A DNA stretch of 42,839 nt from a virus. The translations under genes were made by a program, and so were the position numbers. Under the pieces are notes generated by a model. It was not told the DNA's origin and made no database searches. It worked only from the letters and a program-made list of their open reading frames with translations. Location of the stretch: IMG/VR virus record IMGVR_UViG_3300012920_000083, positions 1 through 42,839 of that record, one strand, 5' to 3'. This document shows, piece after piece, positions 1-42,839 of this stretch (its first letter is position 1; every line of letters starts with the position of its first letter).

Positions 1-510
1 AATATCAAACTCTAAACATTTTTTTCTAAGATAGTCATTCAACGCAAAGTTATTAAAATGATACTGATATGTTTTACCTCTAACAAAACCTGACAACTCT
101 TCTCTTCTATCAATTTCTGGATTGATAAAACATGCATATCCACCGATTGGCATACTCATATTATGATGAGGTGATACATTACAAGGTGTGTCTTCTGTAT
201 GATATGATAAAAGAGAATGTAAATATTCATGACCTTCGTATAACCAGTCTTTAAACAAAACACCAACTTTCATTGTCGCCTTTGTTTCTCTTACAAACTC
301 ATCCTCATCTATTCCTGAATGTTTTATAAACTCTTGAATATGTTCAGTTGTACCTTCTCCAACTCCTAGAATAGGTGCCTTACCTGATTGTATAATTTTA
401 ACATTTACATTTAAGTTTTTTAGAAATGTTTTACATAATATTGCTGTCATTAAACCAGCACTGCCAGCACCTAATACTATGATATTTTTAACAGGATAAT
501 CTTTCATCAT
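1..510 (-). CDS. Flavin-dependent tryptophan-halogenase-like protein (3' end outside window)
   Basis: The 170 visible residues match the N-terminal half of the FAD-dependent tryptophan halogenase family, which chlorinates, brominates or iodinates aromatic substrates using reduced flavin. Visible features are the dinucleotide-binding GAGSAG loop (residues 14-19), the family's GVGEGT segment (49-54), and ATMKVGVLFKDW (78-89). Lys81 in that segment aligns with the catalytic lysine (Lys79) of PrnA. The segment YQYHFNNFALNDYL near residue 148 also fits the family. The GWxWxIP motif that separates halogenases from other flavoenzymes would lie beyond the window edge. The start at 510 overlaps the gp55 stop codon by one base (TAATG); a second ATG follows at once. 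It is the last visible gene of the uvsY-gp55 operon. Related halogenases are known in cyanophages; the substrate here is unknown. Confidence 0.85.
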   Translation of the reverse strand, partial: MMKDYPVKNIIVLGAGSAGLMTAILCKTFLKNLNVNVKIIQSGKAPILGVGEGTTEHIQEFIKHSGIDEDEFVRETKATMKVGVLFKDWLYEGHEYLHSLLSYHTEDTPCNVSPHHNMSMPIGGYACFINPEIDRREELSGFVRGKTYQYHFNNFALNDYLRKKCLEFDI

Positions 511-1058
511 TATTCCATAAATTCATCTAACGCACCTCTGCGTTCTTTCTTTTCTTTCTGTATTTCTTTTATTTCTTCAACTTGCTTATCATCATACATA
601 TTATCTTGTAGAAACTCTAGATACTGATTTGTATACTGACCATCATCATGGTCGTCAGTAAATAGACTTTCATCAACAACCATGTTCTGAATAATCTTTT
701 GCTTCAGTTCTGTTTGTTTCTTTTCTTTTTGTATTCTTCGTAGAAATGCATAGTAAATAATCTGAGTAAAATAAGCGAATGGATTCTTCGACTTCTCAGG
801 ATTAAAATTGTGTAAATACATTAAACAATTTTCGATACCATCAGATATCATATCATGCTTATATGTATAATTAATAAAGTTTGGACGATATGATAAATGT
901 TGTGCAATCTTCAAAAAACATTCACCAATATATCTTGTTACTGGTGGTGTTTCTTTACCTGCCGATTTTGCTTCATCAACTTTTGCTTTATATTCGATTA
1001 GTGCTTCTAAGAACTCTTTGTTATTGACATAGTGTTCTCGCTTCTTCTTTTCTGCCAT
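510..1058 (-). CDS. 55: Late-transcription sigma factor gp55
   Basis: The 182-residue protein is close in length to T4 gp55 (185), the minimal sigma factor that directs host RNA polymerase to TATAAATA late promoters. The central stretch, about residues 55-115, carries a sigma region-2-like sequence including DGIENCLMYLHNF and NPFAYFTQIIYYAFLRRIQ, characteristic of gp55. The C terminus ends in ALDEFME, an acidic/hydrophobic tail like the sliding-clamp binding motif at the end of T4 gp55; that function is inferred. The start has a GGAG ribosome site eight bases upstream. It sits at the end of an operon with a sigma-70-type promoter ahead of uvsY, which fits early or middle expression. Its presumed targets are the late promoters found upstream of the structural genes in this window. 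Confidence 0.92.
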   Translation of the reverse strand: MAEKKKREHYVNNKEFLEALIEYKAKVDEAKSAGKETPPVTRYIGECFLKIAQHLSYRPNFINYTYKHDMISDGIENCLMYLHNFNPEKSKNPFAYFTQIIYYAFLRRIQKEKKQTELKQKIIQNMVVDESLFTDDHDDGQYTNQYLEFLQDNMYDDKQVEEIKEIQKEKKERRGALDEFME

Positions 1059-1084
1059 AATATCTCCATAATAACTATTGACAA

Positions 1085-1120
1085 CACCTACTTAGGTGCA
1101 TATAATAGGGGTGTTCCCCT
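1085..1120. other. Pair of short inverted repeats between the Sm-like gene and gp55
   Basis: The 73-base gap holds CACCTA-CT-TAGGTG (1085-1098) and AGGGG-TGTT-CCCCT (1107-1120). On the minus strand the GC-rich hairpin lies 11 bases past the stop codon at 1132 and is followed by TATTATAT. It could be a weak terminator, a processing site, or an mRNA 3'-end stabiliser ahead of gp55. The T-tract is too poor to call a firm intrinsic terminator. Confidence 0.4.
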
Positions 1121-1131
1121 TTCAGAATAAC

Positions 1132-1605
1132 TTAATGTTTTGTTATCTTGTGCTTGTTGTACATATATTCCTCAACTTGACTTGTTTCATCTAGACTATC
1201 ATCTAGACCTAACCTCTCGTTAAGGTCATCAACAACGTCTTTCAACTTTCTCAATCTTCTTGCTTTCATTTCATAATCATCTTCAGGTTCATCCATTCTT
1301 TCAACAGGTGTTGATTTCAATCTTTCTATGATAGTATGATAGTAATTTATAACATCATCTCTAGGCATTGTCACGGTAATAATGTTACTCTTTGCAACAT
1401 GAAATATTTGATTTTCTGAGAATGATTCCCAAGGTCCGAATGTTGCATTTTCAAATGCACCCTCACCATTATCTGATGGTGACATCCACTTATGAATTCT
1501 CACAGGTTCTATAATTGTAGCATAGTTCTTTTCTTCATCTACTCGTAATTTACATACGAGACTTTCACCATTTGTTAATTTTATGAGTTTAATTGGTGTT
1601 GTCAT
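1132..1605 (-). CDS. Conserved phage protein with Sm-like N-terminal domain
   Basis: The protein has 157 residues and no confident name. The first about 90 residues begin IKLIKLTNGESLVCKLR and continue through ATIIEPVRIHKW, the pattern of a small Sm/LSm-like beta barrel found in hypothetical proteins beside uvsW in marine T4-like phages. The C-terminal about 60 residues are charged and probably helical (KARRLRKLKDVVDDLNERLGL). The start overlaps the uvsW stop by four bases (ATGA), implying translational coupling. An RNA-binding or RNA-polymerase-associated role would fit the neighbourhood of uvsW and gp55 but is only inference. Confidence 0.7.
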   Translation of the reverse strand: MTTPIKLIKLTNGESLVCKLRVDEEKNYATIIEPVRIHKWMSPSDNGEGAFENATFGPWESFSENQIFHVAKSNIITVTMPRDDVINYYHTIIERLKSTPVERMDEPEDDYEMKARRLRKLKDVVDDLNERLGLDDSLDETSQVEEYMYNKHKITKH

Positions 1606-3053
1606 ATCTTTACCTGTATAGTTTTATATTTGAACTTCTCTTCATTATATATCTTTATTCTTTCAACGGCATGTTCTAATGTGTAGTTTCTGTGATGTTT
1701 CCAACTCAAGTCATCTGATATATCAAATAAAGTTGCTTCATTTTTATTTTCACCTAACCTAAGACCACGTCCAATAGACTGTAGATTTCTGATTTTTGAC
1801 TTACTAGGGGAAGCAAAAATGATATTATGCAAATTACGAATATTAATACCAGTAGAAAAAGTCCCGTAACTTGCAACGATAATAGCATCAGTTTCTTTCT
1901 CGGTAATAGCACGAATTTCTTCTCTATCATTTGCTGAGACACCTCCGTATACAAAGAATACTTTTCTATCAAGAGATTTGTCTTTGATGAGGTCATACAA
2001 CACTTTACCATGCTTCTCTACATACTGAAATAACAATAGAGAGTTACCTGATTGGTCTAATGCTAAGTTCTTAATAAAATTATTTCTTGGTGCGTATGAT
2101 ACTAAAAAGTCCATTTCTTCTTGATATGAAAACTTCTTACAATCTTTCTTCACTTCTTCTGAATAATTCAACATTAAGCACTTAATATTTAGTTTAGCAA
2201 GTTGACCATCTTTCATCAATTGCTTCGATGTTGTAAATTTACGAACAGGTCCAAACAAACCCTCTAGCATCAACTTATGAGTTTTTGTACCGTCAAGAGT
2301 ACCAGTTGTACCGAAACGCATGACAGCATTCTCTGTTTTCTCCATAAGTGTTTTTAGACTTGTTGCTTTGAATAGATGTGCTTCATCACCAATTACCATT
2401 TTATACTCTGCGAACCACTTCTTTGGCAATTTATATACTGATTGCCATGTAGTGATTACAATTCTTTTGTCGGTTTCTTTGTCATGACCAGAATAAATTC
2501 TATGACAGTTTGCTTCTACGTCATACCCATAATCTGCAAAGTCTTTGTACATCTGTTCTACGAGAGATGTAGTAGGCACAATAATCAATACACGACCTGA
2601 TGTACCTAACTGTGTAAGACCATAGATGATGAGTGATTTACCAGAACCAGTAGGAGAAAGCATAGTCAATCTTTTATCATTGATACCATCACGAATAGCA
2701 TCTACTTGATAGTTTCTAGGATTAAAAGGTAGTTTCAAATCAACTAATGCTTTTACTACATCTTCTGTTGAAATGTTCTGCTTCGGTATGACACTATCTT
2801 GACCTACAAGATAATATTCTCTCTGCTTACAGAATTCTTCTAAGTGTGTCATCAACCCGATATAGAGTTGACTAGTCCACATATTGAACAAGCGTATCTT
2901 ACCATCCCACTGTCTAGTTCTAAAAGATGGCATGAACTCTGCGCCAGGAACTTTGAATGTAAAGTAGTCTGACAACTCGTATTTAATACCAGCGTCATCA
3001 CAATCTACAGTCATGAACACTTCGTTAATTTTTGTGACGATTATTGTATTCAT
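1602..3053 (-). CDS. uvsW: UvsW-like recombination DNA helicase
   Basis: The 483-residue SF2 helicase is close to T4 UvsW (503), which unwinds R-loops and branched DNA, rewinds stalled forks and shuts off origin-dependent replication. Visible motifs are Walker A SPTGSGKS (133-140), the DEAH box (223-226, in VIGDEAHLF), the TTGTLDGT motif III region near 249-256, and motif VI QSIGRGLRLG near 426-435. The N-terminal about 100 residues match the family's DNA-binding domain (FTFKVPGAEFMPSFR, WDGKIRLF). Its first 29 bases overlap the 3' end of the zinc-ribbon gene. It is cotranscribed with uvsY, which gives a recombination cassette running into the late sigma factor. Confidence 0.93.
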   Translation of the reverse strand: MNTIIVTKINEVFMTVDCDDAGIKYELSDYFTFKVPGAEFMPSFRTRQWDGKIRLFNMWTSQLYIGLMTHLEEFCKQREYYLVGQDSVIPKQNISTEDVVKALVDLKLPFNPRNYQVDAIRDGINDKRLTMLSPTGSGKSLIIYGLTQLGTSGRVLIIVPTTSLVEQMYKDFADYGYDVEANCHRIYSGHDKETDKRIVITTWQSVYKLPKKWFAEYKMVIGDEAHLFKATSLKTLMEKTENAVMRFGTTGTLDGTKTHKLMLEGLFGPVRKFTTSKQLMKDGQLAKLNIKCLMLNYSEEVKKDCKKFSYQEEMDFLVSYAPRNNFIKNLALDQSGNSLLLFQYVEKHGKVLYDLIKDKSLDRKVFFVYGGVSANDREEIRAITEKETDAIIVASYGTFSTGINIRNLHNIIFASPSKSKIRNLQSIGRGLRLGENKNEATLFDISDDLSWKHHRNYTLEHAVERIKIYNEEKFKYKTIQVKI

Positions 3054-3183
3054 CTGTTATATCAACAAAACTTTGATATGTAGCACCACAATTGATACAT
3101 ACATAATCTTCAGTCAAAGGTCCTTCTTCACTCTCAAAATAATATTCGCCACATACTGAGCATTGATAAATTCTAGGTATCAT
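3025..3183 (-). CDS. 52-residue zinc-ribbon protein
   Basis: A short reading frame starts at 3183, sharing one base with the uvsY stop (TAATG), and ends inside uvsW. It encodes MIPRIYQCSVCGEYYFESEE and, after residue 20, a second CxxC. Cysteines 8, 11, 29 and 32 make two CxxC knuckles 17 residues apart, a rubredoxin/zinc-ribbon-like layout that should bind one metal ion. The tight overlaps on both sides and the intact paired motif argue for a real gene. Function is unknown; a nucleic-acid or polymerase-associated role would fit an operon of recombination and transcription genes, but this is inference. Confidence 0.75.
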   Translation of the reverse strand: MIPRIYQCSVCGEYYFESEEGPLTEDYVCINCGATYQSFVDITDEYNNRHKN

Positions 3184-3626
3184 TACATTACTCCGTTTGT
3201 AAACTTATGCCATTCAATAGCATGTTTGATGTCAAACCCTCTACTACTGATACTACGCAATATTCTCTCTAGCGTATCTACTATAGTCTCCCAATATGCA
3301 ATTCTATCTTTCTTCTTAATTAAATCAAAGTCTCCATCTAGTTGCTCATCCATTTCATTCTTGAGAGGTTTCGCACCTAGATATTGTTCCCACCCTAAAT
3401 CATTTAGTTCTTTTTGAGACAACTCACCACGATAATATCTCCACTTATATCTACGCAATTTGTAATAGTCGCTACGCTCTTTTTGTAGATTGAGTTTAGA
3501 TGTGGATAAGATTGTCAGATACTTCGCATGAAGATTTGGCACATTCAATGCTTCTTTGTCGAGATTGATATCATCAATCTTAGCATCTTCTTGCCACATT
3601 GTTTGTATCTTATCTAAATCTACCAT
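3183..3626 (-). CDS. uvsY: UvsY recombination mediator
   Basis: The 147-residue protein (T4 UvsY is 137) loads the UvsX recombinase on single-stranded DNA coated by gp32. Family features are MVDLDKIQTMWQEDAKID at the N terminus and the basic aromatic stretch KERSDYYKLRRYKWRYYRGEL in the middle, followed by a helical C-terminal half. I chose the ATG at 3626, not an upstream ATG at 3659. The 3626 codon has a GGAG site six bases upstream, whereas the upstream extension would run through the promoter -10 element. The gene heads the operon uvsY, zinc ribbon, uvsW, Sm-like, gp55, halogenase. Confidence 0.9.
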   Translation of the reverse strand: MVDLDKIQTMWQEDAKIDDINLDKEALNVPNLHAKYLTILSTSKLNLQKERSDYYKLRRYKWRYYRGELSQKELNDLGWEQYLGAKPLKNEMDEQLDGDFDLIKKKDRIAYWETIVDTLERILRSISSRGFDIKHAIEWHKFTNGVM

Positions 3627-3649
3627 TATTGCTCCATTCAAATGTACAT

Positions 3650-3678
3650 AATATAACACTAACTACATCAAATGTCAA
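3650..3678 (-). promoter_or_regulatory. Sigma-70-type promoter for the uvsY-uvsW-gp55 operon
   Basis: On the minus strand TTGACA (3678-3673) is followed by a 17-base spacer and TATATT (3655-3650). This is a near-consensus host sigma-70 promoter directly after the gp3 stop. The predicted start near 3643 leaves a short leader ending in GGAG before the uvsY ATG. It implies early/middle expression independent of the late structural operon upstream. Confidence 0.8.
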
Positions 3679-3679
3679 G

Positions 3680-4261
3680 TTAAATTTTGACTATTTCGTA
3701 GTGAGAGTAGGCAAATGATGCCGATGCGGTAAGATATGGCATTGTAGTATCGGTAATGTCAAACTGAATTGCTTCTAGTGAAGTAGGGAATAAGTCCTTA
3801 AATCTTACTTCTATATTGACTTTGTTGTTACTATCTGTAATACTCATTGTTGCATCTGTCATGGTAGGTGCGATAGGTTTCAATGTTGCACTTCTTGCTG
3901 TAGGAAATTCTGCTTGTCTATTAATATAAGCATTATAATCGTCTGTGTCAAGGTCTGCAGTAATTTGTACCATCCAATCTTGCAATGCTTTGAAGTTTGT
4001 CATGTTCTCATCAATCAAGAATGTTATCAGCATATCACCAAATACTAGTGTATCACCAGGCAAAGGTGTATCTTTCATTCTGGTCATCTGCATAGATGAT
4101 GACATAGAAATGTTAGGTATGTTAGCAGTTTGACATGTGAATGCAACACCTTCTAGTCTTTGCATCGTGAATACGAATTGAGAGGGTGTCAAAAAGTTCA
4201 AATTAGATGCCGCTACACTATCGGTCCAATTTGTAATAGTTACGTTTGTATCATACGCCAT
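3680..4261 (-). CDS. 3: gp3-like tail completion / sheath terminator protein
   Basis: The 193-residue protein is tube-related. It has LNFLTPSQFVFTMQRL near the N terminus, then CQTANIPNISM and LPGDTLVFGDMLITFLIDE, a pattern shared by gp19-fold tail tube and tube-terminator proteins. Its place between gp23 and uvsY is where marine T4-like phages keep gene 3, whose product caps the tube and stabilises the sheath at the head-proximal end (T4 gp3 is 176 residues). It is distinct from the true tube protein gp19 at 11294-11863. A gp54-like tube initiator is the main alternative. It has its own late-type promoter and follows the gp23 terminator, and its start codon lies in a hairpin arm. Confidence 0.75.
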   Translation of the reverse strand: MAYDTNVTITNWTDSVAASNLNFLTPSQFVFTMQRLEGVAFTCQTANIPNISMSSSMQMTRMKDTPLPGDTLVFGDMLITFLIDENMTNFKALQDWMVQITADLDTDDYNAYINRQAEFPTARSATLKPIAPTMTDATMSITDSNNKVNIEVRFKDLFPTSLEAIQFDITDTTMPYLTASASFAYSHYEIVKI

Positions 4262-4288
4262 AGTAGTTTCCTATCTTTATACTACTAT
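4260..4288 (-). promoter_or_regulatory. Hairpin sequestering the gp3 start codon
   Basis: ATAGTAGT (minus 4288-4281) pairs exactly with ACTACTAT (4267-4260), leaving a 13-base loop that holds the AGGA ribosome site. The downstream arm includes the AT of the gp3 ATG. The upstream arm overlaps the late promoter and lies before the predicted late start (about 4280), so late transcripts would lack it. Confidence 0.55.
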
Positions 4289-4293
4289 TTATC
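4286..4293 (-). promoter_or_regulatory. Late promoter variant GATAAATA for gp3
   Basis: GATAAATA differs from the T4 late consensus TATAAATA only in the first base. With T4 spacing (element at -13 to -6), transcription would start near 4280 and give a 19-base leader containing AGGA before ATG 4261. It lies just downstream of the gp23 terminator. Confidence 0.65.
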
Positions 4294-4297
4294 CAAT

Positions 4298-4323
4298 AAA
4301 AAAGGGGAGCATTTCTGCTCCCC
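4298..4323 (-). terminator. Intrinsic terminator after gp23
   Basis: On the minus strand GGGGAGC-AGAAAT-GCTCCCC, a perfect 7-bp GC-rich stem with a 6-base loop, is followed by TTTTTT. It lies 32 bases past the gp23 stop and would end the highly expressed capsid transcript before gp3. Confidence 0.9.
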
Positions 4324-4355
4324 TCTAAGTTTTCTCTCTCCCTTTAGGGATTATC

Positions 4356-5636
4356 TTACATCAAGTTAGTTACTGTTACCAATCTGTAGTAAGAGTTGCT
4401 ATCTGCAGAGATAGAAGTGAATGGGTTTGCCACTAGACCATAACGTGTCTTGAATCCAATCTTAGGTTGGAAAGTGTTCTCTCCCACTGCACGAACCATT
4501 TGCAGAGGCACATATGGACAATAGAACAGACCAGCGTCATATGCGTTAGCGCCTTTGTAACCAACACAATAGAACTGATTGCTGTCACTGTCGTTTGCTG
4601 AGTATGGGTCAACGTACACTTTAATCTTACCGTTGATAGTACCAGCAAATGTGTTACCAGTATCATCTACGTTCAGATTAGTCTGAAGTGCAGGAGCGTA
4701 ATCAAGTACGCCTGCCATAGACAGTGCAGATGCTACATCACTTGAAGTGATGATGAAGTTACCCTTACCTCTACGAGTGTCTTGTGCGATAGTGTTCGCA
4801 TCTCTTTCGATTTGGAACAAGAGACCCTTAAATCTCTCTACGCTCCAACGACCGTTGGAATCAACGTCAAGGTCAAAAGTACCTGCGCTTGCTACTGCAC
4901 CAGACTGTGCGCCTGCTTTAGCAGAAGTGTAGATAGTTCTTACGACTTCTCTGTTGATTTCAGCAAGAATTTCTGCTGAAAGGATGTTTGCAAGTTCAGT
5001 TTCAGCGTCAAGACCATGAACTGCTTTCAAGTCTTGTGCAAGTTCAAGAGTGTATTCTGCTTTCAACGCTCTTGTCTTTGCTGTTACTGAAGTCTTTTCG
5101 ATGGTGAATGCCATCTCATTGAAGTGACCTGAGTTACCCATTGAGACTGAACCATCTCCAAGTGCTTCACCAGTACCCGTACCAGCGCCAGCGCCAGTTG
5201 CGTATGGTGATTCCACTGGGTTACCGCCAGCATGTGCTGGGTTAACACCAGCAAAGTCTGTGTCTGCTTCGTTGTACAATGCTTCTGTACCACCCTGTGA
5301 AGAGTAGTTAGACTTCATTGCGAAAATCAGACCAGTTGGACCAGTCATTGGTTGCACGCCACAGATGTCGTATGCAATCAGATTTGGCATTGCTCTACGA
5401 ACAAGCGAAATCAGGATTGGGTCAAACTTTGCGATACCGCCTGTATCAGGCATTGTATCAGCGTGGTTAGTCGGGATTGCTTCGTTAAGCATTCCTCTCT
5501 CTTCACGCATTGCTTTTTCTTGGTTCTCAAGAATTACAGTGGTTACTGCCTTCTTATAACTATCGCCGATTTGTGGTAAATCAGGATGGTCGAGGACAGG
5601 ACCCCACTTTGATTGAAGGTTTTCTGTTAAAAACAT
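4356..5636 (-). CDS. 23: Major capsid protein gp23
   Basis: The 426-residue protein is the HK97-fold hexamer-forming capsid precursor. Hallmarks are ENQEKAM near the N terminus, LVRRAMPNLIAYDICGVQPM (about 74-93), YTLELAQDLKAVHGLDAETEL and EINREVVRTIY in the middle, and GFKTRYGLVANPF near the C terminus. It is shorter than T4 gp23 (521), as in many marine relatives. A gp21-type maturation site, L-N-E52 before A53 (MLNEAIPTN), aligns with the T4 site FLTE before AEI, so the first 52 residues should be removed during head maturation. It has a consensus late promoter, a strong GAGGAG ribosome site and its own terminator. Confidence 0.97.
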   Translation of the reverse strand: MFLTENLQSKWGPVLDHPDLPQIGDSYKKAVTTVILENQEKAMREERGMLNEAIPTNHADTMPDTGGIAKFDPILISLVRRAMPNLIAYDICGVQPMTGPTGLIFAMKSNYSSQGGTEALYNEADTDFAGVNPAHAGGNPVESPYATGAGAGTGTGEALGDGSVSMGNSGHFNEMAFTIEKTSVTAKTRALKAEYTLELAQDLKAVHGLDAETELANILSAEILAEINREVVRTIYTSAKAGAQSGAVASAGTFDLDVDSNGRWSVERFKGLLFQIERDANTIAQDTRRGKGNFIITSSDVASALSMAGVLDYAPALQTNLNVDDTGNTFAGTINGKIKVYVDPYSANDSDSNQFYCVGYKGANAYDAGLFYCPYVPLQMVRAVGENTFQPKIGFKTRYGLVANPFTSISADSNSYYRLVTVTNLM

Positions 5637-5664
5637 TTTGTATCTCCTCGTTTCTTTCAGTTAA

Positions 5665-5672
5665 TATTTATA
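5665..5672 (-). promoter_or_regulatory. Late promoter TATAAATA for gp23
   Basis: A perfect T4-type late element lies 28 bases before the gp23 ATG, in the gp22-gp23 gap. The predicted start near 5659 gives a 22-base leader ending with GAGGAG. Confidence 0.85.
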
Positions 5673-5679
5673 ATATTAT

Positions 5680-6978
5680 TTATTTGCCTAGTGTTCTGGA
5701 GATTGCAGAAACGTAGTCTTTCATCTCACCGGTTAGATTGACAGTTTCAGTTTGTTCTTCAACAGCAACCTCGTCCTCTTCGATAGGTTTGGCGACCTTT
5801 GGAAAGTAACTCTCTTTGAGTGTTTCCAATTCTTGAGCGAAAGAATCCTCATCTTTGAATTCTACGCTTTCTACTAGTGACATGAACTTCTCTTTCTGAG
5901 TATCGGTCAAGTCTTTAGCAGATTCCTCAATTTTAATTGCTTTCTTTGCTTCGTTTACCAACTTAGCAGTTTCAGCATTCTTTTCAATTTGCTCATTGAG
6001 TTTCTCATTGAGTTCATCAATCTTTGACTGTTGTTCTGCCATCACATCATACTTGTCTTCTGGAACATCAATGTAATGCTCTTCAAATACTTTCTTCAGT
6101 GATACAATAAAGTCTTCTGTGATTTCAGACTTCAGACCACGCTCAACAGCGAGTTCGTTGTCTTGTGACCACTGCTCAACAACATATGAAAGATATGTGT
6201 CAACTTTATCAGTCAAATCTTCAGCAATCTTAGAAGTTTCTTCTTCGATTTGTGCTTCGTAATGCTCTTCAAGTTCAACAATCTTGTCAGCAACTTTAGA
6301 GTTTACTGCCGCTTCAAATACAGTCTTTGCTTTTGCTTTGAATTCGTCATCAAATTCGCCGCCTTCAGTAAGTGCAGATACATCATCTGACATATCGACT
6401 TCTTCATTTGCTTTCTTTTTATGATACGATGACTTGATGTAATTTTCTGCTTTTTTCATCACACCCATTTCATCCATCTTATCGACCATGGCATGAAGTT
6501 TTTTCCTCATGTCTTTCATTTCTTCCATATCGTCATCATCTTTATCATCGTCATCATCTTTTTCTTCTTCGTCATCTTCCTCATCCATTTCCTTTTCGCC
6601 TTTTTTCTTCTTGGCGTCCATTGCTTTTTTGAGGGCAGGTGGCATTTCACCTTCTGTGACTTCTTCTTCAGCGACTACTTCTAAGTCTTCGTCTGCTTCG
6701 TCTTCTTCTTTAACTTTTGTAGCACCTGGTTTGATAGATTGCTCACCTTTGTTTGCTTCACCACCTGGAACTGCCGCTTTCTTGACTTTCTTAGTCATTT
6801 CAGCAGGACCATTCTTATCGTCTGGTGATACAACAGCGGCACCAGCGTCTTCAACGCCATCGGCGTCTCCATCGATTTTCTTCATTGGTTCAGCGGCAAC
6901 ACCTTTACCACCAGGAGCAGTTGCTTCTTGCATAGATGCTTCAAGCAATTCTTTAATTTTGTCTTCTACATTTGACAT
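5680..6978 (-). CDS. 22: Prohead core scaffold protein gp22
   Basis: The 432-residue protein is longer than T4 gp22 (269). It lies between protease gp21 and capsid gp23, the place of the scaffold that forms the prohead core and is degraded by gp21. Residues 90-160 are an extreme Asp/Glu/Lys run. The C-terminal half is coiled-coil-like, with the recognisable segment ALTEGGEFDDEFKAKAKTVFEAAVNSKV spanning about 202-229 and repeated helices to about residue 400. Candidate protease sites of the L/I-x-E type are LLE13 before A and LTE205 before G. The acidic insert explains most of the extra length. Confidence 0.92.
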   Translation of the reverse strand: MSNVEDKIKELLEASMQEATAPGGKGVAAEPMKKIDGDADGVEDAGAAVVSPDDKNGPAEMTKKVKKAAVPGGEANKGEQSIKPGATKVKEEDEADEDLEVVAEEEVTEGEMPPALKKAMDAKKKKGEKEMDEEDDEEEKDDDDDKDDDDMEEMKDMRKKLHAMVDKMDEMGVMKKAENYIKSSYHKKKANEEVDMSDDVSALTEGGEFDDEFKAKAKTVFEAAVNSKVADKIVELEEHYEAQIEEETSKIAEDLTDKVDTYLSYVVEQWSQDNELAVERGLKSEITEDFIVSLKKVFEEHYIDVPEDKYDVMAEQQSKIDELNEKLNEQIEKNAETAKLVNEAKKAIKIEESAKDLTDTQKEKFMSLVESVEFKDEDSFAQELETLKESYFPKVAKPIEEDEVAVEEQTETVNLTGEMKDYVSAISRTLGK

Positions 6979-7005
6979 TTGGACACTCCTTATTTGTTTG
7001 TCTAA

Positions 7006-7013
7006 TATTTATA
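7006..7013 (-). promoter_or_regulatory. Late promoter TATAAATA for gp22
   Basis: A perfect late element lies 27 bases before the gp22 ATG. The predicted leader from about 7000 contains AAGGAG. Confidence 0.85.
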
Positions 7014-7017
7014 TATT

Positions 7018-7665
7018 TTACAGTTTCGACAAGAAATTGTTAAATGCATTTAACTTTGCTTCTTGTAAAGAATTAAGTTTTGCTTTAGCAATATCTTGCT
7101 TATATCTTTCGATATTCACTTCTTTGATGATGCCATTATCCCACACCCATTCTGCACCTTCCATAATGCCGTTTACAAAAGCATCTGGAGCAGACGGATC
7201 TGCAACAATGTCGGCGGCGGTTGCAAGATAGAAATCACCTTGCACTTCTTGGGCACCGTTACGTCCCTGTTTCAGAGACCCCATACCTCTAGAAGATACC
7301 CCCAATGTAGCGCCTTCATCCATCAAATTCTTAACAATCTTACCATATGGAGTATCCATAATCTTTGCTTTGCCCATGACATTAGAACCATCCATTTTAA
7401 GTTCTGTAATCATGTGCGATACTCTTTCAAGATTGATTGTCGGACCATCAGGATGACCCAACTCACCAAACGCACGTTTGCGGTCGATATTATCTTTTGT
7501 ATATCTCTTGACTTCTTTTTGCATAACGTCAGATGGATATACTCGACCGTTTCTATTCTTGAGGTCGGACTGCATGAATACGCCCTCAATGAAATAATTT
7601 GACTTGCCATTCTTTTCTTCTACGAGAAAGTTGGCATCTTGAATTTCTTCTCTAATAAGTTTCAT
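7018..7665 (-). CDS. 21: Prohead maturation protease gp21
   Basis: The 215-residue serine protease is about the length of T4 gp21 (212). It cleaves capsid, scaffold and internal proteins after L/I-x-E. The N terminus contains FIEGVFMQSDLKNRNGRVYP, typical of the family. The likely catalytic His is His71 in GELGHPDGP, and the nucleophile is in LGVSSRGMGS (Ser124 or Ser125). A site LQE202 before A near the C terminus could be used for self-cleavage. It lies three bases after the 118-residue gene and ahead of gp22. Confidence 0.95.
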   Translation of the reverse strand: MKLIREEIQDANFLVEEKNGKSNYFIEGVFMQSDLKNRNGRVYPSDVMQKEVKRYTKDNIDRKRAFGELGHPDGPTINLERVSHMITELKMDGSNVMGKAKIMDTPYGKIVKNLMDEGATLGVSSRGMGSLKQGRNGAQEVQGDFYLATAADIVADPSAPDAFVNGIMEGAEWVWDNGIIKEVNIERYKQDIAKAKLNSLQEAKLNAFNNFLSKL

Positions 7666-7667
7666 GA

Positions 7668-8024
7668 TTAGATACCTGCATAACCTGTTAATTTTTTAAG
7701 TACTAGAACTGCAGTTCCGCCTGTTGTAATAGTTACTTTGATATCTTCGTCACTATCTGTGACTTCTAGTGCAGGTAGAATCCAATGACCAGAGGTTTCG
7801 ACCGCCCCACTATCAAATTTTACTGTACCAGTTGTAGCACTTTCAATTACTACATCTCCTGACCAGTAGATTTCTTTGATACCTACAGTAGGTGATGAAG
7901 CAGTTTGACCGGACACCCGAAAATTTGCACCATCAATATCAATTGTGGTATTTCCAGCACCGCCAGTCACACTGACTACGTTTGTCGTTTTGGTGACTTT
8001 TAGAAATTGTTGACCTATTGCCAT
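7668..8024 (-). CDS. Small beta-rich head-module protein, paralogue of 16176-16547
   Basis: The 118-residue protein has no recognised name. It is Thr/Val/Gly-rich and lacks hydrophobic membrane segments, as expected of a small beta-sandwich virion protein. The end, DEDIKVTITTGGTAVLVLKK followed by LTGY, aligns with DKDLRVFIEDGTVTITLKK plus VSGF of the 123-residue protein between gp15 and gp16, indicating common ancestry. It has its own consensus late promoter and precedes gp21 by two bases. A decoration or neck-associated role is a guess. Confidence 0.75.
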   Translation of the reverse strand: MAIGQQFLKVTKTTNVVSVTGGAGNTTIDIDGANFRVSGQTASSPTVGIKEIYWSGDVVIESATTGTVKFDSGAVETSGHWILPALEVTDSDEDIKVTITTGGTAVLVLKKLTGYAGI

Positions 8025-8049
8025 TGCTTATACCCTTTTTATTTACTAA

Positions 8050-8057
8050 TATTTATA
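8050..8057 (-). promoter_or_regulatory. Late promoter TATAAATA for the 118-residue gene and gp21
   Basis: A perfect late element lies 25 bases before ATG 8024, in the 53-base gap after the 490-residue gene. The leader carries AAGGG as ribosome site. Confidence 0.8.
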
Positions 8058-8077
8058 AAAGTTTTACTTTTGTCTAC

Positions 8078-9550
8078 TCACTTACTTTTCATAAAATCTT
8101 TGAAGTTCATCGATGCTTTTAATACAGGATTGAAAGGTCGATTAATCTCCATATCTCCAACTTTTTGTGACATAGGTTTTTTCAACTTATGCACAACACC
8201 TTTATTTCTTCTTGCCATATCTTTTGCATCAGCGGCCGCTTTTGAACCACCTGCAAATCCTATAATCTTACCTTTAGCATCTACTGCGACATGTGTATAC
8301 TTGATTGCTTCATCAAGTTCATTCTCTTCTGCCTCAGTTAAGTGATAACCTTTACCTTGGCAATGGTCACAACCTTCGCCTTTACACTGAGGACACTCTA
8401 CTTTCTTTCCTACTTCTTCAGGAACTACTCTTAATGCTCCAGACACATACGCTGGATGATTTTTCAATGCTCTCTGAGCATCTTTCTCATCATTTTGGTC
8501 AACATAAACCATCACTTTCTTTTTTGCACTGTTAGCGTCTACACGGAACTTAATACGTCCCATCTTTTTTGTAATCTCTTTACCAATGCCGTCACCCATC
8601 ATTCTATCAAAGACTTTTTGTTTCTTAGGGTCTTTGAAGTTTCCATCTTTATCAAATAGTTTTGCGAGATGTGGTGGAAGTGCTTCAGTGAGAGAATACT
8701 CTTCAATCATCTCTGCGATATACTCTAATTCATCATTAGACAAAATCTCTTCGCCCATGTTCAACAGACTTGCAACTTGTCTGCCCGGAATATAATCTGG
8801 TAGAATTTTTTCTAGTGATTTCTTAGGGTCTTTAGATTTTTGTGCATCTGCTTTGAACTTCTTTGCAAAAGGTTTCAGAGTTCTATCTTTATTCATAGCA
8901 GTTACGATATCATCAATGTACATACCAATCTGCTTCATCTTACCTTCTTTGATGCTTTCATCAAAGTATTCGTTCTCTTTCAACTTCTGTACTGCTTTAT
9001 CAAAATCTCTTTTTGATTTAGCGAGTACTGTTTGTAGTTGTAACTTTGCGGCGGGTTTTAGTTTGTCATAGATAGCAAGCATCTTCTCTGCATCTTTAGG
9101 ATTGATTTTTGCTTTCTTACCATCAGCAAACTCAATAGGTTTCATACCTCTGAGCGATACTGCTTTTCTCAATTGCATCATAATATTTTTATCTGCCGCT
9201 TTTCTATCGTCATCAGTAGCAAAGTCATCAATGTCAGCGGCGTCTTTACCTCTTCTACGACCCATTGCTCTCATTGCATCACGCTTCGCACGATTTTCTT
9301 GCAACTCTTCACCCACAAGTTTCAAGTAATCTTTTACGACTTTTTGAGCATCTTTCTCGTTACGATAAGAACCAGCGTATTTTTCTCCGTCAAAGTATAC
9401 AAAGAACTTACCACCTTTTGTAGAGATAGTAACTTCTATATTTTTTCTTCGACCGACTTTATCGGTCTTGACAATTTTCTCTCCACTGTCTACTTTGACT
9501 TTTTCAGCGAGATTTAATGTCTGTGATATTTGGGTGAATGTGACTGACAT
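8078..9550 (-). CDS. Unusual 490-residue prohead-region protein with DnaJ-like zinc motif
   Basis: No family name is recognised. It is lysine-rich. Residues 47-80 and 332-378 look like related small alpha/beta units (KFFVYFDGEKYAGSYRNEKD; KKKVMVYVDQNDEKDAQRAL). Residues 386-400 contain CPQCKGEGCDHCQGKG, two CxxC knuckles resembling half of a DnaJ zinc-finger domain (Cys386, 389, 394, 397). Candidate gp21 cleavage sites are LTE289-A, LTE406-A and LDE414-A. The C terminus is FKDFMKSK. Between portal/core genes and protease gp21 it occupies the place where T4-like phages encode prohead core or internal proteins, so a packaged and processed head protein is plausible but unproven. Confidence 0.75.
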   Translation of the reverse strand: MSVTFTQISQTLNLAEKVKVDSGEKIVKTDKVGRRKNIEVTISTKGGKFFVYFDGEKYAGSYRNEKDAQKVVKDYLKLVGEELQENRAKRDAMRAMGRRRGKDAADIDDFATDDDRKAADKNIMMQLRKAVSLRGMKPIEFADGKKAKINPKDAEKMLAIYDKLKPAAKLQLQTVLAKSKRDFDKAVQKLKENEYFDESIKEGKMKQIGMYIDDIVTAMNKDRTLKPFAKKFKADAQKSKDPKKSLEKILPDYIPGRQVASLLNMGEEILSNDELEYIAEMIEEYSLTEALPPHLAKLFDKDGNFKDPKKQKVFDRMMGDGIGKEITKKMGRIKFRVDANSAKKKVMVYVDQNDEKDAQRALKNHPAYVSGALRVVPEEVGKKVECPQCKGEGCDHCQGKGYHLTEAEENELDEAIKYTHVAVDAKGKIIGFAGGSKAAADAKDMARRNKGVVHKLKKPMSQKVGDMEINRPFNPVLKASMNFKDFMKSK

Positions 9551-9557
9551 TTTTTTT

Positions 9558-9740
9558 CTACTGCTCCGCTTTTTCTATTTCTAGTTCACCTTTATCATTA
9601 AATAGAGTTTTTGATAGACGCTCTTTTGCTTGTGCAAGTGCATCTGCTACTTTGTCATTCATTACTGACTGAAACTTATTTTCAGCATCTACAAAGTTTT
9701 TATCGTTAATATCTTTAATCATTGCGTTAATTTTTTTCAT
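9558..9740 (-). CDS. Small prohead core protein (gp67/gp68 position)
   Basis: The 60-residue helical, charged protein contains AENKFQSVMNDKVADALAQA, a pattern seen in small prohead-core proteins encoded directly after the portal gene in T4-like phages. T4 has gp67 (80) and gp68 (141) here. The start overlaps the gp20 stop by one base (TAATG), suggesting coupled translation. The role as core component is inferred from position and composition, as no catalytic motif is present. Confidence 0.7.
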   Translation of the reverse strand: MKKINAMIKDINDKNFVDAENKFQSVMNDKVADALAQAKERLSKTLFNDKGELEIEKAEQ

Positions 9741-11251
9741 TAGAATCCACCTTCGTCATCTTCTTGTTCAGGCGCCGCTTCCGCTTCTGCCTCTATTTCA
9801 CTATTTAGTGCTTCAATTTCATCGTCAGTTTGCTTCAGAATATTTTTACGAATCCATAACTGACTGTAGTATTGACCAGCATACTCTGCCGCATCTCTTA
9901 CAAGTGCAAGACGCTCTCTAAGTATTTCTTGGTCTTTCAGTTCTGAGAACTGATTATCTTTTACATAATCATAACGAATATCTTCTTTCATCAGTTCCCA
10001 GTCTTCTTCAGTTATTACGCCTTTCAGCAATAACTGTGTACGCAACAAGTCTTGAAATAATTCATTAAACTTTTTACGCAAACGACCTACGAACTTCGTA
10101 AATTTCAATTCATCACGATTAATCTCTGTTGCTCGACCTAACTGAAAACCACTTTCAGGTTGCATACGAGATTGTGGCACATTAAGTGCTAAGAACATCT
10201 TCTTCTTAAAGTACTCAATATCTTCTATCTCACCAAGGTTCTGACCACCACCTAATGTAGTAATCTCTGTACCTCTGCCGCCTTCTCTTCTTGGCATCCA
10301 AAAGTCTTCTAGCATGTTCATGAACTTACGGTCGTCTTTAACTTCACCAGTATCACCATCATATACTAACTTATTCTTAAAGTTATTCATGATATCTTTT
10401 AGATACTGTTCTGCTTTCAACTTAGGTAAGTTACCAACATCTACATAAAAAACTCTACGCTCAGGTGCCCTTGCAATACGATAGATGACTAGTGCATCTT
10501 CCATCATACGCAACTGATTAACAGGTTTAATTGCTTTATGCAAATAACCTACAACCATATTATTGTTCAAATCAGTTTGCCCGGATGGTACATAGCAAAC
10601 ACTGTCTTTAGTCAGTGCTACTGCAGATGCAGATTTCATCTGCGAGATATTACCCATGACTTGACCTTCAGTATACAGGAAGTATTCTTTTATTCTTTTA
10701 ATACCACCGATACCTTTAGATATCTCTTGCTGTTCATCCTTCTGAACTTCACGAACAAATTTTATTGAGCGTGGGTCAATAATTCTTAATTTTTGTATAC
10801 CGTCTTTTTGATTTTTAGTATCTACAACTTTATGAAAGTATAGACGACCATCGATATACCAACGCTTAAAGAGTTCATGAGAACGCTTATTAAAGTCAAG
10901 CATTCTTAGAACTTCCTTAAACTCTTCATTTATTTTCTTCTTGATTGAACTTGAAACCTGAACATCATCTAGAGTTATAGATACTTGTCTATCATCGTCA
11001 GACACGATTGCTTCATTGATGATATCATCAATTGCCGCTTCGCATTCTGGATGCATAGAAATTTCACGATACTTCTTAATTAAGTCGTATTCGCTTTTTG
11101 CTTTATAATCTTGATTGACGTAAGTACCAAATGCGCCACCAGAGACGGTAGCGACACCATCATCTGGTGAAGGAAGAATTATATCCTGCTTGCTTAAATT
11201 CTTCTCTTCTCCAGCACGACTGATTTCAAATCCGAAAAGTTTTACTGCCAT
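9740..11251 (-). CDS. 20: Portal protein gp20
   Basis: The 503-residue protein (T4 gp20 is 524) forms the dodecameric portal through which DNA is packaged and ejected. Family segments include LIKKYREISMHPECEAAIDD near residue 57, VGYLHKAIKPVNQLRMMEDA (about 234-253), RIARAPERRVFYVDVGNLPK and the conserved DFWMPRREGGRGTEITTLGG. The C terminus is acidic. It has GGAG before the ATG and no late element in the 42-base gap after gp19, so it is probably read from the gp19 promoter. Confidence 0.97.
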   Translation of the reverse strand: MAVKLFGFEISRAGEEKNLSKQDIILPSPDDGVATVSGGAFGTYVNQDYKAKSEYDLIKKYREISMHPECEAAIDDIINEAIVSDDDRQVSITLDDVQVSSSIKKKINEEFKEVLRMLDFNKRSHELFKRWYIDGRLYFHKVVDTKNQKDGIQKLRIIDPRSIKFVREVQKDEQQEISKGIGGIKRIKEYFLYTEGQVMGNISQMKSASAVALTKDSVCYVPSGQTDLNNNMVVGYLHKAIKPVNQLRMMEDALVIYRIARAPERRVFYVDVGNLPKLKAEQYLKDIMNNFKNKLVYDGDTGEVKDDRKFMNMLEDFWMPRREGGRGTEITTLGGGQNLGEIEDIEYFKKKMFLALNVPQSRMQPESGFQLGRATEINRDELKFTKFVGRLRKKFNELFQDLLRTQLLLKGVITEEDWELMKEDIRYDYVKDNQFSELKDQEILRERLALVRDAAEYAGQYYSQLWIRKNILKQTDDEIEALNSEIEAEAEAAPEQEDDEGGF

Positions 11252-11293
11252 ATTTTCTCCACCTAATCATTATACCAAGAACTTCAGAAAGAA

Positions 11294-11863
11294 TTAAGCA
11301 GTTGTATCTGCGGTTACATTACCGCCGAAACGACCACCAACACTTTCAAAGAACTGGTAAGTAAATTCACATGTAAACTCTGCAATTGCATCGTTTGTTC
11401 CAAAGTCTAGAGCAATCTCACCAATGTTGGTTGGATATGCATCTCTGATTATGTATGACTTCAGAACATCATCATTTCTGTCAAGATGGTCAACTCTCAA
11501 GTCAACGAGATATTCTGCAGGAAACACTCTACCTCTGTTTGTGACTACGTTGTTGATACCATTCTGCCAGATTTCTAATGCGTCACGAATTGCAAAAGAA
11601 GTGTCATTATAGACAGTTACGGTCCATGGAGTGAAAGTTCTTTCACCGCCAAAGTTTACTACACGACCCCTATAGTTGACTGGAGTGTTACCGATTGTTG
11701 AACCAGGTAGTGCGGCGCCTCGGCATAGAAACTCACTGTCTCTGCCTGCTACACCTGCCACTGCACCTGAGACATACTCAGGAAACGTCAGTGTACACTT
11801 AAACTGGTTTGCTCTCGCACCCCCACCAATCATACGGGACTTAAAGTCTGAAATTGTTGCCAT
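11294..11863 (-). CDS. 19: Tail tube protein gp19
   Basis: The 189-residue protein (T4 gp19 is 163) is the inner tube subunit. Recognisable stretches are MATISDFKSRMIGGGARANQ, FLCRGAALPGSTIG, GERTFTPWTVTVYNDTSFAI, and the C-terminal DFGTNDAIAEFTCEFTYQFF. It lies between sheath gp18 and portal gp20 in the standard T4 order. A late-type promoter with an AGGAG site precedes it. Confidence 0.96.
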   Translation of the reverse strand: MATISDFKSRMIGGGARANQFKCTLTFPEYVSGAVAGVAGRDSEFLCRGAALPGSTIGNTPVNYRGRVVNFGGERTFTPWTVTVYNDTSFAIRDALEIWQNGINNVVTNRGRVFPAEYLVDLRVDHLDRNDDVLKSYIIRDAYPTNIGEIALDFGTNDAIAEFTCEFTYQFFESVGGRFGGNVTADTTA

Positions 11864-11885
11864 TTGTTATGCTCCTATTTACCTT

Positions 11886-11893
11886 TATTTATC
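11886..11893 (-). promoter_or_regulatory. Late promoter variant GATAAATA for gp19
   Basis: This is a one-base variant of TATAAATA, 22 bases before the gp19 ATG. The predicted start near 11880 gives a leader containing TAGGAG. Confidence 0.65.
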
Positions 11894-11895
11894 CC

Positions 11896-13815
11896 TTATA
11901 CACCAGTCTCTTCGAAACTGATTCCAGTTCTTGTTGCAACGAATGTCAAAGTGATAAAGTTGATTGACCTTGCAGGTTTCACAAAGATATCTGCCCTAAA
12001 TTCATTTGCATCAATTACAGCGGCGGTGTTATTCGTTTCATCACACACAACTTTGAAATCAAAGATACCTCTACGACCTTGAATGTCTCTCAAGAAAGGT
12101 TCTACTAGATTTCTGAAGTTTGCTCTGGTGAATGTGTCGTTAAATTCAAACAACTGAAACTTTGCCGCTGTTGCAATTGCTTTCTCTAGAACAATGAACA
12201 ATCTACGAACATTAATTCTATCGAATGCACTTGGTGCAGTCAGCATAGTTTTATCACCAAAGAGTGTAATTCCTTGTCCAGGGAATGCTACAACTGGGTT
12301 TACTTGACTTCTATAGAGAGTATCTCTATCTGCTTTATTCGGTGAGAACGCTACTTTCACTGCATTCTTAATCTGCCCTCTGTTAAATCCAGCAGGTGAG
12401 AAGAATGGATCAGCAACTAAGTCTGTTCTTACACAACATCCAGCAACGTCAGCATTGAGTGGGACATAACGATATACATCGTTATATCTGTCATACTGAT
12501 ACTTCCAACCACTGTCCATTACTGCAAATGAAGAGTTGATGTTTGCTGAAGCATTTCTAAAGTCTACAATATCTGTAGCGGCAGTTGTCGCCTGTGCGTC
12601 AGCAAGTTCAGGTGACAAGAATACCATACAGTCTTTTCTTACTTCTGCTACGTTATCTACAACATACTTAGCAGTTGCTCCATCTGCAGGACCCATAACA
12701 ATCAGTGAGATATCATATTTCTCATCATTTGCAAATTCTGCATATGCTGTTTGTCTTTCGCCTGCCGTTAAAGCGGAACCATTTGAACCACCTGCTAGTG
12801 ATACATATTGTGGTTTTCTGCCTGTGTGTGAAAATCCGTTACTTAGAAGACCTGTTGATGAGTTACCTACATCTGCATCTAAGTCACCATGATGGTCACC
12901 CCAATAGATATATGTTGAATATTCGTTAATGTGGTCTTTGTAGAAGTTTATGGTACCATCTGCTTTCTTCGCATCTGATGCTACTGAAAGATTTGAAAAC
13001 TTCTCAAGTACTGTGTTTGCTGTACCAGTAATATCGCCATCTTCATCGACAACAATAACGTGAACTTCATCACCTGAACCGCCTCTTGCAGTTGCTTGTG
13101 CAGAAGTTCCTGGTGCTGAATCAAACTCAGCATGATAGAACCATTTTACAGTTACATCAACCGCTACGCCACTTCCATCAACTGCAGAAGTTAGACCAGT
13201 AGTCTTACCTTTTTCTCTGATAGTCAGTGTGTTTGTTGATATTCCTGTTACTTCGTATTCTGTTGCATGATTAGCAAATACAATCAAGTCACCAACAGCA
13301 ATGTTAGTGGCAGCGGCAACTGTAACAGATGTAGCACCTGCAGAGTTATTTGCTGTAGTATTAGTTACTGCTGATTGACTGTATGAGTTTGCATTCATAC
13401 AAAGTGAAATTCTTAACGAATTACCTAATGTACCTGGTGATTTTGCCGCCCAATCGCCAACTCCTGTGGCGACTGCACTAGCACCCAATGTTTCATAGTG
13501 GTCTTCGTTTTTAATTTTGAATCCTGAACCGTCTTGCGCCGCATTCAGAAGTCCTGATTTATCTGCTCTAATTACTTGAAGGTTAGAACCATAAGACAAG
13601 AAGTTTGCCGCAGAGAAGAAATCTTCAAATGTATCAGCATTCGGTTCACCGAAAACGGAAACCAATTCATTTTCTGATGATACATTAGTTACTACGTCAA
13701 CAGGTCCTGTCTGAAAATTACCTGCAAAGGCACCTGGAGAGGTTGCTACTGCTGGCACAACCTGTGTCAAGTCCACTTCACGAACTAGAACGCCTGGTGA
13801 AATTTGAAATGCCAT
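11896..13815 (-). CDS. 18: Contractile tail sheath protein gp18
   Basis: The 639-residue protein (T4 gp18 is 659) forms the contracting sheath. It starts MAFQISPGVLVREVDLTQVV, and contains NFLSYGSNLQVIRA near 71-84 and a typical C-terminal sheath domain (about 500-639) with FIVLEKAIATAAKFQLFEFN, FLRDIQGRRGIFDFKVVCD and NEFRADIFVKPARSINFITL. Residues 155-240 are a Thr/Val-rich insertion (GATSVTVAAATNIAVGDLIV) forming a surface beta domain. A consensus late promoter lies 51 bases upstream, and a GGGAG site precedes the ATG. Confidence 0.97.
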   Translation of the reverse strand: MAFQISPGVLVREVDLTQVVPAVATSPGAFAGNFQTGPVDVVTNVSSENELVSVFGEPNADTFEDFFSAANFLSYGSNLQVIRADKSGLLNAAQDGSGFKIKNEDHYETLGASAVATGVGDWAAKSPGTLGNSLRISLCMNANSYSQSAVTNTTANNSAGATSVTVAAATNIAVGDLIVFANHATEYEVTGISTNTLTIREKGKTTGLTSAVDGSGVAVDVTVKWFYHAEFDSAPGTSAQATARGGSGDEVHVIVVDEDGDITGTANTVLEKFSNLSVASDAKKADGTINFYKDHINEYSTYIYWGDHHGDLDADVGNSSTGLLSNGFSHTGRKPQYVSLAGGSNGSALTAGERQTAYAEFANDEKYDISLIVMGPADGATAKYVVDNVAEVRKDCMVFLSPELADAQATTAATDIVDFRNASANINSSFAVMDSGWKYQYDRYNDVYRYVPLNADVAGCCVRTDLVADPFFSPAGFNRGQIKNAVKVAFSPNKADRDTLYRSQVNPVVAFPGQGITLFGDKTMLTAPSAFDRINVRRLFIVLEKAIATAAKFQLFEFNDTFTRANFRNLVEPFLRDIQGRRGIFDFKVVCDETNNTAAVIDANEFRADIFVKPARSINFITLTFVATRTGISFEETGV

Positions 13816-13866
13816 TTTATTTACTCCCGTATTTTTAATTCAAAGGTCTTAGTCATTTACATTGAA

Positions 13867-13874
13867 TATTTATA
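13867..13874 (-). promoter_or_regulatory. Late promoter TATAAATA for gp18
   Basis: A perfect late element overlaps the end of the gp17-gp18 gap. The predicted start near 13861 gives a 45-base leader. Confidence 0.8.
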
Positions 13875-13877
13875 AGT

Positions 13878-15500
13878 TTACCAACTTCTGTCTTCTACTA
13901 CGACCCATCTGTCACCATCTGCATCAGTGAAGGATTCGACATCGTTTGTATCCCCACTAATAAACCCAAATGGTAATAATTCATCTTCTATTGCTTGCAT
14001 TTTTTCTTTGTAAAGTTTCTCTCGTATGTCATTTTCTGTTAATTCTTTGAAATACGGTTGTCCACTTAACCATGCAAACATCACCAAGCACATTGCTAAA
14101 TCATCATGACTACCTTCTTCTGCTTCATAAGAACCTTTTCTTGCTACAAAAGTAGATAGTTCGTTGATAATATCGAAATCTTGAATTATCAACTTGTTCT
14201 CTTCGATTAGATTTTTTAGATTACTACAACCCAATCTTTTCAGTTGACCTGTAGTTCTAGCACCTAGTGTGGTGCCACCACCAAAACCTCCTCCTAAAAC
14301 TTGTCCTGCTCTACCTTTCCATGTGGTAGACAATAAGTTTTCATATTCTATCTCACTATTTAGAATATCGGCGACTTGTTGACCTATGTCGTTTATCTCA
14401 ACAAGTATGTACGCATCATTATAATGAGATGCCATACGATTAATTATTGTAGGATACATCAAAGGTGATATATCATTAGAGCGATACTTACATACAACTT
14501 TGAAAGGCATCTTTGTAACATCTAATATTACAAATGCGCTGTAGTCGATTCCTACGCCCCTTGAGACATCAACTGTGCAGACATATGTTCTACCTTCTTG
14601 TGCTTTCTCAAATACTGTTACACCTTCTTTATCATATTCAGGATGTTTATATGCCATATTACGCAAAGCATTAGGATTAATAAGTGTATTACTCGACCCT
14701 AAGAACTGACATTCAAACTCTTGTTCCCACTGTTCTTGTGATGTGTTCTTAATAGTTTCTTCTTTGAAACGTATACCTCGTCCTGGTATGTCATTCCATT
14801 CAACTTCTATAGTAGCATAGTTGCTTCTCTTTTCTTCTGCATCTACCCACATTTTATAAAAGTGGTTCATACCGTTAGGTGTTGATACTACCATAACTTT
14901 TGTATTTTTACCAGAAGTGATAGTAGGATATACTGACCTAAAAAAGTCTTCTGCTAGATTAAATGGAACGAATGCAAATTCATCTAGAAAAACTAAGTTA
15001 TAAGAACCACCTCTAACTGCACTAGATGATGTTGATGATGCGATAATTTTACTATCATTCTCCAGTACAATAGAACCTTTGTTCCATTCTTTAATACCTT
15101 GTTGCAACCAAGGTGGCAATGCTTCGTAAGACATATGTATTTTTGCAAGCAAGTCTCTAGCAAGTGCGCCTTTGTTTGCAAGAATAGCACAGTTCACTGT
15201 AGGGTTGAACAATGCATACCATAGAATGTATGAACAAACTGTAGTTGACTTACCTGACTGTCTAGGTATTTTACATATAGAAAACCTGTTCTTGTGAAAC
15301 GTCTTGACCATCTTCTTTTGAAATGGATACATCTCAAATGGCACAAAACCTTCATCAAGATTAATAATCTTAACATACTTTTCGATGAAGTATGATGGGT
15401 CTTTAGAACACTTTACATACTCTTCGATTTGCTCTGCAGTGAACTCTTGCTGAACATTAGTCTTTTTAAGATTAGGGTTTCCTAAATAATTATCACTCAT
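13878..15500 (-). CDS. 17: Large terminase subunit gp17
   Basis: The 540-residue packaging motor (T4 gp17 is 610) has an N-terminal ATPase and a C-terminal nuclease. Visible motifs are Walker A PRQSGKST (79-86), Walker B LVFLDEF (169-175), the coupling motif STPNG (206-210), and the RNase H-like nuclease start TVDVSRGVGIDYSAF, with Asp311 as a metal ligand. A late acidic metal-binding pair is in GSHDDLAMCLVMFAW. No intein or intron is visible. It overlaps the preceding 85-residue gene by eight bases. Confidence 0.97.
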   Translation of the reverse strand: MSDNYLGNPNLKKTNVQQEFTAEQIEEYVKCSKDPSYFIEKYVKIINLDEGFVPFEMYPFQKKMVKTFHKNRFSICKIPRQSGKSTTVCSYILWYALFNPTVNCAILANKGALARDLLAKIHMSYEALPPWLQQGIKEWNKGSIVLENDSKIIASSTSSSAVRGGSYNLVFLDEFAFVPFNLAEDFFRSVYPTITSGKNTKVMVVSTPNGMNHFYKMWVDAEEKRSNYATIEVEWNDIPGRGIRFKEETIKNTSQEQWEQEFECQFLGSSNTLINPNALRNMAYKHPEYDKEGVTVFEKAQEGRTYVCTVDVSRGVGIDYSAFVILDVTKMPFKVVCKYRSNDISPLMYPTIINRMASHYNDAYILVEINDIGQQVADILNSEIEYENLLSTTWKGRAGQVLGGGFGGGTTLGARTTGQLKRLGCSNLKNLIEENKLIIQDFDIINELSTFVARKGSYEAEEGSHDDLAMCLVMFAWLSGQPYFKELTENDIREKLYKEKMQAIEDELLPFGFISGDTNDVESFTDADGDRWVVVEDRSW

Positions 15501-15750
15501 TTACAATTTTCTGTAATACTACTTCAAACTGGTCAATCTTTAATGTACGATTAGGCCAGTAGATGTAATCTTTCTCTGGGTTTGCTTTTAAGTTATTAAG
15601 TAAAGGTGTTACTGCTTCATGTAACTTTTTTACTTTTGCTTGTAGTTTAGTCACTTCTTCTGATGTAGATGATGCAGTCTGTGCTAGTTGTTGTACTGCT
15701 TCTAATTCATTCTCATCAACAGCGGTGAAACCAAAATCGAAATCACTCAT
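15493..15750 (-). CDS. Conserved small coiled-coil protein between gp16 and gp17
   Basis: The 85-residue protein starts MSDFDFGFTAVDENELEAVQ, has a predicted coiled coil around residues 20-55 and ends with NPEKDYIYWPNRTLKIDQF. The WPNR segment recurs in hypothetical proteins at this place in marine T4-like phages. It overlaps both terminase genes by eight bases, so it is translationally tied to packaging. No function is established. Confidence 0.8.
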   Translation of the reverse strand: MSDFDFGFTAVDENELEAVQQLAQTASSTSEEVTKLQAKVKKLHEAVTPLLNNLKANPEKDYIYWPNRTLKIDQFEVVLQKIVNE

Positions 15751-16168
15751 GGTCGATTACCTTTTCTTCTTTCTCACCTTTAATCAACTTTTGCAATTCT
15801 GCAGTTGAACCAACGAACAATGCGTTTGTTACGTTTTGAGGTGCTTTTTCGTCTACTTTATTTAACTCTTTCATATTCTTCTGCAATCTCATCAAATCTT
15901 GAGTTACATCACTAACTGTTTTAATTAATTGACCTGCTACTTCATATGAACGAGGATTCTCTGCTTCTCTTGCTAATTGAAGAATACCTTCGATTGCTGT
16001 ATTACCTTTCTCAATAAGCATATGAAAGTTTTGTCTAGCAATCTCATAGTCTGCATCTGCATCTGCTTTGTTAGGGTCAGGTGCTGGTAGATGTTCAGAT
16101 GGTGTTACTGAAGTAGGCAACTGTTCTGCTATATCAAACACTCGATTTAATTTATCATCTATACCCAT
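15743..16168 (-). CDS. 16: Small terminase subunit gp16
   Basis: The 141-residue protein (T4 gp16 is 164) regulates the packaging motor and recognises concatemeric DNA. The central helical region (about 45-115) contains LIEKGNTAIEGILQLAREAE, NPRSYEVAGQLIKTVSDVTQ and DLMRLQKNM, matching the coiled-coil oligomerisation core of gp16. The ends are charged and probably flexible. It stands in the expected order ahead of gp17. Confidence 0.9.
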   Translation of the reverse strand: MGIDDKLNRVFDIAEQLPTSVTPSEHLPAPDPNKADADADYEIARQNFHMLIEKGNTAIEGILQLAREAENPRSYEVAGQLIKTVSDVTQDLMRLQKNMKELNKVDEKAPQNVTNALFVGSTAELQKLIKGEKEEKVIDHE

Positions 16169-16175
16169 ATCACAC

Positions 16176-16547
16176 CTACAATTGTGTGAAACCGCTTACC
16201 TTTTTCAAAGTAATCGTCACAGTTCCATCTTCAATGAACACTCGTAAATCTTTGTCTGGTTCTGCAGATAAACCAAGTTGTCCTGTATTAATAATTGAAC
16301 CTACTCCTGCACCAGTAAAAGTAAACACTGGTGTTAGATTTGGTTCAGTTACACGAAAAATTTGTAAATCTCCTACATTATTATCATAATCAATTTGCAG
16401 AATGATACACTCAACATTTGTTGCAGTTTCATCTCTACCAAGTGTATCTACATCTATATCAAAGTCAACCGAACCTGGAGTAAAATCTCCTGATACTGCG
16501 AATGTTGCTCTTGTGTCTGTTGTGTTTAGAATTGTTTTAGTTGCCAT
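16176..16547 (-). CDS. Small beta-rich protein between gp15 and gp16, paralogue of 7668-8024
   Basis: The 123-residue protein is beta-rich with no signal or membrane segment. Its last third, DKDLRVFIEDGTVTITLKK then VSGF, aligns with the 118-residue protein beside gp21. It begins one base into the gp15 stop (TAATG), so it is coupled to gp15. Such placement among neck and packaging genes suggests a virion component, possibly decoration or neck-associated. No name can be assigned. Confidence 0.75.
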   Translation of the reverse strand: MATKTILNTTDTRATFAVSGDFTPGSVDFDIDVDTLGRDETATNVECIILQIDYDNNVGDLQIFRVTEPNLTPVFTFTGAGVGSIINTGQLGLSAEPDKDLRVFIEDGTVTITLKKVSGFTQL

Positions 16548-17329
16548 TATGTATTCCTCGGAAAGTCAGTCCATACCTCTGTGAATCCAAAATCATCATT
16601 TGCATCTGCTGAAGTAGGATCAGGTGTAGTTGTTAATCTTGATGTAGGTCCTGTTGATGTACCAATTGTCAATGCATTATTTTCTAAGAATGCATCTGCT
16701 TGCACTGTCTTGATAATACCTTGCTCCTTCACTGGTCCATAAAAATTCATTTTAACTGTAAACGACATAGTATATATGATACTTCTACGAGTAGCAAAAT
16801 CACCCTCATAATCATCCTCATATGTTAGACCTTCTAATATCAGAGGAAAGTCATCTTTGATGCCCATCTCTGGAACTGCGTTTATAGTTAGTGTATATGC
16901 TGGTGTAAAAAACGGTAATATTTGTTCAACTATTTGTAGCGCATCTTCTTGATTTTTCGCCATGATAAAAAGACTAAAATTAAGATTGTATGGTACAGAT
17001 TGAAATTGTCTTTTAATTTCTGTACTTGTAGCACCAACAGTCTTACGCACATTCATCTTATTGACTTTACGTTGACCATCATACTGAAATCCAGATATCT
17101 CAAAACCCATTCTTGGTAGAGTGAGTTGATTTATATTTGTAAGATTAGGGTTCTCATAAAGTCTAGCAAGAAACTTTTGCTTAGGACCATACGCAAGAGG
17201 TACTTTCAAAGATTGTATTGCTGTACCTGTACCATCTTTTCTTCTTACATGAATATCATTAAAAACGCTACCAAACGCAATAACACTTCTTCTAATTGTT
17301 TCGTGATAAAAGTGATTTTGTCCTAACAT
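16547..17329 (-). CDS. 15: Tail sheath stabiliser / completion protein gp15
   Basis: The 260-residue protein (T4 gp15 is 272) forms the hexamer ending the tail and joining it to the neck. Typical segments are HFYHETIRRSVIAFGSVFND near the start, VPLAYGPKQKFLARLYENPN (about 44-63) and LPRMGFEISGFQYDGQRKVN. The beta-rich C-terminal half contains RRSIIYTMSFTVKMNFYGPV. It is fused to gp14 by a one-base TAATG overlap. Confidence 0.95.
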   Translation of the reverse strand: MLGQNHFYHETIRRSVIAFGSVFNDIHVRRKDGTGTAIQSLKVPLAYGPKQKFLARLYENPNLTNINQLTLPRMGFEISGFQYDGQRKVNKMNVRKTVGATSTEIKRQFQSVPYNLNFSLFIMAKNQEDALQIVEQILPFFTPAYTLTINAVPEMGIKDDFPLILEGLTYEDDYEGDFATRRSIIYTMSFTVKMNFYGPVKEQGIIKTVQADAFLENNALTIGTSTGPTSRLTTTPDPTSADANDDFGFTEVWTDFPRNT

Positions 17330-18111
17330 TATCTCTGTACCTCACCAAATGGGTTGCCTTCACTGAAATCTATAATATCATCAGCATTTAGACCAAAGTC
17401 AAAGTTTCTCGCAAGAGGTTCTGCGCTTTGTGTAATAGTTGTTGGAGTTGTAGTTGTTGATAACTTATAGTCTTCTTTGATTAGTTTGAATCCGTTTTCA
17501 AGCAATAATGAACCTGAATTATCTTCAAGTGTGAGTTCATAGTTAAACATATCTGTTGAACGTGAAGTTTCAAGTGCATCAACTGCAGTAATACCTGTGC
17601 TAAGTTTTTCTTGACTGTATACAAATCTTTCAACATCTAATCTATATGTGTATATGTTGTTTGCTTGATAGAATATATTTTCATGCTCAACAAACGTAAT
17701 TTCGAACAAACCTTTTGTTAGAGGAAAGTAAATTAAATCACCTTCGTTTGGTCTACCTTCAACAATCAATGATGCGTTATCATCAACTGCAGACGACCAA
17801 CGAGATTTTACTACAACAAAACTTGCTCTGTCTCGTATCTCAACACCAAACTTAGATAAGAAATCACCCTCACCCTCAAAACCATCTACGCTTTGAAGAT
17901 ACATCTCAATAGAATGTGATGAGGTGAACTTAGACAATTCATCTTCTTCAAAGATTTTGTCTACGTTTACAAGAGTTCTAGGAATATAGAAAACATCAAA
18001 TCCATAAATCTTAATCGCTTCTGTATAAAGATTTTCGATTAGTTGTTGTTCTAAACTAAAACCTGTACTATCTAATCCACCGCCTTGGTCGAAAAAAGGG
18101 TTAAGTGCCAT
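17329..18111 (-). CDS. 14: Neck protein gp14
   Basis: The 260-residue protein (T4 gp14 is 256) works with gp13 to seal the filled head. Recognisable segments are LIENLYTEAIKIYGFDVFYI (about 25-44) and PRTLVNVDKIFEEDELSKF, plus FEITFVEHENIFYQANNIYT near 136-155. An odd feature is residues 195-214, containing LEDNSGSLLLENGFKLIKED. This peptide resembles a motif repeated five times in gp7 of the same genome. The gene lies four bases after gp13. Confidence 0.95.
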   Translation of the reverse strand: MALNPFFDQGGGLDSTGFSLEQQLIENLYTEAIKIYGFDVFYIPRTLVNVDKIFEEDELSKFTSSHSIEMYLQSVDGFEGEGDFLSKFGVEIRDRASFVVVKSRWSSAVDDNASLIVEGRPNEGDLIYFPLTKGLFEITFVEHENIFYQANNIYTYRLDVERFVYSQEKLSTGITAVDALETSRSTDMFNYELTLEDNSGSLLLENGFKLIKEDYKLSTTTTPTTITQSAEPLARNFDFGLNADDIIDFSEGNPFGEVQR

Positions 18112-18115
18112 GTAA

Positions 18116-19060
18116 TCATCCTACCATCATGTTTACTGGTAATTCATATCTCAAAGACATCTCTTCTTCAATCTTTTGTATTTCTTCTCTTGCTTCTTGT
18201 AAAATTCTAGGTCCGTCAAGTGTTACACCACCAGGCATTTGTACTCCAGCAAATTTGCTCAAGTTTTGTCCCCATTGTTCTTTAATTAAAGCAGTTAGAT
18301 ATCTTTTTAGAAACATGTCGTTGTACACATCAGCATATGTGCTAGGGTCTAGAATACGATATACTTCGAATACAAGATATTCATCTGCTTGTATATCTTC
18401 ATTCCAGTCCATATCGATGTGAATTCTATCTGAGTGACGATTAAACCTAATAGGTTTTTCTCCAACCAACATCTCTTCAATTAGCGATAAGTGTTTTTGA
18501 ACCATGCCATAATACATAACTGAAGTATTTGCTAAATCAAATATTTCATTCAGTCTCAACTGATAACGAACATCAAACATATCTAAGTTTGTTCTATTAG
18601 AAAATGGGAATACTTGCACAACACCTATAATATTGTCAGTGATAGTAACGTAACCATTTTTAATATCTCCTGCCGAGATTGCTGATACTGTTTGTGATGC
18701 AGAACTTGCGGCACCTGTGATTGTTTCATTTGCTTGAAAATCACCTAGTTCATTAAATACACGAATAGTTGTTGATGTTGGAGCGTCAAAAATCTTTGCA
18801 GTAGCACTAGAAGTGCCACCGGTAATCTTCTCACCAACTGTAAATTGTGAGGAGTTTGAAACTGTTAATGTTGTCGCAGTTACTTTGTGCTTGAGATATG
18901 TTTTCTCTACACCGTCAAAATGATATTCTTGAAAGAACTGTAATGCTTCGTCAGTTCTATCGTCAATCTGGTCAGTTGATACGTTAATATCAATAACACC
19001 TTTACCTAGACGACGGAGAGCATACTCTTGTAACGTGCTTCTGCTTGTTGGGTTCGCCAT
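18116..19060 (-). CDS. 13: Neck protein gp13 with inserted beta domain
   Basis: The 314-residue protein (T4 gp13 is 309) is the head-completion neck protein. Family segments are LQEYALRRLGKGVIDINVS (10-28), EALQFFQEYHFDGVEKTYLK (38-57), NGYVTITDNIIGVVQVFPF (135-153) and the C-terminal FLKRYLTALIKEQWGQNLSK. Between LKHKVT and GDIKNGY, residues about 62-131 are an inserted Thr/Ser-rich double repeat (FTVGEKITGGTSSATAKI; FQANETITGAASSASQTV), like modules in gp8. Its ribosome site lies in the downstream arm of a hairpin overlapping a late promoter. Confidence 0.94.
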   Translation of the reverse strand: MANPTSRSTLQEYALRRLGKGVIDINVSTDQIDDRTDEALQFFQEYHFDGVEKTYLKHKVTATTLTVSNSSQFTVGEKITGGTSSATAKIFDAPTSTTIRVFNELGDFQANETITGAASSASQTVSAISAGDIKNGYVTITDNIIGVVQVFPFSNRTNLDMFDVRYQLRLNEIFDLANTSVMYYGMVQKHLSLIEEMLVGEKPIRFNRHSDRIHIDMDWNEDIQADEYLVFEVYRILDPSTYADVYNDMFLKRYLTALIKEQWGQNLSKFAGVQMPGGVTLDGPRILQEAREEIQKIEEEMSLRYELPVNMMVG

Positions 19061-19105
19061 AAAAAATCTCCAAGGTATCTGTTATTAGTATTTATACCTT
19101 GGAGA
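19061..19105 (-). terminator. Hairpin plus T6 overlapping the gp13 ribosome site and late promoter
   Basis: On the minus strand TCTCCAAGGTAT (19105-19094) pairs perfectly over 12 bp with ATACCTTGGAGA (19078-19067) around a 15-base loop. TTTTTT and then the gp13 ATG (19060) follow. The GGAG ribosome site is in the downstream arm. The structure looks like an intrinsic terminator for transcripts from upstream and would also hide the gp13 ribosome site in readthrough RNA. Transcripts from the internal late promoter lack the upstream arm. Confidence 0.75.
19089..19096 (-). promoter_or_regulatory. Late promoter TATAAATA for gp13
   Basis: A perfect late element spans the top of the upstream hairpin arm and the loop. 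The predicted start near 19083 lies in the loop, giving a 23-base leader with GGAG free. Confidence 0.85.
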
Positions 19106-19138
19106 AAATAGAGTTTAGAATTATGACTTTTTTTATTG

Positions 19139-19534
19139 TTATGCTAAAACACACTCCACTTCGCCATGCTGTTGGGTGTTTGCAGTAAGTGCCAATGCTT
19201 TAACATTTTCAAAGGCCGCAGAGTTATCTGTGACTAGCATTCCTTTATATGATGATAATACTAGAGTATCACCTTTTGCTACAGTTCCACGAACTTTTAC
19301 GATGCATCGACCAGACAAAGCAACATATGGATTAGTAGTTCTATCTAGTGAATAGATAACACCGATTGCTTTATTGTCTGTTGAACCTGTTGTAACTTCA
19401 ATCTCAAAATTTCCTGAAGTTGAGGCACGAACAAAAGTACCAACAGATAACAGATTGTTAGGGTCAACAGTAAATCGTTCTGAAAAGTCTGATACTTCTC
19501 TTTGTAGGATTAGTCTTCCGTTTTTAATTGGCAT
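19139..19534 (-). CDS. Small beta-rich structural-type protein
   Basis: The 131-residue protein has no firm name. It begins MPIKNGRLILQREVSDFSER. The segment VALSGRCIVKVRGTVAKGDT (from about residue 72) followed by LVLSSYKGMLV resembles a beta motif seen in phage decoration-like proteins and in fibre-associated domains. There is no signal peptide or membrane segment. It is the last gene of the fibre region, 10 bases after the 292-residue protein. It precedes the gp13 hairpin/terminator, consistent with transcription ending here. Confidence 0.65.
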   Translation of the reverse strand: MPIKNGRLILQREVSDFSERFTVDPNNLLSVGTFVRASTSGNFEIEVTTGSTDNKAIGVIYSLDRTTNPYVALSGRCIVKVRGTVAKGDTLVLSSYKGMLVTDNSAAFENVKALALTANTQQHGEVECVLA

Positions 19535-19544
19535 ATCTTACCCC

Positions 19545-20423
19545 CTACTCTGACTTTTCTTCAGATGAAGAACTTTCTTTTTCTTCTTTAGCATCAAGTT
19601 CTGCTTGCTTCTTATCTACATCTGCTAGAGTAACGGTAGTATCCACTCTATCTGGACCTTCAAGTGTGTTACCTCTCGCATCAATAACTTTTTGCATTCT
19701 TTCTTCAAGTGAAAGTTTTGTTGATAATGGTAACGCATCTGCTCCTTCAAGGTGCGGTGAGAATGCAATTTTCTTTGCTTGCTCTTCATCAATATCTCTG
19801 AGAATATCTTCTGGAGAGTTAGGCATAATTCTCAAATACTCTTCTGATTGGACCATCCAGTGCTTATTTTCTGGTTTAGGGAAACGCTTCTTAACAGCAA
19901 GTCTTCGTGCTTGCAGTGCATTAACTCCTTCATCATTGCCTTCGATGATATATTCCCACAATGCTCTAACCATTGCGTCTTCTCTTGGATAGTTTGCCGC
20001 TCTGAGGTCTAAATACGCTTGCTGGTCTAGAATATCTTGAACATAAGGGCGCATCTTTTTTAATTCTGCGAATGTAGGTTTTGGAAGTGGATTATCTTCA
20101 TCCCATTCTAATGCTTCAATAGCACCTGGATGTAATCCGCTGTCTGTTACCCTCCATTCTGCGTCTGGATTTTGATTAAGAGTCCATTCACAAGTTGGAT
20201 ATAAAATACCCAAAATAACTCCTAGATTGTCTGCTCTGCGAATTCTAGAATGATACTCTATCAAAATTGCTTGTTCTTCATCAGAAGCAACCAATCCCAA
20301 AGCACCCTTCTCCATAATCGCTTCAATTTCATCTCTAGTAGGCGGACCTTTTCTAATCAGTTCATCTACTGATTTTGGTCCGGCAGTCTTCTTCACTGCA
20401 TTTACTAAACTTTGGTCTGCCAT
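19545..20423 (-). CDS. Probable tail-fibre assembly / fibre-associated protein
   Basis: The 292-residue soluble acidic protein is not confidently named. Residues about 125-195 include NPLPKPTFAELKKM, then YLDLRAANYPREDAMVRALW and LAVKKRFPKPENKHW. This resembles the YPxxxDQLDALW...VKxxYPKP pattern of phage tail-assembly or fibre-assembly proteins. The extreme C terminus is a Glu/Ser/Lys tail, probably disordered. It follows the five fibre-like paralogues and has two overlapping late promoters of its own. Chaperone function is inferred from this motif and the neighbours. Confidence 0.6.
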   Translation of the reverse strand: MADQSLVNAVKKTAGPKSVDELIRKGPPTRDEIEAIMEKGALGLVASDEEQAILIEYHSRIRRADNLGVILGILYPTCEWTLNQNPDAEWRVTDSGLHPGAIEALEWDEDNPLPKPTFAELKKMRPYVQDILDQQAYLDLRAANYPREDAMVRALWEYIIEGNDEGVNALQARRLAVKKRFPKPENKHWMVQSEEYLRIMPNSPEDILRDIDEEQAKKIAFSPHLEGADALPLSTKLSLEERMQKVIDARGNTLEGPDRVDTTVTLADVDKKQAELDAKEEKESSSSEEKSE

Positions 20424-20456
20424 TTCTAAACTCCTATTAAATGTCTTAGATAACTA

Positions 20457-20474
20457 TATTTATATCTATTTATA
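20457..20474 (-). promoter_or_regulatory. Tandem late promoters (two TATAAATA elements)
   Basis: Perfect elements occur at 20474-20467 and 20464-20457 on the minus strand, separated by two bases. The proximal one predicts a start near 20451 and a leader containing TAGGAG before ATG 20423. Both could drive the 292-residue and 131-residue genes. Confidence 0.75.
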
Positions 20475-20485
20475 ACTTAACTCTA

Positions 20486-21055
20486 TTAAGTGACGCCATC
20501 AAAATTAACTGAACCGCTTCTAACTCCTGGGTCATCGGAAAGAGCAATTTCTTTTACCATCATAAATAAATCACTTACAATAAAATCCCTATCGGCAGAA
20601 GATTTTGCTTTTATCTCTAGAGTTTGTCGATTAGTGTTATAAGGTATAAAAGCATGGTGTAATCCTACTGAACTTCTAGAATTTCTCGTATGACTAAGAC
20701 GCCTTGTTGGTGCAGTTCTATTATTTCTTCCTCCAGTATGACCATGATTGTTACCATATGGATGCAACCCATTCAAACTGGTTTGCTCATATTCATTACT
20801 GCCATTTATGAAAAGAGCAACCGAGTATGTATCAGAAGTATTATCTGAATTAGCACTTTCACCTATCGAAAATGAAGCATTAAATTCTATAACAGAAGTT
20901 GGATATTGGGGCGTCATAACTAAAGTTTTGTCACCTATAGTAGCATATGAGTTACTAGATGTGCCGTGAGTCCAATCTCCAGAATTTTCATCAAATTTGT
21001 ACTGAATTAGAAGTGAACCTTCCACGGTTCTTTTTGTTATCTTTTGTAATGCCAT
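20486..21055 (-). CDS. Tandem fibre-like paralogue 5
   Basis: The 189-residue protein is the last of five related genes in transcription order. Shared family features are MALQKITKRTVEGSLLIQYK at the start, MTPQYPTSVIEF (48-59), LFINGSNEY (81-89), and a His-rich tip segment HGHTGGRNNRTAPTRR (104-119). The motif GLHHAFIPYNTN (131-142) and the closing VKEIALSDD follow. Family layout resembles small beta-sandwich domains common in phage tail fibres, so receptor-binding or fibre-tip function is inferred. It is closest to paralogue 4 next to it. Confidence 0.8.
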   Translation of the reverse strand: MALQKITKRTVEGSLLIQYKFDENSGDWTHGTSSNSYATIGDKTLVMTPQYPTSVIEFNASFSIGESANSDNTSDTYSVALFINGSNEYEQTSLNGLHPYGNNHGHTGGRNNRTAPTRRLSHTRNSRSSVGLHHAFIPYNTNRQTLEIKAKSSADRDFIVSDLFMMVKEIALSDDPGVRSGSVNFDGVT

Positions 21056-21082
21056 ACTATGATTCCGTGTAGGTTATATAAT

Positions 21083-21625
21083 TTACTGTCCGCCAGATGA
21101 TGCTAATCCAATAGAAATTTCCTTCGCTATAAAGTAAAAATCTCTGACCCGAATATTTCTTGTTCCGCTATTTTTTACACGAATATCCATATCTAGTTGA
21201 TTTGTAGTTGCTGGTGTGAAAGCATGAGTTAATCCTATTGCCAAAGATGTATTAGTAACATGAGCATGTCTTCTAGTAGGAGCAGTTCTATTATTTCTTC
21301 CTCCGGTGTGACCGTGGGCATTACCATATGGATTTACCATTCCTATATTAGTTTCTTCATATTCATTATTACCATTTACAAAAAGCGCAACTGAGTATGT
21401 ATCAGAAAGGTTCTGCGAATTACTAATATCTCTTACTGTCATACTTGCTGAGTTTTCAATGATTGAATCCGCATATTGTGGGGTCATCGTAATATTCTTA
21501 TTATTAACTTCCGTATATGTGGTTTGTGATGCCGTTATATCAAAATCACTAGTGTTTTCATTATATTTGAACTGAACTAATAGTGATCCATGAACAATAT
21601 GTTTCGTTACTCTGGTTAGTGCCAT
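21083..21625 (-). CDS. Tandem fibre-like paralogue 4
   Basis: The 180-residue protein shares nearly the whole plan of paralogue 5: MALTRVTKHIVHGSLLVQFK, NITMTPQYADSIIE, ALFVNGNNEYEE, HGHTGGRNNRTAPTRR (104-119) and GLTHAFTPATTNQ (131-143), then AKEIS. The segment around the GGRNNRTAPTRR motif is also highly similar at DNA level to paralogue 5, indicating recent duplication or recombination. It has an AGGGG ribosome site. No enzyme motif is present. Confidence 0.8.
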   Translation of the reverse strand: MALTRVTKHIVHGSLLVQFKYNENTSDFDITASQTTYTEVNNKNITMTPQYADSIIENSASMTVRDISNSQNLSDTYSVALFVNGNNEYEETNIGMVNPYGNAHGHTGGRNNRTAPTRRHAHVTNTSLAIGLTHAFTPATTNQLDMDIRVKNSGTRNIRVRDFYFIAKEISIGLASSGGQ

Positions 21626-21637
21626 TTTTATTCCCCT

Positions 21638-22168
21638 TTATGTCAAGTTATAGTGGTCGCCAGCAATTTCACTGATAGTTAAAAATCCTTCAGCAAAAGT
21701 TATTGATGGACCGTCTCCGTCAACTGCAACTTGACACTGCACTATCTGTGCATTAGTTGTTCCCGGCGCATGAATGTGGTTCATATAAATCGCCGAACCA
21801 AACCCATAATGTCTCCAGTTCTGTCTACCATTCGCCTCACCATGCTGTTGGTTTTGATGAGTATGATTACCGCTTCTATTTGGGTTGTTACCAATAATAC
21901 CTCTTAAAGTGTATTCTGTATTACCATTCACTACAAATCGTGCTTGTCCAGCATGAAATCCAGTGGAGATACCGCTAGAAGTTTGATATGCTGTTCCTGT
22001 AGTAACTAACTCTAGATGACTATCCGAATATTGAGGCGTAAGTGTTGCACTAGTACCCCAATCTGCAAAAGTAGAACTGGTCTGACTTTTATCAGTTAAA
22101 TCCTTACCATAGTGTGCTACAAGAACTGATCCAAACACAATATGTTTTGTTACTTTTGTTAATGCCAT
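21638..22168 (-). CDS. Tandem fibre-like paralogue 3
   Basis: The 176-residue protein has the family start MALTKVTKHIVFGSVLVAHY, LTPQYSDSHLEL (43-54), FVVNGNTEYTLR, and the His-rich segment HTHQNQQHGEANGRQNWR (102-119). It then has YMNHIHAPGTTN (128-139) and SEIAGDH near the end. Two His-x-His pairs (102-104 and 131-133) could bind metal. It is closest to paralogue 2, with which it shares a nearly identical DNA segment. Confidence 0.8.
   Translation of the reverse strand: MALTKVTKHIVFGSVLVAHYGKDLTDKSQTSSTFADWGTSATLTPQYSDSHLELVTTGTAYQTSSGISTGFHAGQARFVVNGNTEYTLRGIIGNNPNRSGNHTHQNQQHGEANGRQNWRHYGFGSAIYMNHIHAPGTTNAQIVQCQVAVDGDGPSITFAEGFLTISEIAGDHYNLT
21812..21878. repeat. Near-identical segment shared with paralogue 2 (copy in paralogue 3)
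   Basis: This coding stretch for the GRQNWR / HTHQNQQHGE region is almost identical in bases to 22362-22428. Both contain CTCCAGTTCTGTCTACCATT and CACCATGCTGTTGGTTTTG. It is far more alike than flanking parts of the genes, suggesting recent duplication or gene conversion. Confidence 0.75.
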
Positions 22169-22190
22169 TTTATAAACCCTTTATTTCTAT

Positions 22191-22715
22191 TTATGTAAGA
22201 TTGTGTCCTAGTCCTGACAATTCTGTTATTGTAGCAAATCCTTCTTCACAATTAATAGATAGACTATTTGACGTTGCTACTTCACACCTAAATGTTTGTT
22301 CATTTCTTGTTCCTGGTGTGTGTAAGTGGTTCATGTATAATGTTGTTCCTCTATTAAATATTCTCCAGTTCTGTCTACCATTACTCTCACCATGCTGTTG
22401 GTTTTGATGAGAATGACTACCGCTTCTTGACTGGTTAAATCCATTTATATTATTCATTATATATTCTTCAAGTCCATTTACCATCAATCTTGCTTTACCA
22501 TATGCCGCTCCAGCAGGAGCGTTAGTATCAATTAAGATAGTTCCAGTAAGAATATATTCAAACACACTATCTTCATATTGTGGAGTAATTGAAATGTCAC
22601 CGCCCCATGATGTAAAAGTAGAACTTGTTGTGGACGTATCCACAAGGTCTTTACCGTAGTGAGCAACTAAGACTGATCCAAATACCACCGACTTCTTTAT
22701 TTTTTTCAACGCCAT
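22191..22715 (-). CDS. Tandem fibre-like paralogue 2
   Basis: The 174-residue protein has MALKKIKKSVVFGSVLVAHY, ITPQYEDSVFEY (43-54), LMVNGLEEY, HSHQNQQHGESNGRQNWR (101-118), YMNHLHTPGTRN and a closing ITELSGLGHNLT. It differs from paralogue 3 mainly in the middle strands and loops, the pattern expected of surface-exposed fibre parts. The ribosome site is weak, so translation may depend on coupling with the gene upstream. Confidence 0.8.
   Translation of the reverse strand: MALKKIKKSVVFGSVLVAHYGKDLVDTSTTSSTFTSWGGDISITPQYEDSVFEYILTGTILIDTNAPAGAAYGKARLMVNGLEEYIMNNINGFNQSRSGSHSHQNQQHGESNGRQNWRIFNRGTTLYMNHLHTPGTRNEQTFRCEVATSNSLSINCEEGFATITELSGLGHNLT
22362..22428. repeat. Near-identical segment shared with paralogue 3 (copy in paralogue 2)
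   Basis: This is the partner of 21812-21878, encoding the same His-rich tip segment with only a few base differences. Confidence 0.75.
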
Positions 22716-22728
22716 TCATCATATCTCA

Positions 22729-23256
22729 TTAGTTTACATAAGCATTACCTGGTGTACCAAGTGTGATACCACCGGCAATTTCTTTAACCATCAAAAATCC
22801 TTGTCTACATTCACAGTTACCTCCAGCATTACCATTGGTTCTAGCAACTTGAACAGTAGCAGTTTGTAAGTTTGTAGTACCTGGTAGATGTCTATGATAC
22901 ATGTTTACAGATTTACCTTCTCTACGACCAGCGGCACTACTATAAGAATAATCGAAATTTGAAACAGAGGCGGCATCATTCAAAGAATACTCTGTTGTTC
23001 CATTAATATCTAAAAACATATTAATTCGAGGACTTTCATAAAGACCGTTTTGTGGTGCAGAACTATCTGAAGCATGGTCTATTTGACCACTCATACGAAC
23101 TTCCATGATTGAATCCGAATATTCTGGTGTCATAGTAATGTTGTCCCAGTCTGCTCCTGATGTGCTTGTTGTGTCTAAGTTCGCCATATCTTTATAACGA
23201 ACTTGAACGATAGTCGCTCCATGTACAATATGTTTTGTTAATTTTGTTAATGCCAT
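22729..23256 (-). CDS. Tandem fibre-like paralogue 1
   Basis: The 175-residue protein is the first and most divergent member. It keeps MALTKLTKHIVHGATIVQVR, NITMTPEYSDSIMEVR (39-54), INGTTEYSL and YHRHLPGTTNLQTATVQVAR (120-139), and ends with LMVKEIAGG. It lacks the GGRNNR or GRQNWR tip of the others and has SYSSAAGRREGKSVN instead. An AGG-rich site precedes the ATG, which lies 12 bases after the 799-residue fibre gene. Confidence 0.8.
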   Translation of the reverse strand: MALTKLTKHIVHGATIVQVRYKDMANLDTTSTSGADWDNITMTPEYSDSIMEVRMSGQIDHASDSSAPQNGLYESPRINMFLDINGTTEYSLNDAASVSNFDYSYSSAAGRREGKSVNMYHRHLPGTTNLQTATVQVARTNGNAGGNCECRQGFLMVKEIAGGITLGTPGNAYVN

Positions 23257-23268
23257 TTTTACCTACCT

Positions 23269-25668
23269 CTAAATAAATCTTACAACTTCTAGTTTTGTAG
23301 CATCAACTGGAATAGTTGTCATATACAACTTATTACCAATAATGATATACTGTGTCGGGTCTTGCAATTCACCCTCTAAGTAAACCAAAAGTTTTTGTTC
23401 GTTATATGTATCTTGCACTGCACCAAACGAGTGCTTTTCAAATACAAGGTCACCCAAATCAAAAATCTGCTGAGACCCATTACATGTAAATACTAGTTTT
23501 CTAGTTTCTAAGTCAGTTTCACTAGAAGTTCCAGAGAATGTTGTGATATCAAATATACCTTGTACTTCAATAAATGCATCATTAGAAGGTGCAGTATTGA
23601 ATGTTAATGTAGTACCGCTCAATGCATATTCTTCATCTCTTAGAACTTTACCATTTACTACTACAAGAACACCAAAGTCTGCAGGTGTAGTTGTTGATGT
23701 AAACGGAAGTGTAAATTGTGTCGCAGAACCAGTGCCTCTCAACATTGCTTTTCTTCTGTTAGCGGCGGCAACTTCTGTACACTTCAATACTTTACAATCG
23801 ATGATTGATCCGAACGCAGGATTTTCATCAAAGAAGCACAATTTATTTTTTTCTACAAAGTAGGAATCATCATTTTGATATACACCATTAATATAAACAA
23901 TGACACAATCATCTGATGATGGGTGCAATTCTTTTGTTCCAGTTGCGGCGTCCATTAGACGAACAAATTGATGGTCACCAGCACCTGTTGATGCTACGCC
24001 AGTCATTGTCATTTGTTTAGCATCTTGTGTATTATGTCCTGCGGCAGGTGTTAAAGCAGAGAAGAAAATCATATCAACTGCAACTGACTGGTCACTTGAA
24101 CCAGGATTACCCCCTAGTGTTAGCGTTGTTCCAGAAATTGACCATGTTGATTTGTCCTGAATAATACCATCAACAATAACTAAGAACATTTCTTCATTTG
24201 CGGCGTTTGCCGCCATTGAACTGTCTATAATCGATCCATTAGTTCTTGAGTTTAGATTTGTTGATCCATTAGCGGCATTGAATGCGGCAGTATTACCTGG
24301 AGCAGTCCATCTACATCGTGCTATACTGTTATTAGCAACAAGTACACTATCATCATTTCCAATCAGATTGTGAATTGACCTTATTTCAACTTTCGCCGCT
24401 TGGTCATCAACACCAACATATGAACCTAAATCAATAACCTGATTTGATGCGCCAGACCCCTCATTGAAGTTTGCCGCCACTACAGTTGTTTCATTAAAAG
24501 GTTGAATAATACCATCTACTGATACAAGTGATAATCCAGCACCTGTTTGAATTGCATAAGTCGTTTCTTTTTGATATGTGTTATTTGTAGAATCCCAGTG
24601 ATGATTGTTTATGTCAAAATATCTTTGTCCGTTTCTATCTGCTACTGCAGTAATAGTTACTGTTGCATCATTTGTAGAACCAGATTGAATAATAGTTAGT
24701 ACTTCGTTATTTTGATAATTGTAAGCAAAATCACCACCTGCGAGGTCTGTATTGAGTGCAACTGCAGTTACAACACCGCCAGAGGCAGTGATGTTCACTC
24801 TCATGCCTTGACCAGAACCACCTCTTGCTTCTAGATTGTTTGCAGTTGTATATCCTGAAGTACCTGCGGCAGTTGGCGTTGTATTAATAGTTGTAGGTAC
24901 ACCAGAGATGTGCTTCGACATTTGTACTCGTCTGTCGAGGTTAGTGTACATCGTACCTTTAAGACCTCTAAACTCAATCGGAGTGTTTTCAGTTAATGCA
25001 CTTTCATGAACATACTTGTATTCATTTACAATCGCATATTCATTATGATTAGACATTACTGATGCACTAGCACCTCCTCTAAACACAAGAAGATTGTTCT
25101 CATTATCATTCTTCTGATGCATAGGCACAATGTTTTGTAGACCGTCTGTGATTGCTCTAGTTCTTTTAATTGATAAGTTATTAGATGCTTGCACGTTACC
25201 TGATGGGTCAATAACATCATAGATACCACGAATTTCTATTTCTTGATTGATAGATGGAGTTTGAGTTAATACAACTTTGCTTCCAACTACAACATAATCT
25301 TTATCTTGAAGAACATCACCATTCTTTGTTACAATGATTGAGTATTCATCTGGTGGAGTGAATCCACATGAGAATATTCTCTGAGTACCATTTGCTACAT
25401 AAGTCTTACTTCTTACTGATTGAAATTCAGATGCTTTAAGTGCTTGAATGATAACTTCTGCGCCGTCTGCTGGAGCGTCTGATAACAATATAGCATTTGG
25501 ATGCTTAAATACGAAATCTTGGTCGTTTAGATAAACACCATCAATGTATACAGACATTTGATTATCGCTGATTGGGATAAATTCTGTTCTGTATATCTTT
25601 CTCACACCATCGGCAATAAACCTCTGGGTTCTGATATTATTTCCTTTAGTTCTTCCAATGTAAGGCAT
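23269..25668 (-). CDS. Large repeat-containing tail-fibre protein
   Basis: The 799-residue protein is built of repeated beta units. The unit is recognisable as an xVYIDGVYLND or VVVNGKVLRDEEY strand-turn followed by a short hydrophobic strand and an IEVQGIFD-type end. Copies are near residues 37-75, 108-150, about 500, about 600, about 665 and 760. It begins MPYIGRTKGNNIRTQRFIAD, a start typical of fibre or adhesin proteins in marine phages. A Gly/Thr-rich middle separates the repeat sets. Receptor attachment or fibre-shaft function is inferred. It ends directly before the five paralogues. Confidence 0.75.
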   Translation of the reverse strand: MPYIGRTKGNNIRTQRFIADGVRKIYRTEFIPISDNQMSVYIDGVYLNDQDFVFKHPNAILLSDAPADGAEVIIQALKASEFQSVRSKTYVANGTQRIFSCGFTPPDEYSIIVTKNGDVLQDKDYVVVGSKVVLTQTPSINQEIEIRGIYDVIDPSGNVQASNNLSIKRTRAITDGLQNIVPMHQKNDNENNLLVFRGGASASVMSNHNEYAIVNEYKYVHESALTENTPIEFRGLKGTMYTNLDRRVQMSKHISGVPTTINTTPTAAGTSGYTTANNLEARGGSGQGMRVNITASGGVVTAVALNTDLAGGDFAYNYQNNEVLTIIQSGSTNDATVTITAVADRNGQRYFDINNHHWDSTNNTYQKETTYAIQTGAGLSLVSVDGIIQPFNETTVVAANFNEGSGASNQVIDLGSYVGVDDQAAKVEIRSIHNLIGNDDSVLVANNSIARCRWTAPGNTAAFNAANGSTNLNSRTNGSIIDSSMAANAANEEMFLVIVDGIIQDKSTWSISGTTLTLGGNPGSSDQSVAVDMIFFSALTPAAGHNTQDAKQMTMTGVASTGAGDHQFVRLMDAATGTKELHPSSDDCVIVYINGVYQNDDSYFVEKNKLCFFDENPAFGSIIDCKVLKCTEVAAANRRKAMLRGTGSATQFTLPFTSTTTPADFGVLVVVNGKVLRDEEYALSGTTLTFNTAPSNDAFIEVQGIFDITTFSGTSSETDLETRKLVFTCNGSQQIFDLGDLVFEKHSFGAVQDTYNEQKLLVYLEGELQDPTQYIIIGNKLYMTTIPVDATKLEVVRFI

Positions 25669-25683
25669 CTGTTATCTCTCTCT

Positions 25684-26019
25684 TTACGGTGTAAATTCTA
25701 GTACATTGACAACAACATCCAAAGAACTTGCTCTTGATGCTTTTACTTTCACAATTTCTCCATCGTTCAAATTAATTGGTCGCTCAAGTAGGGCGCCCAA
25801 GTTTGCTTGAACAGGATATAAGTATGCTACATGAAATTCATTACCTGCACCATCATCAATAACTATATTCACATACAAATCTTCAAGGTTGTATGTGTTT
25901 GTAATATAAATCGAATGAATAACTGCGTACTTACCACTCGGTACAGTGTACAATGTACTTCCTGACCCTGTGGAAGATGCTCCACTCACTTTTGTATTTT
26001 TGAATATACCTGTTGCCAT
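25684..26019 (-). CDS. Small beta-rich virion-type protein, paralogue of 27743-28078
   Basis: The 111-residue protein has the layout LYTVPSGKYAVIHSIYITNT (24-43), a middle YVNIVIDDG, and INLNDGEIVKVKASRASSLD near the end, closing with VNVLEFTP. The same order is seen in the 111-residue protein at 27743-28078. Such small proteins are common beside tail fibres of marine T4-like phages. The exact role is unknown. A consensus late promoter precedes it. Confidence 0.7.
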   Translation of the reverse strand: MATGIFKNTKVSGASSTGSGSTLYTVPSGKYAVIHSIYITNTYNLEDLYVNIVIDDGAGNEFHVAYLYPVQANLGALLERPINLNDGEIVKVKASRASSLDVVVNVLEFTP

Positions 26020-26042
26020 TTCTAGTTCCTATCTCTTATTCA

Positions 26043-26050
26043 TATTTATA
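26043..26050 (-). promoter_or_regulatory. Late promoter TATAAATA for the fibre genes
   Basis: A perfect late element lies 23 bases before ATG 26019, with TAGGAA as ribosome site in the predicted leader. It could drive the 111-residue gene, the 799-residue fibre and the paralogue array. Confidence 0.8.
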
Positions 26051-26054
26051 ATAC

Positions 26055-27740
26055 TTACGACATCGCAATTGCAAAGAAACCTAAGTCTTCGCCAAGTGCA
26101 GGAGGTGCGACAAGACTTCTTGCAAGTTTCTTCAAAGCACCACCATCTGACGCATCAGAGATAATCAAGTCATCTGCATTTTGCACTGATGTTGCTCTTG
26201 TTAGACCGTTAACCAAATTAGTCACTGCGCCCGTCTGGTCAAGCGATGCGGCACTAACTGAACCACTTGCAATAGTTGTTGCCACTGACATTGTAGTATC
26301 TTGTAAATCTGTCATTGTTGATGATACTGTACCAGTCACATCACCAGTCAAAGTAACTGTGAGTGATGGATCATTCAATACAATATCAATATCTATGTTG
26401 TTACCAGCATCATCATTTGTTACTGTGATTGTATTACCTGCACCTTGCACGGTGCCTGTCCCTCCAGATACATATGGACCAATGATATCTCTAATTTGCT
26501 CTGTTCCAGTAGCAGACAAGTTATCTAAATCAACATTTGCTTTACCTGCTAGACTTGTAGTCATAGTTGCGGCAAAGTTTGCATCATCGTTAATAGACGC
26601 CGCTAATTCGTCAAGCGTATCAAGTGCGGCAGGTGAACTATTAATTAAGTTAGCAACTGCAGTTCTGACATATGCAGTTGAAGCAACTCTCTGTCCGTTA
26701 TCTGTTTGTTCTGCAGTAAGTACATTGATATCTACTGTATTAGGTACAGTGATTACACGTTGATTACCTTTAGTGATAGTTATTGTTGCACCGGCACTTT
26801 CTGTCGCAGTTGAAGTTCCATCTGCAGAACGAACTGTAAGAACATCTGCCGCTTTTGATACAACTCTAAATTCTTTATTATTATTTGATTGACCAGCACC
26901 AGATACTTCGATGACTTCACCAACATTGACTGAAGAGAATGATGACCCACCACCTGTGATTGTATTACTATTACTAAATGATATATTTGTTACTGCAGTG
27001 ACAATGTTAGTAGGGTTGGCATTCTTGGTCATGTCAACATAGAAATCGGTTGATGTGATGACACCTTCTACAATAGAGAAACCACCATCTGAACCTGTTA
27101 CATTGTTAGAGATGACAGTCTTACCGCCACTCATACCAACACTACCAATGTTACTTCCATTACTTTTTTGAAATCTAAGAAACGATTGAGAAGTAGTAGT
27201 ACTACCGTTGCTATCTTGCATGTTTATTATAGGTGCAGTGCCAACTTGTGTTATACTGTTATTGTTAATTGCTACTGCATCATTCAATTCTGTTTGACCA
27301 GTTACAGTCAGTTTAGTATTGAGTGTAAGTCCAACGTCAGGAGTATGTGTAAGCGTTACGTCTTGGTCATTACCAAAATAGAGTACTGCGCTGTCTGCAA
27401 GATATAAGTCTGAGAAACCTTTTGATGCAGAACCTATAGTCGCACCATCGTTTGCGTCAGGTAGTAAATCAGTGCCAACATTAATTGTAGGAACAGTTAA
27501 AGACGTTGTTGCTATAACATCATCAATATACAAGTTAGCAAATCTTGTTCCAGTTGCTCCAATATCATGTGTGCTATCTGCACTTGCTAGTATACTATTA
27601 GCAATAGTCGTTGATGCATCTGCAACTGTAATTTTAGTTGCTGTTGCGTTGTCATCAATACCTGTTGATGCAAATGTGGTGATTGTACCACCATCTACTC
27701 TGTTACCTGATACTCTCGGTTGTGCGCCTACATACTTCAT
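26055..27740 (-). CDS. Tail-fibre protein (561 residues)
   Basis: The N terminus MKYVGAQPRVSGNRVDGG is followed by repeats typical of phage fibre shafts: HDIGATGTRFANLYIDDVIA (about 59-78), then ATIGSASKGFSDLYL and LYFGNDQDVTLTHTPDVGLT. The C-terminal part is rich in short beta units with VTVTLTGDVTGTVSSTMTD. A helical segment around LDTLDELAASINDDANFAAT also occurs in many fibre proteins. It overlaps no neighbour and is followed by the 111-residue gene's promoter. Whether it is a long fibre or a baseplate-proximal fibre cannot be told. Confidence 0.75.
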   Translation of the reverse strand: MKYVGAQPRVSGNRVDGGTITTFASTGIDDNATATKITVADASTTIANSILASADSTHDIGATGTRFANLYIDDVIATTSLTVPTINVGTDLLPDANDGATIGSASKGFSDLYLADSAVLYFGNDQDVTLTHTPDVGLTLNTKLTVTGQTELNDAVAINNNSITQVGTAPIINMQDSNGSTTTSQSFLRFQKSNGSNIGSVGMSGGKTVISNNVTGSDGGFSIVEGVITSTDFYVDMTKNANPTNIVTAVTNISFSNSNTITGGGSSFSSVNVGEVIEVSGAGQSNNNKEFRVVSKAADVLTVRSADGTSTATESAGATITITKGNQRVITVPNTVDINVLTAEQTDNGQRVASTAYVRTAVANLINSSPAALDTLDELAASINDDANFAATMTTSLAGKANVDLDNLSATGTEQIRDIIGPYVSGGTGTVQGAGNTITVTNDDAGNNIDIDIVLNDPSLTVTLTGDVTGTVSSTMTDLQDTTMSVATTIASGSVSAASLDQTGAVTNLVNGLTRATSVQNADDLIISDASDGGALKKLARSLVAPPALGEDLGFFAIAMS

Positions 27741-27742
27741 GA

Positions 27743-28078
27743 TTAAATGTCCTCTAATATACTAGCGATTACATTCAGTGATGATGCTGTATTTGACGTT
27801 ACTGCAAGTTTATCGCTCTCTGCTAGAACAATTTTCTGTCCACTAATAAATGAGAGTGTCGAGTTCGCTGGTATGTTTAGATTGTTTCCAATCACAACAT
27901 ATGAAGTTGCAGAGTTATCATAAATTTCAACATCAACTGTAATAGCACTAGAATGAACATTAGCGAGTTCTAGACTAATAATCATACTACGCTTTCCTGT
28001 TGCAGAAGGAGCAGTATACAAATCAGTTCTAGCGGTTCCAACGCCACTTGCTATACTATTTTGAAAGTCGTTTGCCAT
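27743..28078 (-). CDS. Small beta-rich virion-type protein, paralogue of 25684-26019
   Basis: The 111-residue protein has DLYTAPSATGKRSMIISLEL near residue 19, then VDVEIYDNSATSYVVIGNNL, IVLAESDKLAVTSNTASSLN and a closing IASILEDI. The order of strands and the length match the protein at 25684-26019. It lies two bases before the 561-residue fibre gene. Position among fibre genes suggests an attachment or adaptor protein. Confidence 0.7.
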   Translation of the reverse strand: MANDFQNSIASGVGTARTDLYTAPSATGKRSMIISLELANVHSSAITVDVEIYDNSATSYVVIGNNLNIPANSTLSFISGQKIVLAESDKLAVTSNTASSLNVIASILEDI

Positions 28079-28099
28079 TTTATTCCTCTATCTTTCTAC

Positions 28100-28107
28100 T
28101 ATTTATT
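28100..28107 (-). promoter_or_regulatory. Possible late promoter AATAAATA
   Basis: AATAAATAGTAG differs from TATAAATA in the first base and continues with GTAG, as at gp3 and gp25. It lies 21 bases before ATG 28078 and overlaps the preceding stop codon, so it may be partly coincidental. Confidence 0.4.
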
Positions 28108-28444
28108 CAACAAATCCATGAGCATCAAAATCAGTAACATCTCCAAATGATGCCATAGGATGCATATCGTATGCTTGTGGTTCTGCTTCACTAATTCTAA
28201 AAGTATCAATTTCACCTTTTAGATTATTCATACTTTCTACTAGACTTTCTGAACCAGGACGGAGAGTTGCATTAATTGTTGATAAGTCGCCCAAATCACT
28301 TTTTACCAAATTAACACCACCGGTCAAGTTGTTACCTAAGTCTGTGTTAAGACCTGCTAAGTCACCAACTTTCTGTCCTAGTGTGTTTGTATTATCAAAC
28401 CACTGTTTCATACTAATTAATCTTGTAAAATCAATAATCGCCAT
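28103..28444 (-). CDS. Small fibre-region protein related to 28447-28728
   Basis: The 113-residue protein begins MAIIDFTRLISMKQWFDNTN followed by TLGQKVGDL. The QWxxxTNT...GD pattern is shared with the next upstream gene and with N-terminal segments of fibre proteins in marine myophages. Helical repeats NLVKSDLGDLSTINATL and SLVESMNNLKGEIDTFR follow, suggesting a small trimeric coiled coil. The C-terminal about 30 residues are acidic and Pro/Met-containing. Baseplate or fibre attachment is inferred. Confidence 0.65.
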   Translation of the reverse strand: MAIIDFTRLISMKQWFDNTNTLGQKVGDLAGLNTDLGNNLTGGVNLVKSDLGDLSTINATLRPGSESLVESMNNLKGEIDTFRISEAEPQAYDMHPMASFGDVTDFDAHGFVE

Positions 28445-28446
28445 TT

Positions 28447-28728
28447 TTATGCAAACGCAATCAATACTGGTCTAGTCAATGCTGAAGAACCACTTAATGC
28501 ATCAAAATCAGATTTGATTTCATTCATTGATCCCACAAGATTGGACTTCTGTGCAGTAGTTAGTTGCGTCAAGTCTCCTTGTTCGTTGTCTAGTTCGTTT
28601 AATCCACCCACTACGTTTGTAGCAGTTGTAGTGATTGTAGCAGTGTCACCAAGATTAGTAGAGATAGTATTAGTTTTACTTCTCCATTGGTCTAAACTGT
28701 CTGTTATATTTACTACTGTTACTGCCAT
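28447..28728 (-). CDS. Small fibre-region protein related to 28103-28444
   Basis: The 93-residue protein has ITDSLDQWRSKTNTISTNLG (8-27) and a helical repeat GGLNELDNEQGDLTQLTTAQ then KSNLVGSMNEIKSDFDALSG. It resembles the N-terminal attachment segment of marine phage fibre proteins, without a distal domain. Both genes lie two bases apart with the same orientation and probably arose by duplication. Confidence 0.65.
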   Translation of the reverse strand: MAVTVVNITDSLDQWRSKTNTISTNLGDTATITTTATNVVGGLNELDNEQGDLTQLTTAQKSNLVGSMNEIKSDFDALSGSSALTRPVLIAFA

Positions 28729-28729
28729 T

Positions 28730-28954
28730 TTATTTCTCCAAAACTTTTATAAGCATGTTTTTTATTTCACTCATTTCATCTTTGAGAGTATTTATCTCAT
28801 CACATAGAGTGGCAACTCTTTGCTTTTCTGCTTGCTTGTTTCTTTGTATAGTCATATATCTGCTATATTCAACTCGGTTAGAATTAACAATACCTCCACT
28901 ATGACGGTCTCTAAGTAAATCAGTATGTCCTTCAATTCTTATGTGTTTGCTCAT
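28730..28954 (-). CDS. Small conserved protein after the giant baseplate protein
   Basis: The 74-residue protein begins MSKHIRIEGHTDLLRDRHSG, then GIVNSNRVEYSRYM. The second half is basic and then coiled-coil (KQRVATLCDEINTLKDEMSE, IKNMLIKVLEK). Similar small proteins occur next to baseplate genes in marine T4-like phages. The start is one base after the stop of the 2229-residue gene, so translation is probably coupled. Function is unknown. Confidence 0.7.
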   Translation of the reverse strand: MSKHIRIEGHTDLLRDRHSGGIVNSNRVEYSRYMTIQRNKQAEKQRVATLCDEINTLKDEMSEIKNMLIKVLEK

Positions 28955-28955
28955 A

Positions 28956-31900
28956 TTACAACGCCAATGCTATAACTCTCAAGTTCTTTATCTTAGGTAC
29001 AAACGATGTGTTTGTAGATTTCATAACAATCTTAATTGCTACTGCAGAAAACTCTGCTAATCCCTCTACTAGATGAGTTCTCTCTCTAAAGACTGTAGGA
29101 TCACCATCTGCACTATCAGACACTTCAGTATTAACTTTTCTAAATGGAATTGTTTCAAACTTTTGTTCAGTGCCATCAGTAATTACTTTATAGTACACAT
29201 CAACAGTACAAGATGCAGGTCTATTCATTTCATACACTATCTTAATTGCTGTAGATGGATTCTCTAGAGTAAATCTTCTAGTCACATAGTTTGCTAAGTT
29301 CGATGCTCCAGATGGTGCAATATCACTCAAAAACTTTTCATGCTGTACGATTGTTACTGCATTCGATGCACTTTCAGTCACTCCAGGTGCTGGTGTTGTT
29401 GTAATAGTTGCAGTTGTGCCATCATTCTTATAATTACTAATCAAATACTTTTGATTGTTACCAGCATTTGCGGCACCTGATACTGTGATAAATTTACCAA
29501 TATCTAAAGTATCAAACAATGCTCTTGCGGCAGTGTTTGTTGTAGTTATAATACCACTTGTGTTAAATCCAACACTTGTATTTGCACTTACTGCAGTTCT
29601 ATCATCATGTGTGCTTAGATTAACATCTGTCTCAACTCTATTATCAATTCTATTTGAAATAGCACACAGAGATACACGCTGGGAATCAATCATTGGTGAT
29701 ACGAAATCATTCAGTGTATTAAATGTTGCTCTAATTCTAGCAGAGTATCCAACAGTTGCATTTTCATTTTCTTTTGAATTGATAATCATAGGTTCATCAT
29801 ATTCTTGATTTTGATTTTCTTGAACTGGTTTGAATCCAGTGAAAGTTCCGCCTGCTTTTTTCTGAACATTCATATCATATGTCAAAGATGATTGTGCAAA
29901 ACGAATATTTGTGAGCGTAGGTTGAATAAGGTCTGCAACAAAGTTTCTAGTTGCTTGAACATTTCCACCCCCTACTGTATCACTAGACAATCCAGAGATA
30001 CCGTTCACAACATTAGACGCATTGACTTCGATAACATAAGTATCATTTGTTACAGGTGCAACAACAGTATGTTGTTTATTAAATTCAGTATGAGGTATGC
30101 CATTTGTAGTCGAGTTTGCTCCATAGAATCCAGGAGCAACATTGGCAATCGTCACTTTATCGCCTGCTGATAGACCATGATTTCTTTGTGTTACACGAAC
30201 TTTGTTAGTGTTAGGTGCAGTTTCAAATGGATTGTTATTAAGAACAGTGAAACCATTTCTTACATTCTTAAAGTCCATTACTGCGACACTACCAGTGAAC
30301 GATGCACGATATATTGTCATCTTAATATCTCTAGTTTGATGCGGTGTCCATGTATTACCATTCTGTGATAAGAACATAGTACCAGTCAATGGGTTTCTAG
30401 AAATTGTTCTGTTATCTCCAAGATTACTCTCGCCAATATCAGAGAAGAATACTTTACATCCAGGTTGGTCAACTTTAATCAGCAATGCATAAGTGACTTC
30501 ACCCGCCATGAACACTGGACTATCGAATGTCACAGTTGTTGGTACAGATGCATCTGTAGATACATTCACATCTGCAACGTCAATAATTTTTTGTTGAAGA
30601 ATTTTTAATCCAGGGAATCCATCTTTTGTATTAACAAGTTGAATAATGATAGGTCTTGTTCCTGCTTCATTAAAATACAAATCAACTTTAGTAACCATAA
30701 CACCATCTTTTGCTTCGTTGATAACAAAAGTTTGTGCTAGTGGATCGTGCTGGCCGCAACCGCCACCTGCGCCTGAACCGCCTCCATCACCACCGTCACC
30801 ACCGTCTGCAGATGGTGGTGGTTGAACTCTTGAAGTTCTTTGGAAACGAGTTGAACCAGTAATGTTTCTCGATATTTCTCTTTCTTCTTCTACACGGTCA
30901 CGAACAAATTCTGCTTGTCTAAGAGATAGAATAGTTTCTTCTCTTACTTCATTAATACCTGTTGCGTGAAATATTCTCTCCGCTTTAGTAGTGTGAACTC
31001 CAATTTCAATATTGTTTGTATTATTATCAATAAATCTTAAAGTTCTATCACCAGTTCTGAATTTAAGAGTGTCGGTGTTAGGTACTACGAATACACCAGT
31101 ATAAGTACCCTCACTGTCAGTAATGTTATCATCTCCAAACTGTTTCAAGTTTTTGTATACATCTGTAGAAGTTGCATCTGATACGCTATTAACTGCAGTA
31201 ATTGTACATAAATTTTTCGCACCTAGTGCATTGTCAATTGTTCCTGTAAGGGCATCGTTGATTGCAAATCCATTCTTGATATTCGAAACATGAAATGTAT
31301 GAGGAAGTGTATCTGTTGTCTCTGTGTTTAGATGTCCAGCATAACTGACAACTCCAGATGCTTGCTGTCTAGTTACAGTACCACCAGAGGTGTATGCAGT
31401 TACAGTTGTGATTGGCGTACCGGTTGCGTCAAAATTAACAATCGTAAATGTGTTTGCACTAGTATCTACGCTTTCAACTCTATACTTACCTTCATTCAGT
31501 TCTGTCGAACCCACAATATTTGCAAAAGTCACAACATGACCAACTGAGATACCTGATACGGTAGATGCTGTAATAGTCACGGTGTTACCAACTTTTACTA
31601 CATTTGATATTGAAGTTGCTGTGTGAACAGAGTTTCTTACAACATCCCCAAGAGCAAATGCAAGTGCAGGATATGCGATATCGGAATCTGGGTCTACGAA
31701 AGTACCAAAGTAACGAGCATCGTCTGTATCGAATTCAACTCCAGGGTCTTGTAGTGGGTCAAACTGAAAGTCTGTTCTGTTTGGTGCAGTTACAGTAAAT
31801 TTATCATCTGGTTTTACATATGCATTGATGTTGACATTATCAAAGAACCCATTAATTTTAGTTCTAGGTTTCATGTTATCAATCTGAATATGAATTGGTA

Positions 31901-34900
31901 TTTCACGCATGTATGGAATCATAGACATATCTACAATTCTATCACCCATTGCTTTATCAACTGTTGAGTTTAGAAGTTTGGTTTCTACACCTTCACGAAC
32001 TTGTCCAACTTGTTGAGTACCAACTTCTTGCATAATGTTACCATTCCACCCACCTGACTGACCAGAACCAATTCTCACTTCACCAGTAAAGATTTGTTCG
32101 CCGAACCAGTTGTCTTGCCATGATTCCCAAACTGTACCTTCAACACCAATCTCATCTGCTAAGAATTGAATTGCATCAAAGTTGTTATCATCGACAACCA
32201 CAAGGTCAGGTCTACGAGTTGTATCTTTCCAGTCATCTGAAGCAGGTGTCAAAATCATCTCTCCGGTATATGGAGAAACTTTATATGCATTAACTTCCAT
32301 ACTATCAGAAGCATATTCATTCTCAATATATGGTAATTCAGTGTAATTTAGTGTTACAATACCATCTTTATGTTTTCTATAATTTGCGGCAGTTCTTTGT
32401 GCGTCTGTAGAGTTTTCTTCGACCATCTTCACAATTTCAGTATGTGCCATTGGTCGAGCAATGTGTCGTTTCATATCAATCGCAACACGATAGTCAGGTG
32501 AACCTACATTACCGATTCCATGACCTTTGAAATTATCTACAATAAAACCATTTTTCAGTCTAGGATTACCGTCAGCATCTAATATCAGCAAATCAGTTGT
32601 TGCTTTCTCAAGCAAGTTGAGCGAACTGACTTCTTCAAGATTAGAAATTCTAGTCTCAAGTCTACCAATATCTTTCATAGTGTAGCGTTTATTTTTAATC
32701 TTTCTCGCAACAACTTCAGAAGTATTGATAACATAAGGTTTATATGTCACTTCGAAAAGCGTCATTGCTTTACCAAGGTCGAGAGGTGGTCTTGGATTAA
32801 TATCAGGAACACCAGGTATTCTGATAAACTTACCATCAAAGTTCATTGCAATCTTATCAATACGCCCTAAGAAATATGTGAAGTCTGCATTGAAGTTTGT
32901 ACCAATCATAGGAATTTCAGTTACAGAACCACCACTACCTGTGAATGATCCCCCACTATCTTGAATTCTAGGTCTAAAGTCTATGCAATCACGCAAGTCA
33001 AAAGTAGCACCATTTCCGTCAGGTGATGAATATTGCGGAATATCTTCGTAATCTACAACACCATCATAACTGTCTACTGAGAAGTAGTCACCACCAGAAT
33101 GTGTGAAGAAATCAAATGTTACTAGTAGACGCCCTGTAGGTGCAGGACGACCTGGTTTAAGAACAATTCTTGCTAAGTCATAGAATGCATCTCTTTGACC
33201 ATTATCGAATGTAAATCTATCTGTGATGTCTTGGTCAGATGAAGTAGCATTAGTACTAAAGTCTGCCGCCATCTTAACTGATTTCAGTGCAAAACCATCT
33301 GCTTTACCTAAAGTAATTTCTGTGTTTTGTGCGGCCGCTTGAGTTGTAATCTGAACTGTTGAATTTGGTTGAAGTGCTTTCGTTTTTTCAGCACCAGCGG
33401 CACTAGAAATTTGAACTGAAGCAATAATTTCAACTGAGTTACCGTTTGTTGGATTTGCACCAGATGGTAGAGTTTTAGATAAAAGATTACTAATTGTTAA
33501 TGTTCTACCATTATTTGATAGTGCTAAATCGCCTGCTGTAATAGGTATGATTGCACCAACATCGGCAGTTGCGAGTGTGCTACCAGTTCCCGTAGCAGTC
33601 AAGACTGCAATAAAATTTTGTAAGTTTGATACAGATGCAAAGGATTCGTTATCAGGCACAGTAAACTGTGCGGCACCTGCGGCAATATTGTATGATGGAG
33701 TAAAATGTCTTCTTACTGTGTAAGTAGATGATAATACATTGTCTGGATTTTGTGCATCAGAACCACGAATTTTTCTCATTCTGAAGTATCCAGTAGGAAA
33801 TACGAGAATTTTTTGGTCTGGTCTCAAAAGTTCTGCAGAAAAACGCTTGATAATACCACCAGCAATTGGAGCAGTACCTGCGGCACTTGTAGTATTAGCA
33901 GTTAGTTCTAATGCTAAGTTGTTTGTAACACTAGCAACTTCACCAATTCTAACATCACCCGTTGTGTTTGTCAAGAATAATACATCACCTGCACGAAGTT
34001 GAGAGTTGAATGCAGTACCAACACCAGTTACAGTGCTAGAGTTGTCTGCAGTTGAAGCAGTACCAGATAGTGTTATTAATTTAGGTTCAACATTACATGA
34101 GAATGTAGCACTTGATGGCGTTGAACTATCACCGAATGCTCTAGCATCTCTAGCAAAATCTTTACCATCATTCATTTGAATGTCAAAAATACTAAGTTTA
34201 TATGTTACATCATCAATCGCTCCAGTATAGTCACCATCATGAAGTTGTATACCTCTAAGATTTGCACTACCAATTACTGCAGGTGACCCACTTATGAAAT
34301 CATCATAGATGAATACTTCTGCAAAATCATTGATATCTGCGGCACCAGTTAGTGTGTTTACTAAAACAAAGTTACCAACATCTGTTTGAATTGGTGTATC
34401 AACTACACTGTTAAATGTTCTTGGTTTATCAACATTAAGAAACTGTGTGATTTTACTTTCGACTTCGTAACCTTGAACATATGCTTTACCAGGTTCAATA
34501 CCAAGAGCAAGTTTTGCGGCATCTCCAGGTGTATCTGCATTTGAATCCCACACACCTCTGTTAGTGCCGTCATTCAGGTGTTCACGAACATCAAGTCTAA
34601 ATGGTTTTACCTCATAGTCACCGCTTTCATCATATGTTCTTCTAGCAAACTCTTCCTGTAAGAAGTTATATGTTGCTTTTTCAACAAGTTTAGAAATCTG
34701 CCCTTGTTCACATCTTGCAAGTTCAATAAAGTTTACATCATCTTTTGCTGTAAGTGCTTTTTTAGTTAGTGTTAGTGTAATTTTATATCTGTGTGCGCCA
34801 GGAGCGGCAAAGTTAGACGCTCCTTGTGCGTTGTCTTTAAGGGACTCATCTTCTTCAGGTGTTATTGTAGTTTGTGCTACTTGAAACCCTACACGAAAAG

Positions 34901-35645
34901 ATGGATAGTTATGATATGGTTCAAGCAGAATTCTTTGTGCTTCGTTTGCGACAAAGAATCCATTGATAAAATAAATACCTGCTTGAATTTGAATTGCTGA
35001 ACCTCGACCAACAGTATCACTGTTACCTGCGGCGGTCATCACCGCAGGATCAAAGAAGTCGATATCAGGCGTTCCTTCTGGTTGTGTAGACATGACAGTA
35101 CCAGTTGTTAATAGTGATGCTGTCAGTTCTGTAGTTTGGTCTGAAGTCATATCAGGATTTTTAGCAACAGTATTATCTACATTCAAAGATGTAACATTCT
35201 CACCAATAGCATATCTTTTGGTCGAACCATCAGTTCCGCTATCTTCATACTTGATATACAGCGTTAAAGGTGTAGTAGAGGTGGCCGCTAAAGTTCCAAT
35301 AACTTTCGCTTTAACGCCTGTCTCTGAACCTGTGATAATCTTGTTTACAAAATCTGTTCTATAACTTTCTACGTTCTGAGCATTAAATGTAGATTGAACT
35401 TTAATGAAGTCATATTCAAAGTCAAAGGCGATATCGCCCGGAATAACCATCGAACCTTCCTTAAAGACATGTCGACCATGTCTCTCAATCTGATTTTGTA
35501 AAATCGATTGTAGTTGGGTTAACTCTCTCGCCTGAACTGGAAATCCAGGACGAAAGAGTACACGATGAATATTCTTAGATTTGGCGCCGCCTGTGCCTTC
35601 AAAATCATCATAATAAGGGTCTACATTAAAGTCTATAACTGCCAT
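28956..35645 (-). CDS. Giant DUF4815 / gp10-like baseplate structural protein
   Basis: The 2229-residue protein opens with the DUF4815 signature: DFNVDPYYDDFEGTGGAKSK, then RVLFRPGFPVQARELTQLQS, ILQNQIERHGRHVFKEGSMV and IPGDIAFDF. In marine T4-like phages such proteins occupy the gp9/gp10 place after gp8 and are thought to build baseplate periphery and fibre attachment. The middle (about 1030-1240) contains a helical region KNKRYTMKDIGRLETRISNL and TVWESWQDNWFG. Near the codons at 30750-30830 is a Pro/Gly/Asp linker. A conserved DPLAQTFVINEAKDGVMVTK then begins the C-terminal receptor-like half. Several Thr-rich beta inserts (STVSGISVGHVVTFANIVGS) account for the great length. Confidence 0.85.
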   Translation of the reverse strand: MAVIDFNVDPYYDDFEGTGGAKSKNIHRVLFRPGFPVQARELTQLQSILQNQIERHGRHVFKEGSMVIPGDIAFDFEYDFIKVQSTFNAQNVESYRTDFVNKIITGSETGVKAKVIGTLAATSTTPLTLYIKYEDSGTDGSTKRYAIGENVTSLNVDNTVAKNPDMTSDQTTELTASLLTTGTVMSTQPEGTPDIDFFDPAVMTAAGNSDTVGRGSAIQIQAGIYFINGFFVANEAQRILLEPYHNYPSFRVGFQVAQTTITPEEDESLKDNAQGASNFAAPGAHRYKITLTLTKKALTAKDDVNFIELARCEQGQISKLVEKATYNFLQEEFARRTYDESGDYEVKPFRLDVREHLNDGTNRGVWDSNADTPGDAAKLALGIEPGKAYVQGYEVESKITQFLNVDKPRTFNSVVDTPIQTDVGNFVLVNTLTGAADINDFAEVFIYDDFISGSPAVIGSANLRGIQLHDGDYTGAIDDVTYKLSIFDIQMNDGKDFARDARAFGDSSTPSSATFSCNVEPKLITLSGTASTADNSSTVTGVGTAFNSQLRAGDVLFLTNTTGDVRIGEVASVTNNLALELTANTTSAAGTAPIAGGIIKRFSAELLRPDQKILVFPTGYFRMRKIRGSDAQNPDNVLSSTYTVRRHFTPSYNIAAGAAQFTVPDNESFASVSNLQNFIAVLTATGTGSTLATADVGAIIPITAGDLALSNNGRTLTISNLLSKTLPSGANPTNGNSVEIIASVQISSAAGAEKTKALQPNSTVQITTQAAAQNTEITLGKADGFALKSVKMAADFSTNATSSDQDITDRFTFDNGQRDAFYDLARIVLKPGRPAPTGRLLVTFDFFTHSGGDYFSVDSYDGVVDYEDIPQYSSPDGNGATFDLRDCIDFRPRIQDSGGSFTGSGGSVTEIPMIGTNFNADFTYFLGRIDKIAMNFDGKFIRIPGVPDINPRPPLDLGKAMTLFEVTYKPYVINTSEVVARKIKNKRYTMKDIGRLETRISNLEEVSSLNLLEKATTDLLILDADGNPRLKNGFIVDNFKGHGIGNVGSPDYRVAIDMKRHIARPMAHTEIVKMVEENSTDAQRTAANYRKHKDGIVTLNYTELPYIENEYASDSMEVNAYKVSPYTGEMILTPASDDWKDTTRRPDLVVVDDNNFDAIQFLADEIGVEGTVWESWQDNWFGEQIFTGEVRIGSGQSGGWNGNIMQEVGTQQVGQVREGVETKLLNSTVDKAMGDRIVDMSMIPYMREIPIHIQIDNMKPRTKINGFFDNVNINAYVKPDDKFTVTAPNRTDFQFDPLQDPGVEFDTDDARYFGTFVDPDSDIAYPALAFALGDVVRNSVHTATSISNVVKVGNTVTITASTVSGISVGHVVTFANIVGSTELNEGKYRVESVDTSANTFTIVNFDATGTPITTVTAYTSGGTVTRQQASGVVSYAGHLNTETTDTLPHTFHVSNIKNGFAINDALTGTIDNALGAKNLCTITAVNSVSDATSTDVYKNLKQFGDDNITDSEGTYTGVFVVPNTDTLKFRTGDRTLRFIDNNTNNIEIGVHTTKAERIFHATGINEVREETILSLRQAEFVRDRVEEEREISRNITGSTRFQRTSRVQPPPSADGGDGGDGGGSGAGGGCGQHDPLAQTFVINEAKDGVMVTKVDLYFNEAGTRPIIIQLVNTKDGFPGLKILQQKIIDVADVNVSTDASVPTTVTFDSPVFMAGEVTYALLIKVDQPGCKVFFSDIGESNLGDNRTISRNPLTGTMFLSQNGNTWTPHQTRDIKMTIYRASFTGSVAVMDFKNVRNGFTVLNNNPFETAPNTNKVRVTQRNHGLSAGDKVTIANVAPGFYGANSTTNGIPHTEFNKQHTVVAPVTNDTYVIEVNASNVVNGISGLSSDTVGGGNVQATRNFVADLIQPTLTNIRFAQSSLTYDMNVQKKAGGTFTGFKPVQENQNQEYDEPMIINSKENENATVGYSARIRATFNTLNDFVSPMIDSQRVSLCAISNRIDNRVETDVNLSTHDDRTAVSANTSVGFNTSGIITTTNTAARALFDTLDIGKFITVSGAANAGNNQKYLISNYKNDGTTATITTTPAPGVTESASNAVTIVQHEKFLSDIAPSGASNLANYVTRRFTLENPSTAIKIVYEMNRPASCTVDVYYKVITDGTEQKFETIPFRKVNTEVSDSADGDPTVFRERTHLVEGLAEFSAVAIKIVMKSTNTSFVPKIKNLRVIALAL

Positions 35646-35673
35646 TTATCGCTCCGATATCTTTCTATTCTAC

Positions 35674-35681
35674 TATTTAGA
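35674..35681 (-). promoter_or_regulatory. Possible late promoter variant TCTAAATA
   Basis: TCTAAATAGTAG matches the last six bases of the late element and the GTAG extension seen at other genes. It lies 28 bases before ATG 35645 and overlaps the gp8 stop region. Two mismatches make it tentative. Confidence 0.3.
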
Positions 35682-37040
35682 CTAGAATTCAATAACTAAT
35701 TTGATATCTTCAATCTGGTCAGACGCACGATTAATCGGTCGTCTATGCTCAAGATACATGATATCACCACTATCAGGTTCAACCTCAGGATTACCCAAAC
35801 TCGCAATTGTTCCTGATGCAGATGAACCACCACCTGTAACAGTTTCAGAACTTGTAAATGCAGTAAATCCTGTATTGATGTCTTGATAGTATCTCAAAAC
35901 TCTTGTTGTAGCATTCCAATCAATCACTTTACCTGATGCAGATGAAGAACCACCTGTGATAGTTTCATCAACTACAAATGTACCTGAAAGACCAGAACTG
36001 TTGAGCGTAATTGACTTAGTAGCACTTCTTGTAGTATCTGTTGCAACTACAGATGTACCAAAATTCAATGGGTCACGAACAAGACCAATTCTACGATAAT
36101 CGTTAGAAACTGGGAAGTCACCAGCACCATCACTGTATTCAAGTCTCACGTTATTCATTACATAGAATCCACCTAATTCATGAATTGCATTAGATGAGTG
36201 ACCACCTTCTGGACCGATGATTGCTTTAATCGCACCATTCGAACCACCACCGCCAGAGACAGTGATTGTTGCTTGAGTATATCCACTTCCTGCATTAGTG
36301 ATTGTGAAACCATTAATCGCACCAGAGTTTACAGTTGCAGTTGCAGTTGCGCCAGTACCATCACCAACAATCGTTAGTGTTGGTGCAGTTGAATAACCAG
36401 AACCAGCGTTAGTAATTTTGAGTTGCTTGATTGCACCATCTACTGCCGCCCCTTGTGTATCGAACTGTTCTTTGTATGGTTGTCCAGAACCTGGATCAGA
36501 AGCAATAAACTTAACTGGCATAAAGTCTGTTGACAAGAACTTCAGCGCATCTGCCGCAGAAATAGTATACATATATTTCCAAATGTATCCATCTGCAGTT
36601 GTGATGTAACCAGTTGAAGTACCAGTTGGTTTAGTTGTTGATGCGCCATTGCTATTATTGCTAATAACTTTGTACACATTGTAATCGTCTGTCAAGACGT
36701 AGAATGTTGCAGAGAACAGTGAAGTAGCACCACTATTAGCGGTGTTTGATGATGAGTAGTCATGTGCATACTCATCGTACACTGTACCTGATGTCCAATC
36801 TCTTCTTACTACTGCGTGAATAACATCTGATGCAGTCACACGCTTCATGGCGACCATGTCATCATAAGCGTTAAATGATGTATCATTGTTATCAGTAGGA
36901 GTAGGAGGAGATGTATCATCGGTCCATGCTTGTGGACGACCGATGAACAAATAAATGTTTGTTCCGGAACTTTCACTAAATGCTTCAATGTACTGTTCAG
37001 CGTTGTGAATACGGAACTTATTAGTAATGATTGCGGCCAT
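35682..37040 (-). CDS. 8: Baseplate wedge protein gp8
   Basis: The 452-residue protein (T4 gp8 is 334) starts MAAIITNKFRIHNAEQYIEA with FSESSGTNIYLFIGRPQAW, a clear gp8 signature, followed by ATFYVLTDDYNVYKVISNNS and GYIWKYMYTISAADALKFLS. Extra length comes from two repeat sets. ITNAGSGYSTAPTLTIVG-type glycine repeats lie near 210-260. FVVDETITGGSSSASGKV plus FTSSETVTGGGSSASGTI lie near 350-430. The second set matches the insert in gp13. It follows gp7 in the standard wedge order and has a consensus late promoter. Confidence 0.93.
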   Translation of the reverse strand: MAAIITNKFRIHNAEQYIEAFSESSGTNIYLFIGRPQAWTDDTSPPTPTDNNDTSFNAYDDMVAMKRVTASDVIHAVVRRDWTSGTVYDEYAHDYSSSNTANSGATSLFSATFYVLTDDYNVYKVISNNSNGASTTKPTGTSTGYITTADGYIWKYMYTISAADALKFLSTDFMPVKFIASDPGSGQPYKEQFDTQGAAVDGAIKQLKITNAGSGYSTAPTLTIVGDGTGATATATVNSGAINGFTITNAGSGYTQATITVSGGGGSNGAIKAIIGPEGGHSSNAIHELGGFYVMNNVRLEYSDGAGDFPVSNDYRRIGLVRDPLNFGTSVVATDTTRSATKSITLNSSGLSGTFVVDETITGGSSSASGKVIDWNATTRVLRYYQDINTGFTAFTSSETVTGGGSSASGTIASLGNPEVEPDSGDIMYLEHRRPINRASDQIEDIKLVIEF

Positions 37041-37076
37041 TTTTTCCTCTCTTTAACTAATTTAAGTATATGACAT

Positions 37077-37084
37077 TATTTATA
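37077..37084 (-). promoter_or_regulatory. Late promoter TATAAATA for gp8
   Basis: A perfect late element lies 36 bases before ATG 37040. The predicted start near 37071 gives a leader with GAGAGGAA. Confidence 0.8.
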
Positions 37085-37091
37085 AGACTTT

Positions 37092-40049
37092 TTAACTGCT
37101 TCGCAGGAAGATTTCACTATCGAATGTGAAATCTAACTTTCTTCCCGGAAAGTCTACTAAGTCTTCAACAGACATCAACTCATTTAGATGTGCTATTTGC
37201 GTATTTGCAAAAGTATCCCAATAATTATTATTGCTGGCATTACTACCAGAATAGTTTGATGTCAATACAGAACTATTATACGTTCCTCTATATATACGAC
37301 CCCCACGGTCGATTTGTCTAACTCCTGCACTATATGGCGGGAACAAGAACTTAAAGCGGTCTAGTGAATGTCCTGTAGGTCCGAGTTTTGCTGACCCATA
37401 GGATTCATGTAAGTGTGCATCTTCTAGACCAAGAGATGCAATTAAGTGTAGTTTCGATGATGAAGTTGCTGTCAATACATCTGTAGATTTGATAGTTGGT
37501 AATAGAAGCGTAACTACATTCTGTACGCTCTGTGCAACCCTAGCAACCTGTTTGTAAATCTCTATTGTGCGTTGAACTGAAGTTCCTGCAGTCAAATTTT
37601 CTGTCCATGTTTCAAATGTTTGTAGAAGTATAGTGATATCTGGCGTCTGTTTAGTTCTACCATGCTGATTACCATCTGCAGTTGCATTATTAGGTGAGTT
37701 AGGTATATTGACACTCTCATCAAATGCAGTTTGACTTTCTCTCAAGAAAAGTGTGACTTGTTTCAAGAACTGTGTAGTAGCATCAATATTAGCGGCAGGT
37801 GTTGGATGCTGTGGGAACTGCAATGTAGGAATAACACCACCAGGTTCAGTTCCAATCAACTCATCTTCACCCTTTATGTAATTGTTACCTGTATTCGTAT
37901 TGACTTCATTACTATTTTCTAGTAAGATGAAAGACCCATCTTCTTGAATAATTCTTGTTTCAAATAACATCGCTGATGCGACTTCAGTGAAAATTTCAAG
38001 TTCCATCTTCTGTTCTCTCGCAACAGGTGTTGCTTCTTTAAGAAGTTCAATCATAAACTCAATAGGTTTGAATATAAGTCCACCAGTCAATGCATTTTGA
38101 TTAAGTCTAAAGTTAGAACCCCCCCATGCACTTGCTCTTGCAGTAGTTTGAACAGAAACTTCACCAAACAGTGCTAGACCAACTGGATGTAAAATACGTT
38201 TAATAGCATCACGCCAGACGTTGATTGACTGACCAACTTTAACAACATACGAGAAGTCTTGGTAGTAGAAACTATCTTGAATATTTTTAGAACTTTCTGA
38301 AAGACGACCATCTGCACCAAATAGAACACCTTCACTAGAAGATACTGTACCGTTTCTTGGATTAATAGTTGCAGAACCAACTTGACATATAACTGCAGTT
38401 GCTCCTGAAGTTGTGCCTCTAATTCTAGACCTTCTTAAACAAATATCAGTTTTCTCAATTAGATTTGTTGATATTTCAAAAGTATCACTCACGGTATCTA
38501 ACTTTATCTTATATAAGTTTCTAGTAGTATCAATAGATTGAATAACACCATTTTCTACTGCAGTTATTTCACTTATTAAGTTATCACCAGTTTCTAATAG
38601 AACATTGCTTTCATCTTCTTTGAGTATATGATATGGTTGAGATGTAACAGGTTCACCTACTATAAATGTACCGACTATATCTTCTAGAATTAAATTCTCT
38701 TGTACAATTACATCAGGTACACTATCATACCCACTACCTAAGTTAGTTCTAGTGACACCAGTTATACGACCTATATCTCTTGAGACAGCATATAATTCTG
38801 CGCCTGTACCATTGGTAGTTGTTATTCCAATTGTAGGAAGTTGATTATAATTAACACCTTCATTAACAATTTTCAACTCATGAATTTCACCAAGATGGTC
38901 GGAATCATCAGGACGTATCTTACTTCCATTTTCTAAGAGAAGTAAATCACCATCTTCTTTTGCTATTTCTCTGATATCACCAGCAAGAATGTTATGTCCA
39001 TTTTCTAATAGAATACCATCGCCACTTCCTTCATTTATAAGTCTACCCTCAACTCTAGCAACTACTGCAGAAGCATTTGCACCCAAACCACCATTTGCAT
39101 ATGTTAGTGGATCATCTAATGCATAATCTCTACCTCTTTGCTCAATAACATACTCTTGAACACCACCTTTACCAACTGCATTAATATCAAACTGTGCAGA
39201 ACTACCTATTTCTTCATGTATGGTAGTATCACCATTTTCTTGAAGAATTTTATCACCGTCTTCTTTGACAATGTTAGGAGTTTGATTAGAAGTAACAAGT
39301 GGATCACCAGTAATATAGTATGCACCAGCAGTTGGTATATCAACACCAGTAATAATATTATCAATGATACCTGTAACTGTACCGCTATCTGTTGGTATTG
39401 TAACTGTCTGACCAGCAACAAAAGCACCAGATAGAGAATTTTGAGTAAGAGTTAGTTGATAAACTGTATTTGCTCCAACAGCAAATGCGATAAAGTTCTC
39501 AATCAATCCAGTTGATAAGTTAATATTAATATCACTTGGATTATTCGCTTGCGTTATCTGCTTACCTACAATCTGTGATATATTAGTTACATCACCAGAA
39601 ATACTTTTGATGTTGATAATAGTATCTGAAGTAAATTTACCATCAGACACACGCAACATATCTACTTTTGGATAGTATACAGAAACTTCTTCATTAAACA
39701 ACATTCTGAATAATAGAATAAGTGCTTTATCTGTTCCCTTTGATTGATAAAATTCTTTGATATTTTTGAGAAGATTTCTCTTGTCATTAAGAATGGAATC
39801 TGGAATATCTACTAGATAATTTTCTTTGAAATATGTTACAAATGCATCAAGAGTAGTATCAATGTCGTTGACTATTCTAGCACTACGAGTTGCCTCAATA
39901 GCATTACCTTGCTGTTCCATCCACTCATAGTATGCTTCAAGAAAAGTTACAAAGGTTGTATGGTCACTTTGAACAAACTCTGGTAGTTGGTCAGAGATTA
40001 TTGCTGAGACTTGTCCTTTAATATTATCGTTAGCAAGACCATTGTACAT
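37092..40049 (-). CDS. 7: Baseplate wedge protein gp7
   Basis: The 985-residue protein (T4 gp7 is 1032) starts with ISDQLPEFVQSDHTTFVTFL, EAYYEWMEQQGNAIEATRSA, and FYQSKGTDKALILLFRMLFN (100-119), all typical of marine gp7. The C-terminal third holds YYQDFSYVVKVGQSINVWRD and KRILHPVGLALFGEV. Five copies of an EDG-x-LLENG-like peptide occur near 263-278, 341-354, 364-378, 477-492 and 702-716. It joins gp6 through a one-base TAATG overlap. Confidence 0.93.
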   Translation of the reverse strand: MYNGLANDNIKGQVSAIISDQLPEFVQSDHTTFVTFLEAYYEWMEQQGNAIEATRSARIVNDIDTTLDAFVTYFKENYLVDIPDSILNDKRNLLKNIKEFYQSKGTDKALILLFRMLFNEEVSVYYPKVDMLRVSDGKFTSDTIINIKSISGDVTNISQIVGKQITQANNPSDININLSTGLIENFIAFAVGANTVYQLTLTQNSLSGAFVAGQTVTIPTDSGTVTGIIDNIITGVDIPTAGAYYITGDPLVTSNQTPNIVKEDGDKILQENGDTTIHEEIGSSAQFDINAVGKGGVQEYVIEQRGRDYALDDPLTYANGGLGANASAVVARVEGRLINEGSGDGILLENGHNILAGDIREIAKEDGDLLLLENGSKIRPDDSDHLGEIHELKIVNEGVNYNQLPTIGITTTNGTGAELYAVSRDIGRITGVTRTNLGSGYDSVPDVIVQENLILEDIVGTFIVGEPVTSQPYHILKEDESNVLLETGDNLISEITAVENGVIQSIDTTRNLYKIKLDTVSDTFEISTNLIEKTDICLRRSRIRGTTSGATAVICQVGSATINPRNGTVSSSEGVLFGADGRLSESSKNIQDSFYYQDFSYVVKVGQSINVWRDAIKRILHPVGLALFGEVSVQTTARASAWGGSNFRLNQNALTGGLIFKPIEFMIELLKEATPVAREQKMELEIFTEVASAMLFETRIIQEDGSFILLENSNEVNTNTGNNYIKGEDELIGTEPGGVIPTLQFPQHPTPAANIDATTQFLKQVTLFLRESQTAFDESVNIPNSPNNATADGNQHGRTKQTPDITILLQTFETWTENLTAGTSVQRTIEIYKQVARVAQSVQNVVTLLLPTIKSTDVLTATSSSKLHLIASLGLEDAHLHESYGSAKLGPTGHSLDRFKFLFPPYSAGVRQIDRGGRIYRGTYNSSVLTSNYSGSNASNNNYWDTFANTQIAHLNELMSVEDLVDFPGRKLDFTFDSEIFLRSS

Positions 40050-42052
40050 TAGTATGAACTTCCACCGCTACCTGAACTTCCGCTTCCGCTACTTCCGCTA
40101 CTTCCGCTACTTCCACTACTACTTGAACTTCCGCTACTTCCAGAAGTTCCCGTTATCGCTGATGCGGCACCAGCAAGACCAGATCCACCTGTATTACTTA
40201 ATTCATTACTTGATGATGTTTGATAATCAACACCAGCAGAGGATTCACCAGTTGCAACTTTATCTACAATTGTATTCACTGTAATATCACTCTCATTAAT
40301 TTCTAATAGTACGTTACGAACACTTACAATATCGTTAGAGTTTAGTGTCACAAATATTTTAACTTGATTTTCATCTAGTACTGTACTAGTAATATTTAGT
40401 TGGTCAACAATAATCTTACCTGTGGCATAATCAATCTGACCTTGTGTAGAATTCACATAAACTTTAGTTGATGAACCTTCTTCAAGATAATATGAACGAA
40501 CATTACCTGCTCCGTCATCATCTAGATATAGAGTTTGAGTTCTACCTGCAATATTGAAACCTGTTGATGATATATTTGTAGGTGACCCTGCCCCTTGTGT
40601 AAAGATAGGATTATAAAAATTAATAGTATATTTACTTTCGTTATTTAATATTGCATCAAAATATCTTTGACATCTAATGGTAGTTACGTTAGAGACAATA
40701 CCTTTATCTGCCCTATCAATAACATTAACAAACTTAGAATATCTGAAAACACTATCAAATGATTTTATCTCTGTGTTTGAATAATTTAGAATATCTTGTC
40801 TTACTTTTGATGATATATCTGTGTAACTAGAACTTGTTACATTTGGATTCCAATATACATTTACTGTAGGAATAATATCAATGTACACCGGATCAATAAT
40901 TTCAGGTGTGATAGAGACCATATTCTTACCTGCTAAAACAGAATTTTTAATTCCGTCTTTTGTAGATGTAGTTAATGTTCTACCAGTTTTAGGTTTTATA
41001 GATAAGAAAACTTTACCATAGATAGGCGGGTCATTATCTTCACCACCCCACACTTGCATCGTATCAACATTATTATATAACTTAGGAAGAATTATCTTAT
41101 AATCTTCTGCTGTTACTGCACGATTTTGTGCAGAATATGACTTAGGAGCATTGAACTTAATACTTTCGATGCTTTCTCTACTCGCACCATTCTGCGAATT
41201 GATAACAGTAGTGATTGTTGCATTTGTAGAACCACCAACCGAACTTTGTAGTGTAAATGCATTTGCACCATTTGCTTCATCTTCATTACAAACAATATAC
41301 TCAATGATGACTATATTACCATCATCTAGTGCTTTACCTAAAACATTATCACCAAAACTAAGTTCATAATATCCATTTTCAACAGCATCCAAGAAATATA
41401 CTTCAGATTGAGAAGTAACCTCTAAGAAATCATTTGCTTTACTAAATGTTCTCTGTGTTACATCTGCTACTGACGTTTGTACTTTTACAGCAATAGTTGA
41501 TGTATCAATATTTTCATCTGTTAGTAAAAATCTTTGTGCAGGGTCTAAGGAATCTTTTGTATATTGTAAGTTAAGAAGAGTTCCCTCTTTAATATCAATA
41601 TTTGTAAACGTATATACACCTTCTGTTGGTACAATTGTTACGTCAGAAGTTGTAACAAATTGATAGTTGACATCATTAACACGACTTCTAAAAACAGTAC
41701 CCTTAGGCATTGTGAGTGTAGTAGGTGCACCAGCAGGTGAATTGATTGTTGCATTTATTCTTGCTTCTGATGATGTAGATGACCTTGGAGTATAACCTAA
41801 ATGCTTTGCAAGTGATATAACGCTATCTCTCTTGACGGCACTATCAAGAAACATTTCGTTTGCTACCATGTTAGCATATACTGCATTATAGTGTGTATTA
41901 TATGAAAGAACGTCTAGCAACGTATTCATCGCTGAACCTTCAAAGTTATAATCTTTGAAAGTCTCTTGTGACTTCATATATGATTTCAGATTTGTTTTTA
42001 TATCGTTGAAATCTAGTTCTGTAACTCTTAATCTTTTTGTAGTTTGTGCCAT
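40049..42052 (-). CDS. 6: Baseplate wedge protein gp6 with Ser/Gly tail
   Basis: The 667-residue protein (T4 gp6 is 660) dimerises between wedges to form the inner baseplate ring. The start contains LRVTELDFNDIKTNLKSYMK, SAMNTLLDVLSYNTHYNAVY and ANMVANEMFLDSAVKRDSVI, then SLAKHLGYTPRS, all strongly gp6-like. The middle holds RAVTAEDYKIILPKLYNNVD and VDTMQVWGGEDNDPPIYGKV. The last 31 residues (637-667) are almost only Ser and Gly, encoded by a degenerate 9-base repeat. That tail is not a usual gp6 feature. Confidence 0.95.
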   Translation of the reverse strand: MAQTTKRLRVTELDFNDIKTNLKSYMKSQETFKDYNFEGSAMNTLLDVLSYNTHYNAVYANMVANEMFLDSAVKRDSVISLAKHLGYTPRSSTSSEARINATINSPAGAPTTLTMPKGTVFRSRVNDVNYQFVTTSDVTIVPTEGVYTFTNIDIKEGTLLNLQYTKDSLDPAQRFLLTDENIDTSTIAVKVQTSVADVTQRTFSKANDFLEVTSQSEVYFLDAVENGYYELSFGDNVLGKALDDGNIVIIEYIVCNEDEANGANAFTLQSSVGGSTNATITTVINSQNGASRESIESIKFNAPKSYSAQNRAVTAEDYKIILPKLYNNVDTMQVWGGEDNDPPIYGKVFLSIKPKTGRTLTTSTKDGIKNSVLAGKNMVSITPEIIDPVYIDIIPTVNVYWNPNVTSSSYTDISSKVRQDILNYSNTEIKSFDSVFRYSKFVNVIDRADKGIVSNVTTIRCQRYFDAILNNESKYTINFYNPIFTQGAGSPTNISSTGFNIAGRTQTLYLDDDGAGNVRSYYLEEGSSTKVYVNSTQGQIDYATGKIIVDQLNITSTVLDENQVKIFVTLNSNDIVSVRNVLLEINESDITVNTIVDKVATGESSAGVDYQTSSSNELSNTGGSGLAGAASAITGTSGSSGSSSSSGSSGSSGSSGSGSSGSGGSSY
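40060..40147. repeat. Short tandem repeat encoding the Ser/Gly tail of gp6
   Basis: Degenerate tandem copies of a 9-base unit, CTTCCGCTA on the plus strand, fill the 3' end of gp6. Such a repeat can change in unit number by slippage without shifting the frame. Confidence 0.85.
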
Positions 42053-42457
42053 TTATCTCGTCCTTACTAAAAAGGTCTCAAATACCTCGGACCCTGTGAA
42101 ATTTACAACATAGAAAAAAATCCTCACTCTGTAAGTATTAGTATCTGCTTCATCAAATACTTGTACATCTTCAATTCTCGCTCTAGGTTCATGATTATCT
42201 ATGACCTCACGAATTGACTTCTCTATTAATCTTCTTGTCATAGGAGTATTGTTCTCAAACAACAAGTCTGCAATCGATGAACCAAGATAAGGTTGAAAAG
42301 GTCTTTCAAAATACCTAGTCTGAATAAGTGATTTCATAGACTGCTTCACTGCTTCTACATCACTCTTACGAGCAACATCTGATGTAGTAGACAGTCTAGT
42401 AAAGTTAAAGTCTAAATCCTTAAAATCTGCGGTTTTTCTTGTTACAGTCGTTGCCAT
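42053..42457 (-). CDS. 25: Baseplate wedge protein gp25
   Basis: The 134-residue protein (T4 gp25 is 132) belongs to the gpW/gp25 lysozyme-like family that starts sheath assembly at the baseplate. Signatures are FKDLDFNFTRLSTTSDVARK (12-31), then RYFERPFQPYLGSSIADLLF and IREVIDNHEPRARIEDVQVF. Its stop directly touches the gp6 start. A consensus late element sits only five bases before the ATG, so a transcript from it would have almost no leader. Confidence 0.95.
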   Translation of the reverse strand: MATTVTRKTADFKDLDFNFTRLSTTSDVARKSDVEAVKQSMKSLIQTRYFERPFQPYLGSSIADLLFENNTPMTRRLIEKSIREVIDNHEPRARIEDVQVFDEADTNTYRVRIFFYVVNFTGSEVFETFLVRTR

Positions 42458-42462
42458 ACTAC

Positions 42463-42470
42463 TATTTATA
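42463..42470 (-). promoter_or_regulatory. Late promoter TATAAATA abutting the gp25 start codon
   Basis: TATAAATAGTAGTATG places a perfect late element five bases before the ATG. With T4 spacing, +1 falls on the A of the ATG at 42457. A GAGG sequence lies upstream of the element, 13 bases from the ATG. Confidence 0.65.
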
Positions 42471-42474
42471 CCTC

Positions 42475-42777
42475 TTATCCGCCAGCAAATACGTTAGATG
42501 AACCAGTTGAGACTGAAGTGCAACCACTTACCTTATCACCAACTCTACCACAACCTTTATTGTTTACAAATACAGTTGATGAACCTGTTGCTATAGGTGC
42601 CGAATGTGTAGGACATGGTGGTTCATCAGGCGGAAGTTTATGAGTTGTATTCTTATCTCCCTGTCTGCTAATACCTGTGCCATTGCAAAACACATTGCTA
42701 CTTCTTTGGTCTCTCTTAGGAGTTGAACAGTGTATTACATCTGCATCAACGCTGTCACCTCTACAAACTGCTGGCAT
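42475..42777 (-). CDS. PAAR-repeat spike-tip protein
   Basis: The 100-residue protein is about the size of T4 gp5.4 (97), which caps the central spike and binds metal at its point. Visible PAAR features are MPAVCRGDSVDADVIHC, GISRQGDKNTTHKLPPDEPP (about 35-54), CPTHSAPIATGSSTVFVNN and RVGDKVSGCTSVSTGSSNVF. The repeated GSSxVF and RxGDK segments build the beta helix, and the His/Cys set is suited to metal binding. It is ahead of the wedge genes and shares one base with the preceding stop (TAATG). Confidence 0.9.
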   Translation of the reverse strand: MPAVCRGDSVDADVIHCSTPKRDQRSSNVFCNGTGISRQGDKNTTHKLPPDEPPCPTHSAPIATGSSTVFVNNKGCGRVGDKVSGCTSVSTGSSNVFAGG

Positions 42778-42839
42778 TATAGTCTCTCTCTAGAAAATAT
42801 CTCTCTAAACTTTGTGTGAAAAGTAGCAATCAAATCATG
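42777..42839 (-). CDS. C-terminal end of an unidentified gene (5' part outside window)
   Basis: An open frame enters at the window edge and reads HDLIATFHTKFREIFSRERL before a TAA that overlaps the PAAR start by one base. The amphipathic helical end and the tight coupling support a real gene. In relatives a baseplate gene (such as gp5 or gp53) commonly stands here, but 20 residues are too few to decide. Confidence 0.5.
   Translation of the reverse strand, partial: HDLIATFHTKFREIFSRERL

Follow-up and report, generated by a model that had tools for sequence, protein, structure and literature searches.

Gene 13 of this T4-like phage fragment is probably expressed from its own late promoter, which is built into a composite boundary between two late units that combines a stop signal, a start signal and a ribosome lock in about 45 bases. 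The structure, conservation, energy difference and terminator signature of the element were computed from the 42,839-base stretch analyzed here (the window) and its relatives, and from these we infer the start site, termination and the effect on translation. In the proposed mechanism, RNA from the upstream fibre-type genes would fold a 12-bp hairpin on reaching the T6 tract, and part of it would terminate. RNA that reads through would hold the gene 13 GGAG in the stem, making gp13 untranslatable. Polymerase with the phage late sigma factor would start at TATAAATA, which spans the 5' arm and the loop, and the resulting late RNA from about position 19083 would lack the 5' arm and leave the ribosome site free within a 23-nt leader. 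The gene 13 product would thus come only from its own late promoter.

Layout and genomic setting of the element

Upstream of gene 13 the minus strand reads TCTCCAAGG[TATAAATA]CTAATAACAGATACCTTGGAGA-TTTTTT-ATG or, over a longer stretch, ...TAACAATAAAAAAAGTCATAATTCTAAACTCTATTT-TCTCCAAGGTAT-AAATACTAATAACAG-ATACCTTGGAGA-TTTTTT-ATGGCG (Table 1). The initial annotation had described a perfect 12-bp inverted repeat followed by T6 and the ATG, with the GGAG in the downstream arm, and all of its coordinates proved exact on direct reading. All 12 stem pairs (19094-19105 with 19067-19078) are Watson-Crick, and the GGAG lies 7 nt from the gene 13 ATG. The same annotation had placed TATAAATA across the upstream arm, with a predicted start at about 19083 in the loop. 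The promoter position was also confirmed, with TATAAATA (19096-19089) overlapping the 5' arm by 3 nt, and the same start is predicted when TATAAATA is placed at -13 to -6 relative to +1 (PMC1524935). The hairpin is the sole perfect inverted repeat of at least 10 bp with a loop of at most 20 in the window. Repeats of at least 12 bp are expected by chance 0.05 times (40 dinucleotide shuffles), and the shuffles gave none with at least 5 G/C. As RNA the hairpin folds at -17.1 kcal/mol (z -5.3), and none of 200 shuffles was as good.

Table 1. Coordinates of the gene 13 element and associated features in the window
Feature	Position	Strand	Remark
5' arm of 12-bp stem, TCTCCAAGGTAT	19094..19105	-	direct read; unchanged or compensated among relatives
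T4-type late promoter element TATAAATA, part 5' arm and part loop	19089..19096	-	direct read
15-nt loop	19079..19093	-	length and sequence vary in relatives, promoter part excepted
Predicted late transcription start (+1), inside loop	19083	-	from TATAAATA at -13 to -6 (PMC1524935)
3' arm, ATACCTTGGAGA	19067..19078	-	direct read; kept in relatives
Shine-Dalgarno (SD) GGAG within 3' arm	19068..19071	-	direct read
T6 tract abutting stem, terminator tail and SD-ATG spacer in one	19061..19066	-	
Gene 13 (neck protein, head-tail adaptor Ad2), 314 aa	18116..19060	-	ATG 19060-19058
Upstream 131-aa ORF, no known family	19139..19534	-	stop 33 nt before stem
Two close late promoters, expected source of RNA reading through to the hairpin	20457..20474	-	
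Classical intrinsic terminator GGGGAGCAGAAATGCTCCCC-TTTTTT, after major capsid gene	4261-4325 (4303)	-	d 57.6

The 314-aa ORF belongs to the T4 gp13 family (PHROG 211, head-tail adaptor Ad2, E 9.5e-41) and is followed by genes for a head-closure protein and a tail sheath stabilizer, assigned as genes 14 and 15 from their families and the gene order of T4. Gene 14 starts only 4 nt past gene 13, so the lock could possibly lower coupled downstream translation too. An internal stretch of gp13 (residues ~60-140) matches tail-fibre profiles (PHROG 9851 and 693), as if a fibre-like domain had been inserted in the neck protein. Among named phages, the closest gp13 proteins (43-46% identity) are those of Pelagibacter phages Mosig and HTVC008M and of Methylophilales phage Melnitz, so the window is taken to be a fragment of a T4-like phage, probably marine, without a close cultured relative. 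Mosig carries a weaker form of the element (L101). A megablast search of the window against phage records returned no relative, and short blastn gave weak matches alone, four of them in S-CAM8 fibre genes.

The upstream 131-aa ORF stops 33 nt short of the stem, so ribosomes translating it should not reach the hairpin and would leave it folded and exposed. TATAAATA occurs 10 times in the window, each time on the coding strand (shuffle mean 3.7), and the nearest promoters upstream of the hairpin (20457-20474 and 26043-26050) are both of the late type. The element would therefore insulate one late unit from another and not only silence early RNA. In addition, the element may block early read-through in the manner of T4 e, with no early promoter identified in the window. 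The initial annotation had proposed that incoming RNA is either terminated or blocked; the predicted SD lock and the terminator signature support this, with the qualification that the upstream promoters are late, so that the element separates late units.

Several other features of the upstream region were observed. The two late promoter elements at 20457-20474 lie 10 nt apart (TATAAATAGATATAAATA) before a single gene, an arrangement kept in a close relative. Downstream of the late promoter at 26050, five paralogous ORFs (174-189 aa) lie in tandem at positions 20486-23256 and resemble one another at the N-terminus (MAL..(I/V/L)TK..V.GS). These probably encode expanded fibre-type proteins; the one paralogue of the five tested (20486-21055) had no PHROG match. 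An ORF starting MATGIFKNTKVSGASSTGSG (~25669-26030, minus strand) begins right after the same promoter and is slightly below the length cut-off of the ORF list.

Ribosome site accessibility and terminator signature

The strength of the lock was computed as the free-energy cost of opening the SD, once for RNA with the 5' arm and once for RNA starting 13 nt after the first T of TATAAATA. The initial annotation had suggested folding the leader with and without the upstream arm, and this computation locks the SD in read-through RNA and frees it in late-started RNA, with a predicted GGAG opening cost of 13.1 versus 1.1 kcal/mol. The late consensus has its predicted start (19083) downstream of the 5' arm, and in the model the SD sits in a stable helix only in RNA started upstream. 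The same computation gave 11.0 versus 0.8 kcal/mol for T4 I-TevI, 12.8 versus 2.8 for T4 e and 6.2 versus 1.0 for T4 49, and found no lock for T4 soc in the short-range model (0.7 versus 0.2). The predicted lock of the window is therefore close to the proven e and I-TevI locks computed alike. For the other late genes of the window the opening cost changed by -1.9 to +2.7.

A second comparison asked how strongly the lost 5' segment pairs with the ribosome site at 89 distinct late promoters of the window, T4 and marine relatives; the way this set was collected enriched it for gp13. The pairing was significant (p <=.01) in eight, and in none when an upstream control segment was used. The strongest pairing belonged to the window clade (z -6.7) and its sister variant L020 (z -7.8). 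The idea that all late promoters are such locks was rejected, as the set shows no excess (Wilcoxon p 0.46) and the effect forms a distinct tail. In a 126-kb relative with 99% gp13 identity, the gp13 promoter alone has lock pairing (z -7.9), all others being at -1.0 or weaker.

Terminators were scored according to d'Aubenton-Carafa with loops up to 20. Two clear sites were found in the window, at 4303 and at the gene 13 hairpin, both intergenic and on the coding strand. The gene 13 hairpin combines a stable stem and an immediate T tract with a score of 18.7, above the maximum of 20 shuffles (14.8), and other scored variants of its clade (clade A) reached 19.8 to 27.5. A simple terminator scan had missed it, being limited to loops of up to 8 nt. 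A T6 run no more than 14 nt from the ATG was present at 15 of 779 distinct SD-bearing starts, all of them gp13 starts in which the hairpin ends at, or one base before, the T run; it was present at none of the other 764. This test makes it unlikely that the T run is a mere spacer. The 15 starts span four gp13 lineages (the window clade, L025/L195, L247 and L180), and in two of these the terminator score is negative (L247, -12.1; L180, -10.6). The loop of the window hairpin, at 15 nt, is not the short loop of an intrinsic terminator; T4 terminators typically have loops of 4 nt (PMC2988022), and in several relatives an inner helix closes the loop to 6-8 nt. Given this loop, we regard the element as terminator-like and not as a proven terminator, its termination half being less certain than the lock and of uncertain strength. 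The earlier proposal that it also acts as a terminator thus gains from a signature above all shuffles and loses from a loop that is long for an intrinsic terminator.

The terminator at 4303 is directly followed by GATAAATA, likely a variant late promoter for the next, tail-tube-like gene, and at position 100503 of the relative a T tract is directly followed by TATAAATA. With terminators placed directly before late promoters in this way, the gp13 element looks like such a tandem collapsed into one hairpin. The same sites would fit a terminator only, which closes the fibre operon and encloses the following promoter and ribosome site merely through dense packing, with sequestration as an effectless by-product. 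We consider this improbable, since unrelated hairpins of the same geometry recur before gp13 without a T tract, the modelled lock strength equals that of proven T4 locks, and a lock of 12 kcal should block translation even as a by-product.

Conservation and recurrence before gp13

Searching with gp13 and scanning viral contigs for a DNA pattern gave 45 loci; these include the window itself, and many are records that overlap on a shared contig. The pattern scan found 20 contigs, and every one inspected has the element before gp13. The 45 loci show ten distinct forms of the hairpin, all in one gp13 clade (support 99). Within this clade of one origin, all 12 distinct upstream sequences keep the hairpin, the promoter and T6 or longer; both arms, TATAAATACT and at least six T are kept, and the remaining loop differs in sequence and length. 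TATAAATACT is invariant in all eight distinct aligned variants though mostly in the unpaired loop, which indicates separate selection on the promoter.

The structure is likewise kept in the eight aligned variants, with 97.9% of stem cells paired compared to 18-48% in slid registers. The initial annotation had asked whether relatives carry paired base changes; stem and promoter turned out to be conserved, and one compensatory change was found, the outer pair being U-A in most variants and A-U in L020. L004 has U-G in place of C-G, and the inner stem of L020 is longer on both sides (GGTTATA/TATAACC), which a fixed-column count scores as broken. This single double change was matched by 54 of 500 column shuffles and is weak on its own; as the stem barely varies, covariation is thin and we make no strong claim from it. 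Such strong conservation of both arms in clade A might also be expected of a DNA-level palindrome, acting as a protein-binding site or cruciform and unrelated to RNA. Either this or a chance repeat is very improbable, given the chance expectation of 0.05, the strand asymmetry of the element (T6, SD, ATG and promoter are all on one strand), a loop that ranges from 15 to about 25 nt in relatives, and unrelated arms in other lineages that still hold the SD.

Outside the window clade, hairpins with unrelated arms and the same layout precede gp13 in L078 (arms AACAGTCCTTATAA/TTATAGGGACTGTT) and its kin L109 and L202, in L187 (18 pairs), in L190-192, and in L195 and L247. On the gp13 tree (FastTree, midpoint root) at least four state changes are needed for the hairpin and at least three for the T tract, the latter count being a minimum because the L180 form is an unlabelled row. 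L195 and L190-192 fall in sister groups that both have the hairpin, with the T tract in just one. Counting against the proposed composite, most gp13 genes of the wider set (86 of 162) have no late promoter in the 60 nt before them. That unrelated hairpins recur with one geometry before gp13 points to selection against production of gp13 from fibre-operon RNA. In T4, a stable GGGGCC-GCAA-GGCCCC hairpin lies right before the gene 13 SD at the wac-13 junction (L104 33593-33625), without a late promoter or T tract.

The T tract is missing from the hairpins of L078/L109/L202, L190-192 and L187. The lock thus appears to be the more general feature of the two, and termination is not essential to the design. 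This distribution raises the alternative of a ribosome lock only, in which a hairpin of the T4 e type silences gene 13 on read-through RNA and the T tract is a U-rich spacer, or adds pairing with A residues of the promoter, and causes no termination. The long loop would fit, as would the sister lineages B (with T tract) and E (without), which retain the hairpin with a C-G to U-A change, and the promoter's AAATA can pair with some of the T run in L195 and L247. The window T run, however, has no A-rich partner, T6 spacers are confined to the gp13 starts noted above, and the terminator score exceeds all shuffles and is the second in the window, making a lock without termination unlikely, if less so than the alternatives above. 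The composite of lock, promoter and terminator thus remains our preferred reading for the window. A broader version, in which such a boundary evolved repeatedly ahead of the neck operon (from gp13 on) in marine T4-like phages, so that fibre read-through never makes gp13 and only its own late promoter determines the dosage of neck protein, is tentative, with chances slightly short of even.

Comparison with known phage systems

Removal of the 5' strand of an inhibitory hairpin by a late promoter has been described for T4 e and I-TevI, with soc and 49 named as further sequestered starts (PMC3014915), and the same hairpin/late-promoter arrangement has been described for several homing endonuclease genes (PMC2988022). 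The precedents cited in the initial annotation, T4 e and 49, are therefore both real (PMC3014915). The promoter-plus-lock part is thus a known T4 device; its fusion with a terminator, the structural gene that it serves and its recurrence in several lineages look new in the open literature searched. In the open-licence papers searched we found no description of a lock that is also a terminator or that acts on gene 13, and no precedent for a terminator that contains both a promoter and a ribosome site. If the proposal is correct, uncultured T4-like phages insulate structural operons from one another with a device known from T4 lysis, nuclease and homing genes, and control of termination, initiation and translation is compressed into 45 bases.

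A divergent-gene explanation, which accounts for some strong T4 cases (26/51 and 4/53) by complementary SDs, was rejected for the window because no plus-strand gene starts next to 19105. In those T4 late genes (26/51, L106 6429-6480; 4/53, L104 17338-17386) the SDs are mutually complementary around back-to-back late promoters, and RNA entering from upstream could possibly lock the ribosome site as a general by-product of divergent late promoters.

T4 e is the closest counterpart, with TATAAATA in the DNA of the 5' strand, the SD in the 3' strand, late RNA without the 5' strand and a similar opening cost (PMC3014915), but its stem is not followed by a T tract, the RNA that it blocks is the early RNA of a lysis gene, and its sequence is unrelated. 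In T4 I-TevI (td intron), I-TevII, I-TevIII, segB and Aeh1 mobE, a hairpin also locks the ribosome site in upstream-started RNA and a late promoter frees it (PMC2988022, PMC3014915); these are homing endonuclease and not structural genes, and the I-TevI stem has no T tract. T4 49 and soc share inhibitory structures at translation starts (PMC3014915), with a weaker lock (none for soc in the short-range model) and no T tract. The tandem of terminator and late promoter in T4-like phages (window 4303; relative 100503; T4 upstream of genes 9 and 36) serves the same two functions at unit boundaries, but there the two signals lie side by side, whereas before gene 13 of the window they occupy one hairpin that is shared with the ribosome site.
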